64,000 nucleotides of DNA from Kangiella sediminilitoris (GTDB lineage Bacteria; Pseudomonadota; Gammaproteobacteria; Enterobacterales; Kangiellaceae). Position 1 is the first letter of the stretch. The number at the start of each line of letters is the position of its first letter. Where the stretch lies: contig NZ_CP012418.1 of NCBI RefSeq assembly GCF_001708405.1, forward strand, positions 1,888,501 to 1,952,500, in the 5' to 3' direction. Under the pieces are notes generated by a model. It saw nothing but the letters and a program-made list of their open reading frames with translations. It was not told where the DNA came from and did not search any database. Below, one piece after another: positions 1-64,000 of this stretch. Made by a program: the position numbers and the translations under genes.

Positions 1-118
1 TTTTATTTTGACCCACTAAGTATTCAATATTGTGATCATTCAGGTTAGTCAATGGACGACTAGTGTTACATGCACTTAAACAACCCGCTAATAGTAGAGA
101 TAAAATAATTATTCTCAT
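1..118 (-). CDS. Small lipoprotein, N-terminal part only (gene runs off the left edge)
   Basis: The first 39 codons of a minus-strand gene are visible. The start ATG ends at 118 and has a good GGGGAAG ribosome site at about 124-130. The protein begins with a short charged N-terminus and a hydrophobic stretch ending in LLAGC (Cys13), a textbook lipobox; a second possible one (LSAC, Cys17) follows. After the Cys come about 22 polar residues, and the rest lies outside the window. It should be an exported, lipid-anchored envelope protein. The family is not recognised. It lies downstream of the lpdA terminator and so is probably transcribed separately. Confidence 0.6.
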   Translation of the reverse strand, partial: MRIIILSLLLAGCLSACNTSRPLTNLNDHNIEYLVGQNK

Positions 119-153
119 ATCACTTCCCCTTTATTGTTTATTATTAACATAAT

Positions 154-181
154 AAAAAGCCCCCTTTAAGGGGGCTTTTAT
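154..181 (-). terminator. Rho-independent terminator of the aceEF-lpdA operon
   Basis: A GC-rich stem (AAGCCCCCTT / AAGGGGGCTT) with a 1-3 nt loop, followed on the minus strand by a T-rich tract. It sits 22 bases past the lpdA stop codon. A-rich sequence on the other side makes the hairpin look symmetric, but only minus-strand transcription arrives here. Confidence 0.85.
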
Positions 182-202
182 AATCACAGAAATAAATATT
201 TC

Positions 203-1621
203 TTATTTCTTTTTTCGTTGAGGTGGAAGGTCAGTACACACGCCTTCATAAACCTCTGCCGCGAAAGTCACAGATTCTGACAATGTTGGGTGCGCATGAA
301 TCGTTAAACCAATATCTTCAGCATCACAGCCCATTTCAATTGCCAAACCTACTTCTGCAATCAATTCACCAGCATTAACACCAACTATTGCACCACCAAT
401 TACGCGGTTGTTTTTCTTATCAAACAACAACTTAGTGAAGCCTTCTTTACGGTTAACACCGATAGCACGACCTGATGCAGCCCATGGGAATTTACCCACG
501 CCGTAATCGATACCTTGTTCTTTCGCTTCTTTCTCAGTCAAGCCAACCCATGCAACTTCAGGATCTGTGTAAGCGACTGATGGAATAGTTAAAGGATCGA
601 AGTAGTGCTTCTTCCCAGCAATCACTTCGGCCGCCACATGTGACTCAGCTGTCGCTTTGTGTGCCAACATAGGTTGGCCCACAATGTCACCAATAGCGTA
701 GATGTGCGGTACGTTTGTACGCATCTGCTTGTCGGTGTTGATGAAGCCACGCTCGGTTACTTCAACCCCAGCTTTATCGGCATCAATTAAATCACCATTT
801 GGACGACGACCAACCGCAGACAGAATCATATCGAATTTCTGTGGTTTTTCTGGTGCATTCTTGCCCTCGAATGTGACATATAAGCCATCTTTCTTAGCTT
901 CTACTTTTGTCACACTGGTTTCCATCAAGATATTTTCATATTTACCTTTGATGAACTTCTCAAGAACCTTAACCACATCCTTGTCACCAGCAGGAATCAA
1001 CTGATCAGCCATTTCAACCACAGTAATTTTCGCACCTAATGCACGATAAACTGTCGCCATCTCAAGGCCGATGATTCCGCCACCGATCACTAACATATGC
1101 TTTGGAATATCTCTTAGCTCAAGTGCACCCGTTGAATCAACAATACGGTCATCTTCCGGCAGGAATGGAAGATCTACCACACGTGAGCCTGCCGCGATAA
1201 TAGCGTTGTCAAAAGTTACTTTTTGTTTTTTACCGTCATGCTCAACTTCAATTTCGTTAGCACCAGTAAATTTACCGTAACCCTGAACAGTTTTAACCTT
1301 GCGGCCTTTGGCCATTCCAGCTAAACCGCCCGTTAGCTGCTTGATAACACCGTCTTTATACTCACGGATTTTATCGATATCTAGCTTTGGCTTACCGAAG
1401 CTAACACCATGAGCAGACATTTCTTCTGCTTCATCGATAACTTTTGCGGTATGCAACAATGCTTTTGATGGGATACAGCCCACATTCAAGCAGACACCAC
1501 CTAGCGTGTCGTACTTTTCAATCAAAATGACATCCATACCTAAATCAGCAGCACGGAATGCAGCGTTGTAGCCACCTGGGCCACTACCTAAAACGACGAC
1601 TTGAGCGTGTAAATTACTCAT
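203..1621 (-). CDS. lpdA: Dihydrolipoyl dehydrogenase (E3)
   Basis: E3 component of pyruvate and other 2-oxoacid dehydrogenases: it reoxidises dihydrolipoamide with FAD and NAD+ in the cytoplasm. The 472-aa protein shows the N-terminal FAD Rossmann motif GSGPGG (12-17), the redox-active disulfide Cys44/Cys49 in GGVCLNVGCIPSK, a second GGGIIG nucleotide motif near 178, and the C-terminal base His444 with Glu449 (HAHPTLSE). Length and motifs are normal for the family. It is the last gene of aceE-aceF-lpdA, 122 bp after aceF, with AGAGGAAC just before the ATG. The hydrophilic C-terminal tail ends in RKKK. It is probably the only E3 at this locus and may be shared with other complexes. Confidence 0.97.
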   Translation of the reverse strand: MSNLHAQVVVLGSGPGGYNAAFRAADLGMDVILIEKYDTLGGVCLNVGCIPSKALLHTAKVIDEAEEMSAHGVSFGKPKLDIDKIREYKDGVIKQLTGGLAGMAKGRKVKTVQGYGKFTGANEIEVEHDGKKQKVTFDNAIIAAGSRVVDLPFLPEDDRIVDSTGALELRDIPKHMLVIGGGIIGLEMATVYRALGAKITVVEMADQLIPAGDKDVVKVLEKFIKGKYENILMETSVTKVEAKKDGLYVTFEGKNAPEKPQKFDMILSAVGRRPNGDLIDADKAGVEVTERGFINTDKQMRTNVPHIYAIGDIVGQPMLAHKATAESHVAAEVIAGKKHYFDPLTIPSVAYTDPEVAWVGLTEKEAKEQGIDYGVGKFPWAASGRAIGVNRKEGFTKLLFDKKNNRVIGGAIVGVNAGELIAEVGLAIEMGCDAEDIGLTIHAHPTLSESVTFAAEVYEGVCTDLPPQRKKK

Positions 1622-1743
1622 GAGTTCCTCTTTTCTATCTGAATTTAGAGTATCAACTCTTAAATCTTAAGCGCTTATTTTGCGCGTATTTTACCTAATT
1701 TGGCCGAAAAATCATCAAACAATTCAATATAACGTTACTGGAC

Positions 1744-3429
1744 CTATAGGATCGTTCGACGAATATCACCTAACATCTTACTCAGATGGACAATAAATCG
1801 AGCTGCAACGGCACCATCGATTACACGATGGTCGTATGACAACGACATTGGTAACATCATTCTTGGTTCAAAATCTTTACCATTCCATACAGGCTTGATC
1901 TGATTACGGGATAAACCAAGGATGGCGACATCAGGCCAATTAACGATAGGTGTAAACGAAGTACCGCCTATACCACCTAACGATGAAATGGTCATCGAGC
2001 TGCCCTGCATATCTTGAGCTGTCAGCTTTTTATCGCGAGCTTTCTCAGACATTTCACCCAGTTCAGTGGCAAGTTCATAGACTGACTTTTTATCAACGTC
2101 ACGAATGACCGGTACAACCAAACCATCCGGCGTGTCTACAGCTACACCAATATTGAAATACTTCTTTAATATTAGTGTTTCGCCATCCGCTGCTAAGGAT
2201 GAGTTAAATGTCGGAAACGCTTTCAAGCTTGCAACAAGCGCTTTCATAATGAACGCTAGTGGAGTCAATCGCACCCCGTCTTTTGCAGCCTCTTCTTTCA
2301 TTGATTTACGGAATTCGTCCAGCTCAGTAATATCCGCTTCATCGTGTTGAGTTACGTGGGGTATCAAGTTCCAGTTTCGCTGCAAAGTAACACTGCTTAT
2401 TTTCTGGATACGTGATAATGACTTCTCTTCCACTTCACCAAACTTGGAAAAATCAATTTCAGGCAAGTCTGGCTGAGCAGCACCACCCGTATTGGCCGTG
2501 GCTTTAGGACGCGAGAGCTCAAACTTAATGTACGACTGCACATCTTCTTTTAAGATACGATTCTTACGTCCCGAACCTTTAACTTTCGATAAATCGGCTC
2601 CAAATTCTCGGGCAAGACGTCTCACAGCCGGGCTGGCATGTACCACTTCGCCTTCACTGCGCTCATATGGTTCCACCGCCACAGGTGCCGGCTTGTACTC
2701 AGATTTTGGCATCGGAGTATCTTTAACCGCAGCCTCTTTTTCCTCTTCTTTTGCTGAGTCAGAGGAAGCTGTCGTACTATCGGTCGAGCTATCGTCATCA
2801 GATCCAGCTTCGGTCACTGTCATGGTACCAATCTTGTCGCCCTGACTGACCTTATCGCCAACCTTTACTGTCATTGACTCAATGGTGCCAGCAAAAGGGG
2901 ATGGAACTTCCATCGTTGCCTTTTCTGTTTCAAGGACGATTAGACTGTCGTCCTGCTCAACCTTATCACCAGCTTTTACGCTTACCTCGATAACATCGAC
3001 GCCTTCAGAATCACCGATATCTGGTATTTCAATATCTTCGGTTCTTGTACCACCAGAAGCTGCTTTAGGTTGTTCAGAAGACTCATCTTTTGAGTCTTCC
3101 GCAGAATCAGACTCAGCCGTAGATTCTGATTCTTTTGAGCTTTCATCAGAATCGTTATCGTCACTCAAATCTTGGTTAGACTCCGACTCGCTGGCCTCTA
3201 ACTTTAAAATTAAGTCGCCTTCAGAGACTTTATCGCCCACTTTCAACTCGATCGACTTAACCACACCCGCATCACTTGATGGTACTTCCATCGTGGCCTT
3301 ATCGGTTTCAAGAACTATCAAGCCATCATCAACATCAATCTCATCACCAACGTTGACCAATACTTCAATGACATCAACCCCACTGGCATCGCCAATATCG
3401 GGGACTTTTACCTCAGTTAAATTTGCCAA
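1744..3429 (-). CDS. aceF: Pyruvate dehydrogenase E2, dihydrolipoamide acetyltransferase
   Basis: Core acetyltransferase of the PDH complex. The start chosen is the TTG at 3429: a strong GGAGGAGG lies 5 bases upstream, and the product then begins MANLTEVKVPDIGD, like other AceF proteins. Reading from the upstream TTG would translate the ribosome site itself. The 561 residues hold two lipoyl domains with lipoylated Lys44 and Lys170 (ETDKATMEV, ETEKATMEV), a peripheral-subunit-binding domain (about 268-306, VHASPAVRRLAREFG) and the catalytic acyltransferase domain ending in SYDHRVIDG with the catalytic His near 534. Linkers between domains are unusually acidic and Ser-rich rather than Ala/Pro-rich. 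Two lipoyl domains is one fewer than E. coli AceF. Confidence 0.95.
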   Translation of the reverse strand: MANLTEVKVPDIGDASGVDVIEVLVNVGDEIDVDDGLIVLETDKATMEVPSSDAGVVKSIELKVGDKVSEGDLILKLEASESESNQDLSDDNDSDESSKESESTAESDSAEDSKDESSEQPKAASGGTRTEDIEIPDIGDSEGVDVIEVSVKAGDKVEQDDSLIVLETEKATMEVPSPFAGTIESMTVKVGDKVSQGDKIGTMTVTEAGSDDDSSTDSTTASSDSAKEEEKEAAVKDTPMPKSEYKPAPVAVEPYERSEGEVVHASPAVRRLAREFGADLSKVKGSGRKNRILKEDVQSYIKFELSRPKATANTGGAAQPDLPEIDFSKFGEVEEKSLSRIQKISSVTLQRNWNLIPHVTQHDEADITELDEFRKSMKEEAAKDGVRLTPLAFIMKALVASLKAFPTFNSSLAADGETLILKKYFNIGVAVDTPDGLVVPVIRDVDKKSVYELATELGEMSEKARDKKLTAQDMQGSSMTISSLGGIGGTSFTPIVNWPDVAILGLSRNQIKPVWNGKDFEPRMMLPMSLSYDHRVIDGAVAARFIVHLSKMLGDIRRTIL

Positions 3430-3444
3430 GGGAACCTCCTCCAA

Positions 3445-6126
3445 TTATAGGGTTGCTGGGTCAGCTTTATCAGCGTCAATGTTGTAACGCTTAATCGCTT
3501 TAGTGACTTCTTTAACATCAATCTCGCCGTCGTCAGCTAACGCCTTTAGCGCAGCGACAACAACATAATAACGATCAACTTCAAAGAATCGACGTAAGTT
3601 TTCACGGCTATCTGAACGACCGAAACCATCAGTTCCTAAAACCGTGTAACTCATGGGTACAAAGTTACGAATCTGATCGGCATAAGACTTGATATGGTCC
3701 GTTGCTGCGATAGCCGGACCTTTTTGTTTCTCCAGACACTTCTCAACGTAAGACTTCTTCGCTTTCTTATCTGGATGCAACATATTCTCACGCTCAACTG
3801 ACATGCCTTCACGGCGTAGCTCCGTAAAACTTGGAACCGACCAGATATCAGCCAATACACCAAAATCTTCTTCCAGTAACTCAGCTGCGTGCTCTACTTC
3901 TCGTAATATTGACCCCGAACCCATGAGCTGTACACGTGGAGCTTTCTTGCGCGACTTATTGGCTTTCAATTGGTACATGCCTTTAATAATGCCTTCTTCA
4001 GCACCTTCGGGCATTTCTGGATGCGCGTAGTTTTCATTCAATGTTGAAATGTAATAGAACACATTTTCCTGATTCTTATACATACGACGCAGACCTTCTC
4101 GCACAATCACGGCAACTTCATAGGCGTAAGTTGGGTCGTAGCTGACACAGTTCGGAATTGTCGCTGAGATCAGGTGGTTGTGGCCATCCTGATGCTGCAA
4201 TCCTTCCCCGTTCAGTGTAGTACGGCCAGACGTTGCGCCAATAAGGAAGCCTCTAGCCTGCATATCACCAGCTGCCCATGCCAGGTCACCAATGCGCTGA
4301 AAACCAAACATTGAATAGAAAATGTAGAAAGGAATCATTGGCAAATTATTGCTTGAATAACTGGTTGCGGCAGCAATCCATGACGACATGGCTCCAGCTT
4401 CATTAATGCCTTCTTCAAGGATCTGCCCTTTCTTATCTTCTCGATAGTACATGATCTGATCCGAATCCACCGGATCATAAAGCTGACCCACTGATGAGTA
4501 GATACCAATTTGGCGGAACATGCCTTCCATACCAAAGGTACGAGCTTCGTCTGGAATAATCGGAACGATACGCTCTTTCAGGCTCTTATCTTTTAGCAAT
4601 ACGTTTAAACCACGAACGAATGCCATAGTTGTTGAAATTTCACGGTCACCGCTTGACTTCAATAAAGCCTCAAATGCTTCCAGAGGTGGAATATCAATAC
4701 TGTCAGACTCAGCGCGACGAGATGGCAGATAACCGCCGAGTTTCTCACGACGCTCGTGTAAGTATTTAATTTCAGGGCTATCTTCACCGGGGTGATAAAA
4801 AGGAACGTCTTCCAGTTTGTCATCTGGAATAGGGACATTAAATCGGTCACGGAAGTGCTTTAAAGCTTCCAGATTCATTTTCTTAACCTGGTGCGCTGCA
4901 TTCTTACCTTCGCCAGAAGAGCCCATACCATAGCCTTTAACAGTCTTAGCTAAAATAACTGTTGGCTGGCCTTCTGTATTGACCGCTTTATGGTAAGCAG
5001 CATAAACCTTGTGTGGGTCATGACCACCACGATTCAAGCGCCAGATGTCTTCGTCAGACATATTGGCGACCATTTCTTTGAGCTTTGGATCTTTGCCGAA
5101 GAAATGTTCACGTGTATAGGCACCACCTTTTGCTTTACAGTTCTGGTATTCACCATCTACTGTCTCTTCCATCACTTTACGTAGACGTCCTTCTGTATCG
5201 CGGGCTAGTAATGGATCCCAGTAACGACCCCAGATAACCTTAAGCACGCTCCAGCCAGAACCGCGGAACTCACCTTCAAGCTCCTGAATGATTTTGCCGT
5301 TACCACGTACCGGCCCATCAAGACGCTGCAAGTTACAGTTAATAACGAAGATAAGATTGTCCAATTTTTCACGGCCAGCAAGACTGATAGCACCCAAAGA
5401 TTCAGGTTCATCCATCTCACCATCGCCCAGGAAGGCCCATACTTTTCGACCTTTGGTGTCAGCAAGACCACGGTTTTCAAGATATTTTAAGAATCGTGCC
5501 TGGTAAATGGCCTGAATTGGACCAAGCCCCATGGATACCGTTGGGAACTGCCAGAACTCAGGCATTAGCCATGGGTGAGGGTATGATGACAGGCCCTTTC
5601 CATCAACTTCCTGTCGGAAGTTACTCAATTGGTCTTCGGTTAAGCGGCCCTCAAGAAAGGCTCGAGCATAAATACCTGGTGATGAGTGGCCTTGGTAATA
5701 AATCAGATCCCCTTTGTCTTCGTTATTACCCTTGAAGAAGTGGTTGAAACCTACGTCGTATAAGGTTGCACTCGAAGCAAAACTGGATAAGTGCCCACCT
5801 AGCTCTAATTCTTTATTTGATGCCTGCAATACAACGGCGATTGCGTTCCAACGGATAATGGCGCGCAAACGACGTTCCATTTCCTGGTCGCCAGGCATAT
5901 GAGCTTCTTGCGATGGAGGAATAGTATTTAGATAAGCCGTTGTTAAATCAAACGGTAAATTAGCACCAGCTCGACGTGCTTTCGCTACTAATTTTTCTAA
6001 TAAGAAGTGCGCCCGCTCGACACCCTCTTCTGCCATGACTGCATCCAGTGCGTCGATCCACTCCTGGGTTTCGATTGGGTCCACATCTGCTTCTGATGCA
6101 TTTTGTTTTAAATCGTTCTCAGACAT
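3445..6126 (-). CDS. aceE: Pyruvate dehydrogenase E1, homodimeric type
   Basis: Thiamine-diphosphate-dependent decarboxylase that oxidises pyruvate and acetylates the lipoyl arms of AceF. The 893 residues match the AceE homodimeric family throughout. The ThDP motif starts at GDGEMDEPES (about 234) and ends near the Asn pair in VINCNLQ (about 261-265). It is the first gene of the operon, and aceF begins 15 bases after its TAA. Upstream lies a 190-bp regulatory region with a GntR/FadR-type palindrome and two copies of a TTAAC-type palindrome, but no adjacent pdhR gene, unlike E. coli. Start ATG chosen from the family-like N-terminus (MSENDL). Confidence 0.97.
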   Translation of the reverse strand: MSENDLKQNASEADVDPIETQEWIDALDAVMAEEGVERAHFLLEKLVAKARRAGANLPFDLTTAYLNTIPPSQEAHMPGDQEMERRLRAIIRWNAIAVVLQASNKELELGGHLSSFASSATLYDVGFNHFFKGNNEDKGDLIYYQGHSSPGIYARAFLEGRLTEDQLSNFRQEVDGKGLSSYPHPWLMPEFWQFPTVSMGLGPIQAIYQARFLKYLENRGLADTKGRKVWAFLGDGEMDEPESLGAISLAGREKLDNLIFVINCNLQRLDGPVRGNGKIIQELEGEFRGSGWSVLKVIWGRYWDPLLARDTEGRLRKVMEETVDGEYQNCKAKGGAYTREHFFGKDPKLKEMVANMSDEDIWRLNRGGHDPHKVYAAYHKAVNTEGQPTVILAKTVKGYGMGSSGEGKNAAHQVKKMNLEALKHFRDRFNVPIPDDKLEDVPFYHPGEDSPEIKYLHERREKLGGYLPSRRAESDSIDIPPLEAFEALLKSSGDREISTTMAFVRGLNVLLKDKSLKERIVPIIPDEARTFGMEGMFRQIGIYSSVGQLYDPVDSDQIMYYREDKKGQILEEGINEAGAMSSWIAAATSYSSNNLPMIPFYIFYSMFGFQRIGDLAWAAGDMQARGFLIGATSGRTTLNGEGLQHQDGHNHLISATIPNCVSYDPTYAYEVAVIVREGLRRMYKNQENVFYYISTLNENYAHPEMPEGAEEGIIKGMYQLKANKSRKKAPRVQLMGSGSILREVEHAAELLEEDFGVLADIWSVPSFTELRREGMSVERENMLHPDKKAKKSYVEKCLEKQKGPAIAATDHIKSYADQIRNFVPMSYTVLGTDGFGRSDSRENLRRFFEVDRYYVVVAALKALADDGEIDVKEVTKAIKRYNIDADKADPATL

Positions 6127-6159
6127 ATTTATCGCCTTAATGACAGCCGCACATCATTT

Positions 6160-6317
6160 AATTAACATGCGTTAACTATATTCATTGCTTTTCACAAAGC
6201 CATCATCTTAGTCAAAATGTCCTGAAAAAGATACCGTTTCGGGCAAAAACCAAGCAGTTTTGCTTACTGGTCTGACCTAAATGAAACGCCTTACCATAAT
6301 TAACATGTGTTAGCTAT
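6160..6317. repeat. Duplicated palindromic 20-mer flanking the aceE upstream region
   Basis: Two direct copies, 6160-6179 and 6298-6317, match at 18 of 20 positions (AATTAACATG-Y-GTTA-R-CTAT). Each contains a near-perfect dyad TTAAC-ATGY-GTTAR. One copy lies about 35 bp before the aceE start and the other abuts the ampE stop codon. They look like a duplicated operator; the regulator is unknown. Confidence 0.5.
6265..6280. promoter_or_regulatory. Candidate GntR/FadR-family (PdhR- or FadR-like) operator upstream of aceE
   Basis: ACTGGTCTGACCTAA contains the dyad GGTC-T-GACC. PdhR and FadR of the GntR/FadR subfamily recognise TGGT-N3-ACCA-like palindromes. It lies about 140 bp upstream of aceE, between the two TTAAC palindromes. 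The same ten bases, TGGTCTGACC, recur upstream of petA. No such regulator gene is in the window, so the cognate protein is inferred. Confidence 0.5.
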
Positions 6318-7187
6318 TTAGACAAAAGTCCAACCCAGTAAAGACGCTATAGCAATCACAGCGAATAATATAACCCCGGATCTTTGTGAAAGGGATATTG
6401 CACAATGATTTTCCGATGCGACACCATTTTCCGTGCTTCTCTGGCCCATACTGGCTACGGCGGTGTCGATCAGTAGTTTTTTACCTGAGACATCGAGATC
6501 AAAATACTCACTTTTGATCTTATCAATACCATGCGCCATATCACCCGCCAGTAGGTAACATAAGGCTGAGACCCGGCAAGCAACCCATTCCATAAAGTAC
6601 AATACTTTCTTACCCACATTTCCAAGAGAAGCTTCTTGTTCTTGCCAAAGCAGCATTCTATATAACAGTGCCCCTGCAGGACCAAGAAATACAAACCAGA
6701 TTGCCACACTGAAGTACTGACTCTCCACGTTATAAAAAATGCTATCAGTTACCTGCTTTATCATTTGCTCTTCAGTATCGGCTTCTTTACCGGTGTAAGT
6801 TTTTGCGTACTCATAAGCGGCCTGCGGATCATCTTTATCCTCAAGTGCTTTAAAGAAGTTTTCAAGCTGCTTGCTAGGCAGCTGTGGACCGAAAGCGTGG
6901 ACTAATATCAGAACCATTAAAGCAAGTACGATCAAAGATGCGATGAACCCATCATCAAAAAGTTTAAACAGGATAAATATAGCGATAGTCGGTATAAAAA
7001 CTTCAACAGACTCACGTACCCAGCCACGGTACCAGGACTTATCCCCAAAAGTTTTTTTCAATAGCCTGGAGTAACTAAAATACCAATTATCGCTACTCAG
7101 TTTGTCACGGGTAGTAGACTGATTACTGTGGTAATAGCGCTCGATTAATATTGCTATAACCAATGCTAGCAGTGCCATTGTTTTCAT
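6318..7187 (-). CDS. ampE: AmpE-like inner membrane protein
   Basis: A 289-aa polytopic membrane protein of the AmpE family, encoded next to ampD in many gammaproteobacteria and long described as a sensory or regulatory partner in beta-lactamase induction; its biochemical role is not settled. Seen: a hydrophobic N-terminus with the IERYYH motif (about 15-20), hydrophobic segments near 60-100, a Trp-Phe-rich segment with LGPAGALLYRM in the middle (about 165-185), and a hydrophobic C-terminus. The cytoplasmic stretch about 110-150 is charged. It follows ampD by 64 bp on the same strand and precedes the aceE control region. Confidence 0.85.
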   Translation of the reverse strand: MKTMALLALVIAILIERYYHSNQSTTRDKLSSDNWYFSYSRLLKKTFGDKSWYRGWVRESVEVFIPTIAIFILFKLFDDGFIASLIVLALMVLILVHAFGPQLPSKQLENFFKALEDKDDPQAAYEYAKTYTGKEADTEEQMIKQVTDSIFYNVESQYFSVAIWFVFLGPAGALLYRMLLWQEQEASLGNVGKKVLYFMEWVACRVSALCYLLAGDMAHGIDKIKSEYFDLDVSGKKLLIDTAVASMGQRSTENGVASENHCAISLSQRSGVILFAVIAIASLLGWTFV

Positions 7188-7251
7188 CCTTTATCGTTAG
7201 TTGTCGATGCACATGTTTGTTATACCATAGACTATCGTAGATGTTCAGCTG

Positions 7252-7827
7252 TTACTCAAAGTCGGGGAGAAACCTAAAATAATGCTCCCAGTCGAAAGCA
7301 GGACCGGGATCGGTTTTGCGACCTGGAGCAATATTACAGTGCCCCGTAATTCGATCCTGAGTAATTTTAGGATAAGCAGTCATTAATAATTTGGTGACTT
7401 TGGCCAATACTTCGTACTGTATATCCTCGTATGGTATTTCGTCGGTCCCCTCCAGCTCGATACCAATAGAAAAGTCATTACATTTCTCTCGACCATTAAA
7501 GCTCGATACGCCAGCGTGCCATGCGCGCTTGTGAAATGGAACATATTGAACTAACTCACCGTCTCGACGAATTAAAAGATGACTAGATACTCGAATTCCG
7601 GCAATTTCCTTAAAGAATCTATCTACTTCTGGATCCAGACACCCCGCAAAAAACTGATCAATATAAGGTCCACCAAACTGACTAGGAGGTAGGCTAATAT
7701 TATGAATTACGAGTAAATCTATATCGTCACACTCTCTATCATCATAATGGGGACAGGTTGATTGACGCGCCTGTTCAATTAGACCGTTATGTAAGTTTAA
7801 ACAAAATTGCTCAGTTGTTACTGCCAT
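7252..7827 (-). CDS. ampD: N-acetylmuramyl-L-alanine amidase, cytoplasmic (muropeptide recycling)
   Basis: Zinc amidase that removes the peptide from anhydro-muropeptides and so keeps AmpR-type signalling low. The start chosen is the ATG at 7827, with AGGA at good spacing; a longer reading frame upstream overlaps the nadC promoter and is not needed. The 191-aa protein has the N-acetylmuramoyl-amidase 2 fold: LLVIHNISLP with zinc ligand His42, then GHCNIAPGRKTDPG carrying ligand His163 and Asp173, matching E. coli AmpD His34/His154/Asp164. No signal peptide is seen, consistent with a cytosolic AmpD rather than periplasmic homologues. Divergent from nadC with 91 bp between starts. Confidence 0.93.
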   Translation of the reverse strand: MAVTTEQFCLNLHNGLIEQARQSTCPHYDDRECDDIDLLVIHNISLPPSQFGGPYIDQFFAGCLDPEVDRFFKEIAGIRVSSHLLIRRDGELVQYVPFHKRAWHAGVSSFNGREKCNDFSIGIELEGTDEIPYEDIQYEVLAKVTKLLMTAYPKITQDRITGHCNIAPGRKTDPGPAFDWEHYFRFLPDFE

Positions 7828-7918
7828 ACTATTCCTAAAGCCTGAGTTTGTGATTACAATACCACACATAGAAAATGGAAACCCATTCTTCAAAATCTGT
7901 GAAAAGAGTACGGCTATT

Positions 7919-8788
7919 ATGATTGATATTCCTTATCAGAAACAACTTAAAGACAACATTGAGTTCCAAGTTAATAGAACCTTAGAAGAGGACTTAAATG
8001 GACTGAATGGACTAGATGTCACTGCCGAACTCATCGAAGAAAATAAAGTTGCTAAAGGCCGATTGATAACAAGAGAAGATGCGGTAGTGTGCGGTATAGA
8101 CTGGTTCAACCGCGTGTTTGAAAAACTTGATCCCTCAATATCATTAAGCTGGCAGTGTGAGGATGGAGAAAAGGTTTCAGCGAATGACACTCTATGTGAA
8201 ATAGAAGGCAACGCTCGCAAAATTTTGACCGCTGAACGCAGCGCAATGAACTTTTTACAAACATTATCAGGAACAGCTACCATGACGGCCCGCTATGTCA
8301 GCGAGCTCAAGGGAACTAATTGTCAGCTACTAGATACCCGCAAAACCATACCTATGATGCGTTTAGCACAAAAGTATGCTGTGTATTGCGGAGGCGGTAA
8401 AAACCATCGAATGGGCCTTTTTGACGCATTCCTGATCAAAGAAAACCACATCATCTCTTGTGGCTCAATTAAAAATGCTGTGATCACGGCTAGATTGAAT
8501 CATCCTGACTTGCTAGTTGAGGTTGAAGTCGAAACATTCTCACAACTGGATAAGGCTCTTGATGCCGGGGCTGATGTCATTATGTTAGATAATTTTAGTA
8601 TTGATGATATGCGCACTGGTGTTGCCATCAACAAGATGCATTCACATACCGCCAAAATCGAGGCCTCAGGAAATGTTACCTTGGAAACATTACGAGACAT
8701 AGCAGAAACAGGCGTTGATTTCATATCAGTGGGGGCGCTGACCAAGAATCTTAGAGCAGTGGATTTATCCCTAAGGCTTGATTTGTAA
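7919..8788 (+). CDS. nadC: Quinolinate phosphoribosyltransferase (decarboxylating)
   Basis: Converts quinolinate and PRPP to nicotinate mononucleotide in de novo NAD synthesis. The 289-aa protein has the NadC N-terminal open-face sandwich (NRTLEEDLNG, RLITREDAVVCG) and the barrel motifs LDTRKTIPMMR, YCGGGKNHRMGLFDA and IKENHI that bind the substrates, followed by EVEVETFSQL and MLDNFS. Start: ATG at 7919 gives the expected length; an in-frame upstream start would add 23 unconserved residues. The ribosome site is weak. As in many gammaproteobacteria it is divergent from ampD. It converges with zapD. Confidence 0.95.
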   Translation: MIDIPYQKQLKDNIEFQVNRTLEEDLNGLNGLDVTAELIEENKVAKGRLITREDAVVCGIDWFNRVFEKLDPSISLSWQCEDGEKVSANDTLCEIEGNARKILTAERSAMNFLQTLSGTATMTARYVSELKGTNCQLLDTRKTIPMMRLAQKYAVYCGGGKNHRMGLFDAFLIKENHIISCGSIKNAVITARLNHPDLLVEVEVETFSQLDKALDAGADVIMLDNFSIDDMRTGVAINKMHSHTAKIEASGNVTLETLRDIAETGVDFISVGALTKNLRAVDLSLRLDL

Positions 8789-8831
8789 TGCTCCAGCCAA
8801 GATCAAGTTTAAGCATAAAGATTAAACTGGT

Positions 8832-9599
8832 TCAGCAAATTGCCAGTTCAAAACTAAAATCCGATGTAACAGGTTTTACTTCAGCTTCATTCGGCTCCAT
8901 AAAACGGATACTGAAGTAATGCTTCGACCCACTGACTTCAGGGTAATATTTTGCATCAATTGGTAAGCGGATTCTGATAAGCTGAGGGTTGTGCTTATCT
9001 GATAAATGGCTTTGATAAACGCCCTGATGGCAATTGACAGTTTCAAACTCACTGTTTTCTCGAAATAATCGTAGCAATATTTTTATACACTGAGCTAATC
9101 CCTCCAAATGTGCAAACCATTCGATAAACTTATTTTGTCTGTAGTCAAATGGCTTGTTTAGGAACAGATGCAGCTCCGGCAAATCAAAACTACAAGTTCC
9201 ACCCGGCATCCGAATTCGGTTTTTTAACATTTCTATAAAACGGTCTGTACGGAGGTTAAAACCGAATTTTCCTTGGTAACTGCCAAGCCAAATCAGTAAC
9301 TGCTCAAGCTGCTCAAGAAATCGCTGTAGTTTCAAACTGTCAATGTAAGGGCTTTCTTTCAATTGCTGAAAGTGAATACGCTGAGCTTCAAGTTCTTTTA
9401 TTAATTCACCTTTAATATCGCCACGGTCGAGGCAATCAAGAATTTCCCATAAATTCCGTAAAGCAGTGACATGACAGATTTTAGAGTCCTGCTCACGCAA
9501 ATGTAACTGGATGGAAAATAGCCGCTCTAAGCGTAAGTAGGTACGAACTTGTTCGCTCAGGGGATGCTCATATAGTATGGACTCACCCGACTCACTCAT
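8832..9599 (-). CDS. zapD: Cell division protein ZapD (YacF family), FtsZ cross-linker
   Basis: ZapD binds the C-terminal peptide of FtsZ and bundles protofilaments. The 255-aa protein begins after a short leader with YEHPLSEQVRTYLRLERLF, the family signature, and continues as an all-helical N-terminal half followed by a beta-rich C-terminal domain (SFDLPELHLFLNKP, ISIRLP-like strands). Length is typical. It lies 5 bp after coaE on the same strand, the conserved coaE-zapD pairing. In many relatives yacG follows; here yacG is elsewhere (17.06 kb). Confidence 0.92.
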   Translation of the reverse strand: MSESGESILYEHPLSEQVRTYLRLERLFSIQLHLREQDSKICHVTALRNLWEILDCLDRGDIKGELIKELEAQRIHFQQLKESPYIDSLKLQRFLEQLEQLLIWLGSYQGKFGFNLRTDRFIEMLKNRIRMPGGTCSFDLPELHLFLNKPFDYRQNKFIEWFAHLEGLAQCIKILLRLFRENSEFETVNCHQGVYQSHLSDKHNPQLIRIRLPIDAKYYPEVSGSKHYFSIRFMEPNEAEVKPVTSDFSFELAIC

Positions 9600-9604
9600 T
9601 GAGT

Positions 9605-10225
9605 TTAGTTCCTTGCTAGTTCACGGTAAACGCTATCTAGTTTTATAACTTGTTGTTTTAATGATTGCAAATCAGAATTATTCTGAATGACATCATTTGC
9701 TATTGATAAACGCTCTTCTCTACCCGTTTGACTCGCCAATATAGCTCGAGCCTGCTCTTTAGAGCTGTTATCGCGACTCATTAAACGTTCCAGCTGTTTT
9801 TCTTCAGGAGTATCGACCACTATAACCCTGTGGTAGTTATTTTCTTCCTCGGTGCCATGTATTGTTTCATAATACAAAGGAATAACATTGATGGTATAAA
9901 GCTCCTTTGCCTGCTCAGATGCCTTTCTAGCGCCAGACATTTCGGCACGAATTAACGGGTGAAGCAATTGGTTTAACCATTGCCTGGCACTTTGATTACT
10001 GAAGACTATTTCCCTTAACGCGGAACGATCCAAAGTACCATCTTCCAAAAGAACTGAAGAGCCAAAATGTTCGGAAATTGCCTTTAATCCAGCAGAACCT
10101 TTGGCCACCACGCTTCTTGAAAAAATATCGGCATCAATAACTTTGATGCCAAGCTCCTCAAAAAATTGGCTAACCGCAGACTTCCCGCTAGCAATTCCTC
10201 CAGTTAAAACGATATGAAGCGTCAT
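9605..10225 (-). CDS. coaE: Dephospho-CoA kinase
   Basis: Last step of coenzyme A synthesis: ATP-dependent phosphorylation of the 3'-hydroxyl of dephospho-CoA. The 206-aa protein has the P-loop GGIASGKS (9-16), the DAD motif after it (VIDADIFSR), and LLHPLIR plus VIVVDTPEEKQLERLMSRD as in the family. It sits 12 bp downstream of pilD and 5 bp upstream of zapD, so it is probably co-transcribed with the pilus genes, an arrangement common in gammaproteobacteria. Confidence 0.95.
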   Translation of the reverse strand: MTLHIVLTGGIASGKSAVSQFFEELGIKVIDADIFSRSVVAKGSAGLKAISEHFGSSVLLEDGTLDRSALREIVFSNQSARQWLNQLLHPLIRAEMSGARKASEQAKELYTINVIPLYYETIHGTEEENNYHRVIVVDTPEEKQLERLMSRDNSSKEQARAILASQTGREERLSIANDVIQNNSDLQSLKQQVIKLDSVYRELARN

Positions 10226-10237
10226 GCCGCTTCCAAG

Positions 10238-11146
10238 CTAAGGAGCAAGTTGACTGAGATAAAACTGGGTTAATGGTTCTCCCCAAATCAGGGTAATCCA
10301 ACCGGCAATGGCTAAAAATGGACCGAATGGTATGGCATGATCACGGCCTTTTTTGCTGATTATCATTGTTAGGATTCCTAATACCGCACCAGTCACTGTG
10401 GATAGGATAATCACCAACGGTAGCATTTTAACTCCTACAAAAGCACCAATTGCCGCAAGTAGCTTAAAGTCACCGTGCCCCATCCCCTCTTTTCCAGTTA
10501 TCAATTTAAACAACCAATAAATAGACCAAAGAACGAGATAACCGCACAATGCTCCAATTACTGCGGAAGAAAGATTAGGAGCAAAGCTTGATTGTAGTAG
10601 CTCTCCAGGAATTACCAAATAAATAGTTAAACCGACCCAGACCAGGGGAAGAGTTAACTGATCCGGCAGTATCTTATGATCATAATCAATAAAGCTACCA
10701 ATGATCAAAAATGAAGTAAACAGGATTGCGTAGACCGTTAACCAGCTAAATCCAAAGGACCAGGCGCACACTGCAAACGTAAAAGCAGTCAACAATTCGA
10801 CAAAAGGGTACCTAAATGATATTCGGCTTTTACAGGAACGACATTTGCCACCCAAGAATATCCAGCTAAACACGGGAATATTTTCAAAGGCTGAAATTTT
10901 ATGACCGCACTTAGGACATTTCGAACGCGGTGTAACTAAATTAAATGTTTCCTTAGTATTATCATCCGGACAGTTAACTTCACAGCCTGCCTCAGTCAAT
11001 ATCTCAGTTGCAGTTCCGCGCCACTCACGGTTCAAAATGGTAGGAAGACGATAAATAACAACATTATAAAAACTACCAAATAACAAACCCAGTACAAAAA
11101 CAAAACCTGCCAATAAAGGCAGGTTAGAAGATAATAATTCAATCAT
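10238..11146 (-). CDS. pilD: Type IV prepilin peptidase / N-methyltransferase
   Basis: Inner-membrane aspartic protease that cleaves the leader of type IV pilins (and usually type II secretion pseudopilins) and methylates the new N-terminus. The 302 residues hold an N-terminal membrane segment with GSFYNVVIYRLP, the zinc motif CPKC (77-80) with CRSC (102-105), about seven further membrane segments, and both catalytic aspartates: in FIDYDHKILPD (about 152-161) and GHGD (223-226). It is the third gene of pilB-pilC-pilD, 24 bp after pilC. Confidence 0.95.
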   Translation of the reverse strand: MIELLSSNLPLLAGFVFVLGLLFGSFYNVVIYRLPTILNREWRGTATEILTEAGCEVNCPDDNTKETFNLVTPRSKCPKCGHKISAFENIPVFSWIFLGGKCRSCKSRISFRYPFVELLTAFTFAVCAWSFGFSWLTVYAILFTSFLIIGSFIDYDHKILPDQLTLPLVWVGLTIYLVIPGELLQSSFAPNLSSAVIGALCGYLVLWSIYWLFKLITGKEGMGHGDFKLLAAIGAFVGVKMLPLVIILSTVTGAVLGILTMIISKKGRDHAIPFGPFLAIAGWITLIWGEPLTQFYLSQLAP

Positions 11147-11170
11147 AATTTTTCTTAATATTAATTGTTT

Positions 11171-12415
11171 CTAGAATGCATCACCCAGTTTAAAGATTGG
11201 TAAGTACATCGCCACAATGATAGTACCTACCAGGCCGCCGATAAATACAATTACGAAAGGTTCGATCAGGGAGCTTAATCCATCAACCGCATCATCAACC
11301 TCAGCCTCATATATATCTGCAACTTTCGACAGCATGGTATCCACGGCACCTGACTCTTCACCAATAGCAACCATCTGGTTGACCATATTAGGGAACACAC
11401 CAGTTGAAGTCATTGCCATATTAATCTGTAAACCACTAGTTACATCATCCTTAATTTTCATAATAGCTTTCTTGTAAACTGTGTTACCAGCAGCACCTGC
11501 AGCTGAATCCAAGGCATCAACCAGGGGTACACCAGCGGCAAAAGTTGTGGCTAATGTACGTGCATACCGTGCTACAGCCGCTTTTTGAACTAAGGGTCCA
11601 AAAATGGGAACCTTTAACAAGAATCTGTCTTTCGCCTCTCTAAAGGCTTTGGAACGCTTATTAGCTTGGGAGAACCCAACGACTATCGCAATTAGTACTC
11701 CAAAGTATATATACCAGTTGGCTTGCATACTCTCAGAAGCGCCTACTACCATGGCTGTAAGTGCCGGCAAATCAGCTCCAGCTCCAGAGAATAAATCTTT
11801 AAACATTGGTACAACGTATATTAGCAATACCGCCGTCACCGCAATAGAAACGACGATAACTGCTGTAGGGTACATCATTGCCTTTTTAATTTTTGACTTC
11901 AGTGCTTCCGTTTTTTCTTTATAGGTCGCAATACGATCGAGCATTTGCTCCAGTGTGCCCGACTGCTCACCAGCATGAATCAAATCACAAACTAAGTCAT
12001 CAAAATACTTAGGATGGCTTCTCAATGCTGTTGCAAAGGGACTACCTGATTCAACTTCTTCTTTAATGTTTTGCACCAAGTCTTGGACACTGGCATTCTC
12101 ATGCCCCTTACCGATAATATCAAAGGACTGTACCAGCGGCACACCCGCTTTCATCATGGTTGCTAATTGACGCAAGAAAACTGCTATATCAACCGGCTTA
12201 ATTGGTTTTTTACTTGAACCAAAAGAAAATAACTCAGCATTAACGGTTTTCGGGGTAATACCCTGTTTACGAAGCTGCATTTTAACAGCATCAGCACTCT
12301 CGGCGGGCATGGAACCGCTTACTTTCTGCCCTTGTTTATTTACTCCTTTGTACTGAAAGTTCTTTAGTTTTTGTTTTTTCGCAGCTGCCCCACGCTTTTT
12401 AACTGCTGTCGCCAT
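11171..12415 (-). CDS. pilC: Type IV pilus inner-membrane platform protein
   Basis: PilC is the membrane platform that couples the cytoplasmic ATPases to pilin extraction and assembly. The 414-aa protein has a basic N-terminus, two type II secretion F domains (about 75-195 and 278-400), the conserved LRQLATMMKAGVPL and ARTLATTFAAGVPL repeats, membrane helices near 180-205, 230-250 and 385-410, and the family C-terminus PIFKLGDAF. It follows pilB by 126 bp and precedes pilD by 24 bp. Confidence 0.95.
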   Translation of the reverse strand: MATAVKKRGAAAKKQKLKNFQYKGVNKQGQKVSGSMPAESADAVKMQLRKQGITPKTVNAELFSFGSSKKPIKPVDIAVFLRQLATMMKAGVPLVQSFDIIGKGHENASVQDLVQNIKEEVESGSPFATALRSHPKYFDDLVCDLIHAGEQSGTLEQMLDRIATYKEKTEALKSKIKKAMMYPTAVIVVSIAVTAVLLIYVVPMFKDLFSGAGADLPALTAMVVGASESMQANWYIYFGVLIAIVVGFSQANKRSKAFREAKDRFLLKVPIFGPLVQKAAVARYARTLATTFAAGVPLVDALDSAAGAAGNTVYKKAIMKIKDDVTSGLQINMAMTSTGVFPNMVNQMVAIGEESGAVDTMLSKVADIYEAEVDDAVDGLSSLIEPFVIVFIGGLVGTIIVAMYLPIFKLGDAF

Positions 12416-12541
12416 ATTTCTTACCTGCTAGTTCAAATTGAAATTATCGATTCAATAATGTAACGCTTATAGTAACACAATTAGGAATCTACTATATTTC
12501 TCAGACTGAGCTACATCGGTGCCTAGCAAGTGACGGTTATA

Positions 12542-14254
12542 TTAATCTTGCGTCACTCGATTAACTTCTTCCAGACTGGTAGCCCCTAATTTAATTTTGT
12601 TTAACCCAGCTCTCCGTAAATCAGGAATATTCTCTTTTTTGGCCTGATCTGCGATATCAATCGCGTTTCCACCTTCCATAATTATTCTTCCAGTTGCCTC
12701 GGATACTGGCATTACCTGGAATAAACCTACACGACCTTTATAACCTAATGTACACTTATCGCAACCTACAGGTTCGTAAACTGTGAGTTCGTTCAGCTCT
12801 TCTTTAGTGAAGCCCTCTTCCAGTAACGCTTCTTCTGGTAATTCAGAAGGTTTCTTACAATGCTCACACAGTCTTCTGGCTAATCGCTGTGCAACAACCA
12901 AGTTAACAGTGGTTGCGATATTAAAAGGCGCTACGCCCATATTAACCAAACGAGTTAATGTCTCAGGTGCAGAGTTTGTATGTAGTGTGGAAAGTACTAA
13001 GTGACCCGTCTGAGATGCCTTAATAGCAATTTCAGCTGTCTCAAGGTCTCGGATCTCACCCACCAGTACAATATCCGGATCCTGACGTAGAAATGCTCTC
13101 AGAGCCGAAGCAAAGGTTAATCCAGCTTTTATGTTAACGTTGACCTGGTTAACACCAGCCAAGTTAATCTCTACCGGGTCCTCAGCTGTCGAAATATTTT
13201 TATGCTCATCATTTAAAATATTCACGCCAGTATATAGGGTTACCGTTTTACCCGAACCTGTAGGCCCCGTAACCAAAACCATTCCCTGAGGTTTATTGAT
13301 AGCAGTCATAAAGTGCTCTTTTTGCTTAGGTTCAAAACCTAACGCATCCACTCCTAACATTGCACTGGAGGGATCAAGAATACGCATTACAATCTTCTCA
13401 CCAAATAGAGTCGGCAAAGTATTCACACGAAAATCAATAGCTTTGGTTCTTGAAAGCTTTAATTTTACACGGCCATCCTGAGGAACCCGCCTTTCAGAGA
13501 TATCCAAATTTGATAAAACCTTCAAGCGTGCAGAAATACGTGCTGATAACTGAATAGGAGGGCTTGCAACTTCGTGTAACATACCATCAATACGGAAACG
13601 TACACGATACTTCTTTTCATATGGCTCGAAGTGCAAATCGGATGCCCCTTTACGGATAGCATCAACCAGCATTTTCTTAACAAACTTCACTACTGGAGCA
13701 TCATCTTTTTCAGCTCCTTCATCTACATCGGAAGCTTCACTATCATCAACCGCATCAAGGTCAATGTTATCAAGGTCTGCGTCATCAAAATCAGACAGAG
13801 ACTCATTCTCTTTCTCTTCAATCAACTTATCTACAAGTGTGTCTAATCTCGAAGGCTCTACGAGTACAGCCTCAATCGAGCAGTTCGTCTGGAATCGAAT
13901 TTCTTCCAAACTTTTAAGGTTAGTCGCATCGGAAACACCAATGAACAAGCGACTGCCACGTTTAAATAAAGGGATAGCACGATGCTTTCGCATCATGTTC
14001 AGGTCAATGATATCTTTTGGTAAGTCTTCGACGTTTAATGCAGAGACATCAAAAAAAGGAGCTCCGAAATTAACTCCCTGTGCCTTTACGGCACTTCTTC
14101 CTTCCACCCAGCCAGCATTAACCAGCCAGTCAATAAGCCCAACCTTCTCTTCTTTGGCTCGCTCAATTGCCTCTCTAACTTTATCTTTTTCAATAAGGCC
14201 TTCTGCTACCAGCATGTGGGCTAAGCCCGTCAAACCTGTTTCAACTAACGCCAT
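12542..14254 (-). CDS. pilB: Type IV pilus extension ATPase
   Basis: Hexameric ATPase that powers pilus extension. The 570-aa protein has the N-terminal MshEN/GspE-N domain (about 1-150), an acidic Asp/Glu/Ser linker near 155-185, and the GspE/PilB ATPase domain with Walker A GPTGSGKTVTLY, an Asp box and Walker B (DPDIVLVGEIRD), a His box (GHLVLSTLHTN) and a tetracysteine zinc motif (CEHC ... CDKC). The start fits the family. It precedes pilC. The associated retraction ATPase pilT is not in this window. Confidence 0.96.
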   Translation of the reverse strand: MALVETGLTGLAHMLVAEGLIEKDKVREAIERAKEEKVGLIDWLVNAGWVEGRSAVKAQGVNFGAPFFDVSALNVEDLPKDIIDLNMMRKHRAIPLFKRGSRLFIGVSDATNLKSLEEIRFQTNCSIEAVLVEPSRLDTLVDKLIEEKENESLSDFDDADLDNIDLDAVDDSEASDVDEGAEKDDAPVVKFVKKMLVDAIRKGASDLHFEPYEKKYRVRFRIDGMLHEVASPPIQLSARISARLKVLSNLDISERRVPQDGRVKLKLSRTKAIDFRVNTLPTLFGEKIVMRILDPSSAMLGVDALGFEPKQKEHFMTAINKPQGMVLVTGPTGSGKTVTLYTGVNILNDEHKNISTAEDPVEINLAGVNQVNVNIKAGLTFASALRAFLRQDPDIVLVGEIRDLETAEIAIKASQTGHLVLSTLHTNSAPETLTRLVNMGVAPFNIATTVNLVVAQRLARRLCEHCKKPSELPEEALLEEGFTKEELNELTVYEPVGCDKCTLGYKGRVGLFQVMPVSEATGRIIMEGGNAIDIADQAKKENIPDLRRAGLNKIKLGATSLEEVNRVTQD

Positions 14255-14321
14255 TATATATTCCGGATCATAATTTTATTTAACTTAACTTCCTATATAC
14301 TTGATTAAAAAGCTTTCCATG

Positions 14322-16055
14322 TCAATCTGCAACCTTAACCTTTCTCTGCAATTTAAGCCATTCCTCAGCTTCTTTTACTCCCACAAAAAGGTATTGAATT
14401 TGTTGTTTTACATTATTTGCTTTCTTTTCATTCCCTAATATTTGATAAGAGTAATAAATATTAAAGTAGTACTGTAGTCTCGGAGATATTTTAATTTGCT
14501 TTTCTAACCAAGTTAGATAGTCGCGTATTGGCATTTCTTCACCCTGTTTAACAGCTATGTTAGCTCTATGCCTCAATAAAAGAGCATCATAAGCATCTTT
14601 CCATCCAATTTTTACACTAGCCTTACTTAATTGAAGCTCAGAACGATTAAGCGCATTTTCAAATTTGGCAACTTGGTGTAGTGAGTAGCTATTGAGTAAA
14701 AGTAACGTTATTGCTACAAACCCAACTACCGAGACAAATACACCAAAAACTTTATTACCCTTACGATTTTGGAGAATTTTAAATTTATAACTCCTAACCT
14801 GCCCATTACTTTTTACAAGATAGGAAATGATGAATAAAGTTAATAAAATATGTACACCAGAAATATAAAAAGGCAACTCTACCATTAAGTGCAACCCAAT
14901 TGGGATCAGCATAGAGAGTATTTTTAAGTTTTTTCTTAGCCCAGCAGACCAAATACTAATCAAAAAGCCTAGGATTATAATTAGCAAACCAAAAATAGAT
15001 ACCACACCGCCTTGCATTCCCCAATATAGTATCTCATTATGTGGATGAGTTAAGTTTTCTGGTCTTTTAATATCGTCAGAACTTACACCTCTCTGATTCA
15101 ACTTCTTAGCTAAAGTTTCTAAGTAGATTTTTTCAAAACTACCTAGTCCATGCCCAAGAACCGGGGACTCCTTAATTGCAGTAATAGTTGTGCTGTATAT
15201 TAATTTTCGACTACTAGTATCAGAAATGCCTTTATCATTTCCTGTAAAAATAGTACTTTTAAATGCAACCCCTAACAGAAAGCTGATTACGATAGGTAAT
15301 AAAGCTTTTGTTAGTATTTTCCTATCGACTGGTATAGCTATACTCATTACAACTACACCTAGAATAAGAGAGTATACCCCGGTTCTAGAAGTTGTTAATA
15401 CAATTACAAAGCTTCCAATAATAAAAAGGCTAACTATCAAATTATTTATAATTTTACTATTGAGTAAAGAGCCCCCCCGACTGAATATATATATCCCTAT
15501 TATCAGTCCTGTACTAATAAAACTGGCAAAAACATTTCTCTGATTGAAAGTACCATCTATCATTATTAACTTGTACTCATCAATATTGCCGGTTAACTGC
15601 ATCATTAGGCTATTAAAAAGTTGTAGAAATCCAATAATTGACTCAACAAGTGCGACGACTACAATTAAAAGCAACAGTTTATCTTTCTTGTTACCCCAGC
15701 CCTCAATTTGGAGAAGCGCAAAATAGGCAAGAACACACCCTATTAGAGCAAAGGGTAAGAACGTTATCGTGCTACCGGGTAACTTAGAGGTGTTAATCAA
15801 AAAAGGAAATAACGCGAATAAGCAACCAAAAAGAATATAGTGATACCCTTTAGGTAAAACTATTTTCCTTTTTGAAAGTACGTAGAGCAAACCTTTACAG
15901 GTTAAAAGTATGATAACAGCCCAAGCCAAGTTGTTACGAATGAAGCCAAGCCCTCCCCCGGTATTGACCTCAGTCCAATCAAAGAACAGTATGGGAATAG
16001 TAAAAAAGAGTGTTGCAGTAGTTAGATATTTATTCTTTTTCATTAACTTAACCAT
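14322..16055 (-). CDS. Membrane O-oligosaccharyltransferase / O-antigen ligase family (PglL/TfpO-like)
   Basis: A polytopic protein of 577 residues with roughly ten membrane segments, a large periplasmic loop near the middle, and the Wzy_C/PglL signature THPHNEILYWGMQGG (about 335). The His in this motif is typical of pilin oligosaccharyltransferases and O-antigen ligases. The last 150 residues form a soluble, charged, TPR-like tail as in PglL-type enzymes. Its place directly after pilA argues that it transfers lipid-linked glycan to the pilin, as TfpO/PglL do; an O-antigen ligase role cannot be excluded. The ATG at 16055 directly follows the U-tract of the pilA terminator; a second ATG four codons later is possible. 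Neither has a clear ribosome site, suggesting low, readthrough-dependent expression. Confidence 0.78.
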   Translation of the reverse strand: MVKLMKKNKYLTTATLFFTIPILFFDWTEVNTGGGLGFIRNNLAWAVIILLTCKGLLYVLSKRKIVLPKGYHYILFGCLFALFPFLINTSKLPGSTITFLPFALIGCVLAYFALLQIEGWGNKKDKLLLLIVVVALVESIIGFLQLFNSLMMQLTGNIDEYKLIMIDGTFNQRNVFASFISTGLIIGIYIFSRGGSLLNSKIINNLIVSLFIIGSFVIVLTTSRTGVYSLILGVVVMSIAIPVDRKILTKALLPIVISFLLGVAFKSTIFTGNDKGISDTSSRKLIYSTTITAIKESPVLGHGLGSFEKIYLETLAKKLNQRGVSSDDIKRPENLTHPHNEILYWGMQGGVVSIFGLLIIILGFLISIWSAGLRKNLKILSMLIPIGLHLMVELPFYISGVHILLTLFIISYLVKSNGQVRSYKFKILQNRKGNKVFGVFVSVVGFVAITLLLLNSYSLHQVAKFENALNRSELQLSKASVKIGWKDAYDALLLRHRANIAVKQGEEMPIRDYLTWLEKQIKISPRLQYYFNIYYSYQILGNEKKANNVKQQIQYLFVGVKEAEEWLKLQRKVKVAD

Positions 16056-16079
16056 AAAAAAAGCGGGCTAAGCCCGCTT
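16056..16079 (-). terminator. Terminator between pilA and the ligase gene
   Basis: A 9-bp stem AAGCGGGCT / AGCCCGCTT with a one-base centre, then seven T on the minus strand. The T-tract runs into the start codon of the ligase, so downstream expression would depend on readthrough. It begins 24 bases past the pilA stop. Confidence 0.9.
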
Positions 16080-16102
16080 CCTACTTGTCTATCTACTCAA
16101 GA

Positions 16103-16543
16103 TTAACGACAGTTAGCAGGCTTATACTCTGGAGGAATTGTACCACCACAGGTCCAGCCACTAATTGCAGTACCAGCACCACCTGCGAACTGTGGGGTCA
16201 ATGTTAAAGTAAGATTATTAACGTCAGTTGCGATATTAGTAGCTTGAACCGAAATAACGCCTGGACCACTACTACCAACAGTTAAGTTCTGTGTGTATTG
16301 AGAACCGTCTGTGTTACAACCAGAGTTCGCTGTATCGATAGAAGCAATATTATTACCATTAGAAGCATACGTTTCTGCTACAGACGTTTTACATGCAGCT
16401 AGAGTTGCTGCTAACTCAGATACTTTAGAACGCTTGATGTAATCCTGGTAAGCTGGGATAGCTACTGCAGCCAAGATACCTACGATCGCAACAACGATCA
16501 TCAATTCAATCAGGGTAAAACCCGCTTGTTTTTTAGTTTGCAT
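16103..16543 (-). CDS. pilA: Type IV major pilin (type IVa)
   Basis: Structural pilin, 146-aa precursor. The ATG at 16543 is chosen for its AGGAGAG ribosome site and its family-like leader; upstream in-frame codons add only a non-leader sequence. The leader MQTKKQAG is cleaved after Gly8, giving mature [18 protein letters not shown] with the conserved Glu at position +5. The hydrophobic helix runs on into [16 protein letters not shown], a typical type IVa alpha-1. The C-terminus holds a Cys pair (WTCGG ... ANCR) that can form the D-region disulfide, and another pair lies at ACKTS and GCNTD. It ends in Arg, not Ser, so the P. aeruginosa-type C-terminal Ser glycan site is absent. Upstream of pilB and separated from the ligase by a terminator. 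Confidence 0.96.
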
Positions 16544-17060
16544 GAGACTCTCTCCTATCATAATTTGCAAATAAAGTTTTAGAAGTTTATTCTGATCAGT
16601 TCATGTAAAGAAACCTTGTGTTCCCTCAGCTTTGTCGTCAAAACATTTAAATTGCACAAGCAAGTAAACATAAACTGACACAAGAACAAACTCTGTAAAT
16701 CAATATAACTTTCCGATTGGAAGATAGCAACTATCTATTGTAAAAAAATTCGACACATAATTAAAACAATGACTTAAGTCACATTTGTATGCACATCCGC
16801 ATCGAATCAAGCCCTAATATTGCTAAAAATGCACCCATTTAACGACTTTAGTGACAAAATTTGTCACTTCAAACTTTTCTTATCTCAATTTTTTACAAGT
16901 TTAACTAAAGCGAACCTACCCATGACTCTATCTCTTTGTTTTATAATTTTTCACCCTCAAAAACACGGACTTCATCCTTGCTTTATCTCTTTTGGTATCG
17001 ATTTTTTTGCCATCATCGGTATGATACGCTTTACCTAGTTTTTAGAAATAGGGCTATCCA
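16544..17060. other. pilA / yacG divergent intergenic region
   Basis: About 515 bp without a convincing gene. It is AT-rich, holds a small dyad GATAG-TTG-CTATC near 16722, and a -10-like TATGAT at 17020 ahead of yacG. I looked on the minus strand for a sigma-54 element (GG-N10-GC) for pilA and did not find a convincing one, so the pilA promoter type is undecided. A 72-codon plus-strand reading frame here has no coding character. Confidence 0.5.
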
Positions 17061-17258
17061 ATGACTCAACCCATGATTGTCAAATGTCCAACGTGTTCTG
17101 AGGCTGTTGCCTGGACGAAAAGTAATGACTATAAGCCTTTTTGTAGCAAGCGCTGTAAACTCATCGACCTAGGAGAGTGGGCCAGCGAAAGCCACAAAAT
17201 TGCAGGCCAGACTTTAGACCCTCATACAGTTAGCGAGCTGGCTAAAGAGCAAGATTAG
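17061..17258 (+). CDS. yacG: DNA gyrase inhibitor YacG, zinc-binding
   Basis: A small protein of 65 residues with the four-Cys zinc site CPTC (9-12) and CSKRC (about 28-32), followed by LIDLGEWA, the YacG signature. In E. coli YacG binds GyrB and inhibits DNA gyrase. Here it stands alone rather than beside coaE-zapD, and its last four bases overlap the 3' end of the convergent mutT gene. Confidence 0.93.
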
Positions 17259-17638
17259 TTTTGTAATAGCTCTATTATGGATTTATTAGCTTCAGGGAAC
17301 TCGTAGGAAGAAAGTTTTTCGAGGCGGCACCATTGTAATGGCTGCCCCTCCCTGCCCAGGGGCACTCCCAGGTAATCAGGTACAATACATACATTAAGCT
17401 GAACAGCTTTATCAGGATATGTATGCTCTATAACAGTTAAAGGTTTGATTATTGAGGGGACGATATCAAGCTCTTCCTTGCACTCTCGCTTCAGCGCACT
17501 TTCCAGTTCTTCCCCAGCTTCAATCTTTCCGCCAGGAAATTCCCATAATCCACCTTGGTGCTGATGGGTGGCCCGCTTGGCGATAAGAACGCGGTCAGCG
17601 ATAATAACTACCGCGACCGCGACCCTGACTATCTTCAT
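17255..17638 (-). CDS. mutT: 8-oxo-dGTP diphosphatase (Nudix hydrolase)
   Basis: Sanitises oxidised nucleotides by hydrolysing 8-oxo-dGTP, preventing A:T to C:G transversions. The 127-aa protein carries a complete Nudix box ([16 protein letters not shown] followed by CKEEL), the WEFPGGK substrate loop and the [10 protein letters not shown] segment typical of MutT. It lies 7 bp after secA on the same strand, the conserved secA-mutT arrangement, and overlaps yacG tail to tail. Confidence 0.93.
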
Positions 17639-17645
17639 GACTTAT

Positions 17646-20360
17646 TTAAGTAGCTTTTCCGTGGCAGTGTTTATATTTTTTACCTGAACCACAAGGACAT
17701 GGTTCATTACGACCAACTTTAGGTTGTTCACGAACAAACGTCTCAGCTTGACGTTGAGTATGGCTGGCCTGATCCGCTGGCATTGCAGAAGCTGATTCAT
17801 GCTGCATATTCATTTGGGAGGCATCCTGCTTAGGACGCTCCATAGCTTCTACTTCTTCAGGCAAACGGAACTTAACTTTTGACAGAACGGTAACTACATC
17901 ATGCTTTAAGTTATCCAGAAGGCTTGAGAATAACTCAAACGCTTCACGCTTATACTCTTGCTTAGGGTTCTTTTGGGCATAGCTTCTAAGATTGATACTT
18001 TGGCGAAGATGATCCATATTCCCAAGATGTTCTTTCCAGTGCATATCCAGATGCTGAAGCATTGCCTGCTTCTCAACCTGTCGCATCATACCTGGTTCAG
18101 GTAAAGACGCTTCCTTCTCGTCATAAGCCTTCTGAACTTCTTGGTATATTTTTTCCCGAAGCTCTTCTTCTGCAAACTTATCATCCTCATCCAGCCATTT
18201 CTGAACCGGAAGCTCAATTGCGAAATCTTGCTCAAGACGTTGCTCCAGCCCCGGAATATCCCACATTTCTTCGATGGACTGAGGCGGAACATACTGACTA
18301 ATGACATCCTGAACCACGTCATAACGCATATCTTCTATGGTTTCCTTAATATCATCAGATTCCATTAGCTCATTACGCTGCTCGTAAATAACGCGACGCT
18401 GATCGTTGGCGACATCATCGTATTCAAGAAGGTTTTTACGCATATCAAAGTTACGTTGCTCAACTTTACGCTGCGCATTCTCAATAGCCCGAGACACCAT
18501 CTTATGTTCCAGCGCTTCGCCTTCTTCCCAGCCGAGTCGCTGCATCATCATACCCAGACGATCTGAAGCAAAAATACGCATGAGGTCATCCTCAAGCGAT
18601 AGGTAAAAACGGCTTAAACCCGGATCACCCTGACGGCCAGAACGGCCACGCAGCTGATTATCAATTCGACGTGACTCATGACGTTCGGTACCGATAATCG
18701 CAAGACCACCTGCCTCAAGAACTTGGTCGTGGCGTTTCTGCCACTCTTCTTTGGCTTTCTCAATTTTTTCTTCAGATGGATTTTCACCTAGCGCAGATAA
18801 ATCCGCTTGGAGATTACCTCCCAGGACAATATCCGTACCACGGCCTGCCATGTTGGTTGCAATGGTTACGGCTCCCGGACGACCTGCCTGCGCGATAATG
18901 TCAGCTTCCTTCTCGTGGAACTTAGCATTCAGTACCTGGTGCTTAATCTTAGCTTTTTTAAGCGCGCTTGAAATCAACTCTGACGACTCGATCGATACGG
19001 TACCTACAAGGACGGGCTGACCTTTATCCTGAAGTTCTTTGATTTGCTCAATAATCGCTTCGTATTTTTCTTCTTTGCTTAGGTAAATAAGGTCTGGCAA
19101 ATCCTGACGCTGCATTGGTTTATTGGTCGGTATAACAACAACCTCTAAACCATAAATCATGTGCATTTCAGTAGCTTCCGTATCAGCTGTACCTGTCATA
19201 CCGGACAGCTTATTGTACAGACGGAAGTAATTCTGGAAGGTAATTGATGCTAATGTCTGGTTCTCATTTTGAATGTTAACGCCTTCTTTGGCTTCAACAG
19301 CCTGATGCAGACCATCGGACCAGCGACGACCCGGCATTGTCCGTCCTGTATGCTCGTCAACAATTACGACTTCATTATCTTTTACGACATAGTCCACATC
19401 TTTCTTAAATAGGGTATGAGCTCGTAAAGCAGCATTCACATGGTGCAGTAACATAATACTGGCTGGACTATATAAGCTCTGGCCATCTGGCAACAGGCCG
19501 CTAGTGCGCAACAACTCTTCAACACGCTCTTGACCTTTTTCAGTTAGATTCGCCTGCTTGCCTTTTTCATCAATTGTATAATCCCCAGTGTCTTCTTCAC
19601 CCTCTTCAGACTCTTTATCCTGAACCTCCAGCTTTGGGATTAATTGATTAATGGCGCGATACATTTCGGAACTGTCTTCAGCCTGACCTGAAATAATCAA
19701 GGGCGTACGGGCCTCATCAATCAAAATTGAGTCGACTTCATCAATTACCGCAAAATTTAATTCCCGCTGGACTCGGTGTTCTTTTTCAAACGCCATATTG
19801 TCACGAAGGTAGTCGAAACCATATTCATTGTTGGTTCCGTAAGTAATGTCAGATGAGTAGGCTTCTTGTTTCTGCTCGTGAGTTTGGCCCGAAAGAATAA
19901 CTCCAACCGTCATACCCAGAAAGTCATAAACAGGAGCCATCCATTCAGCATCGCGTTTCGCCAGATAGTCGTTCACTGTAATAACATGCACACCTTTTCC
20001 GGCTAGAGCGTTTAAGTAAACGGGCAGAGTTGCCACAAGAGTTTTACCTTCACCCGTTCGCATCTCAGCGATTTTCCCCTGATGGAGTGTAATACCACCA
20101 ATCAGCTGCACATCAAAGTGCCTCATGCCAAGGGTACGCTTACTTGCCTCCCTTACCGCTGCAAAAGCTTCTGGCAACAGATCATCCAGACTCTCACCCT
20201 TTTCAAGACGCTCCTTGAATTCAGTGGTTTTGCCCTTAATTTCATCATCACTCAAGGACTCAAAGTCTGATTCAAGCTGGTTGACCATGTCCACCAGCTT
20301 ACTCATACGCTTAATAGTTCGTTGATTTCGACTGCCGAATATTTTGCTAAGGAAACTCAT
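17646..20360 (-). CDS. secA: Protein translocase ATPase SecA
   Basis: Motor that drives preproteins through SecYEG. The 904 residues include nucleotide-binding domain 1 with Walker [12 protein letters not shown] (about 100-110) and [13 protein letters not shown], the preprotein-crosslinking domain, nucleotide-binding domain 2 ([31 protein letters not shown]), the helical scaffold, and the C-terminal zinc SEC-C motif [13 protein letters not shown] that binds SecB. Length is standard. The promoter seen 110-140 bp upstream gives a leader of about 100 nt; no SecM-type arrest ORF was recognised in it. mutT follows at 7 bp. Confidence 0.97.
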
Positions 20361-20470
20361 GCTGTTAGTTCTTTTATTTAGTTAAAAGTTGCCACACCTA
20401 TGATTCCGACTCGCTACAAAGCTCTATTAACCTTGTGGTGACAACTTATGGAATTATCATTAAGCACTCG

Positions 20471-20498
20471 ATTGTACCGATATTCTAGTGGCTGTAAA
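20471..20498 (-). promoter_or_regulatory. Predicted sigma-70 promoter of secA
   Basis: Minus strand: -35 TTTACA, 16-bp spacer, -10 TACAAT, each matching 5 of 6 consensus positions. It lies just downstream of the terminator of the M23 gene and would give a leader of about 105 nt before secA. Confidence 0.6.
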
Positions 20499-20593
20499 CG
20501 ACTTAGACGGTTTTTCGAGCGGTATTTTCGACTTATTGGGGCGATTCCTAAAAAATTCAATGTTAAGGCAGGACATTTCCATAGCCCCATTCA

Positions 20594-20622
20594 CAAAAAA
20601 AGCCGAGCTTTGAGCTCGGCTT
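20594..20622 (-). terminator. Terminator of the M23 peptidase gene
   Basis: Stem AAGCCGAGCT / AGCTCGGCTT, short loop, then seven T on the minus strand, 16 bases beyond the stop codon. It separates the peptidase gene from secA. Confidence 0.9.
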
Positions 20623-20638
20623 GATAATTTCAATCGGT

Positions 20639-21559
20639 TTATTGCTTAAGGTATCGCCAAGGGTTTACCCGTTTACCATTTTTAGTTATTTCATAGTGAA
20701 CGTGTGGGCCCGTAGAACGTCCTGTACTACCAACTTTTGCAATTAACTCGCCTTTTTGTACCAGATCACCCTTTTTTACCAACGCTGCTTTATTATGACC
20801 ATAGCGTGTGGTGTAACCGTCACCATGACTGATTTCAATGAATATGCCGTAACCGGCTTTTCTTTCCACAGTCGTTACAACACCCGCAGCTGTCGCCACT
20901 ACATCTGAGCCAGCTAAGGCTGAGAAGTCGATGCCTGCATGCCAAGCTCGCTTGCCGGTAAAAGGATCAGCACGATACCCATAAGGAGAGGACAACCAGC
21001 CCGAGTTGACTGGTCGGCCTGAAATTTGCTGTTCTGCGCTAATGTTCTTATCCAGTAATAGAGACTCTAATGCGAACAACTGCTGTTCTTTAGCTTCGAT
21101 AGAACTCTGAATCGAGTCAAGAGATGAGGCAACGTCATTATATGTAGCCTTATCAGCCGTAACGTCTTCACTTGGACCACCTATGGCAGGTGCTTCACCA
21201 AAACCAAATTCATCTTTAATTCCAGCTTCTTCAGCTAACCGAGAGCCTGCAGCATCCAGTCTTAAAATATGGGCCTGCATGGAAGCCAGTCGGCTTGAAA
21301 GGGCCTGGACTTTATCTTCGGATAAACGTTTTGCTCTTTCGAGCTCTTGTTTTTGTTGAGAGAGTTCAATTTGCCACTTCTGGATTGCGGACTCGCTGAC
21401 TAAGTCCTGCTGAAGAGCCCACTTGGTGGAGTAAAAAGTAGCAGCAATAATGCCCAACACGCTGATAACACTCAGCACGCAGGTCACGATCAGTTTTTGC
21501 CTTCCTAACTCCACTGCCTTGATTCCTTTCTGATCACTTTTAATAATCGTAATTCGCAT
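20639..21559 (-). CDS. M23-family (LytM) metallopeptidase, membrane-anchored
   Basis: Probable cell-wall endopeptidase of the DipM/MepM type. From the ATG at 21559 (306 aa) there is a short cytoplasmic N-terminus, one membrane helix (about 26-48), a periplasmic coiled-coil region (about 55-105), a linker, and a C-terminal LytM domain with intact zinc ligands: HxxxD in WHAGIDF and HxH in GPHVHYEI. An upstream in-frame TTG would add 7 residues; the ribosome site does not decide. Because the zinc site is intact it is more likely an enzyme than an EnvC/NlpD-like activator. M23 genes sit beside secA in Pseudomonas too. Confidence 0.88.
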   Translation of the reverse strand: MRITIIKSDQKGIKAVELGRQKLIVTCVLSVISVLGIIAATFYSTKWALQQDLVSESAIQKWQIELSQQKQELERAKRLSEDKVQALSSRLASMQAHILRLDAAGSRLAEEAGIKDEFGFGEAPAIGGPSEDVTADKATYNDVASSLDSIQSSIEAKEQQLFALESLLLDKNISAEQQISGRPVNSGWLSSPYGYRADPFTGKRAWHAGIDFSALAGSDVVATAAGVVTTVERKAGYGIFIEISHGDGYTTRYGHNKAALVKKGDLVQKGELIAKVGSTGRSTGPHVHYEITKNGKRVNPWRYLKQ

Positions 21560-21696
21560 AATCAACCAAAAGTCTTTCAAGTCATCTCGATATTCTGCTG
21601 ATTACTTCAGCAAACAACGTTGTTTAGGATGACAAATTAAACCTCGTCGGCTTACAATAGTAGACCGACCCAAACTTAGCCCAGAAATATGAGCTT

Positions 21697-22008
21697 ATGA
21701 AGCGTCCTTCCCGAGCCAAGTCCGTGGCTGACATACTCGACAAGCCCGAAGGCTTGCTTCGTGGGTTGTTGAAGCAATCCAACAACCTACAATCCATCAA
21801 CGAAAGTGTACAATCTCTCCTTCCTGAAGAGCTGAAAGGCCGTTGCATGGTGTCTGAATATAACCAGACTAGCCTTATCATCACCGCTGAAAGTGCGGTA
21901 TGGAGTACACGACTTCGCTACTTCTCCTCTGAATTGTTGGCCAAATTAAGAAAAAAAGGCCACTATTCATTAGCTAATATTCAGATAAAAACCAAGCCAA
22001 GTCAATGA
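21697..22008 (+). CDS. dciA: DUF721 protein, probable replicative helicase loader DciA
   Basis: A 103-aa protein of the DUF721/DciA family, the ancestral loader or recruiter of DnaB in bacteria that lack DnaC. Seen: an N-terminal basic helix region (KRPSRAKSVADIL), then the KH-like core (SVQSLLPEELKGRCMV, TSLIITAESAVWSTRLRYFSSEL) ending in a basic lysine-rich stretch. Its place between secA and lpxC matches the Pseudomonas order. It is the only plus-strand gene between 17.3 and 40.9 kb and has its own terminator. Confidence 0.85.
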   Translation: MKRPSRAKSVADILDKPEGLLRGLLKQSNNLQSINESVQSLLPEELKGRCMVSEYNQTSLIITAESAVWSTRLRYFSSELLAKLRKKGHYSLANIQIKTKPSQ

Positions 22009-22019
22009 AAAACGCATCA

Positions 22020-22044
22020 GCGCAGAAGCTAACCTGCGCTTTTT
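22020..22044 (+). terminator. Terminator of dciA
   Basis: Stem GCGCAG / CTGCGC with an 8-nt loop, then TTTTT on the plus strand, 12 bases past the dciA stop. The opposite lpxC stop lies 20 bp further on. Confidence 0.8.
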
Positions 22045-22063
22045 ATTATGTTTTAAATATTAA

Positions 22064-22978
22064 TTAAACTGATAACGCAGGGTTCATAATGTATGAAATT
22101 GGTGCAGCTTTAGCGTCTTCATAAGTCGCTAGCTCCCACGTAGACTCATCAGCCATCAAGGTTCTAATTAACTGGTTATTCAGCGCATGCCCTGACTTAT
22201 AACCAGTAAATGAGCCAATTAGGCTGTGTCCAAGAAGGAACAAGTCACCAATCGCATCCAATATTTTATGCTTTACAAACTCATCGTCATAACGCAGACC
22301 GTCTTCATTCAAAACACGGTAATCGTCCATTACGATAGCATTATCTTGACTTCCGCCAAGTGCCAGATTGTTAGCTCGTAAAAACTCAATATCCTTCATA
22401 AACCCAAAGGTTCTTGCGCGACTCACTTCTTTCACAAAAGAAGTTGTCGAGAAGTCAATCACTGAAGTTTGACTGCTTTTCTTAAACACCGGGTGATCGA
22501 AATCAATGGTAAAAGCAACTTTAAAACCATCAAACGGTTCAAAAGTAGCCTTCTTATCACCATCTTCTACTGTAACTTTCTTTTTAATTTTGATGAATTT
22601 CTTTGGCGCATTCTGTTCTGTTACTCCTGCAGATTGCAGCAGGAATACAAATGGACTTGCACTACCATCCATTATAGGAACTTCGGGTGCCGAAACATCA
22701 ATGTAGGCATTATCCAGGCCTAATCCTGCCATTGCAGACAGTAAATGTTCTACAGTTGATATACGCACTCCATCTTTCACCAGGCAGGTAGAAAGAGTGG
22801 TATCACCAACATTCTCAGGTTTAGCATCTATTTCAACAATAGGGTCTAGATCAACGCGTCGGAACACAATCCCTGTATCCACTGGAGCTGGTCGTAGGGT
22901 TAAATACACTTTATCTCCAGTGTGTAAACCTACGCCAGTGGCGCGAATGGTTGTTTTCAACGTACGTTGTCTTATCAT
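22064..22978 (-). CDS. lpxC: UDP-3-O-acyl-N-acetylglucosamine deacetylase
   Basis: Zinc deacetylase catalysing the committed step of lipid A synthesis. The 304-aa protein has both LpxC domains and all expected residues: zinc ligands His78 (STVEHLLSA), His237 and Asp241 (HKILDAIGD), and the catalytic His264 in YKSGHALNN. Lys236 directly precedes His237. The C-terminus ends in ALSV without a long unstructured tail. It follows ftsZ by 346 bp and has its own control region with three TGTTCAA repeats. Confidence 0.97.
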
Positions 22979-23065
22979 TCAGTGTTCTCCAACTTCTTGA
23001 AAAATCAAGAATTTAGGTGGAAGATAGCAAAATTTTAGCGCATATTACCACAATATTTCTACTGT

Positions 23066-23094
23066 TTGAACAATTTTTGAACATTAATTGAACA
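23066..23094 (-). promoter_or_regulatory. Three TGTTCAA repeats spaced 11 bp upstream of lpxC
   Basis: On the plus strand TTGAACA occurs exactly at 23066, 23077 and 23088, one DNA turn apart, about 90-115 bp before the lpxC start. A weak -35/-10 pair (TTCAAA, 17 bp, TAATAT) begins within the copy nearest the gene. The array is followed by an AACAATTGTT dyad. It looks like a cooperative regulator site. Confidence 0.5.
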
Positions 23095-23104
23095 ATTGTT
23101 TGAA

Positions 23105-23324
23105 TTTTCCTCTTCCAAGAAAATTCTCACAGTATCCCTATTTTCCTGCTACCGCCTTAATCTGCACTGAATGCAGAGCAAGGAGAGCTGAGGAGGCTCG
23201 AAGGGATGGCCTCCTTGACTCTTTAACCGTCATAACGGCTTTAAATGTCACTGTATCTGAACATTAAACCTTTAACGTTTAGCACTTCACATCCTGTTTG
23301 TATCAAGTAAGTTCAACACCAAGC
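23105..23324. other. Remainder of the lpxC-ftsZ intergenic region
   Basis: No gene seen. It holds a hairpin AGGAGGC / GCCTCCT (23191-23197 with 23209-23215), about 110 nt beyond the ftsZ stop and without a T-tract, and a smaller dyad CTGCA-N5-TGCAG at 23162-23176. These could be a weak or Rho-assisted 3' end for the division operon. Confidence 0.35.
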
Positions 23325-24500
23325 CTAGTCAGCCTGCTTTCTTAAAAATGCAGGAATATCCAGGAAGTTATCAACATCACTTCCCACTGCTACTTTTTGA
23401 GTAGAGTTATCCGTAGACTCATCCACTCCGGCTTGTTTACGTGCTGCAGGTGGAACATCTAGTTTATTAAAGTCCAGCTCACCACTTGGCTTGCGAACTT
23501 GTTTCTCTTTGTTATCAGAGACCAGACGCATTCCCGCTTCCTGACCCAGACCAGTTGCCACTACAGTGACACGCATTTCGTCACCCATAGAGTCATCGAT
23601 TGCAGTACCAACTACTACAATAGCATCCTCGTGAGCAATTTCTTCTATTACCTCACAAACCTCTGAGAATTCATCAATAGTAAACTCTTCATTTGCAGTG
23701 ACATTTACCAAGATACCTCGAGCTCCTGCCAGATCAACGTCTTCCAATAATGGACTTGCAACCGCCATATCTGCAGCAACTTGAGCTCGCCCCTCACCTG
23801 AAGCAATACCAGTACCCATCATCGCCTGACCTTGCTCGGCCATAACGGTACGAACGTCAGCAAAGTCGACGTTAATTAAGCCAGGACAAGTAATCAGCTC
23901 AGCTATACCTTGTACTGCGCCATGCAATACTGAATTTGCCGATGCAAATGCTTCTGTTAGGCGTAGTCCCGCAAATTGAGCAACCAACTTGTCGTTAGGA
24001 ATGATTATTAATGAATCCACAACATTACGTAACTCATCAATACCATTCTCGGCCAGATTCATACGCTTTTTGCGCTCAAACTTAAATGGCTTAGTTACTA
24101 CCGCTACGGTCAGGATCCCCATTTCTTTCGCAATCTCAGCAATAACTGGTGCCGCTCCAGTACCTGTACCACCGCCCATACCGGCTGTGATAAAGACCAT
24201 GTCCGACCCTTGTAAGACTTCCATCAGGCGCTCTCGATCTTCCAGTGCTGCCTGCCGACCTACATCAGGATTCGCACCCGCACCCAAACCGCGAGTGATA
24301 TTTTGACCGATCTGGATGGTTGTTTTTGCACTGGAAGAGTCCAATGCCTGTGCATCCGTATTGGCACAAATGAATTCCACACCATCAATGTTGGCTTTTA
24401 CCATGTGCTCAACAGCGTTACCGCCGCCGCCACCAACACCAATGACCTTGATTACTGCACTGTTCTGGCAGCTATCTACTAGTTCAAACATATTAGGCAT
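23325..24500 (-). CDS. ftsZ: Cell division GTPase FtsZ
   Basis: Tubulin homologue forming the Z ring. The 391 residues contain the GTP-binding domain with the tubulin signature GGGTGTGAAP (109-118) and the T7 loop NVDFADVRTVM, a C-terminal linker of about 55 residues, and the conserved C-terminal peptide DNFLDIPAFLRKQAD, which ZapD, FtsA, ZipA and MinC bind in relatives. It is the last gene of the dcw cluster, 120 bp after ftsA, where an additional promoter is plausible. Ribosome site AAGGGGAT is present. Confidence 0.98.
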   Translation of the reverse strand: MPNMFELVDSCQNSAVIKVIGVGGGGGNAVEHMVKANIDGVEFICANTDAQALDSSSAKTTIQIGQNITRGLGAGANPDVGRQAALEDRERLMEVLQGSDMVFITAGMGGGTGTGAAPVIAEIAKEMGILTVAVVTKPFKFERKKRMNLAENGIDELRNVVDSLIIIPNDKLVAQFAGLRLTEAFASANSVLHGAVQGIAELITCPGLINVDFADVRTVMAEQGQAMMGTGIASGEGRAQVAADMAVASPLLEDVDLAGARGILVNVTANEEFTIDEFSEVCEVIEEIAHEDAIVVVGTAIDDSMGDEMRVTVVATGLGQEAGMRLVSDNKEKQVRKPSGELDFNKLDVPPAARKQAGVDESTDNSTQKVAVGSDVDNFLDIPAFLRKQAD

Positions 24501-24620
24501 AACTATATCCCCTTCGATTGTTTAGCCAAATTTTTACTTAAGCCTTCTCTAAAATGAGTGTTCATAGCGTTAAGTAATTTCTTCACATTTAATCGCTAAT
24601 AAACGTCTATCTATCAGCAA

Positions 24621-25847
24621 TTAAAATCCACTAAACCAGCTTTTCATGCGCTCCCAGAGCCCATTAAAACCAGTTACATTTCTTTCACGGTGATGCCCCA
24701 GATCCTGTTTACCATAGATCAAGAGGCCAACGCCCGTGGCATAAATAGGATTACGAACCACATCTACCAAACCTTTGATATGTTGTGGCAAACCCTGACG
24801 AACTGGCATATGGAATACTTCCTCTGCCAACTCCATCAATCCTTCCATTTTCGAACCGCCACCTGTAATGACCATGCCCGAAGCTATTAAATTCTCAAAT
24901 CCACTGCGACGAATTTCAGCATGAACCAACTCAAACAGTTCGCTGTAACGCGGCTCAACTACTTCTGCCAGAATCTGACGCGAAACCCGACGTGGCTGAC
25001 GCTCACCCACCCCAGGAACTTCTATCGTTTCATCCAGATTGGTCAGCTGACGTAAGGCACAGGCGTATTTCACTTTGATATCTTCGGCATGCTGCGTCGG
25101 TGTTCTCAATGCCACTGCAATATCGTTAGTTACCTGATCTCCCGCAATAGGTATCACCGCAGTGTGACGAATTGCGCCACCAGTAAATATTGCGATATCA
25201 GTAGTTCCCCCGCCGATATCAATCAAACAAACACCGAGCTCTTTTTCATCCTCAGTTAACACCGAGTAGCTCGACGCTAACTGTTCTAAAATTACGTCCT
25301 CTGTTTCCAGACCACATCGCGCAACACATTTAGTGATATTTTGTGCGGCACTAACTGCTCCTGTGACCATATGGACTTTTGCCTCAAGTCTAACCCCTGA
25401 CATGCCTACCGGCTCACGTATACCCTCTTGGTTATCAATAACAAATTCTTGCGGTAATACGTGCATTATTTTTTGGTCAGCCGGAATAGCTACTGCCTTA
25501 GCGGCATCAATGACACGGTCTACATCACTCTGTGTTACTTCGTTATCCTTGATGGCAACGATACCGTGCGAATTGAGGCTTTTAATGTGACTACCAGCAA
25601 TCCCGGTGTAAACTGAGTGGATCTGACAGCCGGCCATCAACTCAGCTTCTTCAACCGCTCGCTGGATGGAAGCAACAGTCGACTCAATATTTACTACCAC
25701 TCCTTTTTTCAGGCCACGAGAGGGGTGTGAACCGATACCAATGATATCGACTGTGTCGTCGGCCCCGACCTCACCAACGATGGCCACCACTTTGGATGTG
25801 CCAATATCGAGCCCTACAATTAACCTTTTCTCTGTTGATTTTGACAT
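24621..25847 (-). CDS. ftsA: Cell division actin-like ATPase FtsA
   Basis: Tethers FtsZ to the membrane and recruits later division proteins. The ATG at 25847 is preferred: it gives MSKSTEKRLIVGLDIGTSK as in other FtsA, and lies 4 bases after the ftsQ stop. An upstream GTG would overlap ftsQ and lacks a ribosome site. The 408-aa protein shows the actin phosphate loops (GLDIGTSKV and DIGGGTTDI), the 1C domain between them, the TGGGSKMEG adenosine motif, and a C-terminal amphipathic helix rich in Trp/Phe (LWERMKSWFSGF) for membrane binding. Confidence 0.97.
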   Translation of the reverse strand: MSKSTEKRLIVGLDIGTSKVVAIVGEVGADDTVDIIGIGSHPSRGLKKGVVVNIESTVASIQRAVEEAELMAGCQIHSVYTGIAGSHIKSLNSHGIVAIKDNEVTQSDVDRVIDAAKAVAIPADQKIMHVLPQEFVIDNQEGIREPVGMSGVRLEAKVHMVTGAVSAAQNITKCVARCGLETEDVILEQLASSYSVLTEDEKELGVCLIDIGGGTTDIAIFTGGAIRHTAVIPIAGDQVTNDIAVALRTPTQHAEDIKVKYACALRQLTNLDETIEVPGVGERQPRRVSRQILAEVVEPRYSELFELVHAEIRRSGFENLIASGMVITGGGSKMEGLMELAEEVFHMPVRQGLPQHIKGLVDVVRNPIYATGVGLLIYGKQDLGHHRERNVTGFNGLWERMKSWFSGF

Positions 25848-25851
25848 AGCC

Positions 25852-26637
25852 TTATCTACTGCCTCCGTCACTTGTGACTGACGTTTTATTATCTACCCAC
25901 TGCGCTGCCATACCATTTTGATATCGCAAATCCACATATGCCAATTTGGCATCTTTTTGTTCTTTTACACTATCGATGTACTGTAAAAATCGCTCTATGC
26001 GTTCTTCTACGTGTACATTCCCCAGACGTACTGTTAACCCTTCCGCTAGCACTAGATCTATTGCTCCTCGCTGGGTTAATTCCATTTTTTCTATCACCAT
26101 ATTTTTCTGTAACAACTGCTCCTGATACAGTTGCAATAATTCAGTCAGGTCTTTTGCCATATTGTCAGGACCACTCAGCTTTACCCAGTCAGCGTTCGGC
26201 AGTTCAACAGGATAAAAAACCTCGCCAAATCGAGAAACAACACCTGAGTCACCCCAGTAAGCCATAGGCTGATGCTCAGTCACTACAACCTGTAGGGTAT
26301 CAGGCCAGATTTTTCTTAACTGTGCTTTTTTAACCCACGGTAGCTGTAGCAGCTTCTCTTCAGCTAAAGCCATATCCATGGTAAAGAAACCACGGTCCTC
26401 TATAGAGCGTAAGACTTCATAAACGCCCAAAGCATGGGTGTACTGTTGCTTACGAAGCTCTACCTTATTAATCGGGAAAACATTGTCAGTATTCAGGCTT
26501 ACCACCCATATACCTCCGAACACTAACCCGGCTGCAACGAGGGCTCCCCCAAGCAAGCCAACAGCCCATTTCAATGGCTTTATCAAGCCACTAAAAGAAC
26601 GCTGCTGCTTTTCACTCCGGGTTGCCATCTTAGCCAT
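25852..26637 (-). CDS. ftsQ: Cell division protein FtsQ
   Basis: Bitopic divisome protein linking early and late components through FtsB and FtsL. The 261 residues have a basic cytoplasmic N-terminus, one membrane helix (about 29-50), a POTRA domain beginning at FPINKVELRKQQ (about 55-125) and the FtsQ domain (WVKLSGPDN, LTQRGAIDLVLAEGLTVRLG, AYVDLRYQNGMAAQW). It is 2 bp after ddlB and 4 bp before ftsA, implying translational coupling. Confidence 0.95.
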   Translation of the reverse strand: MAKMATRSEKQQRSFSGLIKPLKWAVGLLGGALVAAGLVFGGIWVVSLNTDNVFPINKVELRKQQYTHALGVYEVLRSIEDRGFFTMDMALAEEKLLQLPWVKKAQLRKIWPDTLQVVVTEHQPMAYWGDSGVVSRFGEVFYPVELPNADWVKLSGPDNMAKDLTELLQLYQEQLLQKNMVIEKMELTQRGAIDLVLAEGLTVRLGNVHVEERIERFLQYIDSVKEQKDAKLAYVDLRYQNGMAAQWVDNKTSVTSDGGSR

Positions 26638-26639
26638 TA

Positions 26640-27614
26640 CTAATTAACCTCCAATTGAGAGCCTAGTATTGGCGTCCGTTCAAAACTGGTATCCAACACT
26701 TTCAGAACCAGCTCTTCAAAACTGATACCACTAACTTTTGCCGCTTTAGGGACCAGCGATGACTGTGTCATTCCAGGTACCGTATTCACCTCAAGCAATA
26801 ACCAGTCTCCTGTTTTTGAGTCGCGCATAAAATCCACCCGCCCCCAGCCGAAGCAACCCAATGCCGCAAATGCTTTCTCGCTAAGTCTGGCTAATGCCTG
26901 CTCATCATCCGATGAAAGGCCACTTGGGCAATGATATTCAGTCTGGTTACTACTGTACTTAGCGTTAAAATCGTAAAATGTATGTGGCGTCTCCACCCGT
27001 ATACTTGGTAGTGCCTTACCATTTAGCACTGCGACCGTAAATTCTTCGCCGTTAATCCACTCCTCTAGCATGATCTCTTGATCAAACTGCTGTGCTTTAG
27101 CCACAGCTTGCTGCAAACTCTCAGCGGTATCAGCTCTTGCCATACCCACACTGGATCCTTCATGTATTGGCTTTACCATGACGCAACCGTTAACCTCAGC
27201 CAACAACTTATCAGCCTCAACCAGCGATAAACTGCCAGTCGATACCATTTTATGTTTTGCTACCGGCAAGCCCTGTGCACTCCATAATAATTTAGTACGT
27301 AACTTATCCATGGCGATTGCAGAGGCCATTACGCCACTACCGGTGTAGGGAATCTGGTGAAGCTCCAGAAAACCCTGAATAACACCATCTTCACCGCCAC
27401 GACCATGCAGGGCATTCCAAACACGATCAAACCCTTGATCAGTTATCGCAGCTAAACCATCCACCTTTGGATCGACTTTGTACGCATCTACACCAGCGCT
27501 CAATAGCGCTTTATGTACAGACTCACCCGACACTAGCGAAATCTCTCGCTCAGCCGAGTAGCCGCCATAAACAACTGCGACTTTTCCGTAATCAGCTGCA
27601 GATCGTGCACCCAT
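26640..27614 (-). CDS. ddlB: D-alanine--D-alanine ligase
   Basis: ATP-grasp ligase making D-Ala-D-Ala for the stem peptide. The ATG at 27614 overlaps the murC stop (TAATG) and has GGAG at good spacing; a longer frame inside murC would add 18 residues and is unlikely. The 324-aa protein has VAVVYGGYSAEREISL at the N-terminus, the Gly-rich ALHGRGGEDG segment, the KPIHEGSSVGM ATP loop and the metal-binding EVNTVPGMTQ near the C-terminus. FtsQ follows at 2 bp, the conserved ddlB-ftsQ-ftsA order. Confidence 0.96.
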   Translation of the reverse strand: MGARSAADYGKVAVVYGGYSAEREISLVSGESVHKALLSAGVDAYKVDPKVDGLAAITDQGFDRVWNALHGRGGEDGVIQGFLELHQIPYTGSGVMASAIAMDKLRTKLLWSAQGLPVAKHKMVSTGSLSLVEADKLLAEVNGCVMVKPIHEGSSVGMARADTAESLQQAVAKAQQFDQEIMLEEWINGEEFTVAVLNGKALPSIRVETPHTFYDFNAKYSSNQTEYHCPSGLSSDDEQALARLSEKAFAALGCFGWGRVDFMRDSKTGDWLLLEVNTVPGMTQSSLVPKAAKVSGISFEELVLKVLDTSFERTPILGSQLEVN

Positions 27615-29068
27615 TACTTCTGCTCCTTCGGCATTAACTTTTTGAAGTCCAGTCCTACCTGAACCCATGATGGCGCCAGGCTACCTACATTTCCGGCACC
27701 CTGCGTCACGAGCACGTCTCCGTCCTCCAGCAGGTGAGACAGTGCTTCTGGTAATTCATCAATTTTCTCAACGAAAATTGGTTCAATCTTCCCACGTTGA
27801 CGAATACTGCGGCATAATGATCGACTATCAGCTCCCGGAACCGGCTCTTCACCAGCAGCGTAAACTTCCAACATCACCAGCTCATCAACTTCACTCAATA
27901 CCGCACAAAAATCTTCATATAAATCTCGAGTTCGGCTATAACGATGTGGCTGATACACCATAACTAACCGGCGCTCAGGCCAACTTTGACGCAACGCCTT
28001 GATGGTCGCATTAACCTCACTCGGATGATGACCATAATCATCCACCAGGGTGACCGTTTTATCGTCTATCGTGAAGTCGCCATACATCTGGAAGCGACGG
28101 CCGATACCTTCAAACTCTGACAATGCTTTTTGGATTGCTTTGTCGCTGACACCATCATCGGTGGCAACGGCAATAGCCGCCAGTGCATTCTGAACGTTGT
28201 GCTTACCCGGAAGATTTAATTCAATCTCAAGTTCACCAACACAGTCCCGACGCACAACTTTAAAGAAGCTTTTTGTTCCTCTCTGTTCATAGTCAATAGC
28301 CCTCACGTCAGCCTTCTGATTGAATCCATAAGTCACCGTAGGACGCGATACTCTGGGCGTTAATTCCTGTACGGTTTCATCATCTATACACATCACGGCC
28401 AAACCATAAAACGGCAGGTTGTGTAGGAAATCGATAAAGTTACTTTCTAAATTTTTAAAGTCCCCGCCATAAGTATCCATATGGTCGGCTTCAATATTGG
28501 TAACCACAGAAACCATTGGCTGGAGATGTAAGAACGATGCATCACTTTCGTCCGCCTCGGCTATGAAGTAACGACTTTTGCCCAGTTTTGCATTCGAACC
28601 GGCGCTATTGAGTAAGCCACCGATAACAAATGTTGGGTCATACCCACCTTCAGCGTAGATACTTGCCAGTAAACTGGTAGTAGTCGTTTTACCGTGAGTA
28701 CCAGCTACTGCAATACCGTGTCTGAACCGCATCAATTCCGCTAGCATTTCAGCACGTCGAACGATAGGTACACGACGTTCTTTAGCTGCTTCTACTTCTG
28801 GGTTGTTCTTAGGAATAGCGGTTGAGCAGACAACCACATCGACATCCAGAATATTGTTGCCTCTATGTCCCAGGAAGATTTCTGCACCTAGCTCTTCTAG
28901 CCTGTGAGTAACGTGGCTTTGACGGAGATCCGAACCACTTACCTGGTATCCTAGGTTAAGTAATACTTCCGCGATACCGCTCATACCCGCACCACCGATG
29001 CCGATAAAGTGTATACGCTTTATTCGACGCATTTCCGGGATCGCCTGTTGGATATTATCTTGACTCAT
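27614..29068 (-). CDS. murC: UDP-N-acetylmuramate--L-alanine ligase
   Basis: Adds L-Ala to UDP-MurNAc. The 484 residues show the N-terminal UDP-binding GIGGAGMSG (23-31), the ATP loop GTHGKTTT (123-130), the Mur central domain ([24 protein letters not shown]) and the C-terminal domain ([17 protein letters not shown]). Start ATG with GGAGG upstream. It overlaps murG by 14 bp and shares one base with ddlB. Confidence 0.97.
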
Positions 29069-30230
29069 TTGCGTCCTCCGGCATCGTATCTTTGTCTGTT
29101 GTCACTTTAGTTTCTTTTTGAATTCTGTAATCGCCAATAGCTGCTCGCTTACAATAATCAGCTACCTGTTCGGTTGCATATGGCTTCGCCAGTTTTTTGG
29201 CCATTGCAGCCATTTCAATTAAATGTTCCTTATCGTTTGCTAAAGAAGTCACTTGCTGAGCCAACACGGTTTCATCCAGATCATGTTGCTGGATAATCAA
29301 CGCGGCTCCCTGACTGGCCAAATAACGAGCATTATGCGTCTGATGATCATCAACGGCGTGAGGATAAGGTACAAATATTGCTGCACATCCTGCTGCTGCT
29401 ATCTCTGCAACCGTTAAAGCACCCGCTCGGCAAATAACCAGGTCAGCCCAGCTATAAGCTTCCGCCATATCTTCAATAAATTCCGTTACGTCATGTGTAA
29501 TCAGCTGATTTTTGATCTGTTTATAGCGTGCCGCTACATCACCTAAATTACCCCTTCCACATTGGTGTCGAACATCAACATTTAAGCCGCCGTTAATTAT
29601 GTCGAGCATCGCAGGGACTTTTTGATTCAGGATCATGGCACCACGGCTACCACCTATTACTAATATTTTGATGGTTCCATTATCTCGGTGTATGCGTTGC
29701 TCAGCGTTAGCAATAGCCATTAAATCTGTTCTTACAGGGTTCCCAACGGTTGCCAGCTTATTACTGTTATCAAACGCCCCGGGGTAAGCCTGTAGCGTAA
29801 TATTGCTCAAGCGATTCAGGTAACTGTTGGTCATCCCTGCAATTGCATTCTGTTCGTGTAACACCAGAGGGACTCCGCAAAGCTTGGCAGCAATCCCTCC
29901 TGGGCCACTGGCGAAACCACCCATTCCCAAAGCTACGTCGGGTTTCACCTTTTTAATAACCGCGCGCGCTTTTAACACGCTGTTCAGTAGCTGGAATGGT
30001 GCTTTTAATAATGACGTCAGGCCTTTCTTGCGAATACCTTTAACTGGAAGCAATGTCATGCGAATGCCATGTTTTGGCACCAACTCTTCTTCCATGCCAC
30101 CCTCAGAGCCTAACCAGTGCAGCTTCCAGCCCTGTTGCTGTAAATGCTTGCCCACGGCAAGAGCCGGGAAGATATGTCCTCCCGTTCCACCAGCCATCAG
30201 AAGAATGGTCTTATTAACGGAGTCACTCAT
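29055..30230 (-). CDS. murG: Undecaprenyl-PP-MurNAc-pentapeptide GlcNAc transferase
   Basis: Peripheral inner-membrane glycosyltransferase that converts lipid I to lipid II. The 391-aa protein has the first Gly-rich loop [13 protein letters not shown] (about 12-24), a second loop [10 protein letters not shown], and the donor-site region [15 protein letters not shown] followed by [14 protein letters not shown]. The last 20 or so residues are a hydrophilic Lys/Asp/Glu-rich tail beyond the usual MurG end. Its ATG overlaps the ftsW stop (ATGA). Confidence 0.96.
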
Positions 30231-31450
30231 GAATGACCTCCTCGACTTTTTTGACGATAGCCACTTTTCGCCTTTGAAAACTCGTGTTCTTTTCGACGCA
30301 CTTCAAAATCAACTCTCAAAAGCACTGCCATGGCTACGCAACTAACAATAAGCGAATTACCACCGTAACTAATAAACGGTAATGTAAGCCCTTTGGTCGG
30401 TAATGAACCACTAGCCACACCGATATTTATCAGTGCCTGCAAACTTAGCCAGAAACCGATTCCATAAGACATATAAGCAGCGAAGTGATGCTCCATCTTT
30501 AAAGCTCTTCGACCAATGCTTAGCGCTTTCCAGAAAATAATGGCAAATAACGAAATCACCAGTAACACACCAACAAAGCCAAATTCTTCCGCAAACACAG
30601 CAAAGACAAAGTCAGTATGAGCCTCGGGCAGATAAGATAATTTTTGTACGCTGTTACCGAGACCAACACCAAACCAATCACCACGGCCAAAGGCAATCAA
30701 TGACTGCACTAACTGATATCCGCTGCCAAATTGATCAGCCCAAGGATCAAGGAAACTGGTTAAGCGCTTCATTCGATAGGGCTCCTGCCAGGCGACTAAT
30801 CCCATCACAATCCCAACAAATACCGTTAGTGTGATGAACTGCCACAGCCTGGCGCCAGCTAAAAACATCATCGCCAAAGCCGTTGCAACGATTACTGCTG
30901 AAGTTCCAAAGTCTGGTTGTAGCAGCAGGAATGCGACCACCAGACCAATGACAACAAGCGGCTTCATAAATCCCCTAATCTGAGTCTGTAACTCATCGCT
31001 ACGTCTGACCAGATATCCTGCTAAATAAATGACTAAGAAGAATTTCATTAATTCTGCCGGTTGTACTGTCAATGGGCCGACTCCAATCCAGCGTTTACTG
31101 CCATTAACCTCACGACCTATGACTAAAACTGCTACCAGTAGTACAATTCCTAATACCAGGAATTTAGGGCCATTTTCCTGCCAGAACCGCGTATCCAGCT
31201 GTAACGTCATAATTGCAGCTACGATAGCAATAGATAGATAAACGCAATGCCTGATCAGGAAGTAGAATTCATTACCCTTCATATGATCTTCTGCGAACGG
31301 CATTGAGCTGGATGCCACCATTACCACACCTATCGCCAATAAGGTAATGACAGGTCCTAGCAACCAGGGATCCAGACGCGTTCTAGGATCAGACAATTTT
31401 AGTTGTTCTGCAAAATCGTTTAAGCGCAATACGTTAACTAAACCTGTCAT
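30227..31450 (-). CDS. ftsW: Septal peptidoglycan polymerase FtsW (SEDS family)
   Basis: SEDS glycosyltransferase that polymerises lipid II at the septum with FtsI. The 407-aa protein has about ten membrane helices and the SEDS signatures, including NGSKRWIGVGPLTVQPAEL, LLQPDFGTSAV with the catalytic Asp, GRGDWFGVGLGNSVQKL, PEAHTDFVFAVFAEEFG and GLTLPFISYGGNSL. The basic cytosolic C-terminus is typical. Overlaps of four bases with both murD and murG indicate coupled translation. Confidence 0.96.
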   Translation of the reverse strand: MTGLVNVLRLNDFAEQLKLSDPRTRLDPWLLGPVITLLAIGVVMVASSSMPFAEDHMKGNEFYFLIRHCVYLSIAIVAAIMTLQLDTRFWQENGPKFLVLGIVLLVAVLVIGREVNGSKRWIGVGPLTVQPAELMKFFLVIYLAGYLVRRSDELQTQIRGFMKPLVVIGLVVAFLLLQPDFGTSAVIVATALAMMFLAGARLWQFITLTVFVGIVMGLVAWQEPYRMKRLTSFLDPWADQFGSGYQLVQSLIAFGRGDWFGVGLGNSVQKLSYLPEAHTDFVFAVFAEEFGFVGVLLVISLFAIIFWKALSIGRRALKMEHHFAAYMSYGIGFWLSLQALINIGVASGSLPTKGLTLPFISYGGNSLIVSCVAMAVLLRVDFEVRRKEHEFSKAKSGYRQKSRGGHS

Positions 31451-32772
31451 AACGCCTCCACCAATTGCTCGAACTGCTCACCACGTTCGATGTAGTTCTT
31501 AAACATATCCCAACTGGCGCAGGCCGGTGATAGTAATACGCAATCACCGGGCTTGCTGGAAGCTACAGCCTGTTCCACTGCCTGAGACAAGTTTTCCACG
31601 ATGACTGAGCGGTCTTGTGCTAATGATGCAATCTCAACACCATCCTTGCCAAAACAGATCAATGTTTTAGCGTGTTTATTAATGCTGTCCGCAAGACTCG
31701 ACAAATCCGAACCTTTTGCATCTCCACCAGCGATTAATACAATTTTGTGATTAAATTTCGGGGCAAAACTGTTTATAGCGGCAACTGTAGCACCAACGTT
31801 GGTTGCCTTAGAGTCATTAATAAAGGTAACCCCATTTTTCACCGCCACAAGCTGGCTACGGTGAGGCATACCAGCATAGTGTTTTGCACTCTGAATCACT
31901 GCCTCATCAATGGGGATGCCTACAGCATCAAGTAGAGCGAAGGCTGCAGCGACATTCAGAGCATTATGAGCACCCTGCAGGGTTAGCTCATTTAAGGACA
32001 TTAGCTTTTTGTGGTGTCCAACTAATGCCCCATTCTTCAGATCAACCTGCCAATCTGATTTGCTGCCAAATCCAAAGGAAGTGACGTCTGCTCCAGTTCT
32101 ACCCGGCTGTGTTACTTCATCTTCCGCATTAACTACAATCTTCTTGGCATGATTGAATATTCTTTGTTTAGCCTCGACGTATTCCTTGTAGTCTGCATAT
32201 CGGTCAAGGTGGTCTTCACTGACATTCAGAATGGTGGCAACCGCAGGTTGTAAAGTATAAGTCGTCTCAAGTTGGAAGCTTGAAAGTTCCAATACTGAGA
32301 CTGCATCTTTTTCACTATGCTGCAACAGTTCAAGCGCCGGCATACCTATATTGCCGCCAACCAACGCCTTGTTGCCGCTGGCTTCAAGCAACAAACCTAC
32401 CAGTTCAGTAACCGTGCTCTTACCATTTGATCCTGTGATCGCAATTACTGGCGTAGTATTAGCCTGTGCAAATAACTCGATATCACCTACGATTTCAACC
32501 CCAAAATCCTTCGCTCTTGCAATGTCTGGATTCGTCACAGCAATTCCAGGGCTGACCACTAACTGGTCATAGCCAAGCATTTTCTGGCCATTCCAGTCTA
32601 CTAAGGCGTCTTTATCAATTTTTGCGAGCTCGTCTGCTCCTGGTGGATGTGTACGGGTATCCATGACCTTGAAAGGTTGGTTTTGTGCTGATAAATAACG
32701 CGCAACCGAAAGCCCGGTTTGTCCCAAACCGAGAATTAAGCGGTTCTTATTGTCGATTGCTTGCGTTTGCAT
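31447..32772 (-). CDS. murD: UDP-N-acetylmuramoyl-L-alanine--D-glutamate ligase
   Basis: Adds D-Glu to UDP-MurNAc-L-Ala. The ATG at 32772 is chosen because it gives a family-like N-terminus (RLILGLGQTGLSVARYL) 20 bp after mraY; the longer open frame runs back into mraY. The 441-aa protein has the ATP loop GSNGKST (114-120), central-domain motifs (LELSSFQLE, NVSEDHLDRY, GAHNALN) and the C-terminal FINDSKATN and LLSPACASWD(M)F motifs. Confidence 0.96.
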   Translation of the reverse strand: MQTQAIDNKNRLILGLGQTGLSVARYLSAQNQPFKVMDTRTHPPGADELAKIDKDALVDWNGQKMLGYDQLVVSPGIAVTNPDIARAKDFGVEIVGDIELFAQANTTPVIAITGSNGKSTVTELVGLLLEASGNKALVGGNIGMPALELLQHSEKDAVSVLELSSFQLETTYTLQPAVATILNVSEDHLDRYADYKEYVEAKQRIFNHAKKIVVNAEDEVTQPGRTGADVTSFGFGSKSDWQVDLKNGALVGHHKKLMSLNELTLQGAHNALNVAAAFALLDAVGIPIDEAVIQSAKHYAGMPHRSQLVAVKNGVTFINDSKATNVGATVAAINSFAPKFNHKIVLIAGGDAKGSDLSSLADSINKHAKTLICFGKDGVEIASLAQDRSVIVENLSQAVEQAVASSKPGDCVLLSPACASWDMFKNYIERGEQFEQLVEAL

Positions 32773-32792
32773 CAGCTTACATAAACTCCCTA

Positions 32793-33872
32793 TTAACGTA
32801 CTTTCAGGGTTGCTAAACCAACCAGCACCAGGATCAATGAAATAATCCAGAAGCGCACGATCACTCGAGGCTCTGGCCACCCTTTTAATTCATAATGATG
32901 ATGTAATGGCGCCATCTTAAAAATTCTTTTTCCAGTCAACTTGTATGAACCGACCTGTAACATTACAGAAACGGTCTCTATGACGAAGACCCCACCCATA
33001 ATGAAAAGGACTAATTCCTGTCTAACAATCACAGCAATTGTGCCAAGCGCCGCGCCCAATCCAAGAGCTCCCACATCACCCATAAAGACTTGCGCCGGAT
33101 AGGTGTTGAACCACAGGAAGCCTAAGCCAGCACCAACAATAGCGGCTGAAAAAATTACCAGTTCTCCAACACCGTTGATATATGGAATGGCAAGATATTC
33201 TGAGAACACCTGGTTACCAGTAAGGTAAGCGAATATCCCAAGTCCGCCAGCGACCAGAACTGTAGGTAAAATGGCAAGCCCGTCTAGGCCATCGGTGAGA
33301 TTCACTGCATTACTGGTACCAACAATCACGAAGTAGGCCATGAATACAAACATCAGCCCAAGCTGTGGCATGACATCTTTGACAAAGGGTACCAGCAGCT
33401 GAGTTTCCTGCGGACTGGCTGTGTAGAAGAGATATATTGCAATACCAGCACCAATCACTGACTGCCACAGATATTTCCAGCGAGCGATAAGCCCTTTAGG
33501 ATCTTTTCTAACCAATTTAATATAATCATCGGCTAAGCCCACTAGGCCAAACCCCACTATGGCGACCAGGCAAACCCAAAGATATCGGTTTTCCAGCTCT
33601 CCCCATAACAGGCAAGCCAGCACGATAGCCACAATAATTAAGGCACCACCCATGGTTGGTGTACCGGCTTTACTCAAGTGTGTCTGCGGTCCGTCGTCAC
33701 GAACAGTCTGACCGATCTGATAACTACTCAAGCGTCGGATCATTGGCGGCCCCACCAATAACGAGATACCTAATGCCGTGAGCACGCTCAAGATTGAGCG
33801 GAACGTCAAGTATTGAAATACATTAAAACCTGAGTAAAACTCTGATAAATATTCTGCCAACCAGGTTAGCAT
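32793..33872 (-). CDS. mraY: Phospho-MurNAc-pentapeptide translocase (lipid I synthase)
   Basis: Transfers phospho-MurNAc-pentapeptide to undecaprenyl phosphate. The 359 residues have about ten membrane helices and the family motifs [16 protein letters not shown] (aspartate pair), [13 protein letters not shown] and the [11 protein letters not shown] loop near 324-334. Length is the usual 360. It is 2 bp after murF. Confidence 0.97.
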
Positions 33873-33874
33873 GG

Positions 33875-35257
33875 TTAACCTCCCCTCTTATCTGTTAGTT
33901 GTGGCTCTATTAACGCCTGTACTACTTGTTCCATGCGAGCACTGCGCGAGCCTTTAATTAAAATTATTTGTTGTGATGTTATTTGTTCTTTTATTGCATC
34001 TATCAGAGCAACTTTATCCGCAAACCATTTGCCATTTTCCCCAAATGCTTTGATTGTATGCTTGACGTCTTCTCCCACGACGTACAGTTTTTCTACGCCT
34101 TTATCTTTGGCGTATAAACCAATGTCTTTGTGGTACTGAGCACTGTCTTTCCCAAGCTCCTTCATATCGCCAAAGACAAAAATATGCTCCCCTTGATGTC
34201 CTGTTAAAACATCAATAGCAGCCTTTACTGCTCCAACACTCGCGTTATAGGTGTCATCAATCAATAGACAGCCTTCCAGACCCCGCAAGTGATTTAATCG
34301 TCCTTTGACTTCTCCAGCTGTTTCCAGCCCCTGTTTAATGAGTTCCAAGTCCACATCGAACTGGCTACAAATTGCTGCAGCAACTAATGCATTGGACACG
34401 TTATGCTCACCTGCCAATTGCAATGAAACAGTCACGGTGTCTTTACTGCCAATACTTCTTTTAGTCAAATCAAATGTCACACTGCCTTCTGAATTCAGGT
34501 GGACATTATTGGCACTAAAATGGGCATCATTATGGCGAGATACTGTAACTTTGTGACAGTCGATAAACTCTTCCTGCCATTGTGAAGCAAAGTCACAGTC
34601 CAGATTTATTATCGCTGTTCCATCTTGCCCCAGAGCCTGATAGATTTCGGACTTTGCTTCTGCCACGCCCTCAATGGATCCGAATCCTTCGATATGGGCA
34701 GGTTCAACATTATTGATTACGCTGACATCCGGCTTGGCGATACTGGCACAGTAGGCGATTTCACCCTTATGGTTAGCCCCCATTTCTATCACTGCATAAT
34801 CGTGATCCTGGGTTAACTGTAATAGAGTTAATGGCACACCAATATGATTATTGAAGTTACCCTGTGTAGCTAAGACATTTCCCTTTAAGCGTAATATAGA
34901 TGCGACTAACTCTTTTACGGTGGTTTTTCCCGCGCTGCCAGTAATTCCAATCACTTTTGGATTAACTTCCTGACGTACAAACCTGGCCAGTTGGCCTAAT
35001 GCCTTTTGAGTATCTTTGACCAGTATTTGCGGTAATTCGCTTTCAACCTGTCTGCTGACCATTAGCGCGGAGGCACCTTGGTTTTTGGCGGTATTGATGA
35101 ACTCATGTGCATCAAACCGGTCTCCCACTAATGCAACAAATAAACTGCCCGTGCAATCTTCACGGCTATCAGTCATAACGCGCTCAACGGTCAGGTCATT
35201 ACCGATTAACTGCCCGGCACAGAAGTCTGCAATTGCGGATAAAGTCAAAGGAATCAT
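33875..35257 (-). CDS. murF: UDP-MurNAc-tripeptide--D-Ala-D-Ala ligase
   Basis: Last cytoplasmic ligase of the pathway, adding D-Ala-D-Ala. The 460-aa protein has an N-terminal domain with MTDSRE, the ATP loop GSAGKTT (107-113), [35 protein letters not shown], and the C-terminal DDTYNAS and VFGDMKELG motifs. It overlaps murE by four bases and runs into mraY 2 bp later. Confidence 0.96.
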
Positions 35258-36819
35258 TCAGTTACCTCCATCAACTCCGCCACAGACTCTAAGTCGCTGT
35301 AATGGATTTTTTCAGTACCAATCACCTGATAGTCCTCATGCCCTTTGCCAGCCACAAGAATCATGTCCTTCGGCCCTGCATTTTCAAGAGCATACTTGAT
35401 CGCCTCCAGACGGCTGCTAATGTAAGGAGTCTCTTGATTGGCCATACCCTTGCGAATCATCTCGACTATTGATTCACGCTCTTCAGTCCGTGGGTTATCA
35501 TCTGTAATAATGACCTTATCAGCATGGCTTTCAGCAACTTTGCCCATAATAGGCCTTTTACTGTTATCTCGATCCCCGCCGCAGCCAAAAACTGCCCACA
35601 CCTCACCCTCAGAGCAATGCGCTCTTAAAGCTTCCAGGGCCTTTTCTAAAGCATCAGGTGTATGTGCATAATCGACTACGATAGTTGGCTTTCCCGTTCC
35701 ACTAAATTTCTGCATTCGACCCGGAACAGAGTTTGCTGAGTTTAACGCGACAATCCACTTATGACTGTCGCCTAGCATGGCCCCTAATGCTCCAGCGACT
35801 GCCATGATATTGGATAAGTTAAACTGCCCAAGCAAGCTGGAGTGCAGCTTTGCACTACCCCACGGTGTATGAAGATCGGCCTTTATTCCCTGTAAGCTTA
35901 GGTATGTATTCTCGCTAGTTATCCAATGCCCCTTATGAATTTCCTTATCTTCACCGCGCTGACTGTAAGCAATTTTTTCACATTTAATCTCACTATCCTG
36001 CAACAAACGGCAGCCGTATTCATCATCAGCGTTGATAACCACAGCTTTTAAGTCTTTCTTTAAAAACAGTTGACGCTTGGCCTGAAAGTAGGACTCCATG
36101 TCACCGTGATAATCCAAGTGGTCCACTGACAGGTTTGTAAATAGAGCGACACTAAATTCGACCCCATTGACGCGCCCCTGTAATAAGCCATGTGACGAGA
36201 CTTCCATCGTCATATAATGGTTCTTTTGCTGTAAATATTCAGCACAGATTCGCTGTAAGGTTACGGCATCCGGTGTTGTGTTCTGTGTCACCTGTAGCGC
36301 AGAGGGATTGCCATTACCGATCGTGCTTAACATCAAGGTGGGGTAATGTAAAAACTCCAACGCCTGTGCCAGCAAATAGCAACAGCTGGTTTTACCGTTT
36401 GTTCCTGTAATACCAGTGACGGTCATTTTGCGAGTTGGATTTCCATAGAATCGAGCTGCAATAATTCCACTGAACTGTATCAGGTCTTTTATGGCAACCA
36501 GAGGAATACCTTGATAATTCAAAAGGCACACATCACTATCGGAGGTATGCTCCAAATCCACAAACTCTTCAAGCCCCTCTTTTTCAGCAACTATGGCTTT
36601 GGCGCCCGCTTCTACAGCTTGCTTAAAATAATTTCTTCCATCGGCTACATGGCCAGGATAGGCAATAAATAAAACGTCATCAGTTACAGCTCGACTATCA
36701 AGACAGACCCCAGCAACCTCATACTCTGCGAGATTACCCATCTGCTCTTTCGAAATCAGTCCCTTCAACACTCGTGAAAGTGTTTTTGGTTTGAAGTTAC
36801 TACCCAGGTACTTAGTCAT
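35254..36819 (-). CDS. murE: UDP-MurNAc-L-Ala-D-Glu--meso-diaminopimelate ligase
   Basis: Adds the third stem-peptide residue. The 521-aa protein has the ATP loop GTNGKTS (139-145), NLSVDHLDYHG, GQFNLSNIMA, VVDYAHTPDALEKAL and FGCGGDRDNSKRPIM. The motif DNPRTE near residue 435 is the signature of enzymes that use meso-diaminopimelate rather than lysine, so this bacterium should have DAP-type peptidoglycan. It overlaps the ftsI 3' end by 8 bp. It is somewhat longer than E. coli MurE (495 aa), with the extra length in the N-terminal domain. Confidence 0.96.
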   Translation of the reverse strand: MTKYLGSNFKPKTLSRVLKGLISKEQMGNLAEYEVAGVCLDSRAVTDDVLFIAYPGHVADGRNYFKQAVEAGAKAIVAEKEGLEEFVDLEHTSDSDVCLLNYQGIPLVAIKDLIQFSGIIAARFYGNPTRKMTVTGITGTNGKTSCCYLLAQALEFLHYPTLMLSTIGNGNPSALQVTQNTTPDAVTLQRICAEYLQQKNHYMTMEVSSHGLLQGRVNGVEFSVALFTNLSVDHLDYHGDMESYFQAKRQLFLKKDLKAVVINADDEYGCRLLQDSEIKCEKIAYSQRGEDKEIHKGHWITSENTYLSLQGIKADLHTPWGSAKLHSSLLGQFNLSNIMAVAGALGAMLGDSHKWIVALNSANSVPGRMQKFSGTGKPTIVVDYAHTPDALEKALEALRAHCSEGEVWAVFGCGGDRDNSKRPIMGKVAESHADKVIITDDNPRTEERESIVEMIRKGMANQETPYISSRLEAIKYALENAGPKDMILVAGKGHEDYQVIGTEKIHYSDLESVAELMEVTE

Positions 36820-38563
36820 GGCTCACCCCTCCAGTAGCAGTTGCAACTGCCGGATGACTCATCTCACCATCTGGAGCAATATTCATAAGATGTAATGCAG
36901 TATCAGCGACTTCCGCAAACACAGGAGCTGAGACTGTACCACCGTAATAACTGTCACCTGCTGGCTCATCTACCATTACTACAATGGCGAACTGTGGGTT
37001 GGTTGCAGGAACCAGGCCTGCAAAATATGTAACGTATTCATCTCCATAACCACCGCGTACGGCTTTTCTCGAAGTACCGGTTTTTCCAGCTACACGATAC
37101 CCATCAACTCTCGCACGCGTACCTGTTCCACCGTCCTGAGTAACCTGCTCCATCATTTTCACTACAGACAAAGCAATTTCAGGTTCAATCACTCGTTCCC
37201 CTTCGATTTCCTCTTCCTCTGAACGCTTCAACAGAGTTGGTGTACGCTTTATTCCGCCAGAGCCTAAAATCGAATACGCCTGAGCAAGCTGAATTGGAGT
37301 GACCATAAAGCCATAACCATATGACCAGGTAGCTTTTTCATGTCGAGACCAGTTTGGTCTAGGAGTTAATTTACCGTCCGCTTCACCTTGAATACCTAAG
37401 CCTGTCTCAACACCAAAACCAACGGCATAAAGGGTACTTAAGAACTCTTCATCCGTTAACTCCAGGGCAATTTTAGACACGCCCATATTACTCGATTTTT
37501 TAATAATGCCATCTAACGTTAAAACACCGTAATTTCGGTGATCTTTAACATAGGCGTAGTCGAGGTACATGCGACCGGGTGACGTGTCTACTTTACTGTC
37601 GACATCAAACTTACCGCTTGTCAGCCCACTTATGACTGTTAGGGGTTTTACTGTCGAGCCCGGCTCAAACATATCTGTAATTGAGCGGTTTCGGGTCAGT
37701 GCTGGTAACCGGCTATCAGAACGGTTGGGGTTGAATGAAGGCTGACTAGCCATGGCTAGAACCTCCCCAGTATGTACGTCCATAACAACAACCGAGCCAC
37801 CTTTTGCTCCGTTAGATAATACTGCTCGTTTCAATTCTTTATAAGCCGCTGACTGTATTCTTGAGTCAATGCTGAGTTGTAGATCATTCCCTTGTTCTGC
37901 CTTTGCCAGAACGCCACGCTCTTCAACCACACGACGATAGAGGTCTACTACGACTTTCTCTTTGCCCGGCTTTCCAGTAAGGAAGGTATCAAATGCTTTT
38001 TCAACACCCTCCAATCCTTTGTCATCAACACCAGTAAATCCAACAACATGCGCAGTCACTTCAGCGCTTGGATAATAGCGTCGGTATTCAGTTTTGAAAT
38101 TAACACCATCGATATCAAGTCGCTTGATATAAAGAGAAACATTTGGATCAACCTGACGCTCGAGCCATACGAAACGGCGGTCAGAACGCTTTTTAACCCA
38201 CTGATTTAATTCGTTTTTATTACGTTTTAACGCAGCTGAAAATGCACTCCACTCCTCGCTGTTTAAAATATCCGGAGTTTTAAGCAAGGTCTCTACGTCT
38301 AACCACACCGACTCTGTTGGCACTGAACGTGCCAGCTCCACACCGTTTCGGTCCATAATTAGACCACGATGACTTGATATACCTTTAACTCTGACTGAGC
38401 GAGATTCTCCCGCTTTAGTTAAGTCTTCCGCCGAAACCACCTGCAAATATGCGGCTCGACCAATCAAAGCTACAAAACCACACAACAGTACGCCGGTCAT
38501 GACGTAAAAACGCCATGTACACAGTGGTACTGTTTTAACTTTGCGGTTCCGAACTTTCTTCAT
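36812..38563 (-). CDS. ftsI: Septal D,D-transpeptidase (PBP3)
   Basis: Cross-links septal peptidoglycan; partner of FtsW. The 583 residues have a short basic cytoplasmic tail, one membrane helix (about 20-40), the pedestal domain (RGLIMDRNGVELA), and the transpeptidase domain with SxxK at Ser303-Lys306 (FEPGSTVKP), SSN at 357-359 and KTG at 494-496 (GKTGTSRK). All catalytic motifs are intact. It is 14 bp after ftsL and overlaps murE by 8 bp. Confidence 0.97.
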   Translation of the reverse strand: MKKVRNRKVKTVPLCTWRFYVMTGVLLCGFVALIGRAAYLQVVSAEDLTKAGESRSVRVKGISSHRGLIMDRNGVELARSVPTESVWLDVETLLKTPDILNSEEWSAFSAALKRNKNELNQWVKKRSDRRFVWLERQVDPNVSLYIKRLDIDGVNFKTEYRRYYPSAEVTAHVVGFTGVDDKGLEGVEKAFDTFLTGKPGKEKVVVDLYRRVVEERGVLAKAEQGNDLQLSIDSRIQSAAYKELKRAVLSNGAKGGSVVVMDVHTGEVLAMASQPSFNPNRSDSRLPALTRNRSITDMFEPGSTVKPLTVISGLTSGKFDVDSKVDTSPGRMYLDYAYVKDHRNYGVLTLDGIIKKSSNMGVSKIALELTDEEFLSTLYAVGFGVETGLGIQGEADGKLTPRPNWSRHEKATWSYGYGFMVTPIQLAQAYSILGSGGIKRTPTLLKRSEEEEIEGERVIEPEIALSVVKMMEQVTQDGGTGTRARVDGYRVAGKTGTSRKAVRGGYGDEYVTYFAGLVPATNPQFAIVVMVDEPAGDSYYGGTVSAPVFAEVADTALHLMNIAPDGEMSHPAVATATGGVSHD

Positions 38564-38577
38564 TACTTTTTGATCCT

Positions 38578-38925
38578 CTACTCTTTACTTCTAAGAGCTG
38601 GTTTCATGATGATCTCATCAGCATTGTCTGTGTGCTTCATTTTTAATTTTTCTTCTGCCAGTTGCTCAATTCTGCTGTGCTCCGCTAACGCGCTTTGCTC
38701 CAGGCGAAGTTTTTGCCATTGCAAATCCAGTGCTGTCTGTTCGTCCTGCAACTGCTTAAACGCTATCGTTGCCTGACGGTGCTGATGGGTCTGATACGCG
38801 ACTACTATTCCTGATACCACAACAACCGCACCCAACATTAATACACCGAAACGTCGCATCAATACTGCTGCCAAGCTATAAAAAGGCCATAAGCTATTGG
38901 TTTCTCTGGCCTTTTTCTTATTCAT
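38578..38925 (-). CDS. ftsL: Cell division protein FtsL
   Basis: Small bitopic divisome protein of 115 residues that activates FtsWI with FtsB and FtsQ. Seen: a basic cytoplasmic N-terminus, one membrane helix (about 28-46), then a leucine/glutamine-rich heptad coiled coil (about 50-95), ending KMKHTDNADEIIM. Identification rests on the topology and on its position between rsmH and ftsI; sequence conservation in this family is low. Its ATG overlaps the rsmH stop (ATGA). Confidence 0.9.
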   Translation of the reverse strand: MNKKKARETNSLWPFYSLAAVLMRRFGVLMLGAVVVVSGIVVAYQTHQHRQATIAFKQLQDEQTALDLQWQKLRLEQSALAEHSRIEQLAEEKLKMKHTDNADEIIMKPALRSKE

Positions 38926-39854
38926 GCGATCTTCTCCGCAATACGCATAACCGCGCTACGTGCGCGGTTATTTCTTGCTAACTCCTCGTCACCAGCTCTG
39001 GTAAACTTGCCGACCTTTTTCATCCGCCGCTTGATCATGTCTTCTGTCACTGGCAGTCCAGGCGGAAAATCCTGACCTCTTTCCTGTTTTTGTATAAACC
39101 GCTTTACCATTCGGTCTTCCAGCGAGTGAAAGCTAATGGCAACAATTCGACCACCGACTTTTAAGCACTCAAGTGACTGCTCTAGCGTTTTAGCTAAATC
39201 ATCCAGTTCGCTGTTAACCGCAATTCTTATTGCCTGGAAGCAGCGAGTCGCCGGATGTTTATGTTTTTCCCAGCGAGGATGAGCTTCTTTAATAATTTCA
39301 GCCAGCTGTAGCGTCCTTGTAATTGGAGCCTTCTGGCGTTTCTCAATAATTGCTCGAGCTATCCTCTTTGCATAACGTTCTTCACCATACGTTTTGAATG
39401 CCCATACCATGTCCTCTTCTTCAGTATTGGCAATCCAGCCCTCTGCTGTCTGTCCACTACTGGTATCCATTCTCATATCCAGTGGACCATCCTGCATAAA
39501 GCTAAAGCCTCGCTCAGCTTGATCTAACTGTGGTGATGACACTCCTAAGTCCATCAAAACCCCGTCAATCTGACCGAACAAACCATGTTCTTTAACTTCC
39601 TGTTCCAATAATGAAAAACTTCCATGTATTATTTCAAACCGTGAATCTTCACGCTCCAGTGCCTGGCCTTTCTCAATTGCCTGAGGATCTTTATCAAAAG
39701 CCATTAAACGACCGTTTTCTGATAGCGCAGACAATACTGCCCGACTATGACCACCGCGGCCAAATGTGCAGTCAATGTATATGCCATCAGGGTTGATCAC
39801 TAGAGCCTCCACTGCTTCATCTAGTAGAACCGAATCGTGCGCCTTGTCTTTCAT
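38922..39854 (-). CDS. rsmH: 16S rRNA m4C1402 methyltransferase
   Basis: Methylates N4 of C1402 in 16S rRNA. The 310-aa protein has DSVLLDEAVEAL at the N-terminus, the SAM-binding IDCTFGRGGHS (27-36 region), DLGVSSPQLD, RGFSFMQDGPLDMRMD, and ISFHSLEDRMVKRFI, the RsmH/MraW signatures. It starts 2 bp after mraZ, as in most dcw clusters. Confidence 0.97.
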   Translation of the reverse strand: MKDKAHDSVLLDEAVEALVINPDGIYIDCTFGRGGHSRAVLSALSENGRLMAFDKDPQAIEKGQALEREDSRFEIIHGSFSLLEQEVKEHGLFGQIDGVLMDLGVSSPQLDQAERGFSFMQDGPLDMRMDTSSGQTAEGWIANTEEEDMVWAFKTYGEERYAKRIARAIIEKRQKAPITRTLQLAEIIKEAHPRWEKHKHPATRCFQAIRIAVNSELDDLAKTLEQSLECLKVGGRIVAISFHSLEDRMVKRFIQKQERGQDFPPGLPVTEDMIKRRMKKVGKFTRAGDEELARNNRARSAVMRIAEKIA

Positions 39855-39856
39855 AA

Positions 39857-40312
39857 CTAAAACGCCAGGTCCGGTAAATTCTCTGTATCAAGTGGACCTT
39901 CACCTAATGCAGCCACATCTTCTTCAATCTTCTGATGCCAGTTGGTTTCATTCCAGATTTGGAACGTTTTACCTTGGCCAGCAAGAAGTACTTCCTTCTC
40001 TAATTGCGCATACTCACGCAAAACAGGAGGTAGAAGAATACGTCCATTGCCATCGATTTCATGCTCAGATGCATGTCCGAGTAACATTCTTTTGATACGA
40101 CGTTGATTAGGATCGGTATTGGAAAAAGTGTCTAGGGTTGCTTCGAGTTGCTCCCATTGGGGTAGTGGGAAAAGCAGTAAACATGGGTCAAACAGGTCAA
40201 TAGTAACCACAATTTGATTAGCGCAAGCATCATGAAAACGCGAGCGGTACTTCGCCGGGATGGCGATGCGACCTTTCGCGTCCATATTTATTGCTGTTGC
40301 GCCTCTAAACAT
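39857..40312 (-). CDS. mraZ: Transcriptional regulator MraZ of the dcw cluster
   Basis: A 151-aa protein with two SpoVT-AbrB-like domains: FRGATAINMDAKGRIAIPAK at the N-terminus and EHEIDGNGRILLPPVLREYA in the second half (about 92-111). MraZ forms ring-shaped multimers that bind direct repeats in its own promoter and repress the dcw operon in E. coli. Four candidate boxes with 10-bp spacing lie about 200 bp upstream. It is the first gene of the long minus-strand cluster. Confidence 0.97.
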   Translation of the reverse strand: MFRGATAINMDAKGRIAIPAKYRSRFHDACANQIVVTIDLFDPCLLLFPLPQWEQLEATLDTFSNTDPNQRRIKRMLLGHASEHEIDGNGRILLPPVLREYAQLEKEVLLAGQGKTFQIWNETNWHQKIEEDVAALGEGPLDTENLPDLAF

Positions 40313-40373
40313 TGGCTTCTTCTGACCCCATTTAACTCATTCGATGAAATCTTGCTTCTGCTTATTCTGTGGG

Positions 40374-40430
40374 GAGAATTTAGAAAGGGCTCATTGGGAG
40401 AGAGCTCAACCAACCGCTTTCTAAATTCTC
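40374..40430 (-). repeat. Perfect 14-bp inverted repeat in the mraZ leader
   Basis: GAGAATTTAGAAAG (40374-40387) and its exact complement CTTTCTAAATTCTC (40417-40430) enclose 29 bases. The element lies between the predicted dcw promoter and mraZ, 62 bp before the start codon, so the RNA would fold into a long stem. No U-tract follows, so it is not an ordinary terminator. Role unknown. Confidence 0.65.
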
Positions 40431-40510
40431 GACTCCACTGAAATCAGGTCTTGCATTTTCATCTTTTAACAACGCTCAGTAGTCGGTTGATCTTCACTGA
40501 TCCTATTCGA

Positions 40511-40550
40511 TCCACTTTGCGACACTTTTCTCCACTTCTCTACACTATAT
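40511..40550 (-). promoter_or_regulatory. Four MraZ boxes (10-bp direct repeats)
   Basis: On the minus strand four consecutive decamers contain GTGT, GTGG, GTGT and GTGG, the last three preceded by A-runs (AGTGTAGAGA, AGTGGAGAAA, AGTGTCGCAA, AGTGGATCGA). The 10-bp period and AAAGTGK-like core match described MraZ binding boxes. The array starts inside the -10 element, as expected for autorepression. Confidence 0.75.
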
Positions 40551-40572
40551 GAAGTTTGTATGATTTTTGCAA
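40544..40572 (-). promoter_or_regulatory. Predicted main promoter of the dcw cluster
   Basis: Minus strand: -35 TTGCAA, 17-bp spacer, -10 TATAGT (5 of 6). Transcription would start near 40536, within the MraZ box array, giving a leader of about 225 nt. From here to about 40940 no gene is seen up to glsA on the other strand. Confidence 0.65.
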
Positions 40573-40940
40573 GGCAAATTTGCAAGTAAAATGTGAAAAA
40601 TGTCCTTATTTGACAAACACTTAGCATGGGTTAGTTGGCACTAACAAACACGCAAAAATAAAACTCAAGTTTTTCATCAAATTAGCGTTATAAGTTAGAA
40701 ATTACTTTAAGTTAAATTGTATTTTTTAGGGTAAAACTGTCGATAAAATCAGGAACTGAGGCGGAAAAAGCCAATTTTTGGGATTATTTTTCTATATTTC
40801 TCGATTTTTAAGGGGATTTACCTGTTACTTCTTCATTATCCTATAAGTAGGCATTATAAAACAGCCTTTTTATTGACTGATATTTAAGCTCTAGCTTGCT
40901 ACACTGATGGCATTGGCACATTGAATCTGACCTTAAACCT

Positions 40941-41891
40941 ATGAATTATCAAGAGATATTCCAGGAAATTAGTAACGAACTCAAAGGATTTGATGAAATC
41001 GGCCAGGTCGCGACCTACATTCCAGCACTGGCAAAAGGCAATCCCAATAAATTCGGTATGTACCTGGTGACTGAAGAAGGACACGAATATGCTCATGGCG
41101 ATACTGAAGAGCCCTTTTCGATACAAAGTATTTCTAAGGTTCTGTCGCTTGTTTATGCCTTTAAATTAGTTGGCACTGACTTATGGAAGCGTGTTGGCGT
41201 CGAACCTTCCGGCAGCCCTTTTAATTCACTGGTGCAACTGGAATATGAACAAGGGATACCCCGGAACCCTTTGATTAACGCCGGCGCCATAGTCATCTGT
41301 GACATATTGATTAGCCAGCTAGAAAATCCCTACGACGACTTTATTCGCTTCGTTCGTGAGCTCTCGGGTAACCCCAACATCCAATACCGCGAAGAAACAG
41401 CAGCTTCGGAAAAGGAATGTGGTTACAAAAACAACGCCCACATTAATCTCATGAAATCTTTTGGCAATATTGATAATGACGTCGAGCAGGTACTCGATTT
41501 CTATTTTTATCTATGCTCTATCGAAATGTCATGCAAAGATTTGGCCCAGACATTTATGTTCTTGGCACGGGGCGGCAAGAATCCACTTACTAACAAAAGA
41601 GTACTGACGGCGCAGGAAACCAAACGAATAAATTCTATCATGCTGCTTTGCGGCTTTTATGACGAAGCTGGTGAGTTCGCATTTAAAGTGGGACTACCTG
41701 GGAAAAGTGGTGTAGGAGGTGGTATCGTCGCTATTTATCCCGATCAATATAGTATCGCCGTGTGGAGCCCTGGATTGAATAGTAAAGGTAATTCAAGCAA
41801 AGGGATTAAAGCTTTGGAAATTTTTACAACCATTACTCAATCCAACGTGTTTGGGCCAATGCCGATTTTTGATGAGCTAGAGTACGAGTAA
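40941..41891 (+). CDS. glsA: Glutaminase (serine-dependent GlsA family)
   Basis: Hydrolyses glutamine to glutamate and ammonia in the cytoplasm. The 316 residues carry the beta-lactamase-like catalytic pair in FSIQSISKV (Ser63, Lys66), and the family motifs GRVGVEPSG-like (RVGVEPSGSPFN), GIPRNPLINAGAI, CSIEMSCKDLAQTFMFLARGG and GLPGKSGVGGGI. Length is slightly above E. coli YbaS (310). In E. coli such glutaminases support acid resistance; here the only link visible is the GGA-hairpin RNA just downstream. It stands alone and divergent from mraZ. Its ribosome site is weak. Confidence 0.95.
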   Translation: MNYQEIFQEISNELKGFDEIGQVATYIPALAKGNPNKFGMYLVTEEGHEYAHGDTEEPFSIQSISKVLSLVYAFKLVGTDLWKRVGVEPSGSPFNSLVQLEYEQGIPRNPLINAGAIVICDILISQLENPYDDFIRFVRELSGNPNIQYREETAASEKECGYKNNAHINLMKSFGNIDNDVEQVLDFYFYLCSIEMSCKDLAQTFMFLARGGKNPLTNKRVLTAQETKRINSIMLLCGFYDEAGEFAFKVGLPGKSGVGGGIVAIYPDQYSIAVWSPGLNSKGNSSKGIKALEIFTTITQSNVFGPMPIFDELEYE

Positions 41892-41974
41892 TAACCTCTG
41901 GTAACAATGGACAATGTCTCACAAAACCTTCATCTTTTACGACTATATCCCTCACACTAATTATAGTTAAATAA

Positions 41975-42160
41975 CAATCGAACCAATGGAATGGTTCCAC
42001 TCAAAAGGACAGGAGTGATGGATTATTCTCAGGAAGAGAATATCTCAGGACGAGAACTCTAGGAAAGAGTCTCTTATGGAAGAGAACAGCTCAGGAAGAG
42101 CTTGTTGGTATAAAGGGGTGTTACACAGGACGTGTACCCCCTTCCAGCAACTTAAAAATG
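41975..42160 (+). ncRNA. Candidate Csr/Rsm-type CsrA-binding RNA (sRNA or mRNA leader)
   Basis: Eight short hairpins follow one another, each with GGA in or at the loop: stems at 41980-41997, 41998-42017, 42024-42042, 42043-42055, 42056-42070, 42071-42084, 42088-42102 and 42122-42136. Five loops are the pentamers AGGAA or AGGAC closed by GC-containing stems, and flanking bases often give CAGGA. Repeated GGA loops of this kind are the hallmark of CsrB/C and RsmX/Y/Z RNAs, which sequester CsrA/RsmA. A -10-like TATAGT lies at 41962-41967; the -35 is poor. I saw no GacA-type upstream palindrome. No U-tract ends the RNA, so it may continue as the leader of the 76-codon ORF. The 3' boundary is therefore uncertain. 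Confidence 0.65.
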
Positions 42161-42183
42161 GATTATGAGAAAAGGAGTTTCCT

Positions 42184-42414
42184 ATGGCTATTAAGCTCAT
42201 ACAAAAATACCAAGGCTGGTGGGATTCCAGTCAAAACCGCGGTTATTTCTGGTTTACTTACTACGATAACGAGCGCAGTCGCTCAATCCCCGTTAATGCA
42301 GAACAGTTTCAAATAATCATGGACATGCTACGCAATGAGAAGCCCGTCTATGGTGATCATACTCGTGCTCTAGTCACCACTCAATCTGAAGAGACTGGAG
42401 AGGAAGAGTCTTAG
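42184..42414 (+). CDS. Uncharacterised 76-aa protein downstream of the GGA-hairpin RNA
   Basis: Family not recognised. The ORF starts with ATG after an AGGAG ribosome site 7 bases upstream; that site lies in a small self-complementary stretch (AGGA-GTT-TCCT), so translation may be controlled. The protein is compact, with an aromatic-rich core (YQGWWDS, YFWFTYYD), a short helix (AEQFQIIMDMLRNE) and an acidic tail rich in Glu (EETGEEES). No signal peptide or membrane segment is seen. Codon use looks like its neighbours, supporting a real gene. A stem-loop with a T-run follows about 30 bp later. Confidence 0.65.
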   Translation: MAIKLIQKYQGWWDSSQNRGYFWFTYYDNERSRSIPVNAEQFQIIMDMLRNEKPVYGDHTRALVTTQSEETGEEES

Positions 42415-42442
42415 TTTTTACAACAGACTTTAAAAGCATAAT

Positions 42443-42510
42443 AGTCAGCGCCTCTAATATCTCAGACTACCCCTAGTGACTTCTGATGAAAAACCGGCGC
42501 TGACTTTTTT
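42443..42510 (+). terminator. Terminator with an unusually long loop
   Basis: Ten-bp perfect stem AGTCAGCGCC / GGCGCTGACT closes a loop of 43 nt and is followed by TTTTTT. It ends the transcript of the 76-codon ORF, and possibly that of the GGA-hairpin RNA upstream. Confidence 0.7.
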
Positions 42511-42595
42511 CAGTACTAAGCTAAACAACAACTTTTGCCAAAATTATTAAGCTCAGGCAAACTAATGCCACCTGTACAAGTCCCGCCAATTGAGC

Positions 42596-43108
42596 ATGAG
42601 TGATAACCGACAACTCGAACACCACGATCATCTAGGTGGTAATAATAAGCATCCTATAAGAATTCTAGTTCATGACATTACAGTGCCGATGAATGTTGGC
42701 AGCATATTTCGTATAAGCGACGCACTAGGCGTGGAAAAAATTTACCTGTCAGGGAACACTCCCATTCCACCAAATAATAAAATTAGAAAAACGTCACGTA
42801 GTACGGAAAAGTACGTCGATTACAAAACATTCGTTAATCCGGTAGAGCTAATAGAAGAACTAAAGGAAGATAATTACACCATTGTCGCGCTGGAAATAAC
42901 CAGCGACAGCATTCCCATTCAAGAACTGAAGCTAGAAAAAGACACCAAAATTTGCTTAATACTCGGCTCGGAAAACTCGGGGGTTAGTGAAGACTTGCTA
43001 AGCCTAGCCGACATCACTACACACATCCCCATGCTGGGACGTAATTCATCAATGAACGTAGCTACGGCGTGTGGGATCGCGGTTTATAGTTTTACTTTTA
43101 ACCAGTAA
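42596..43108 (+). CDS. SPOUT/TrmH-family RNA 2'-O-methyltransferase
   Basis: A 170-aa RNA methyltransferase of the SpoU/TrmH class using S-adenosylmethionine. The three family motifs are visible: PMNVGSIFR (31-39), LGSENSGVS (123-131) and the knot-forming SSMNVATACGIAVY (151-164). The target RNA cannot be told from sequence. No N-terminal substrate domain is present, so it is a minimal knot protein as in TrmL-like enzymes. The ATG at 42596 is chosen over a TTG two codons earlier; neither has a clear ribosome site. It stands in the accessory interval between mraZ and rnpB. Confidence 0.85.
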   Translation: MSDNRQLEHHDHLGGNNKHPIRILVHDITVPMNVGSIFRISDALGVEKIYLSGNTPIPPNNKIRKTSRSTEKYVDYKTFVNPVELIEELKEDNYTIVALEITSDSIPIQELKLEKDTKICLILGSENSGVSEDLLSLADITTHIPMLGRNSSMNVATACGIAVYSFTFNQ

Positions 43109-43118
43109 TTAATTTTAG

Positions 43119-43157
43119 ATGTTCATTTTCTTTGTGCCTGACCGCAGGGAATCCCTT
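43119..43157 (+). repeat. Left copy of a 39-bp perfect inverted repeat
   Basis: Begins ATGTTCATTTTCTTTGTGCC and ends in GGAATCCCTT. Its exact reverse complement is at 44038-44076. The outer part can also pair with a nearby GGGGCAAAGAAAAC stretch (43158-43172) to form a local hairpin. It starts 11 bp after the methyltransferase stop codon. Confidence 0.9.
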
Positions 43158-43389
43158 CGGGGCAAAGAAAACGAACCAAAAGAAAAGGCACCCTGCGCGT
43201 TAGGTCCTTCGGACTCCCCTCGTTCACAAAAGTTATTTACGCGCCGCTAAACGAAACATCTCTGTTTCGTCTTAACTAAATTAGGCTCTCCCAAGGGGAT
43301 TCCCTACGGTCACCTACTAATTTACGCTATAACTTTTTCTCTCTCGGCTAACTTTAAAGGGGTTATAAGAGCATAAGCCTACGCCAGTC
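43158..43389. other. Repeat-rich noncoding stretch
   Basis: No gene seen. It contains several small dyads (GTCC-TTC-GGAC near 43211; CGAAACA-TCTC-TGTTTCG near 43246) and a degenerate third copy of the GGGATTCCCTGCGGTCA core near 43315. It looks like a composite of short intergenic repeat elements. Confidence 0.5.
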
Positions 43390-43423
43390 ATAGGTTGGGT
43401 TAGCCGCTAGGCGTAACCCAACA
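43390..43423 (+). repeat. Palindromic GTTGGGTTA-type intergenic repeat, left copy
   Basis: The sequence starts ATAGGTTGGGTTAGC and ends GCGTAACCCAACA, forming a hairpin. A near-identical copy lies inverted at 44127-44158. It resembles a short palindromic repeat I recall from intergenic regions of unrelated bacteria. Confidence 0.7.
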
Positions 43424-43428
43424 ATGAA

Positions 43429-43911
43429 TTAGGAGAGTATTAACTCATGCACAAAGTAACTTTGTTTGTGTCCCTTTTTTTCATACTGTTCTGCTACAAA
43501 CTGGGCACTGCTTTTGTCGAGAAAAGTTTTAATTAAAATTTCGTTGACGTTGTCATCCAGTCGGTATAACGCCCACTTAGCTGGGCCTAACTCATCGTTT
43601 TTCCATAAAAGATCGTTATCATTGAGTTGTAATTTATCCAGAAGAGTATTTAGTGCTGTTTTAGAGTTAGACTCGAAACTTTGTATTTGAACAGAAGTTC
43701 CCCATTGCTGCTCTACATGCGGAGAAGAGAGCCAGTAGTTTATGCCATCTATCTATACGATAGCAGAATTGAGCTCTCCGAGGCCGTTTTCAGAGTATGT
43801 TGTTAGCTTAAAGTCAAACTTAGAAGCTAGCTTGCTTAATGCAAATGGAAGGGTGCACAGAGGGTAAGGGCTAGCAATTTCTAACCATTCTCCTTCAGTG
43901 ACTTGTTTCAT
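43429..43911 (-). pseudogene. Uncharacterised ORF interrupted by one in-frame amber codon
   Basis: Reading from the ATG at 43911, 52 codons are followed by TAG at 43753-43755, after which the same frame stays open for 107 more codons to TAA. Both parts look like ordinary protein (SKLASKFDFKLTTYSENG before; DGINYWLSSPHVEQQWG and KWALYRLDDNVNEILIK after) with no frame change. So this is either a gene inactivated by a single base change or a sequencing error; readthrough is possible but has no support. The protein would be a soluble, acidic 159-residue molecule of unknown family. It lies between short inverted repeats, which suggests acquired DNA. Confidence 0.6.
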
Positions 43912-44037
43912 AGTTCATAAGCCGTAGAAAATAATCTTGATATAGGTGAAGGTAACATACCAAATTGGAATTAGGTTAACCGTTTGTACTTTTTAAGTGT
44001 TTATTTCGCTTTTATAGCGAGCTACTTTTCTTGCGCC

Positions 44038-44076
44038 AAGGGATTCCCTGCGGTCAGGCACAAAGAAAATGAACAT
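44038..44076 (-). repeat. Right copy of the 39-bp perfect inverted repeat
   Basis: Exact reverse complement of 43119-43157. The similarity continues imperfectly inward for about 13 bases. No target-site duplication was visible outside the pair. Confidence 0.9.
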
Positions 44077-44126
44077 AGAAATACTCATGGCATTGATAAT
44101 AAACCTGGAACTATAAAAAGATACAC

Positions 44127-44158
44127 TGTTGGGTTACGCCAAAGCTAGCCCAACCTAT
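44127..44158 (-). repeat. Palindromic GTTGGGTTA-type intergenic repeat, right copy
   Basis: Inverted relative to 43390-43423, differing mainly in the loop (TTT in place of CGCTA) and one stem base. It lies just past the right 39-bp repeat, about 30 bp from the 3' end of rnpB. Confidence 0.7.
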
Positions 44159-44189
44159 AAAAGTGGAGGGCCTCAGCGCAAAAAGCGAA

Positions 44190-44546
44190 AAAGAAAAGCT
44201 GGCCGATAAGCCGGATTCTGTCGTGGACAGTCATTCGTCTAGGCCATCAATCGCTCGATGGCTCCAGCAACCTACCCGGTTCCAACGCGAGCCACGCCAT
44301 ACGGAACCCTATTTGGTCTTGCTTCGGGTGGGGTTTACCATGCCGCTTACTGTTGCCAGAAGCGCGGTGCGCTCTTACCGCACCATTTCAACCTTACCTG
44401 CTCCGAAGAACATCGGCGGTATATTTTCTGCTGCACTTTCCGTCGGCTTACGCCGCCCAGGCGTTACCTGGCACCCTGCTCTATGAAGTCCGGACTTTCC
44501 TCTCCTCATGCACGGGGCACGAGCAGCGACTGTCTGGCCAGCTTTG
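44190..44546 (-). ncRNA. rnpB: RNase P RNA, bacterial type A
   Basis: Catalytic RNA that matures tRNA 5' ends. On the minus strand the conserved blocks occur in order: CAGACAGTCGC near the 5' end, GAGGAAAGTCCGGACT, CATAGAGCAGGGTGCCAGG, AACGCCTGGG, TGCAGCAGAAA, AACAGTAAGC, GGTAAACCCCACC, GAGCAAGACCAAATAGG, and near the 3' end GACGAATGACTGTCCACGAC with GAATCCGGCTTATCGG. The outer P1 helix pairs AAAGCTGGCC with GGCCAGCTTT, and the following TTTTCTTTTT makes P1 part of the terminator. Plus-strand reading frames across this interval are antisense artefacts. Confidence 0.97.
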
Positions 44547-44551
44547 CAGCA

Positions 44552-44579
44552 AGTTTAGTCCTCGCACAAAAAAAGGCAA
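44552..44579 (-). promoter_or_regulatory. Predicted rnpB promoter overlapping the upstream terminator
   Basis: Minus strand: -35 TTGCCT, 16-bp spacer, -10 TAAACT, placing the start near the first base of P1. The -35 lies in the 3' arm of the terminator of the DUF3016 gene. Confidence 0.5.
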
Positions 44580-44600
44580 GGAAAAGTTACTCTCCTTGCC
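44567..44600 (-). terminator. Terminator of the DUF3016 gene
   Basis: Stem GGCAAGGA / TCCTTGCC with a 10-nt loop followed by seven T on the minus strand, about 20 bp past the stop codon and about 20 bp ahead of rnpB. Confidence 0.88.
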
Positions 44601-44619
44601 CTTTGGCTAGTTTAAAAAT

Positions 44620-45147
44620 CTAGTTGAGTATATTTTCTTTAACCCACTCTTTAAACATTCGTTTTTCATAGTAAAACCCTTCTCTAGAGCGCTTCCATGT
44701 CTTCTCATGATGAAGATAGTTCATATCTTTAATACTTGCATTACCCTGTTTTACTACATTCTTATTGTTATCCAATAACTTATAGCTGAAACTCATTCTA
44801 GGGAAGTCAACGTCCTTCATAACTCGAAATTCATTAGTTGCCCCGAACTGTACTGCTCCAGCCAAATCCAGGTCATTGATCTTTAGAACTAATGTCTGAC
44901 CTTCAGGCAACTCTTCGCTATATTCCGTAAAGAATTTATCAAAACTACGTTTTACACGCTCATGGAAGGCTCCTCTAGGTTCCATCGCTGGGCTAACATC
45001 CCGGAAGTCATTAAAATCACCCCAGGTGACCTCGATGGCGGACTTGCCTTTAGCATCATTTTCAGCGTCAGCAACACTAAGAGAAGGTGCCATAGCTAAT
45101 GATATTAAAGCAATTATACCTGTTATGTACGATTTAAAGTTATACAT
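44620..45147 (-). CDS. Exported DUF3016-family protein
   Basis: A 175-aa protein with a clear signal peptide (hydrophobic 9-21, cleavage likely near SVADA). The mature part begins with AIEVTWGDFNDFRDVSP, resembling the DUF3016 family, which has no known function; it appears all alpha/beta with a basic C-terminal helix (EKRMFKEWVKENILN). No lipobox. It should be periplasmic. It lies 11 bp after rsmI on the same strand, but the pairing is not one I recognise, so function cannot be inferred from context. Confidence 0.7.
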   Translation of the reverse strand: MYNFKSYITGIIALISLAMAPSLSVADAENDAKGKSAIEVTWGDFNDFRDVSPAMEPRGAFHERVKRSFDKFFTEYSEELPEGQTLVLKINDLDLAGAVQFGATNEFRVMKDVDFPRMSFSYKLLDNNKNVVKQGNASIKDMNYLHHEKTWKRSREGFYYEKRMFKEWVKENILN

Positions 45148-45158
45148 ATAACCTCCGA

Positions 45159-46016
45159 TTAATTATCTTTCTGCTCCAGCGCCCACTGATATAACTCCTT
45201 CTTTTTTGTACCAGTAATCTGCGCTGCGAGCTTGGCAGCTTTATTAGGCGGTAATTCGCTCAATAAACTACCCATTACGTTTTTGGCTTCTACACTCAAG
45301 CCCTTTTCACTTGGAGTATTACCACTGATGATTAACACGAACTCACCTTTCTGCTGATTTGAGTCGGCTAGCATCATCTCTATTACCTTAGACGTCTCAG
45401 AAGAGATAATTGTTTCAAAGTTTTTGGTTAATTCCCTTGCCACCGCTATAGTTCGATCACCGAGAACTTCCAGTAAATCCTTTAAGCTGTCCACAATACG
45501 GTGTGAGGATTCATAAAATACCAGAGTTTCGCTATGTTCAGCCAACTCACTATACCGGGCTTTTCTGGCGCTCGATTTCGCAGGTAGAAATCCCCAAAAA
45601 CTAAAACTATCGGTAGCTAAACCCGCCACTGACAAAGCAGTAACAATAGCACTGGGACCTGGTATTGGACTGACCTTATACCCTTTATCTCTTAACTCCC
45701 TCACTAACTTAAAACCGGGGTCGCTTATCAATGGCGTACCCGCATCAGAGATCAAAGCAATTGAGTCTCCCGACTCCAGGCGATCCATGATCTGCTGAAT
45801 ACGCGACTGTTCATTATGTTCATGCAAAGACATCATTGGGGTCTTAATCGCATAATGTTCCATCAGACGTTGACTATGCCGAGTATCTTCAGCACAGATT
45901 AAGTTAACCTGCTGTAAAGTAGTCACCGCACGGTACGACATATCGTCAATATTACCGATTGGCGTAGCAACCACGTAAAGAATACCGGATGCTTCGTTAA
46001 CCTGATGACTTTTCAT
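45159..46016 (-). CDS. rsmI: 16S rRNA 2'-O-ribose C1402 methyltransferase
   Basis: RsmI methylates the ribose of C1402, the same nucleotide that RsmH modifies on the base. The ATG at 46016 is preferred for its AAGGA ribosome site. The 285-aa protein has the tetrapyrrole-methylase-fold motifs LYVVATPIGN, CAEDTRHSQRLM, ISDAGTPLISDPGF, PGPSAIVTALS and FWGFLPAK. It is divergent from lpoA, the conserved rsmI/lpoA arrangement. Confidence 0.96.
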   Translation of the reverse strand: MKSHQVNEASGILYVVATPIGNIDDMSYRAVTTLQQVNLICAEDTRHSQRLMEHYAIKTPMMSLHEHNEQSRIQQIMDRLESGDSIALISDAGTPLISDPGFKLVRELRDKGYKVSPIPGPSAIVTALSVAGLATDSFSFWGFLPAKSSARKARYSELAEHSETLVFYESSHRIVDSLKDLLEVLGDRTIAVARELTKNFETIISSETSKVIEMMLADSNQQKGEFVLIISGNTPSEKGLSVEAKNVMGSLLSELPPNKAAKLAAQITGTKKKELYQWALEQKDN

Positions 46017-46118
46017 GGAATTTTCCTTGTAAGAATCTTTCAAATCTGCGACTGGTTCTTTGCTATGTCGACACCTAAAGCTTAGAATACGCTCTAATAA
46101 AGTCTTGAGAATGAGATT

Positions 46119-47945
46119 ATGACAAAAAAGTCTTTTAACAAGAACCTATTATTAGCATTAAGTGGTTTTTTACTGACAGCTTGCGTTACCACTCAAACCG
46201 GTAGCTTGACCCAGGATCATGGTATTAGAGATCGGGTGGCTCAGCCGCCTGAGTATTACCTTAGTCAAGCTGAGCAGCTACAAGGCACAGCACAAGCTCC
46301 TTTTAAACTGAAAGCAGCCATTGCATATAAAGAGCGAGACTCAGAGGCCGAATCATACGCCGTTCTTCGAAGCTTTCAGCCAACCGAGTTACCACTTGAA
46401 GAAAGGGATGCTTATTACCTTCTATTTGGTGAAGTGGCTCTCAGTCAAGGAAAGCCTTTAGAAGCTATACGCTCTTTGCAATCCGTAAGTAATCCTCAAG
46501 ACCACAGCATTGGGTGGCAAGCACACTATGCTATCCAGCTGGCTGACAGTCTCGCCGCTAATAATCGTTTAGCCGACGCTGCAGTAGTCCGTCTTGAAGC
46601 CGATGACTTATTCAAAAATTTCAGAGTTGCATCAGAGCAAAGAGAGCTCGCCTGGCAAGAGTTGCTCCTTTCGCCTATGGGAGCAATTGAAATAAAAAGG
46701 AACAGAGCGGCTGATCACAGCATTCTCGGCTGGCTTGACATGGCCATTATCTATAAACGTTACGCCCGAAGCGCGTCAAGCATGTCTGCTGCAATGGAGG
46801 AATGGTCAAACATTTACCCTGAGCATCCCGCTAAAAGTTACATTGATATGAGCCAGATTGGCTCCATTGACTTTGCTGTCACCAAACCAACCCGAGTCGG
46901 ACTTTTTGTCCCTATGAGCGGAAAACTCGCTCCAGTTGGTCACCTTATTCGTGATGGATTTATGGCAGGTTATTACCAACAGAGCAATATTGCTGAATCT
47001 GCAGAAATAGTTGTTTATGATACGCAGGGTATTGATATGCAAACCTTGTATCAAAAGGCTTTCGAAGATGGCGTGGACTTTATTGTAGGCCCATTATTAA
47101 AGTCCAATATTGATGACTTGACGGCCCAGCCCAACCTTCCCATCCCAACTCTGGCTTTGAATAGGTTAGATTCAAATTACGTACCAAACAATTTTTTCCA
47201 ATTTGGTTTACCAGTTGAAGATGAGGCAAGACAGATTGCGCGTCATGCTATCCGAGAGGGACAGACACGCGCCTTTGTCATCAATGCAGACCAGGCTATT
47301 GGGAAGAGAGCCGTAGAGGCATTTACGAATGAGTTTGAGCAAATGGGTGGCTACGTGGTAAAGACTGCCAATATATCTCACAACCAAAATGTCAAAGCAG
47401 CTGTCATGTCTATGCTCGGTGCAGACCAAGCAGAAAAACGAGCCCAAGATCTACAGAACCTCCTCAATTTGCCAATAGAGGCGAGTGGCCAGGGTTCAGC
47501 CACTGCAGACTTTATTTTTATGGTATCAAAGGTCGATAAAGCACGAATTATTAAACCATATTTAAATTATTACTACGCTTACGACCTGCCTGTATATGCA
47601 ACATCAGCAGTTTACACCGGCAGCACTAACCCATCTCGTGACAATGATTTGGACGGAATATCATTTACTGATGCTCCCTGGATGCTAGGTAGCACAGAGG
47701 AAATACAAGACAGCCGTAGACGCATGAAACAGTTAGTTCCAAACTCAACCAACAGCTTGGCACGCTTTTTCGCTTTAGGCCATGACTCGTTCCTCATAAT
47801 CCCTGAGCTGGTTGAGTTTACTCAAAACCCCAACCATATGGTTTATGGATTAACAGGTTCTTTAACCATGGACGTTTACGGACGGTTCATCCGACAACTG
47901 TCTTGGGGATTATTTAGTGGCGGCGAAGTCTCCCCTCTTAATTAG
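46119..47945 (+). CDS. lpoA: Outer-membrane lipoprotein LpoA, activator of PBP1A
   Basis: LpoA spans the periplasm from the outer membrane and stimulates PBP1A transpeptidation. The 608 residues begin with a lipoprotein signal ending LLTAC (Cys22), followed by an N-terminal helical TPR-like domain (about 45-235) and a C-terminal domain of the type I periplasmic-binding fold (LppC family; TRVGLFVPMSGKLAPVG at about 260, IVGPLLKSNIDDL, PTLALNRLDS). Family length 570-680. First gene of a plus-strand group with yraN, diaA and dolP. Confidence 0.93.
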   Translation: MTKKSFNKNLLLALSGFLLTACVTTQTGSLTQDHGIRDRVAQPPEYYLSQAEQLQGTAQAPFKLKAAIAYKERDSEAESYAVLRSFQPTELPLEERDAYYLLFGEVALSQGKPLEAIRSLQSVSNPQDHSIGWQAHYAIQLADSLAANNRLADAAVVRLEADDLFKNFRVASEQRELAWQELLLSPMGAIEIKRNRAADHSILGWLDMAIIYKRYARSASSMSAAMEEWSNIYPEHPAKSYIDMSQIGSIDFAVTKPTRVGLFVPMSGKLAPVGHLIRDGFMAGYYQQSNIAESAEIVVYDTQGIDMQTLYQKAFEDGVDFIVGPLLKSNIDDLTAQPNLPIPTLALNRLDSNYVPNNFFQFGLPVEDEARQIARHAIREGQTRAFVINADQAIGKRAVEAFTNEFEQMGGYVVKTANISHNQNVKAAVMSMLGADQAEKRAQDLQNLLNLPIEASGQGSATADFIFMVSKVDKARIIKPYLNYYYAYDLPVYATSAVYTGSTNPSRDNDLDGISFTDAPWMLGSTEEIQDSRRRMKQLVPNSTNSLARFFALGHDSFLIIPELVEFTQNPNHMVYGLTGSLTMDVYGRFIRQLSWGLFSGGEVSPLN

Positions 47946-47997
47946 GCAGGAACTTTATCCTAGGAAAGGGTCAAAAAATATATAATCAAGGAAGATT

Positions 47998-48366
47998 ATG
48001 CTTTCGCGTCAAAAGGGCAAACAAGCAGAGCATTATGCAGAGCAATTGTTGAAAAAGAGTAAGTTAAAGTTATTAGAACGCAACTTCCACTCAAAACACG
48101 GTGAAATTGACCTGATAATGCAAAGCGAAAATACACTAGTATTTATAGAGGTAAGATATCGAGCCAACACACGGCACGGGAGCGGTGCCGAGACGGTAGA
48201 TTATCGAAAACAACAGAAGATTATCAAAACAGCACAGTTTTTTTTGCAACAGATGAAAAAATATCAGCATCTGAATTGTCGTTTTGATGTAGTTTCCGTA
48301 ACATTAGGGCACAAATCCCTGTCAGCCGATTGGTTTAAAGATGCTTTTCAACAATCAGGCTGGTAA
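47998..48366 (+). CDS. yraN: YraN family protein (UPF0102, endonuclease-like)
   Basis: A 122-aa protein with the restriction-endonuclease-like core of UPF0102: GKQAEHYAEQLL, the ERNFHSKHGEIDLIM strand pair with the Asp-Glu metal motif, and LVFIEVRYR (the ExK-like position is EVR). Function is not established; relatives are predicted nucleases. It lies between lpoA and diaA, as in E. coli and Pseudomonas. Confidence 0.92.
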   Translation: MLSRQKGKQAEHYAEQLLKKSKLKLLERNFHSKHGEIDLIMQSENTLVFIEVRYRANTRHGSGAETVDYRKQQKIIKTAQFFLQQMKKYQHLNCRFDVVSVTLGHKSLSADWFKDAFQQSGW

Positions 48367-48377
48367 AGAACAACTAG

Positions 48378-48971
<594 letters not shown>

Positions 48972-48976
48972 TTTTT

Positions 48977-49504
48977 ATGACATTCCAAAAACTTTTTCGT
49001 ATTACTCTTATTGCTATAGCTACGGTCACTGTTTTACCAGCCTGCACAACCTTTGGTACCATTGCCGAAGATAACAGCATTGAAAGCAGAGTCAGGACCC
49101 TTACAGATGCCATAGAAGCCAAGAACCAGCCAGCATTTATTGGAGTCGACAGTCATAATCTCTATGTATTAATTTATGGACAGGTTCCGACCCAGGCGGT
49201 TAAGAATACGGTAACCAACGAAGTACGTGACATTCCAGAAATCAGGAAAATTTTTAATGAACTTCGGGTCGCAGATCCTGAAAAAGTAAGCACTATGTCG
49301 GATAGCTGGATCACGACAAAAGTTAAATCCAGTCTTGCCGCTGAAAAGGGATTAGACTCAAAGCGAATTAACGTTGTAACAGAAGCTGGAGAAGTTTTTT
49401 TAATGGGGTTGGTTACTCGTGAAGAAGGCGATAAAGCCGCTTTGGTTGCGCGTAATATTTCAGGTGTGAAAAAGGTTATTAAGATTTTCGAGTATATAAA
49501 CTAA
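48977..49504 (+). CDS. dolP: Outer-membrane lipoprotein DolP (YraP), dual BON domain
   Basis: DolP supports outer-membrane integrity and BAM function at division sites. The 175-aa protein has a lipoprotein signal ending LPAC (Cys23) and two BON domains (about 36-105 and 114-175), each with the turn motif (YVLIYGQVPT; EVFLMGLVTREEGDKAA) and a terminal ISGVKKVIKIFEYI. It is 5 bp after diaA and followed by a strong terminator, closing the lpoA group. Confidence 0.93.
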   Translation: MTFQKLFRITLIAIATVTVLPACTTFGTIAEDNSIESRVRTLTDAIEAKNQPAFIGVDSHNLYVLIYGQVPTQAVKNTVTNEVRDIPEIRKIFNELRVADPEKVSTMSDSWITTKVKSSLAAEKGLDSKRINVVTEAGEVFLMGLVTREEGDKAALVARNISGVKKVIKIFEYIN

Positions 49505-49520
49505 GACTTAGTACTCATAA

Positions 49521-49547
49521 AAGCCCAGCACTTGCTGGGCTTTTTTT
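49521..49547 (+). terminator. Terminator of lpoA-yraN-diaA-dolP
   Basis: Stem AAGCCCAGCA / TGCTGGGCTT with a two-base loop followed by TTTTTTT, 16 bases past the dolP stop codon. Confidence 0.93.
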
Positions 49548-49688
49548 ATCCATATGAAACAAGCGGGAAGCCCATACTCGATATAAAATAATTAAAGGCT
49601 CATACCCTACCTGGCTTATGGGCATGACAGCAAAGGAAGAATGGCTGAAAAAGAAAATTTGTACTTACTGTATCTGCTAATCAGACAA

Positions 49689-50126
49689 CTACTTTACGAC
49701 TTTTAGATTTGGTCGTCCCTTAGGTGGCTTTGGTGGCTCATCATCAGGACCATCTCCATCATCATGATCGGTGGTCTGCTGAGGTTCCTCTGCAGGCTCG
49801 TCAGAATACATATTTGGTGAAAACATTATTCCCTGATCGTTTTCTCGAGCGTAAATGGCTACTATCGCGTTCATCGGGATATAAATGTTAAGTGATTTAC
49901 CAGAAAAGCGTGCACTAAAACTTAAGTAATTATGGTTAAGTTCAAAGTTTGCAACGGCTTCTGGAGCAATATTTAAAACAATTTTGCCATCATTTGCGAA
50001 CTGTTGCGGTACATCAACCTCTGGGTAGGAACAATCAACTAATACTTGTGGTGTCCAGCCATTATCGACCATCCACTCGTAGTATGCGATTAACAGGTAG
50101 GGCTGTAATGGCGTAGATTTCGCCAT
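49689..50126 (-). CDS. sspB: ClpXP adaptor SspB
   Basis: Delivers ssrA-tagged peptides and other substrates to ClpXP. The 145-aa protein has an SspB fold at the N-terminus (PYLLIAYYEWMVDNGWTP, INIAPEA-like strands, FSARFSGKS), then an acidic, proline-rich flexible linker (DHDDGDGPDDEPPKPPKG) and the ClpX-binding C-terminal peptide GRPNLKVVK. Its ATG overlaps the sspA stop (TAATG). Confidence 0.95.
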   Translation of the reverse strand: MAKSTPLQPYLLIAYYEWMVDNGWTPQVLVDCSYPEVDVPQQFANDGKIVLNIAPEAVANFELNHNYLSFSARFSGKSLNIYIPMNAIVAIYARENDQGIMFSPNMYSDEPAEEPQQTTDHDDGDGPDDEPPKPPKGRPNLKVVK

Positions 50127-50758
50127 TACATTAGACCCAATTTCATCTCGCGCTCTTCTTCAGTTAAGCTAACTTTAAAAGATTCACGCTCGAAAATGCG
50201 TTCCATATACTCATGGATAGCTTTACTACCTCGTCCGCTAATCTCGATACCAAGCTTATCCGCTCTCCATAGTAATGGAGCTATAACACAATCAACCAAC
50301 GAAAACTCCTCACTCATAAAGTAAGGGTTGCTTGCGAATACGGGTGATAATGCCAGGATACTTTCTTGAAGTTCTTTACGTGCTTTTTTCGCTTTTGCTT
50401 CCGTGCCATTAACGATAATCTCATACTGACTGTACCATTCTTTCTGAATGCGATGCATCATCAAACGGCTACGGCCACGAGTAACCGGGTATACCGGCAT
50501 TAACGGAGGGTGCGGAAAACGCTCGTCTAAATACTCCATGACAATACTTGCTTCATAAAGTACTAAGTCACGGTCAATCAATGTTGGAACCGATCCATAG
50601 GGATTCAAGTCCATTAAATCTTCCGGAACTTTATCTGAAGTCACTTCAACGACTTCATAGTTAACACCTTTTTCAGCTAATACGATACGTACCTGATGGC
50701 TGTACACATCATTACCCGAATAAAGTGTCATTACTGAACGCTTGGCAACTACGGCCAT
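50126..50758 (-). CDS. sspA: Stringent starvation protein A (GST fold)
   Basis: SspA binds RNA polymerase and affects the acid and starvation responses. The ATG at 50758 gives MAVVAKRSVMTLYSG, as in other SspA, with AGGAG 8 bases upstream; the longer open frame adds ten residues with no support. The 210-aa protein has the thioredoxin-like N-terminal domain (YSHQVRIVLAEKG, PYGSVPTLIDRDLVLYEA, IVMEYLDERFPHPPLMPVYPV) and a helical GST-C domain. It is co-transcribed with sspB and lies 56 bp after petC. Confidence 0.95.
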   Translation of the reverse strand: MAVVAKRSVMTLYSGNDVYSHQVRIVLAEKGVNYEVVEVTSDKVPEDLMDLNPYGSVPTLIDRDLVLYEASIVMEYLDERFPHPPLMPVYPVTRGRSRLMMHRIQKEWYSQYEIIVNGTEAKAKKARKELQESILALSPVFASNPYFMSEEFSLVDCVIAPLLWRADKLGIEISGRGSKAIHEYMERIFERESFKVSLTEEEREMKLGLM

Positions 50759-50814
50759 ACTCTTTCTCCTAAACAATTTGAGCCTCAAGTGACTTGAGGC
50801 TCATCAATACCAAT

Positions 50815-51705
50815 CTACTTCTTCTTAAGGTCTTTCCAGAACTCTTTCTTCAAGAAGTATGCCAACACCAATAGAATGAGAAGGAATAGCATAGTCCAAA
50901 GGCCTATACTCTTACTTTTCATTTTTACCGGGTTAGCGGTATACGCCATAAAAGCAACTAAGTCGCGAATTGCATGATCGTACTCTTCCGGAGTCATATC
51001 ACCTTCTTCAACGATGGTGAACATATTACCCTTACTAGAAATACGAGCGATATCCTGTTGTGCGTCTTGAATATCTTCTTCAATTTTCGCAACATCCGCT
51101 TCAGCACGAGCCACTGCTTCGGCCGAAGACTCTGGATTTTTGATTGTTGCTTTAAGTTCTTCCATGCGGGCTTTGCCCATGGAAATAACTTCTTCAGCAG
51201 CTAGCAATTCATCACTCTTGACCTGTAAGCCCTGTAAATCAGCTAACACGTGTGGCATACCAACACCAGGGAAAACCGTGTTGTTTACGCCATAAGGACG
51301 AGCTGGGTCAAGGTAGAATGCTCTCAGGTAATTGTATAACCAGTCGTTACCACGAACACGAGCTGCTAACGATAGGTCCAAAGGATTTACGCCAAAATAT
51401 TTTTTCTTGGCCAACTCAGGATCCATTGCCTTGTCCATAGTGTCACCAAGTTTGCCATCACCCAGGATTAGCTGAGAAGCTTCTTCTTCAGTTAAATCCA
51501 GGTCCTGGGCAATACGTGAATAACGCACGTATTGCATTGAGTGACAGCCCTGACAGTAGTTAACAAACAACTTTGCACCATTCTGCATAGATGCTTTATC
51601 AGTGTAGTTAACATTGGCTTTATCGTTTGGATACGTCGTGCCACCACCTGCAGCAAGCGCTACAGCGGGCAGCAGTAATAAAATAGCTGAAATTAACTTT
51701 TTCAT
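50815..51705 (-). CDS. petC: Cytochrome c1 subunit of the bc1 complex
   Basis: Haem c carrier of ubiquinol-cytochrome c reductase. The 296 residues begin with a signal peptide (MKKLISAILLLLPAVALA), carry the haem-binding CQGCH (51-55), conserved segments (LSLAARVRGNDWLYNYLR, NNTVFPGVGMPHVLADLQG), and end with a C-terminal membrane anchor (about 268-287). An extra helical stretch (about 164-226), rich in Ala, Glu and Lys, is inserted between the PHVLADLQG region and the MTPEEYD region, making the protein about 35-50 residues longer than typical relatives. Its ATG overlaps the petB stop. Confidence 0.94.
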   Translation of the reverse strand: MKKLISAILLLLPAVALAAGGGTTYPNDKANVNYTDKASMQNGAKLFVNYCQGCHSMQYVRYSRIAQDLDLTEEEASQLILGDGKLGDTMDKAMDPELAKKKYFGVNPLDLSLAARVRGNDWLYNYLRAFYLDPARPYGVNNTVFPGVGMPHVLADLQGLQVKSDELLAAEEVISMGKARMEELKATIKNPESSAEAVARAEADVAKIEEDIQDAQQDIARISSKGNMFTIVEEGDMTPEEYDHAIRDLVAFMAYTANPVKMKSKSIGLWTMLFLLILLVLAYFLKKEFWKDLKKK

Positions 51706-52913
51706 TTGTCTGTTACCCTCTCTGGTACTGGCTTAGTTTTCTCGAACTTAGGTAAGAACCAAAGAGCGAAGAAGAAGAAGAAGTAATAAATAGTACAAAT
51801 TCTTCCTAGCCATTTCGTGAATTCAGTTACTGGCACTACACCAAGAACACCTAGGATGATGAAAGAAATAACAAATACCGCTAGAAGTAGCTTGAATGAT
51901 AAACCACGGTAACGGATTGATTTTACTTTCTGACGATCAAGCCATGGTAATAAGAATAAGATCACAATAGCAGCGGCCATTACTAAGAAACCACCAAATG
52001 GATCCGGTACAGCTCGTAACATCGTATAGAACGGTGTGAAGTACCAGACAGGTGCAATGTGTGCCGGTGTCTTCAATGGGTTCGCAGGCTCAAAGTTTGG
52101 ACGCTCTAAGAAGTAACCGCCAAAGTCTGGTGCGAAGAATACGATAGAGAGGAATATCATCAAGAACACCACTACTCCCACAATATCTTTTACTGTGTAG
52201 TAAGGGTGGAAAGGAATTCCGTCTAACGGGATACCGTTCTCATCTTTATGCTCTTTAATATCAACGCCATCTGGGTTGTTAGAGCCCACTTTGTGAAGCG
52301 CAACGATGTGTAAGAACACCATAGCTACCAACGCTAATGGTACTGCTACAACATGTAGTGCAAAGAATCTGTTCAAAGTCGCTAACGACAATGTAAAGTC
52401 ACCACGAATCCACTCTACAAGGTCTCCACCTATCACTGGGATAGTACTGAACAGGTTAACAATTACCTGTGCACCCCAGAATGACATCTGACCCCATGGT
52501 AACAAATAGCCCATGAAAGCTTCAGCCATCAGTAGCACGAAGATAATCATACCGAAGATCCACACTAGCTCACGCGGCTTCTTATAAGAACCATAGATAA
52601 TGCCACGGAACATATGAAGATAAACCACAACGAAAAACGCTGATGCGCCTGTTGAGTGTAAATAGCGGATAATCCAGCCCATATCAACATCACGCATGAT
52701 GTATTCTACGGAAGCAAAAGGTTCGCTTGGGCTATAGAACATAGTTAGCCAGATACCAGTTAACAACTGGTTAACCAAAACTAACAGTGCTAAAGAACCG
52801 AAGAAGTACCAAAAGTTAAAGTTCTTTGGTGCGTAGTATTCTGCCAGGTGCTCATTCCAAACTTTTGTCGCAGGGAAACGTGCGTCCAGCCATGTCATAA
52901 AGCTTTTAAACAT
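51702..52913 (-). CDS. petB: Cytochrome b subunit of the bc1 complex
   Basis: Membrane core with both haem b groups and the Qo/Qi sites. The 403-aa protein has the bis-histidine helices (RYLHSTGASAFFVVVYLHMFR and HVVAVPLALVAMVFLHI), the GYLLPWGQMSFWGA helix, the Qo motif PEWY-like variant APVWYFTPFYTMLR (residues near 290; PVWY in place of PEWY), and eight membrane segments. It starts in an overlap with the petA stop (TAATG). The PVWY reading at the Qo site is as seen in the sequence and worth noting, since PEWY or PDWY is more usual. Confidence 0.93.
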   Translation of the reverse strand: MFKSFMTWLDARFPATKVWNEHLAEYYAPKNFNFWYFFGSLALLVLVNQLLTGIWLTMFYSPSEPFASVEYIMRDVDMGWIIRYLHSTGASAFFVVVYLHMFRGIIYGSYKKPRELVWIFGMIIFVLLMAEAFMGYLLPWGQMSFWGAQVIVNLFSTIPVIGGDLVEWIRGDFTLSLATLNRFFALHVVAVPLALVAMVFLHIVALHKVGSNNPDGVDIKEHKDENGIPLDGIPFHPYYTVKDIVGVVVFLMIFLSIVFFAPDFGGYFLERPNFEPANPLKTPAHIAPVWYFTPFYTMLRAVPDPFGGFLVMAAAIVILFLLPWLDRQKVKSIRYRGLSFKLLLAVFVISFIILGVLGVVPVTEFTKWLGRICTIYYFFFFFALWFLPKFEKTKPVPERVTDK

Positions 52914-53500
52914 TAGGCACCTCCGTCTTCACCGACAATTATCACTTTAGATGATGTGTCGATTGTATAAGGTGGAATTTCCAAGTTGGCATTCGCTGGT
53001 ACACCTGCATAAACTCGACCAGCCAAGTCAAACTTAGAACCGTGACATGGGCAGTAGAAACCACCTAACCAATCACTTTCTAATGAACCCGGGTCTGCGA
53101 ATAATTTAGGTGAACAACCCAAGTGTGTACAGATACCGATCGCTACAAAAATCTCAGGATCGATAGAGCGGTGCTCATTCTTACAATAAGCCGGCTGCTG
53201 TTCTTTTTCAGATTCCGGATCCGCTACCATCTCTTCACTCTTAGAAATGCTGCTCAACATTTTTTTATCACGACGCAGAATCCACACTGGCTTACCACGC
53301 CACTCAACAGTAATCTGCTGACCAACTTCTAATTTGCTATATTCTTGCTCTACTGGAGCACCGGCTGACTGTGCTTTCGCACTCGGTGCCCAGGAACGTA
53401 CAAAAGGTACAGCCGCACCAATCACACCAACCGCGCCTACTGCTGAAGTAGCGCCGATCAGGAGATTTCTGCGTCCTTTGTTTACGCCCTGATTACTCAT
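52913..53500 (-). CDS. petA: Rieske iron-sulfur subunit of the bc1 complex
   Basis: Carries the 2Fe-2S cluster that accepts electrons at the Qo site. The ATG at 53500 is chosen for its GGGGAGA ribosome site and N-terminus; the frame is open ten codons further up. The 195-aa protein has a twin-arginine-like N-terminus (KGRRNLLIGATS) with one membrane helix, and both cluster motifs, CTHLGCS and CPCHGS. First gene of petABC, with a predicted promoter and a GntR/FadR-type operator upstream. Confidence 0.96.
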   Translation of the reverse strand: MSNQGVNKGRRNLLIGATSAVGAVGVIGAAVPFVRSWAPSAKAQSAGAPVEQEYSKLEVGQQITVEWRGKPVWILRRDKKMLSSISKSEEMVADPESEKEQQPAYCKNEHRSIDPEIFVAIGICTHLGCSPKLFADPGSLESDWLGGFYCPCHGSKFDLAGRVYAGVPANANLEIPPYTIDTSSKVIIVGEDGGA

Positions 53501-53630
53501 TCGAATAGTCTCCCCACGAAGAAAACCCACCCGTCAAAATAACAGGTGGGACTAAATCAATATTGATAATAAGCTGCCATAATCACTAGAGATATTACTT
53601 ACGGTCTCAGCGGCAGGTTACTGGGCGCAT

Positions 53631-53672
53631 ATCTTATAGGAAATGAGTGGTCATTACAATGTGGTCTGACCA
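53631..53672 (-). promoter_or_regulatory. Predicted petABC promoter with an adjoining GntR/FadR-type operator
   Basis: Minus strand: -35 TTGTAA (53654-53659), 17-bp spacer, -10 TAAGAT (53631-53636), leader about 120 nt. The perfect 11-bp palindrome TGGTCTGACCA (53662-53672) lies 2 bp upstream of the -35. The same TGGTCTGACC core occurs upstream of aceE. Confidence 0.55.
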
Positions 53673-53747
53673 GAAGAGCGGGACAAAGCTTTCAGGCTCA
53701 ACTTTCAAATTCCATAATAACTTCAAAAAGTTATCGGCTACACATAC

Positions 53748-53777
53748 AAAAACACCCGCCATGTAGGCGGGTGTTTT
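53748..53777 (-). terminator. Terminator of rplM-rpsI
   Basis: Stem AACACCCGCC / GGCGGGTGTT with a 5-nt loop and T-rich tail on the minus strand, 46 bp beyond the rpsI stop. A-rich flank on the other side makes it look bidirectional. Confidence 0.9.
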
Positions 53778-53822
53778 TTGGTTTGGTATATACCTTTTCG
53801 GGTATATCGTCCTGAAAATCTC

Positions 53823-54212
53823 TTAACGTTTAGAGAACTGAGGACGCTTACGTGCTTTGTGAAGACCAACTTTCTTACGCTCAACTGCACGTGCATCACG
53901 AGTAACATAACCCGCCTGACGTAGTGGCGCACGAAGTTCTTCATCATATTCCATCAATGCACGAGTGATACCGTGGCGGATTGCACCCGCTTGACCAGTA
54001 CCGCCGCCACCAGAAACGGTGACGTATACATCGAATTTTTCTAGAAGTTCTGTCAACTCTAGTGGTTGACGAACGACCATACGTGACGTCTCACGACCAA
54101 AGTATTGGTCTAAGCTCTTTTGGTTTACAGTGATGTCACCGTTACCAGGACGCAAGAATACGCGAGCTGTTGAGCTTTTACGACGACCTGTACCGTAGTA
54201 TTGTTCAGCCAT
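53823..54212 (-). CDS. rpsI: 30S ribosomal protein S9
   Basis: Small-subunit protein whose C-terminal tail reaches the P site. The 129 residues match S9 throughout: [19 protein letters not shown] at the N-terminus, [40 protein letters not shown], and the basic tail ending [11 protein letters not shown]. It is 11 bp after rplM, the universal rplM-rpsI pair. Confidence 0.98.
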
Positions 54213-54223
54213 GATTTCCTACC

Positions 54224-54652
54224 TTAAATATCTAATTCAATAGGTTGCTGAGCTTCATGCTTGTGCTCAGAGCCTGCGTAAACTTTCAATTTGCGGAACA
54301 TATCACGACCTAATGGATTCTTAGGCAACATACCTTTAACCGCTTTTTCAATAATCATCTCAGGCTTCTCAGCTTGAAGTTTATTGAAGTTAGTCTCTTT
54401 AATACCACCAGGGTAGCCAGAGTGACGGTAGTATTTCTTATCTTCCGCTTTGTTACCTGTAACAGTAACTTTCTCAGCGTTAATCACAACGATGTAATCA
54501 CCAGTGTCAACGTGAGGTGTATATTCAGCCTTGTGCTTGCCTTTCAAACGGCGAGCAACTTCAGTCGCTAGGCGACCTAATGTTTTGCCTGCTGCATCGA
54601 CGACATACCAGTCGCGCTTAACAGTTTCCGGCTTTGCATTAAATGTTTTCAT
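54224..54652 (-). CDS. rplM: 50S ribosomal protein L13
   Basis: Early-assembling large-subunit protein. The 142-aa protein has the L13 signatures [40 protein letters not shown] and [20 protein letters not shown]. First gene of the operon; L13 autoregulates the operon in E. coli through its leader, and an 85-nt leader with an AGCC-GAA-GGCT hairpin is present here, so the same control is plausible. Confidence 0.98.
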
Positions 54653-54743
54653 ATTCGTTAAGCTCCAAAAGCCATTTGCACCCGCGAATAGAGCCTTCGG
54701 CTACATAACTTAAGCCTTTAGCGACCCTAAAAAAAGAGCGCAA

Positions 54744-54772
54744 ATCATACAGAACCCGCCCCTATATTACAA
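54744..54772 (-). promoter_or_regulatory. Predicted rplM-rpsI promoter
   Basis: Minus strand: -35 TTGTAA, 17-bp spacer, -10 TATGAT (5 of 6), followed by GCGC near the start, as in growth-rate-regulated ribosomal promoters. The 319-bp gap between rplM and the HU-like gene holds this and otherwise no gene. Confidence 0.65.
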
Positions 54773-54971
54773 GTGGCAGGCCAAGGATTTACCAAATTTA
54801 TGTTTCGTCTTGGGCAAATTATCGATTTTTAAAACAAATCCTGTCAAAAAGACTTTATTTACGGGGCTTTTAACGCTATAAATAAAACTGCGTTGGGAGA
54901 GTCAATTTTGCATTGCTCGCCAAGACAAGAAGGTATTTTAACAGTCAAACAACCCAAGAGGCAAAGGAAAA

Positions 54972-55313
54972 ATGGCAAATAATACAACTCGCAAGGTCAC
55001 CGCAGTCAAAAAGAAGTTCACTAAGACCCAAATCCTTAATGAAATAGCAGCCCAGACCGGCTTAGCAAAAAAAGACGTGGGGGCGGTACTTGACGAGCTA
55101 GGGATTGTAATCGAGCGTCATATCAAGAAACGTTCTGTTGGAGAGTTTACCCTACCAGGCTTATTGAAAATCAGTACAGTAAAAAAACCTGCTGTTAAGG
55201 CACGTAAGGGAATTAACCCTTTCACTGGCGAAGAAACCACATTTAAGGCAAAACCAGCTTCAACAGCTGTTAAAGTTCGCCCTTTGAAAAAGCTGAAGGA
55301 TATGGCTTCATAA
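54972..55313 (+). CDS. HU/IHF-family DNA-binding protein with lysine-rich extensions
   Basis: A 113-aa member of the HU/IHF superfamily. Seen: a basic N-terminal extension (KVTAVKKKFTKTQI), the helical dimerisation part (ILNEIAAQTGLAKKDVGAVLDELG), the strand and arm region (GEFTLPGLLKISTVKKP, KGINPFTGEE with the arm-tip Pro retained and the usual Arg before Asn-Pro replaced by Ile), and a basic C-terminus. It is longer than HU (90 aa), so it belongs to the less-studied longer type rather than to HupA/B or IhfA/B. It has AAAGGA before the ATG and its own terminator. Confidence 0.85.
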   Translation: MANNTTRKVTAVKKKFTKTQILNEIAAQTGLAKKDVGAVLDELGIVIERHIKKRSVGEFTLPGLLKISTVKKPAVKARKGINPFTGEETTFKAKPASTAVKVRPLKKLKDMAS

Positions 55314-55340
55314 ACCTAGTTCTAATTACGTATTAACACA

Positions 55341-55364
55341 AAGCCGGCATTTGCCGGCTTTTTT
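55341..55364 (+). terminator. Terminator of the HU-like gene
   Basis: Stem AAGCCGGCA / TGCCGGCTT with a minimal loop then TTTTTT on the plus strand, 28 bases after the stop codon, just before the convergent zapE 3' end. Confidence 0.92.
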
Positions 55365-55376
55365 CATCCCTTAATA

Positions 55377-56465
55377 TTATGCCAGGTGCTCTAAACTGAG
55401 GTATTCCTTACTCTGCATTTCCTGTAAGCGACTCAAGGTGCGCTTAAATTCGAATGCCAGTCCCTTTCCTATGTACAGCTGCTCCATTGGAACCTCGGCA
55501 GAGATAATTAACTTTACATGCCTCTCGTAGAACTCATCAATCAGTGCAATAAAACGGCGTGCAGCATCATTCAGGGAGTCATCCATTTGCGGTACCCTAC
55601 TGACAAAGACCGTGTGATAACCTCGTGAGAGCTCAATATAATCAGACGCCGAACGCTCAGTTTTACAGATAGCATCGAAGGTAAACCAGACAATATTCTC
55701 AGACCAACGGACCGTTTCGATCAGACGCCCCTCTACTTTCAGCTTGCGGTGTATTTCTCCCCGCTCTCCCGCTAACTGCTCGAAATACTGCTCCATATTG
55801 TTATCTGCAACGCTGTCCAGTGGGTAATGATAAATTTCAGCCTGCTCCAGTGTCCTCAGGCGATAGTCCACGCCGCCATCAACGTTCATTACTTCGCAAT
55901 GCTCTTGAATCTGCTCGATAGCCGGTATGAATCTTTCACGCTGCAGGCCGTTCCAATACAGTTTTTCCGGTGGAATATTGGATGTTGCTACCAATACAAC
56001 GTGGCGCTTAAATAGCTCTTCAAATAGACCTCCCAGAATCATGGCATCCGTAATATCAGTAACAAAGAACTCATCAAAGCAGATAATTTTTGCTCTTTCA
56101 GCCAACTGATCAGCGATAATAACCAATGGATTTTTCTCACCAGCAAGAGCCTTTAATTCATTATGGACCTCGTGCATGAAACGATGGAAGTGCAGCCGAA
56201 CCTTCGCTTTTAGTGGCAATGTATTGAAGAAAGTGTCCATCAGGTAGGTTTTGCCGCGTCCGACACCACCCCACATATAGAGTCCTTGAACCGGCTTACT
56301 GTCGCCCGATAGCCATCGAGACAATTTCTGCATGAACCCATTTGCGGGTCTTGCCTGCAGCAAGTCATCGTAGACACGTTGCAATGCCTTAACCGCATCC
56401 TCTTGAGCCTGATCCCTCGAGAAGCCCGCATTCAAGTCCTGCTGATACTTTTCTATTGGCGTCAT
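55377..56465 (-). CDS. zapE: AFG1-like ATPase ZapE
   Basis: ZapE associates with the Z ring and is needed for division under some stresses in E. coli. The 362-aa protein is a P-loop ATPase: Walker A GGVGRGKT (66-73), HFHRFMHEVH, Walker B ICFDEFFVTDITDAM, sensor-like LVATSNIPPEKLY and the C-terminal FKRTLSRLQEMQS. Length is typical. It lies 3 bp after a COG2945-type hydrolase gene. Confidence 0.95.
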   Translation of the reverse strand: MTPIEKYQQDLNAGFSRDQAQEDAVKALQRVYDDLLQARPANGFMQKLSRWLSGDSKPVQGLYMWGGVGRGKTYLMDTFFNTLPLKAKVRLHFHRFMHEVHNELKALAGEKNPLVIIADQLAERAKIICFDEFFVTDITDAMILGGLFEELFKRHVVLVATSNIPPEKLYWNGLQRERFIPAIEQIQEHCEVMNVDGGVDYRLRTLEQAEIYHYPLDSVADNNMEQYFEQLAGERGEIHRKLKVEGRLIETVRWSENIVWFTFDAICKTERSASDYIELSRGYHTVFVSRVPQMDDSLNDAARRFIALIDEFYERHVKLIISAEVPMEQLYIGKGLAFEFKRTLSRLQEMQSKEYLSLEHLA

Positions 56466-56468
56466 AGC

Positions 56469-57107
56469 TTACAAGGACTCTGGCAAGTTAGGAGTCAAAG
56501 CCTCGGTGAGCTTTTCTCTTAGCTCGACCAACCTCCCATGGAAGAAATGCCCGGCTTCAGACATTTTTATTAATTCTGGTTGAGGCTCAAGCTCGCCCAC
56601 CCAGTCAAAAACAGCTTTTGGGTCAACTACTTCATCAGCATCCCCCATAACGACCAGCCAGGGACAGTCAGGAATTTCAAAGTCTTCAAAACTGAAACGG
56701 TTAACCGGCGGCGCAATAGAAACCAGCTGAGCGGCTTCTTGCTCTTTAGCCTGGAGTGCAGCAATCCATGAGCCAAAGCTGAAACCTGCTAGCCACAATG
56801 GCCTGCCGGGATACTCTTGCCGAGCCCACTCAATAACCTTGATAAGGTCCTGCTGCTCACCACGACCCTCATCATACTCACCCTCAGAGCGGCCAACGCC
56901 TCTGAAGTTGAAGCGAACCGACGGTATCCCCATGCTGGCTAACGTTCTTGAAACGGTATAAATAACCTTGTTCGTCATAGCCCCTCCATGAACGGGGTGC
57001 GGATGACAACATACAGCTACAGCGTTTCTCTCATCACCTTCAGCTTGATCAAGCGTTGCCTCAATGGAGCCTGCTGCTCCGGGGATTAAAAACTTATCGC
57101 TACTCAA
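56469..57107 (-). CDS. Alpha/beta hydrolase, COG2945-type
   Basis: A 212-aa soluble hydrolase. Seen: AVCCHPHPVHGGAMTNKV (oxyanion and HP-rich loop), VRFNFRGVGRSEG, the nucleophile elbow GFSFGS, an Asp in VMGDADEVVDP and a His in EAGHFFHGRL, giving a complete Ser-Asp-His triad. The substrate is unknown; relatives are annotated only as predicted hydrolases. It is 3 bp upstream of zapE and probably co-transcribed with it, a pairing also common in relatives. Confidence 0.88.
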   Translation of the reverse strand: MSSDKFLIPGAAGSIEATLDQAEGDERNAVAVCCHPHPVHGGAMTNKVIYTVSRTLASMGIPSVRFNFRGVGRSEGEYDEGRGEQQDLIKVIEWARQEYPGRPLWLAGFSFGSWIAALQAKEQEAAQLVSIAPPVNRFSFEDFEIPDCPWLVVMGDADEVVDPKAVFDWVGELEPQPELIKMSEAGHFFHGRLVELREKLTEALTPNLPESL

Positions 57108-57248
57108 AACATAAACCTTAAGAACAATAGTGTGCGCTATTTTCGCATGTTTTATAAACGGATAAAATGTCGTTATTCAAAAAGGAGGTTTTTAGATCTC
57201 TCGTATTACCGGGAAAACAATATTCAAGAAATTGATTGAAGGCTCAAG

Positions 57249-57947
57249 TTAGTAATCAGACTCTTCGCCTAAAGGAGCCCTGCGTTTAATAGATAAGGAA
57301 TGATTCCACTCCTCTGCAAAACCTCTTTGCCACTTGTAATTAATCGTTGCTACGACCAACATCGTGATTAGCGCTCCGAGGCTGGCTAATGCCATATCTT
57401 TATGTGCATCCCAGATATCCCCTTGCGTACCGAGATAGGCAACTCCCAGATCGCCACCAAAGTATTCCGCAGCCCCCCATTCGATTAACTCAAAAATCAT
57501 CGAAGTCGACATCGTCAGATCCAAAGGAAGAAAGTAGCCCCAAAACCCTTTAACGTTCCCTACCCTTACAAAGACTTCTCGGATGGGATACGCCAATAGT
57601 AGCCCATAGAGGAAATGAACCAGCCTGTCATAGTGATTACGTTCAAAGCCAAACCAGCTGTTCAGCTCGCTGCCAAAAAGTGTTTTTGTCCACTGGTTAT
57701 AAGGTACCTCAGCATAAGTGTAGTGCGCACCCACCTCGTGGAAACACATGAAAATAAAGATGCAGATATATGAGGTTTTCGATAGAGGGAAGAATTTATA
57801 GGTTGAAACAAGGGCAATGACGAAGATGACGGTTAGGGCATTTTCCAAAGCCCAGTCCGCCCTGTCATGAGGATTTATCGCGCAAAGAACAAAGACAATG
57901 GTAAATAAAATTCCCAAAGTGATGACTAAACGTGTTTTTTGACTCAT
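57249..57947 (-). CDS. YjdF/DUF2238 family membrane protein
   Basis: A 232-aa polytopic inner-membrane protein. The ATG at 57947 is preferred; the frame continues upstream for 21 codons without a ribosome site. Seen: about six membrane helices, the conserved HEVGAHYTYAEVPY, FGFERNHYDRLVHFLYG and FELIEWGAAEYFGG segments with several conserved His/Asp/Glu, and DIWDAHKDMALASLGA near the end. Function of the family is not known. It stands alone between the hydrolase gene and the divergent zapG. Confidence 0.85.
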   Translation of the reverse strand: MSQKTRLVITLGILFTIVFVLCAINPHDRADWALENALTVIFVIALVSTYKFFPLSKTSYICIFIFMCFHEVGAHYTYAEVPYNQWTKTLFGSELNSWFGFERNHYDRLVHFLYGLLLAYPIREVFVRVGNVKGFWGYFLPLDLTMSTSMIFELIEWGAAEYFGGDLGVAYLGTQGDIWDAHKDMALASLGALITMLVVATINYKWQRGFAEEWNHSLSIKRRAPLGEESDY

Positions 57948-58066
57948 TATTCTACTCGAAATTTTCCTTATCTTTTGTGTATCATAAGCGTAAAGTAAGA
58001 ATATCTGCAATCCGCCCGTTTTAATTTCGGGTAATGGTCAGGCTCACAAGCAAAAGGAATCATTGA

Positions 58067-58762
58067 ATGTCACCAGTTCTTATTATTTTCTTCGTCCTTA
58101 TCGCTGGCATCTCTGCTTTTCTCATTGGTCGTTGGCACGGCCTTAAAAATGGAACCAAAGATCTTAGGAAGGAACTTAATTCTAAGGATCAGGAGCTTGA
58201 GCAATTAAAAAGTGGCGTTAATCAACACTTTGACGAGACAGCACGCCTCTTTTCAAACCTGACGGAAGAATACAAAACCTTGTATCAACACCTTGCCGAA
58301 GGCGCCAATAAACTGTCAGCCAACGACTTTAAACTTAAGCTCTCGGCCCCAGTGGGTTCAGACGCCCTACCTTCAAACTCAAACCCATCAGACGTAATTG
58401 ATGCCGAAGAGAAGCTGGCAAAAGAGCCCCTGGAAACTCAAAAAAATGAAACTGAAAAAGAGTCGTATGAGGAAGTTTTTGTTGAGAGCAATGACGCCTC
58501 TCCTGAGGAGGTTGGGCAGATAAAAACAGACGTTTCAACAGACTTGGATTCGCCAGACATCGATATTGAAGTGACGCCACCTAAAGACTGGGCAGACGAT
58601 GACATGGATGATGACTATCACCCGAACGATTCAAAGTCGAAGCAGTCACAGTTTACAGACCTGTCTAAGGACGCTGTAGATAAGGCAAAACAATCAGGTA
58701 TTGAGCCAGAACAATTGGGCAGCCAAGAATCTGATGAAGAAAGCAAAACTGGCACAAACTAA
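58067..58762 (+). CDS. zapG: ZapG / YhcB-like division-associated membrane protein
   Basis: ZapG (YhcB, DUF1043) is an inner-membrane coiled-coil protein that connects cell-envelope synthesis and division. The 231-aa protein has an N-terminal membrane helix (about 4-20) with GRWHGLK after it, a coiled coil (about 30-80) and the family motif around EEYKTLYQHLAEGANKL. The C-terminal half is a long acidic, disordered Asp/Glu/Ser-rich tail, longer than in E. coli. DegS follows within 23 bp, as in other gammaproteobacteria. Confidence 0.87.
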   Translation: MSPVLIIFFVLIAGISAFLIGRWHGLKNGTKDLRKELNSKDQELEQLKSGVNQHFDETARLFSNLTEEYKTLYQHLAEGANKLSANDFKLKLSAPVGSDALPSNSNPSDVIDAEEKLAKEPLETQKNETEKESYEEVFVESNDASPEEVGQIKTDVSTDLDSPDIDIEVTPPKDWADDDMDDDYHPNDSKSKQSQFTDLSKDAVDKAKQSGIEPEQLGSQESDEESKTGTN

Positions 58763-58784
58763 TAACTCCAAAAAAGAGATAACA

Positions 58785-59957
58785 ATGAAAATATTTGAAT
58801 TCCTTGGTTTCATCATTAAATACTTGCTGATTGGTTTGGGTATAGCGGCTCTATTTATCGTTTTTATGCCCGAAAAGTTTTCACATAAAAATGAACGGGC
58901 GGAACAGAATACTGGCCAGCCAGGTAATCCCCCAAAAATCAAGCTGCATGATGGCTTTGCGGACATGTTGCAGACAGTAAAGCCGGCTGTGGTCAGTATA
59001 AAAGCACGATCACAGGCTTTTCCTCTTAACAGTGAAGCCTGCGGGGCGAACCTGCAAGCCCTGCCACCTGAAACAAATGCCTGTGCTTTCCTTAATAATG
59101 GCTCCGGTGTCTTTATTGATGATCAGGGGCATCTTGTAACGAATGCTCATGTCTTAGATAAAGCAGCCACCGTCATTGTAGAGTTGAATCAGGGGCAACA
59201 ATTAGACGCAACCATTATTGGTGTCGACGTCGATTCAGATATTGCCCTGTTGCAGGTTGATATTACCCCTCCTCATTATCTACCACTGCCACAGCAGGAT
59301 AATAGCCGGGTAGGAGACTGGGTTTTTGCCATTGGTACACCCAATATGGCTTTCAACCAGACCGTTACGCAAGGCATCATCAGCGCAAAATTCTTCTCGA
59401 GAGTATCACACTACATTCAAACAGATGCCTCACTACGCCCGGGCAACTCAGGAGGAGCGCTAGTAAACAGCCGAGGAGAGTTGATTGGAATTACCTCCCT
59501 CAGCACTCGAAGTGAGCAAGGTGAAAAGCTCTATCAAAGCTATGCCATTGTCGCCAATAACGTTGCTCATGTAGTACAGCAGTTAATGGAACATGGAGAG
59601 GTTAATAGAGGCTGGCTTGGTCTGGATGGCGATATGACGATTAATATTCGTTCGATTAGTACTGAACTAAATCTGTCTGAGCCCCAAGTACAGCAGTTAC
59701 AACAAAGAATTAATCAACTTCCGTACGGGAAAGGAATTGTCGTCACAGGTATTAATACTAACGGGCCAGCTGATCAGGCTGGTATGCAACCATTGGATAT
59801 CATTACGAAGGTGAATGATAAGCCGATCTATAATTCTGCCGATCTGATATCAGCAATCTGGAATTTACCACCAGAGTCGGAAATAACTGTGGAGTATATC
59901 CGAGGGAATGACACCCAGACCACAGAGGTAACACTTGGACGAAGAACTCCGCAGTAA
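58785..59957 (+). CDS. degS: Periplasmic serine endoprotease DegS-like (membrane-anchored, one PDZ)
   Basis: DegS/AlgW-type protease that senses unfolded outer-membrane proteins and cleaves the anti-sigma factor RseA. The ATG at 58785 has AAGAG at fair spacing; the longer frame overlaps zapG and is unlikely. The 390-aa protein has an N-terminal membrane anchor (about 10-28), the trypsin-like domain with triad His122 (TNAHVLD), Asp152 (DSDIALL) and Ser222 (RPGNSGG), and a single PDZ domain (about 290-385). One PDZ and a non-cleaved anchor fit DegS/AlgW rather than DegP/Q. It carries an extra Cys-containing segment (about 75-105) before the protease core. Confidence 0.9.
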   Translation: MKIFEFLGFIIKYLLIGLGIAALFIVFMPEKFSHKNERAEQNTGQPGNPPKIKLHDGFADMLQTVKPAVVSIKARSQAFPLNSEACGANLQALPPETNACAFLNNGSGVFIDDQGHLVTNAHVLDKAATVIVELNQGQQLDATIIGVDVDSDIALLQVDITPPHYLPLPQQDNSRVGDWVFAIGTPNMAFNQTVTQGIISAKFFSRVSHYIQTDASLRPGNSGGALVNSRGELIGITSLSTRSEQGEKLYQSYAIVANNVAHVVQQLMEHGEVNRGWLGLDGDMTINIRSISTELNLSEPQVQQLQQRINQLPYGKGIVVTGINTNGPADQAGMQPLDIITKVNDKPIYNSADLISAIWNLPPESEITVEYIRGNDTQTTEVTLGRRTPQ

Positions 59958-59971
59958 GTCAGTCTGATAAC

Positions 59972-60002
59972 AAAAAAAGGCGCTGTTTCAGCGCCTTTTT
60001 TG
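59972..60002. terminator. Bidirectional terminator between degS and murA
   Basis: Stem AAAGGCGCTG / CAGCGCCTTT with a 3-nt loop and A/T tracts on both sides, so it can end the convergent degS (plus) and murA (minus) transcripts. Confidence 0.92.
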
Positions 60003-60018
60003 TTTGGTCAGCAAATGA

Positions 60019-61287
<1,269 letters not shown>

Positions 61288-61330
61288 TTACGTTCTTAAT
61301 TGATGTTTGAGCCATGAAGCGTACTTCAGC

Positions 61331-61576
61331 CTAAACAAATAACTTCGCTTTTTCCCACTCAGCAGGAGTGTATGCTTTGATCGTCAACGCGTGAATTTCA
61401 CCGCTAGCAATGTGCTCATTAACAGCAGCGTAAACCATTTGCTGTTTTTTTACGGCGCGCAGGCCTTCGAACTGCTCACTAACCACGATAACCTGATAAT
61501 GACTGCCATCACCATCTACGCGTAATTCTGTTGTATCGATTGCTTGCTCTATAAGCTTTTTGATCTCTTCTACCAT
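61331..61576 (-). CDS. ibaG: BolA-family protein IbaG
   Basis: A small protein of 81 residues from the ATG at 61576; an upstream start would add 14 residues. BolA-family proteins work with monothiol glutaredoxins in Fe-S handling, and IbaG is the member encoded beside murA. Seen: the KH-like fold ELRVDGDGSHYQVIVVS, FEGLRAVKKQQMVYAAV and IHALTIKAYTPAEW, the IbaG/BolA signatures, with the conserved His in IHAL. It starts 53 bp upstream of the murA start. Confidence 0.93.
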   Translation of the reverse strand: MVEEIKKLIEQAIDTTELRVDGDGSHYQVIVVSEQFEGLRAVKKQQMVYAAVNEHIASGEIHALTIKAYTPAEWEKAKLFV

Positions 61577-61999
61577 TAGGAAAATCTTCGTTTGCTGATA
61601 AATGACTGATGAATTCACACTATGCCTATCAAATTTGTCTAAGTTAAGACCGAATCAGGCGGTGAATTATCAAATATGACTGTAAAGAGGCAGGATTTTA
61701 CCGTAAATTGACCGAATAAACACCTTTCAATGCCGAATTTACACAATAACATAAAGTGACATACTGCATAAAACTCGAGAATAATCGTTAAGTTCTCTTA
61801 AAATAAAAGCAAATCAACCATATAGCATGGGCTGCAGCCACGACTTTTAATGACAATCTCAGACCAACCTTGTACAATAGCGCGCTCGTTTTTGCAGGTT
61901 TTCAGCGACCGATTAGCAAAGCTTAGTTACAGTTTGCCGCTATAAATCGACACTCTGCTAACCCTATAATAGTACTCAAGATAATCCATTAAGGTTCCC
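61577..61999. other. ibaG-yrbG divergent region
   Basis: About 420 bp with no gene. It contains the predicted yrbG promoter, a perfect TATAAT at about 61965-61970 without a good -35, and AT-rich sequence before ibaG. In many relatives the mlaFEDCB transport operon sits next to ibaG; none is here. Confidence 0.5.
61850..61878 (+). promoter_or_regulatory. Predicted yrbG-kdsD promoter
   Basis: Plus strand: -35 ATGACA (5 of 6), 17-bp spacer, -10 TACAAT (5 of 6), giving a leader of about 115 nt before the yrbG start. Confidence 0.65.
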
Positions 62000-62989
62000 A
62001 TGATAGAAAATATTACCTACATCATTATCGGTATTACTCTTCTGATGTGGAGCGCTGATCGCTTTACTGACGGCGCAGCAGCGATCGCCCGAAACCTTGG
62101 TGTGTCTCGACTAATTGTAGGACTGACAATTGTTGCCATCGGTTCATCAGCTCCAGAAATTTTCGTATCAATACTGGACTCATTTAAGACCTGTGCTCCC
62201 GATAAACCAGATTGTGGCCCAGAAGTTGCTATTGGTAACGCCCTAGGCTCCAATATTACCAATATTGCACTGGTTCTAGGCATTACTGCACTGGTAAAGC
62301 CGTTATTAATTCATTCGACACTGCTAAGAAGAGAGATTCCGATCCTGTTTCTCTGCTCTTTAGCTGTCTTTTTCTTCTTTCTTGATTTACGCCTCAGTCA
62401 TATTGAAGGGTTTATTTTACTGGGAGCTTTGGTTTTATATTTCATCTGGTTAGTGCGCACGGGTATACAGTCCCGCCAGAAGCATGACCCAATGGTTGAC
62501 GAGTTGATTGAGGAACTGCCCGAAGGTATGCCCACAGGCAAAGCAACCTTTTGGGTCATTTTAGGTCTTGTCTTGCTGGTAGGAAGCTCAAAGCTTCTTA
62601 TCGTTGGTGCCAGTGGAATTGCCACCGCTTTCGGTGTGTCAGAAACAGTCATTGGCCTGACCATCGTTGCCTTGGGGACCAGCTTGCCAGAGCTTGGCGC
62701 TTCGGTTGCCAGTGTCTTGAAAAATGAACACGAAATTGCCATCGGGAATGTCATTGGTTCCAACATATTCAACCTACTTGGAGTACTCGGCATCCCTGCA
62801 GCTATCGCTGCGCCAGTGATAGAGGATAAGATCCTTTATGTTGATTACCCCCTGATGCTGGCCTTAATCATAGCAACCGCCATAATGGCCTATGGCATAC
62901 GCGGTACCGGTAAAATCAACCGTATCGAGGGCGGTATTTTAGTTGCTGTCTTCCTGGGGTATTATATAGTTCGGTTCTTCGTACTCTAA
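62000..62989 (+). CDS. yrbG: Calcium/sodium antiporter (CaCA family)
   Basis: Inner-membrane Na+/Ca2+ exchanger family protein of 329 residues with about ten membrane helices in two inverted halves. The two alpha repeats are visible: GLTIVAIGSSAPEIFVS with GNALGSNITNIALVLG in the first half, and GLTIVALGTSLPELGAS with GNVIGSNIFNLLGVLG in the second. A charged cytosolic loop (about 152-175) separates them. In E. coli yrbG precedes kdsD in the KDO/LPS-transport locus, as here; its physiological role is unclear. Confidence 0.94.
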   Translation: MIENITYIIIGITLLMWSADRFTDGAAAIARNLGVSRLIVGLTIVAIGSSAPEIFVSILDSFKTCAPDKPDCGPEVAIGNALGSNITNIALVLGITALVKPLLIHSTLLRREIPILFLCSLAVFFFFLDLRLSHIEGFILLGALVLYFIWLVRTGIQSRQKHDPMVDELIEELPEGMPTGKATFWVILGLVLLVGSSKLLIVGASGIATAFGVSETVIGLTIVALGTSLPELGASVASVLKNEHEIAIGNVIGSNIFNLLGVLGIPAAIAAPVIEDKILYVDYPLMLALIIATAIMAYGIRGTGKINRIEGGILVAVFLGYYIVRFFVL

Positions 62990-63045
62990 GGTCGAGTACA
63001 ATAACTCAAATAATTCATATATAGCAGGCAGTTAGGAGTAAAGGT

Positions 63046-64000
63046 TTGAGTCAACAGCCAAGCAAGCAACAGTTCCTAGAAAGCGCTGAGCGCGTTATCA
63101 ATATTGAAAGCCAGGCCGTTGAGCAACTTAAGAGCCAGCTTAATAATGACTTTTTTGCTGCTTGCCAGCGTTTACTAAACTGCCAGGGAAAAGTTGTCGT
63201 CATTGGTATGGGAAAATCAGGACATATCGGCGGTAAAATGGCTGCTACGTTTGCCAGTACCGGCACTCCTGCTTTCTTTGTACACCCTGCAGAAGCCAGT
63301 CATGGTGACCTCGGAATGATCGAAGAGCGTGATGTCGTTATTGCTCTTTCGAACTCAGGGGAGACTCATGAAGTTACATCCCTTATTCCTGTAATTAAGC
63401 GCCGCAAAATTCCGCTAATCAGTATAACCAGTAATCCGGACTCCAGCCTGGCTAAAGCGAGCGCAATCCATCTTACAGTTAAAGTTCAACAGGAAGCATG
63501 TCCTCATAATCTGGCACCCACAGCCTCAACTACAGCAGTATTGGCTTTAGGGGATGCGATTGCAGTGGCACTACTGGAAGCGAAAGGTTTTACACCTGAT
63601 GATTTCGCTCTATCCCACCCGGGTGGGAGTCTGGGTAAGCGACTTTTATTACAGGTGGACGACCTGATGCATAGTGCTGAAAGTTTTCCGGCAGTTACCC
63701 CTGACACTCCTATCAAAGATGCCCTGTTAGAAATGACAGACAAACGTTTGGGAATGACGGCAATCCTAGATAAGGATCACTCGTTACTGGGCATTTTTAC
63801 AGACGGCGATTTACGACGAGCCTTTGAAAAAGGAGTCGGTGTTGATGCCATCATCGAGGACGTAATGACCAAAGGATGTAAAACTATTACAGCAGATGCC
63901 CTGGCGGTAGATGCCTTTGGGTTAATGGAGCAGAACAGCATTACCTGTCTTATTGTGGTAGACGATAAGAATAAGCCTCTGGGCGCGGTTCATATGCATG
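63046..64000 (+). CDS. kdsD: Arabinose-5-phosphate isomerase, 3' end missing
   Basis: Makes D-arabinose-5-phosphate from ribulose-5-phosphate for KDO. A TTG start at 63046 is preferred because AGGAG lies 7 bases upstream and the product then begins MSQQPSKQQ; no ATG is in frame nearby. The 318 codons present hold an SIS domain (VVVIGMGKSGHIGGKMAATF, SNSGETHEV, HPGGSLGKRL) and two CBS domains (MHSAESFPAV, TDGDLRRAF, MTKGCKTI). The usual length is about 325-330, so roughly ten residues lie beyond the window. The conserved His/Glu/Lys residues of the SIS domain are present. Confidence 0.94.
   Translation, partial: MSQQPSKQQFLESAERVINIESQAVEQLKSQLNNDFFAACQRLLNCQGKVVVIGMGKSGHIGGKMAATFASTGTPAFFVHPAEASHGDLGMIEERDVVIALSNSGETHEVTSLIPVIKRRKIPLISITSNPDSSLAKASAIHLTVKVQQEACPHNLAPTASTTAVLALGDAIAVALLEAKGFTPDDFALSHPGGSLGKRLLLQVDDLMHSAESFPAVTPDTPIKDALLEMTDKRLGMTAILDKDHSLLGIFTDGDLRRAFEKGVGVDAIIEDVMTKGCKTITADALAVDAFGLMEQNSITCLIVVDDKNKPLGAVHMH

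Follow-up and report, generated by a model that had tools for sequence, protein, structure and literature searches.

A candidate CsrA-sponge RNA of tandem GGA hairpins upstream of a conserved 76-aa open reading frame in Kangiella

An array of eight consecutive hairpins with GGA in their loops was found in the window, the 64-kb stretch of the Kangiella sediminilitoris genome analyzed here, where it occupies the gap 3' of glsA (a Pfam glutaminase) and 5' of a 76-aa open reading frame (ORF), with a SpoU-type methylase gene next. The best reading of the array, judged from sequence, is a CsrA sponge under the control of BarA-UvrY, and we consider it probable, at roughly 0.6, that array and ORF form a dual-purpose transcript that would be both a CsrA decoy and the mRNA of a small protein. 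The original prediction for this region was of a CsrB/RsmZ-like sponge after glsA; it missed the position of the array directly 5' of a conserved ORF.

The eight GGA positions given in that prediction (Table 1) are all correct, and the eight consecutive GGA-loop hairpins that had been paired by eye are reproduced by the minimum free energy (MFE) fold of positions 41962 to 42180 (-62.8 kcal/mol), including the sixth, whose GGA had been placed at the loop edge and whose A does pair in the fold. None of 200 shuffles of this region was equally stable (z = -4.29). The MFE fold of the putative transcript, 537 nt from 41976 to 42512, holds the same eight hairpins, with less unusual stability (z = -2.56; 1 of 100 shuffles equally stable). 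A strict scan, which admitted only hairpins with GGA fully inside the loop, 4 or more stem pairs, and a dG below -0.5, returned 7 GGA-loop hairpins from positions 41976 to 42145, a segment with 10 GGA in total. The maximum reached in 2,000 dinucleotide shuffles of the array was 4, and the best separate place among 12,766 segments of 170 nt from both strands of the 64 kb had 3, which bears out the claim that hairpins of this density are not expected by chance.

Table 1. Features of the glsA-linked locus, in positions of the window; conservation refers to the seven Kangiella genomes that carry the array
Feature	Position	Strand	GGA	Remarks
UvrY/GacA-type promoter box	41905..41923	-		TGTGAGACATTGTCCATTG in - strand orientation; hairpin 1 follows after ~65 nt
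Putative -10, TATAGT	41962..41967	+		read by eye; orthologues TATTAT-like at this place
Hairpin 1	41980..41997	+	41988	GGA loop; GGA kept in 7/7
Hairpin 2	41998..42017	+	42007	GGA loop; GGA kept in 7/7; several compensatory pairs
Hairpin 3	42024..42042	+	42032	loop AGGAA; GGA in 7/7; five standard pair types at one stem pair
Hairpin 4	42043..42055	+	42048	loop AGGAC; GGA in 7/7; stem of 3 pairs only in K. shandongensis
Hairpin 5	42056..42070	+	42062	loop AGGAA; GGA in 7/7; weak stem in G007 and G001
Hairpin 6	42071..42084	+	42078	GGA at loop edge (A of GGA paired)
Hairpin 7	42088..42102	+	42094	loop AGGAA; stem in 7/7; GGA in 5/7 (lost in G005 and G009)
Hairpin 8	42103..42149	+	42128	long three-part stem, tip loop AGGAC; GGA in 7/7; helices 6-8 of alignment A2 100% paired
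Ribosome-binding site, AGGAG	42173..42177	+		contains GGA, possible CsrA site; AAAGGA in 7/7
76-aa ORF	42184..42414	+		acidic C-terminal tail; no Pfam, NCBIfam or PHROG match
Intrinsic terminator	42444..42510	+		GC-rich stem, 43-nt loop, T run; equivalent in 7/7

The array is present in at least 7 of 20 Kangiella genomes, always downstream of glsA, as found with a covariance model that was built from the seven array sequences and recovers exactly those seven at E < 1e-30. The glsA gene itself occurs in 10 of the 20 genomes, and no array after glsA was found in G003, G011, and G013 among the matches listed. In a midpoint-rooted tree of the 19 carA-bearing genomes, all seven array genomes fall to the same side of a branch supported at 100/99, so that a single gain suffices. 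Seven hairpins can be matched across the genomes, six of them with GGA in all seven and hairpin 7 with GGA in five; hairpin 6 of the window has a clear counterpart in K. shandongensis only, and the number of hairpins in the middle of the array differs between genomes. Each leader contains 10 to 12 GGA.

Covariation was counted on the seven genomes of alignment A2, and alignment A4, which has an eighth, marginal match, was left out of the counts. In A2, 90.7% of 311 cells are paired, and 16 of the 45 stem pairs are changed on both sides, in 25 cells. Four of five covariation measures were reached by none of 500 shuffles and the fifth, the number of pair types, by 12 of 500; sliding the partners along A2 lowers pairing to 37 to 46%. 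Because A2 places hairpins 1 and 2 of K. shandongensis one base off, these counts are if anything too low. Compensatory stem changes with GGA largely kept, the pattern to be looked for in relatives according to the original prediction, are therefore present.

The ORF downstream of the array has orthologues in 6 of 61 relatives, with 80 to 89% identity. For the 10 of 15 pairs with unsaturated dS, in which alone dN/dS could be computed, the ratio is 0.005 to 0.064, and by this measure purifying selection on the ORF is strong. In six of the seven array genomes, the conserved ORF with its ribosome site follows the array; in the window, the last hairpin is 23 nt from the AGGAG. The protein falls into no family of the databases named in Table 1 and has no phage match, and its AlphaFold model is weak (mean pLDDT, 60.5). 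Two small ORFs in G232, a genome of the same order (L143 and L144), have the LRNEKP motif and the EP.GENE end seen in the 76-aa ORF. Their matches to it are weak, with E-values of 6e-4 and 1e-3 among 295 genomes that put them close to chance. A plasmid match is absent for one of these two loci; the three ORFs perhaps form a diffuse small-protein family.

No T run adjoins the last hairpin in any of the seven genomes, and hence no terminator is found there. A terminator with a stem of 9 to 12 bp, a long loop, and a T run instead follows the ORF, or its remnant, in all seven. An earlier terminator pattern matched three of the seven genomes and a later one all of them, and the standard terminator scan misses the terminator of the window because its loop is too long. 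Within the terminator loop, all seven genomes share a ACTACCCC-like motif, with TTTACCCCC in K. spongicola, for which the AGGGG side of hairpin 8 is a possible pairing partner.

Upstream of the array lies a putative UvrY/GacA-type box, which is conserved and to which nothing else in the genome comes within 3 mismatches. A 21-nt word around the box is identical in the promoter of another Csr-type RNA, linked to carA, in the Kangiella genome G012, and the box region of K. shandongensis likewise has a 21-nt identity with the carA-linked promoter of G017; the longest word in common with shuffled sequence was 14 nt. In Escherichia coli, the UvrY site is described as the 18-nt inverted repeat TGTGAGAGATCTCTTACA in the relevant part of PMC4682653. 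The box matches this repeat at 14 to 15 of 18 positions in G001, G014, and G005; in the window, the likeness is weak, the best upstream 18-mer lying elsewhere (11/18; shuffle p, 0.24), and three of the seven glsA boxes have a shuffle p of at least 0.05. A consensus promoter scan found none on the + strand upstream of the array, and the putative -10 in Table 1 points to a transcription start near 41974 to 41980.

The sponge hypothesis presupposed a csrA gene, and the host genome (2.50 Mb, single contig) has two. They are in tandem after alaS-like sequence (L001, G000:C1:1322444-1323100), carry the conserved core, and are identical in that core. UvrY (NF007018; 322.8 bits against a cut-off of 280) is encoded next to uvrC, and BarA (NF008318) scores 936 against a cut-off of 890. 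A second, unlinked GGA-rich RNA, RsmZ-like and with its own terminator, was found upstream of carA (G000, L106:1105-1240). This carA-linked RNA is present in all 19 carA-bearing Kangiella genomes, including that of the window; a pattern matched 18 of them, and in G004 the RNA was recognized by eye. Most of these loci have UvrY-type boxes some 150 nt before the RNA, whose match to Rfam PrrB/RsmZ, at E = 0.034, is below the cut-off. Another genus of the Kangiellaceae (G026) has a CsrB-like RNA with a terminator (L142), about 200 nt downstream of a site that matches the E. coli UvrY site at 18 of 18 positions. What may be a third GGA-rich RNA, again ending in a terminator and adjoining a DJ-1/PfpI-like gene (named by eye), was noted at L099 (G000:C1:2391819-2392084, - strand) and L141 (G001:C1:224512-224663); its scores are weak, with 19.9 bits against RF00018 for L099 and E = 0.047 against the seven-sequence model for L141.

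At curated thresholds, Rfam identifies only RNase P in the 64-kb window; this class A RNase P RNA lies at 44191 to 44545 on the - strand (344.7 bits). Comparison with Rfam, which had been proposed as a check, supports the likeness to CsrB in part: CsrB (RF00018) is the best family for the array region, with E = 3e-7 and 32.7 bits, below its gathering score of 71, a threshold exceeded in none of the 20 Kangiella genomes, and RsmX, RsmY, and RsmZ gave no match in the region at E up to 10. We have not filed the array as a member of CsrB because its score lies under the Rfam cut-off and it has no terminator of its own. What stands of the CsrB/RsmZ-like sponge is therefore the covarying GGA hairpins, the two csrA copies, uvrY and barA, the UvrY-type box, and RF00018 as the best match; what falls is the layout of a free-standing small RNA (sRNA), since the array ends without a terminator and is placed like the 5' leader of a conserved ORF.

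From this anatomy, the leader would work like CsrB. BarA-UvrY would activate a promoter just downstream of glsA, giving an RNA that begins near 41976 and extends to the terminator. The eight GGA-loop hairpins of its first 170-odd nt would bind several CsrA dimers and withdraw them from other mRNAs, as with CsrB or RsmZ, and the rest would be the mRNA of the 76-aa protein, with GGA in its ribosome site. CsrA would keep this site closed until the hairpins had absorbed the free CsrA, and the small protein would be made once the CsrA pool was exhausted. From sequence, we infer transcription, activation by UvrY, CsrA binding, and one continuous RNA, as well as CsrA control of the ORF, the sole basis of which is the GGA in the ribosome site. 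That the small protein is itself part of the Csr circuit is speculation, the acidic tail being the only hint.

The nearest competitor is a conventional Csr-type sRNA: beyond hairpin 8, processing or Rho-dependent termination would generate its 3' end, and the ORF would be read through or cut off, its protein having no part in the job. This is unlikely in our view. It is favored by K. shandongensis, in which searches for the 76-aa ORF found only a remnant and the array is nevertheless retained. Double changes distinguish the K. shandongensis array from that of the window in three or more stem pairs (one each in hairpins 3, 7, and 8), and such an array, kept with double changes after the loss of the ORF, indicates an RNA maintained for itself. 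CsrB as the nearest Rfam family and the Csr-type RNAs with their own terminators in other Kangiella genomes and the related genus also suit an ordinary sRNA. Against it stand the array end without a terminator, an ORF that strong purifying selection maintains in the other six genomes, and the ribosome site 19 to 55 nt past the array, a distance that leaves no obvious room for a separate ORF promoter.

The same K. shandongensis locus disfavors a purely cis-acting leader, in which CsrA on the hairpins would control translation of the 76-aa protein with no titration elsewhere. The array directly 5' of the ORF and the GGA in the ribosome site are what such a leader would look like, but control of the ORF cannot be the sole purpose of hairpins that K. 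shandongensis keeps, with compensatory double changes, when the gene is lost. CsrA targets under cis control need fewer than eight sites, and the UvrY-type box is common to the leader and a Csr-type sRNA, all of which makes this reading improbable. A structured RNA unrelated to CsrA, which would serve a structural role or a different protein and in which GGA would be incidental, would fit the score below the CsrB cut-off, CsrA binding being a prediction; we regard it as very improbable given that loop GGA are kept while the stems change and that csrA, uvrY, barA, and the common promoter box are present. Chance or a repeat artifact is scarcely credible: the CTCAGGAAGAG motif common to several hairpins shows that the pattern arose in part by simple duplication, but a chance origin is rejected by the shuffles, the whole-window scan, and the covariation over seven genomes.

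The dual-purpose transcript, if correct, would combine a sponge and a protein output in one molecule, a built-in threshold switch, and K. shandongensis would be a natural case of a sponge that outlived its gene. Kangiella would then have at least two Csr RNAs of the BarA-UvrY type; we found no report of Csr-type RNAs from Kangiella in the open-licence literature. In its treatment of dual-function RNAs, a 2023 review counts the decoy/smRNA among the kinds possibly yet to be discovered (PMC10339803). We propose, tentatively, that the Kangiella RNA may be a natural decoy-plus-mRNA controlled by BarA-UvrY: translation of the ORF on the decoy itself would signal the exhaustion of CsrA. The usual description of Csr sponge RNAs is as untranslated, and search programs require a terminator near the last GGA, according to the pertinent passages of PMC5568370; searches of that kind would overlook the Kangiella layout.

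Among known systems, CsrB/RsmB (RF00018) resembles the Kangiella locus in its tandem GGA-loop hairpins kept across species, in the putative UvrY-type site upstream, and in the presence of BarA, UvrY, and CsrA in the genome. In contrast to the 356-position CsrB model, the Kangiella array covers about 170 nt, lacks its own terminator, and is followed by a conserved ORF. With PrrB/RsmZ and RsmX/RsmY, it would have in common the sponge logic and the control by GacA/UvrY outlined in PMC2375449; the weak resemblance to RsmZ belongs to the carA-linked Kangiella RNA rather than to the glsA array. The Salmonella fimAICDHF and Campylobacter flaA mRNAs have 5' leaders that titrate CsrA, the flaA leader probably binding one CsrA dimer, as presented in the relevant section of PMC4894983. 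The Kangiella layout fits this model of a CsrA-titrating leader of a coding mRNA, with titration predicted; compared with flaA as portrayed there, the array has the hairpin density of CsrB, is kept even without its gene, and is preceded by a UvrY-type box. CsrR1 of Alcanivorax, reported for two species only, is similarly a predicted CsrA-related sRNA out of a 5' UTR, but it comes from the hfq mRNA and, in the portion of PMC9788540 that describes it, has no small protein of its own.
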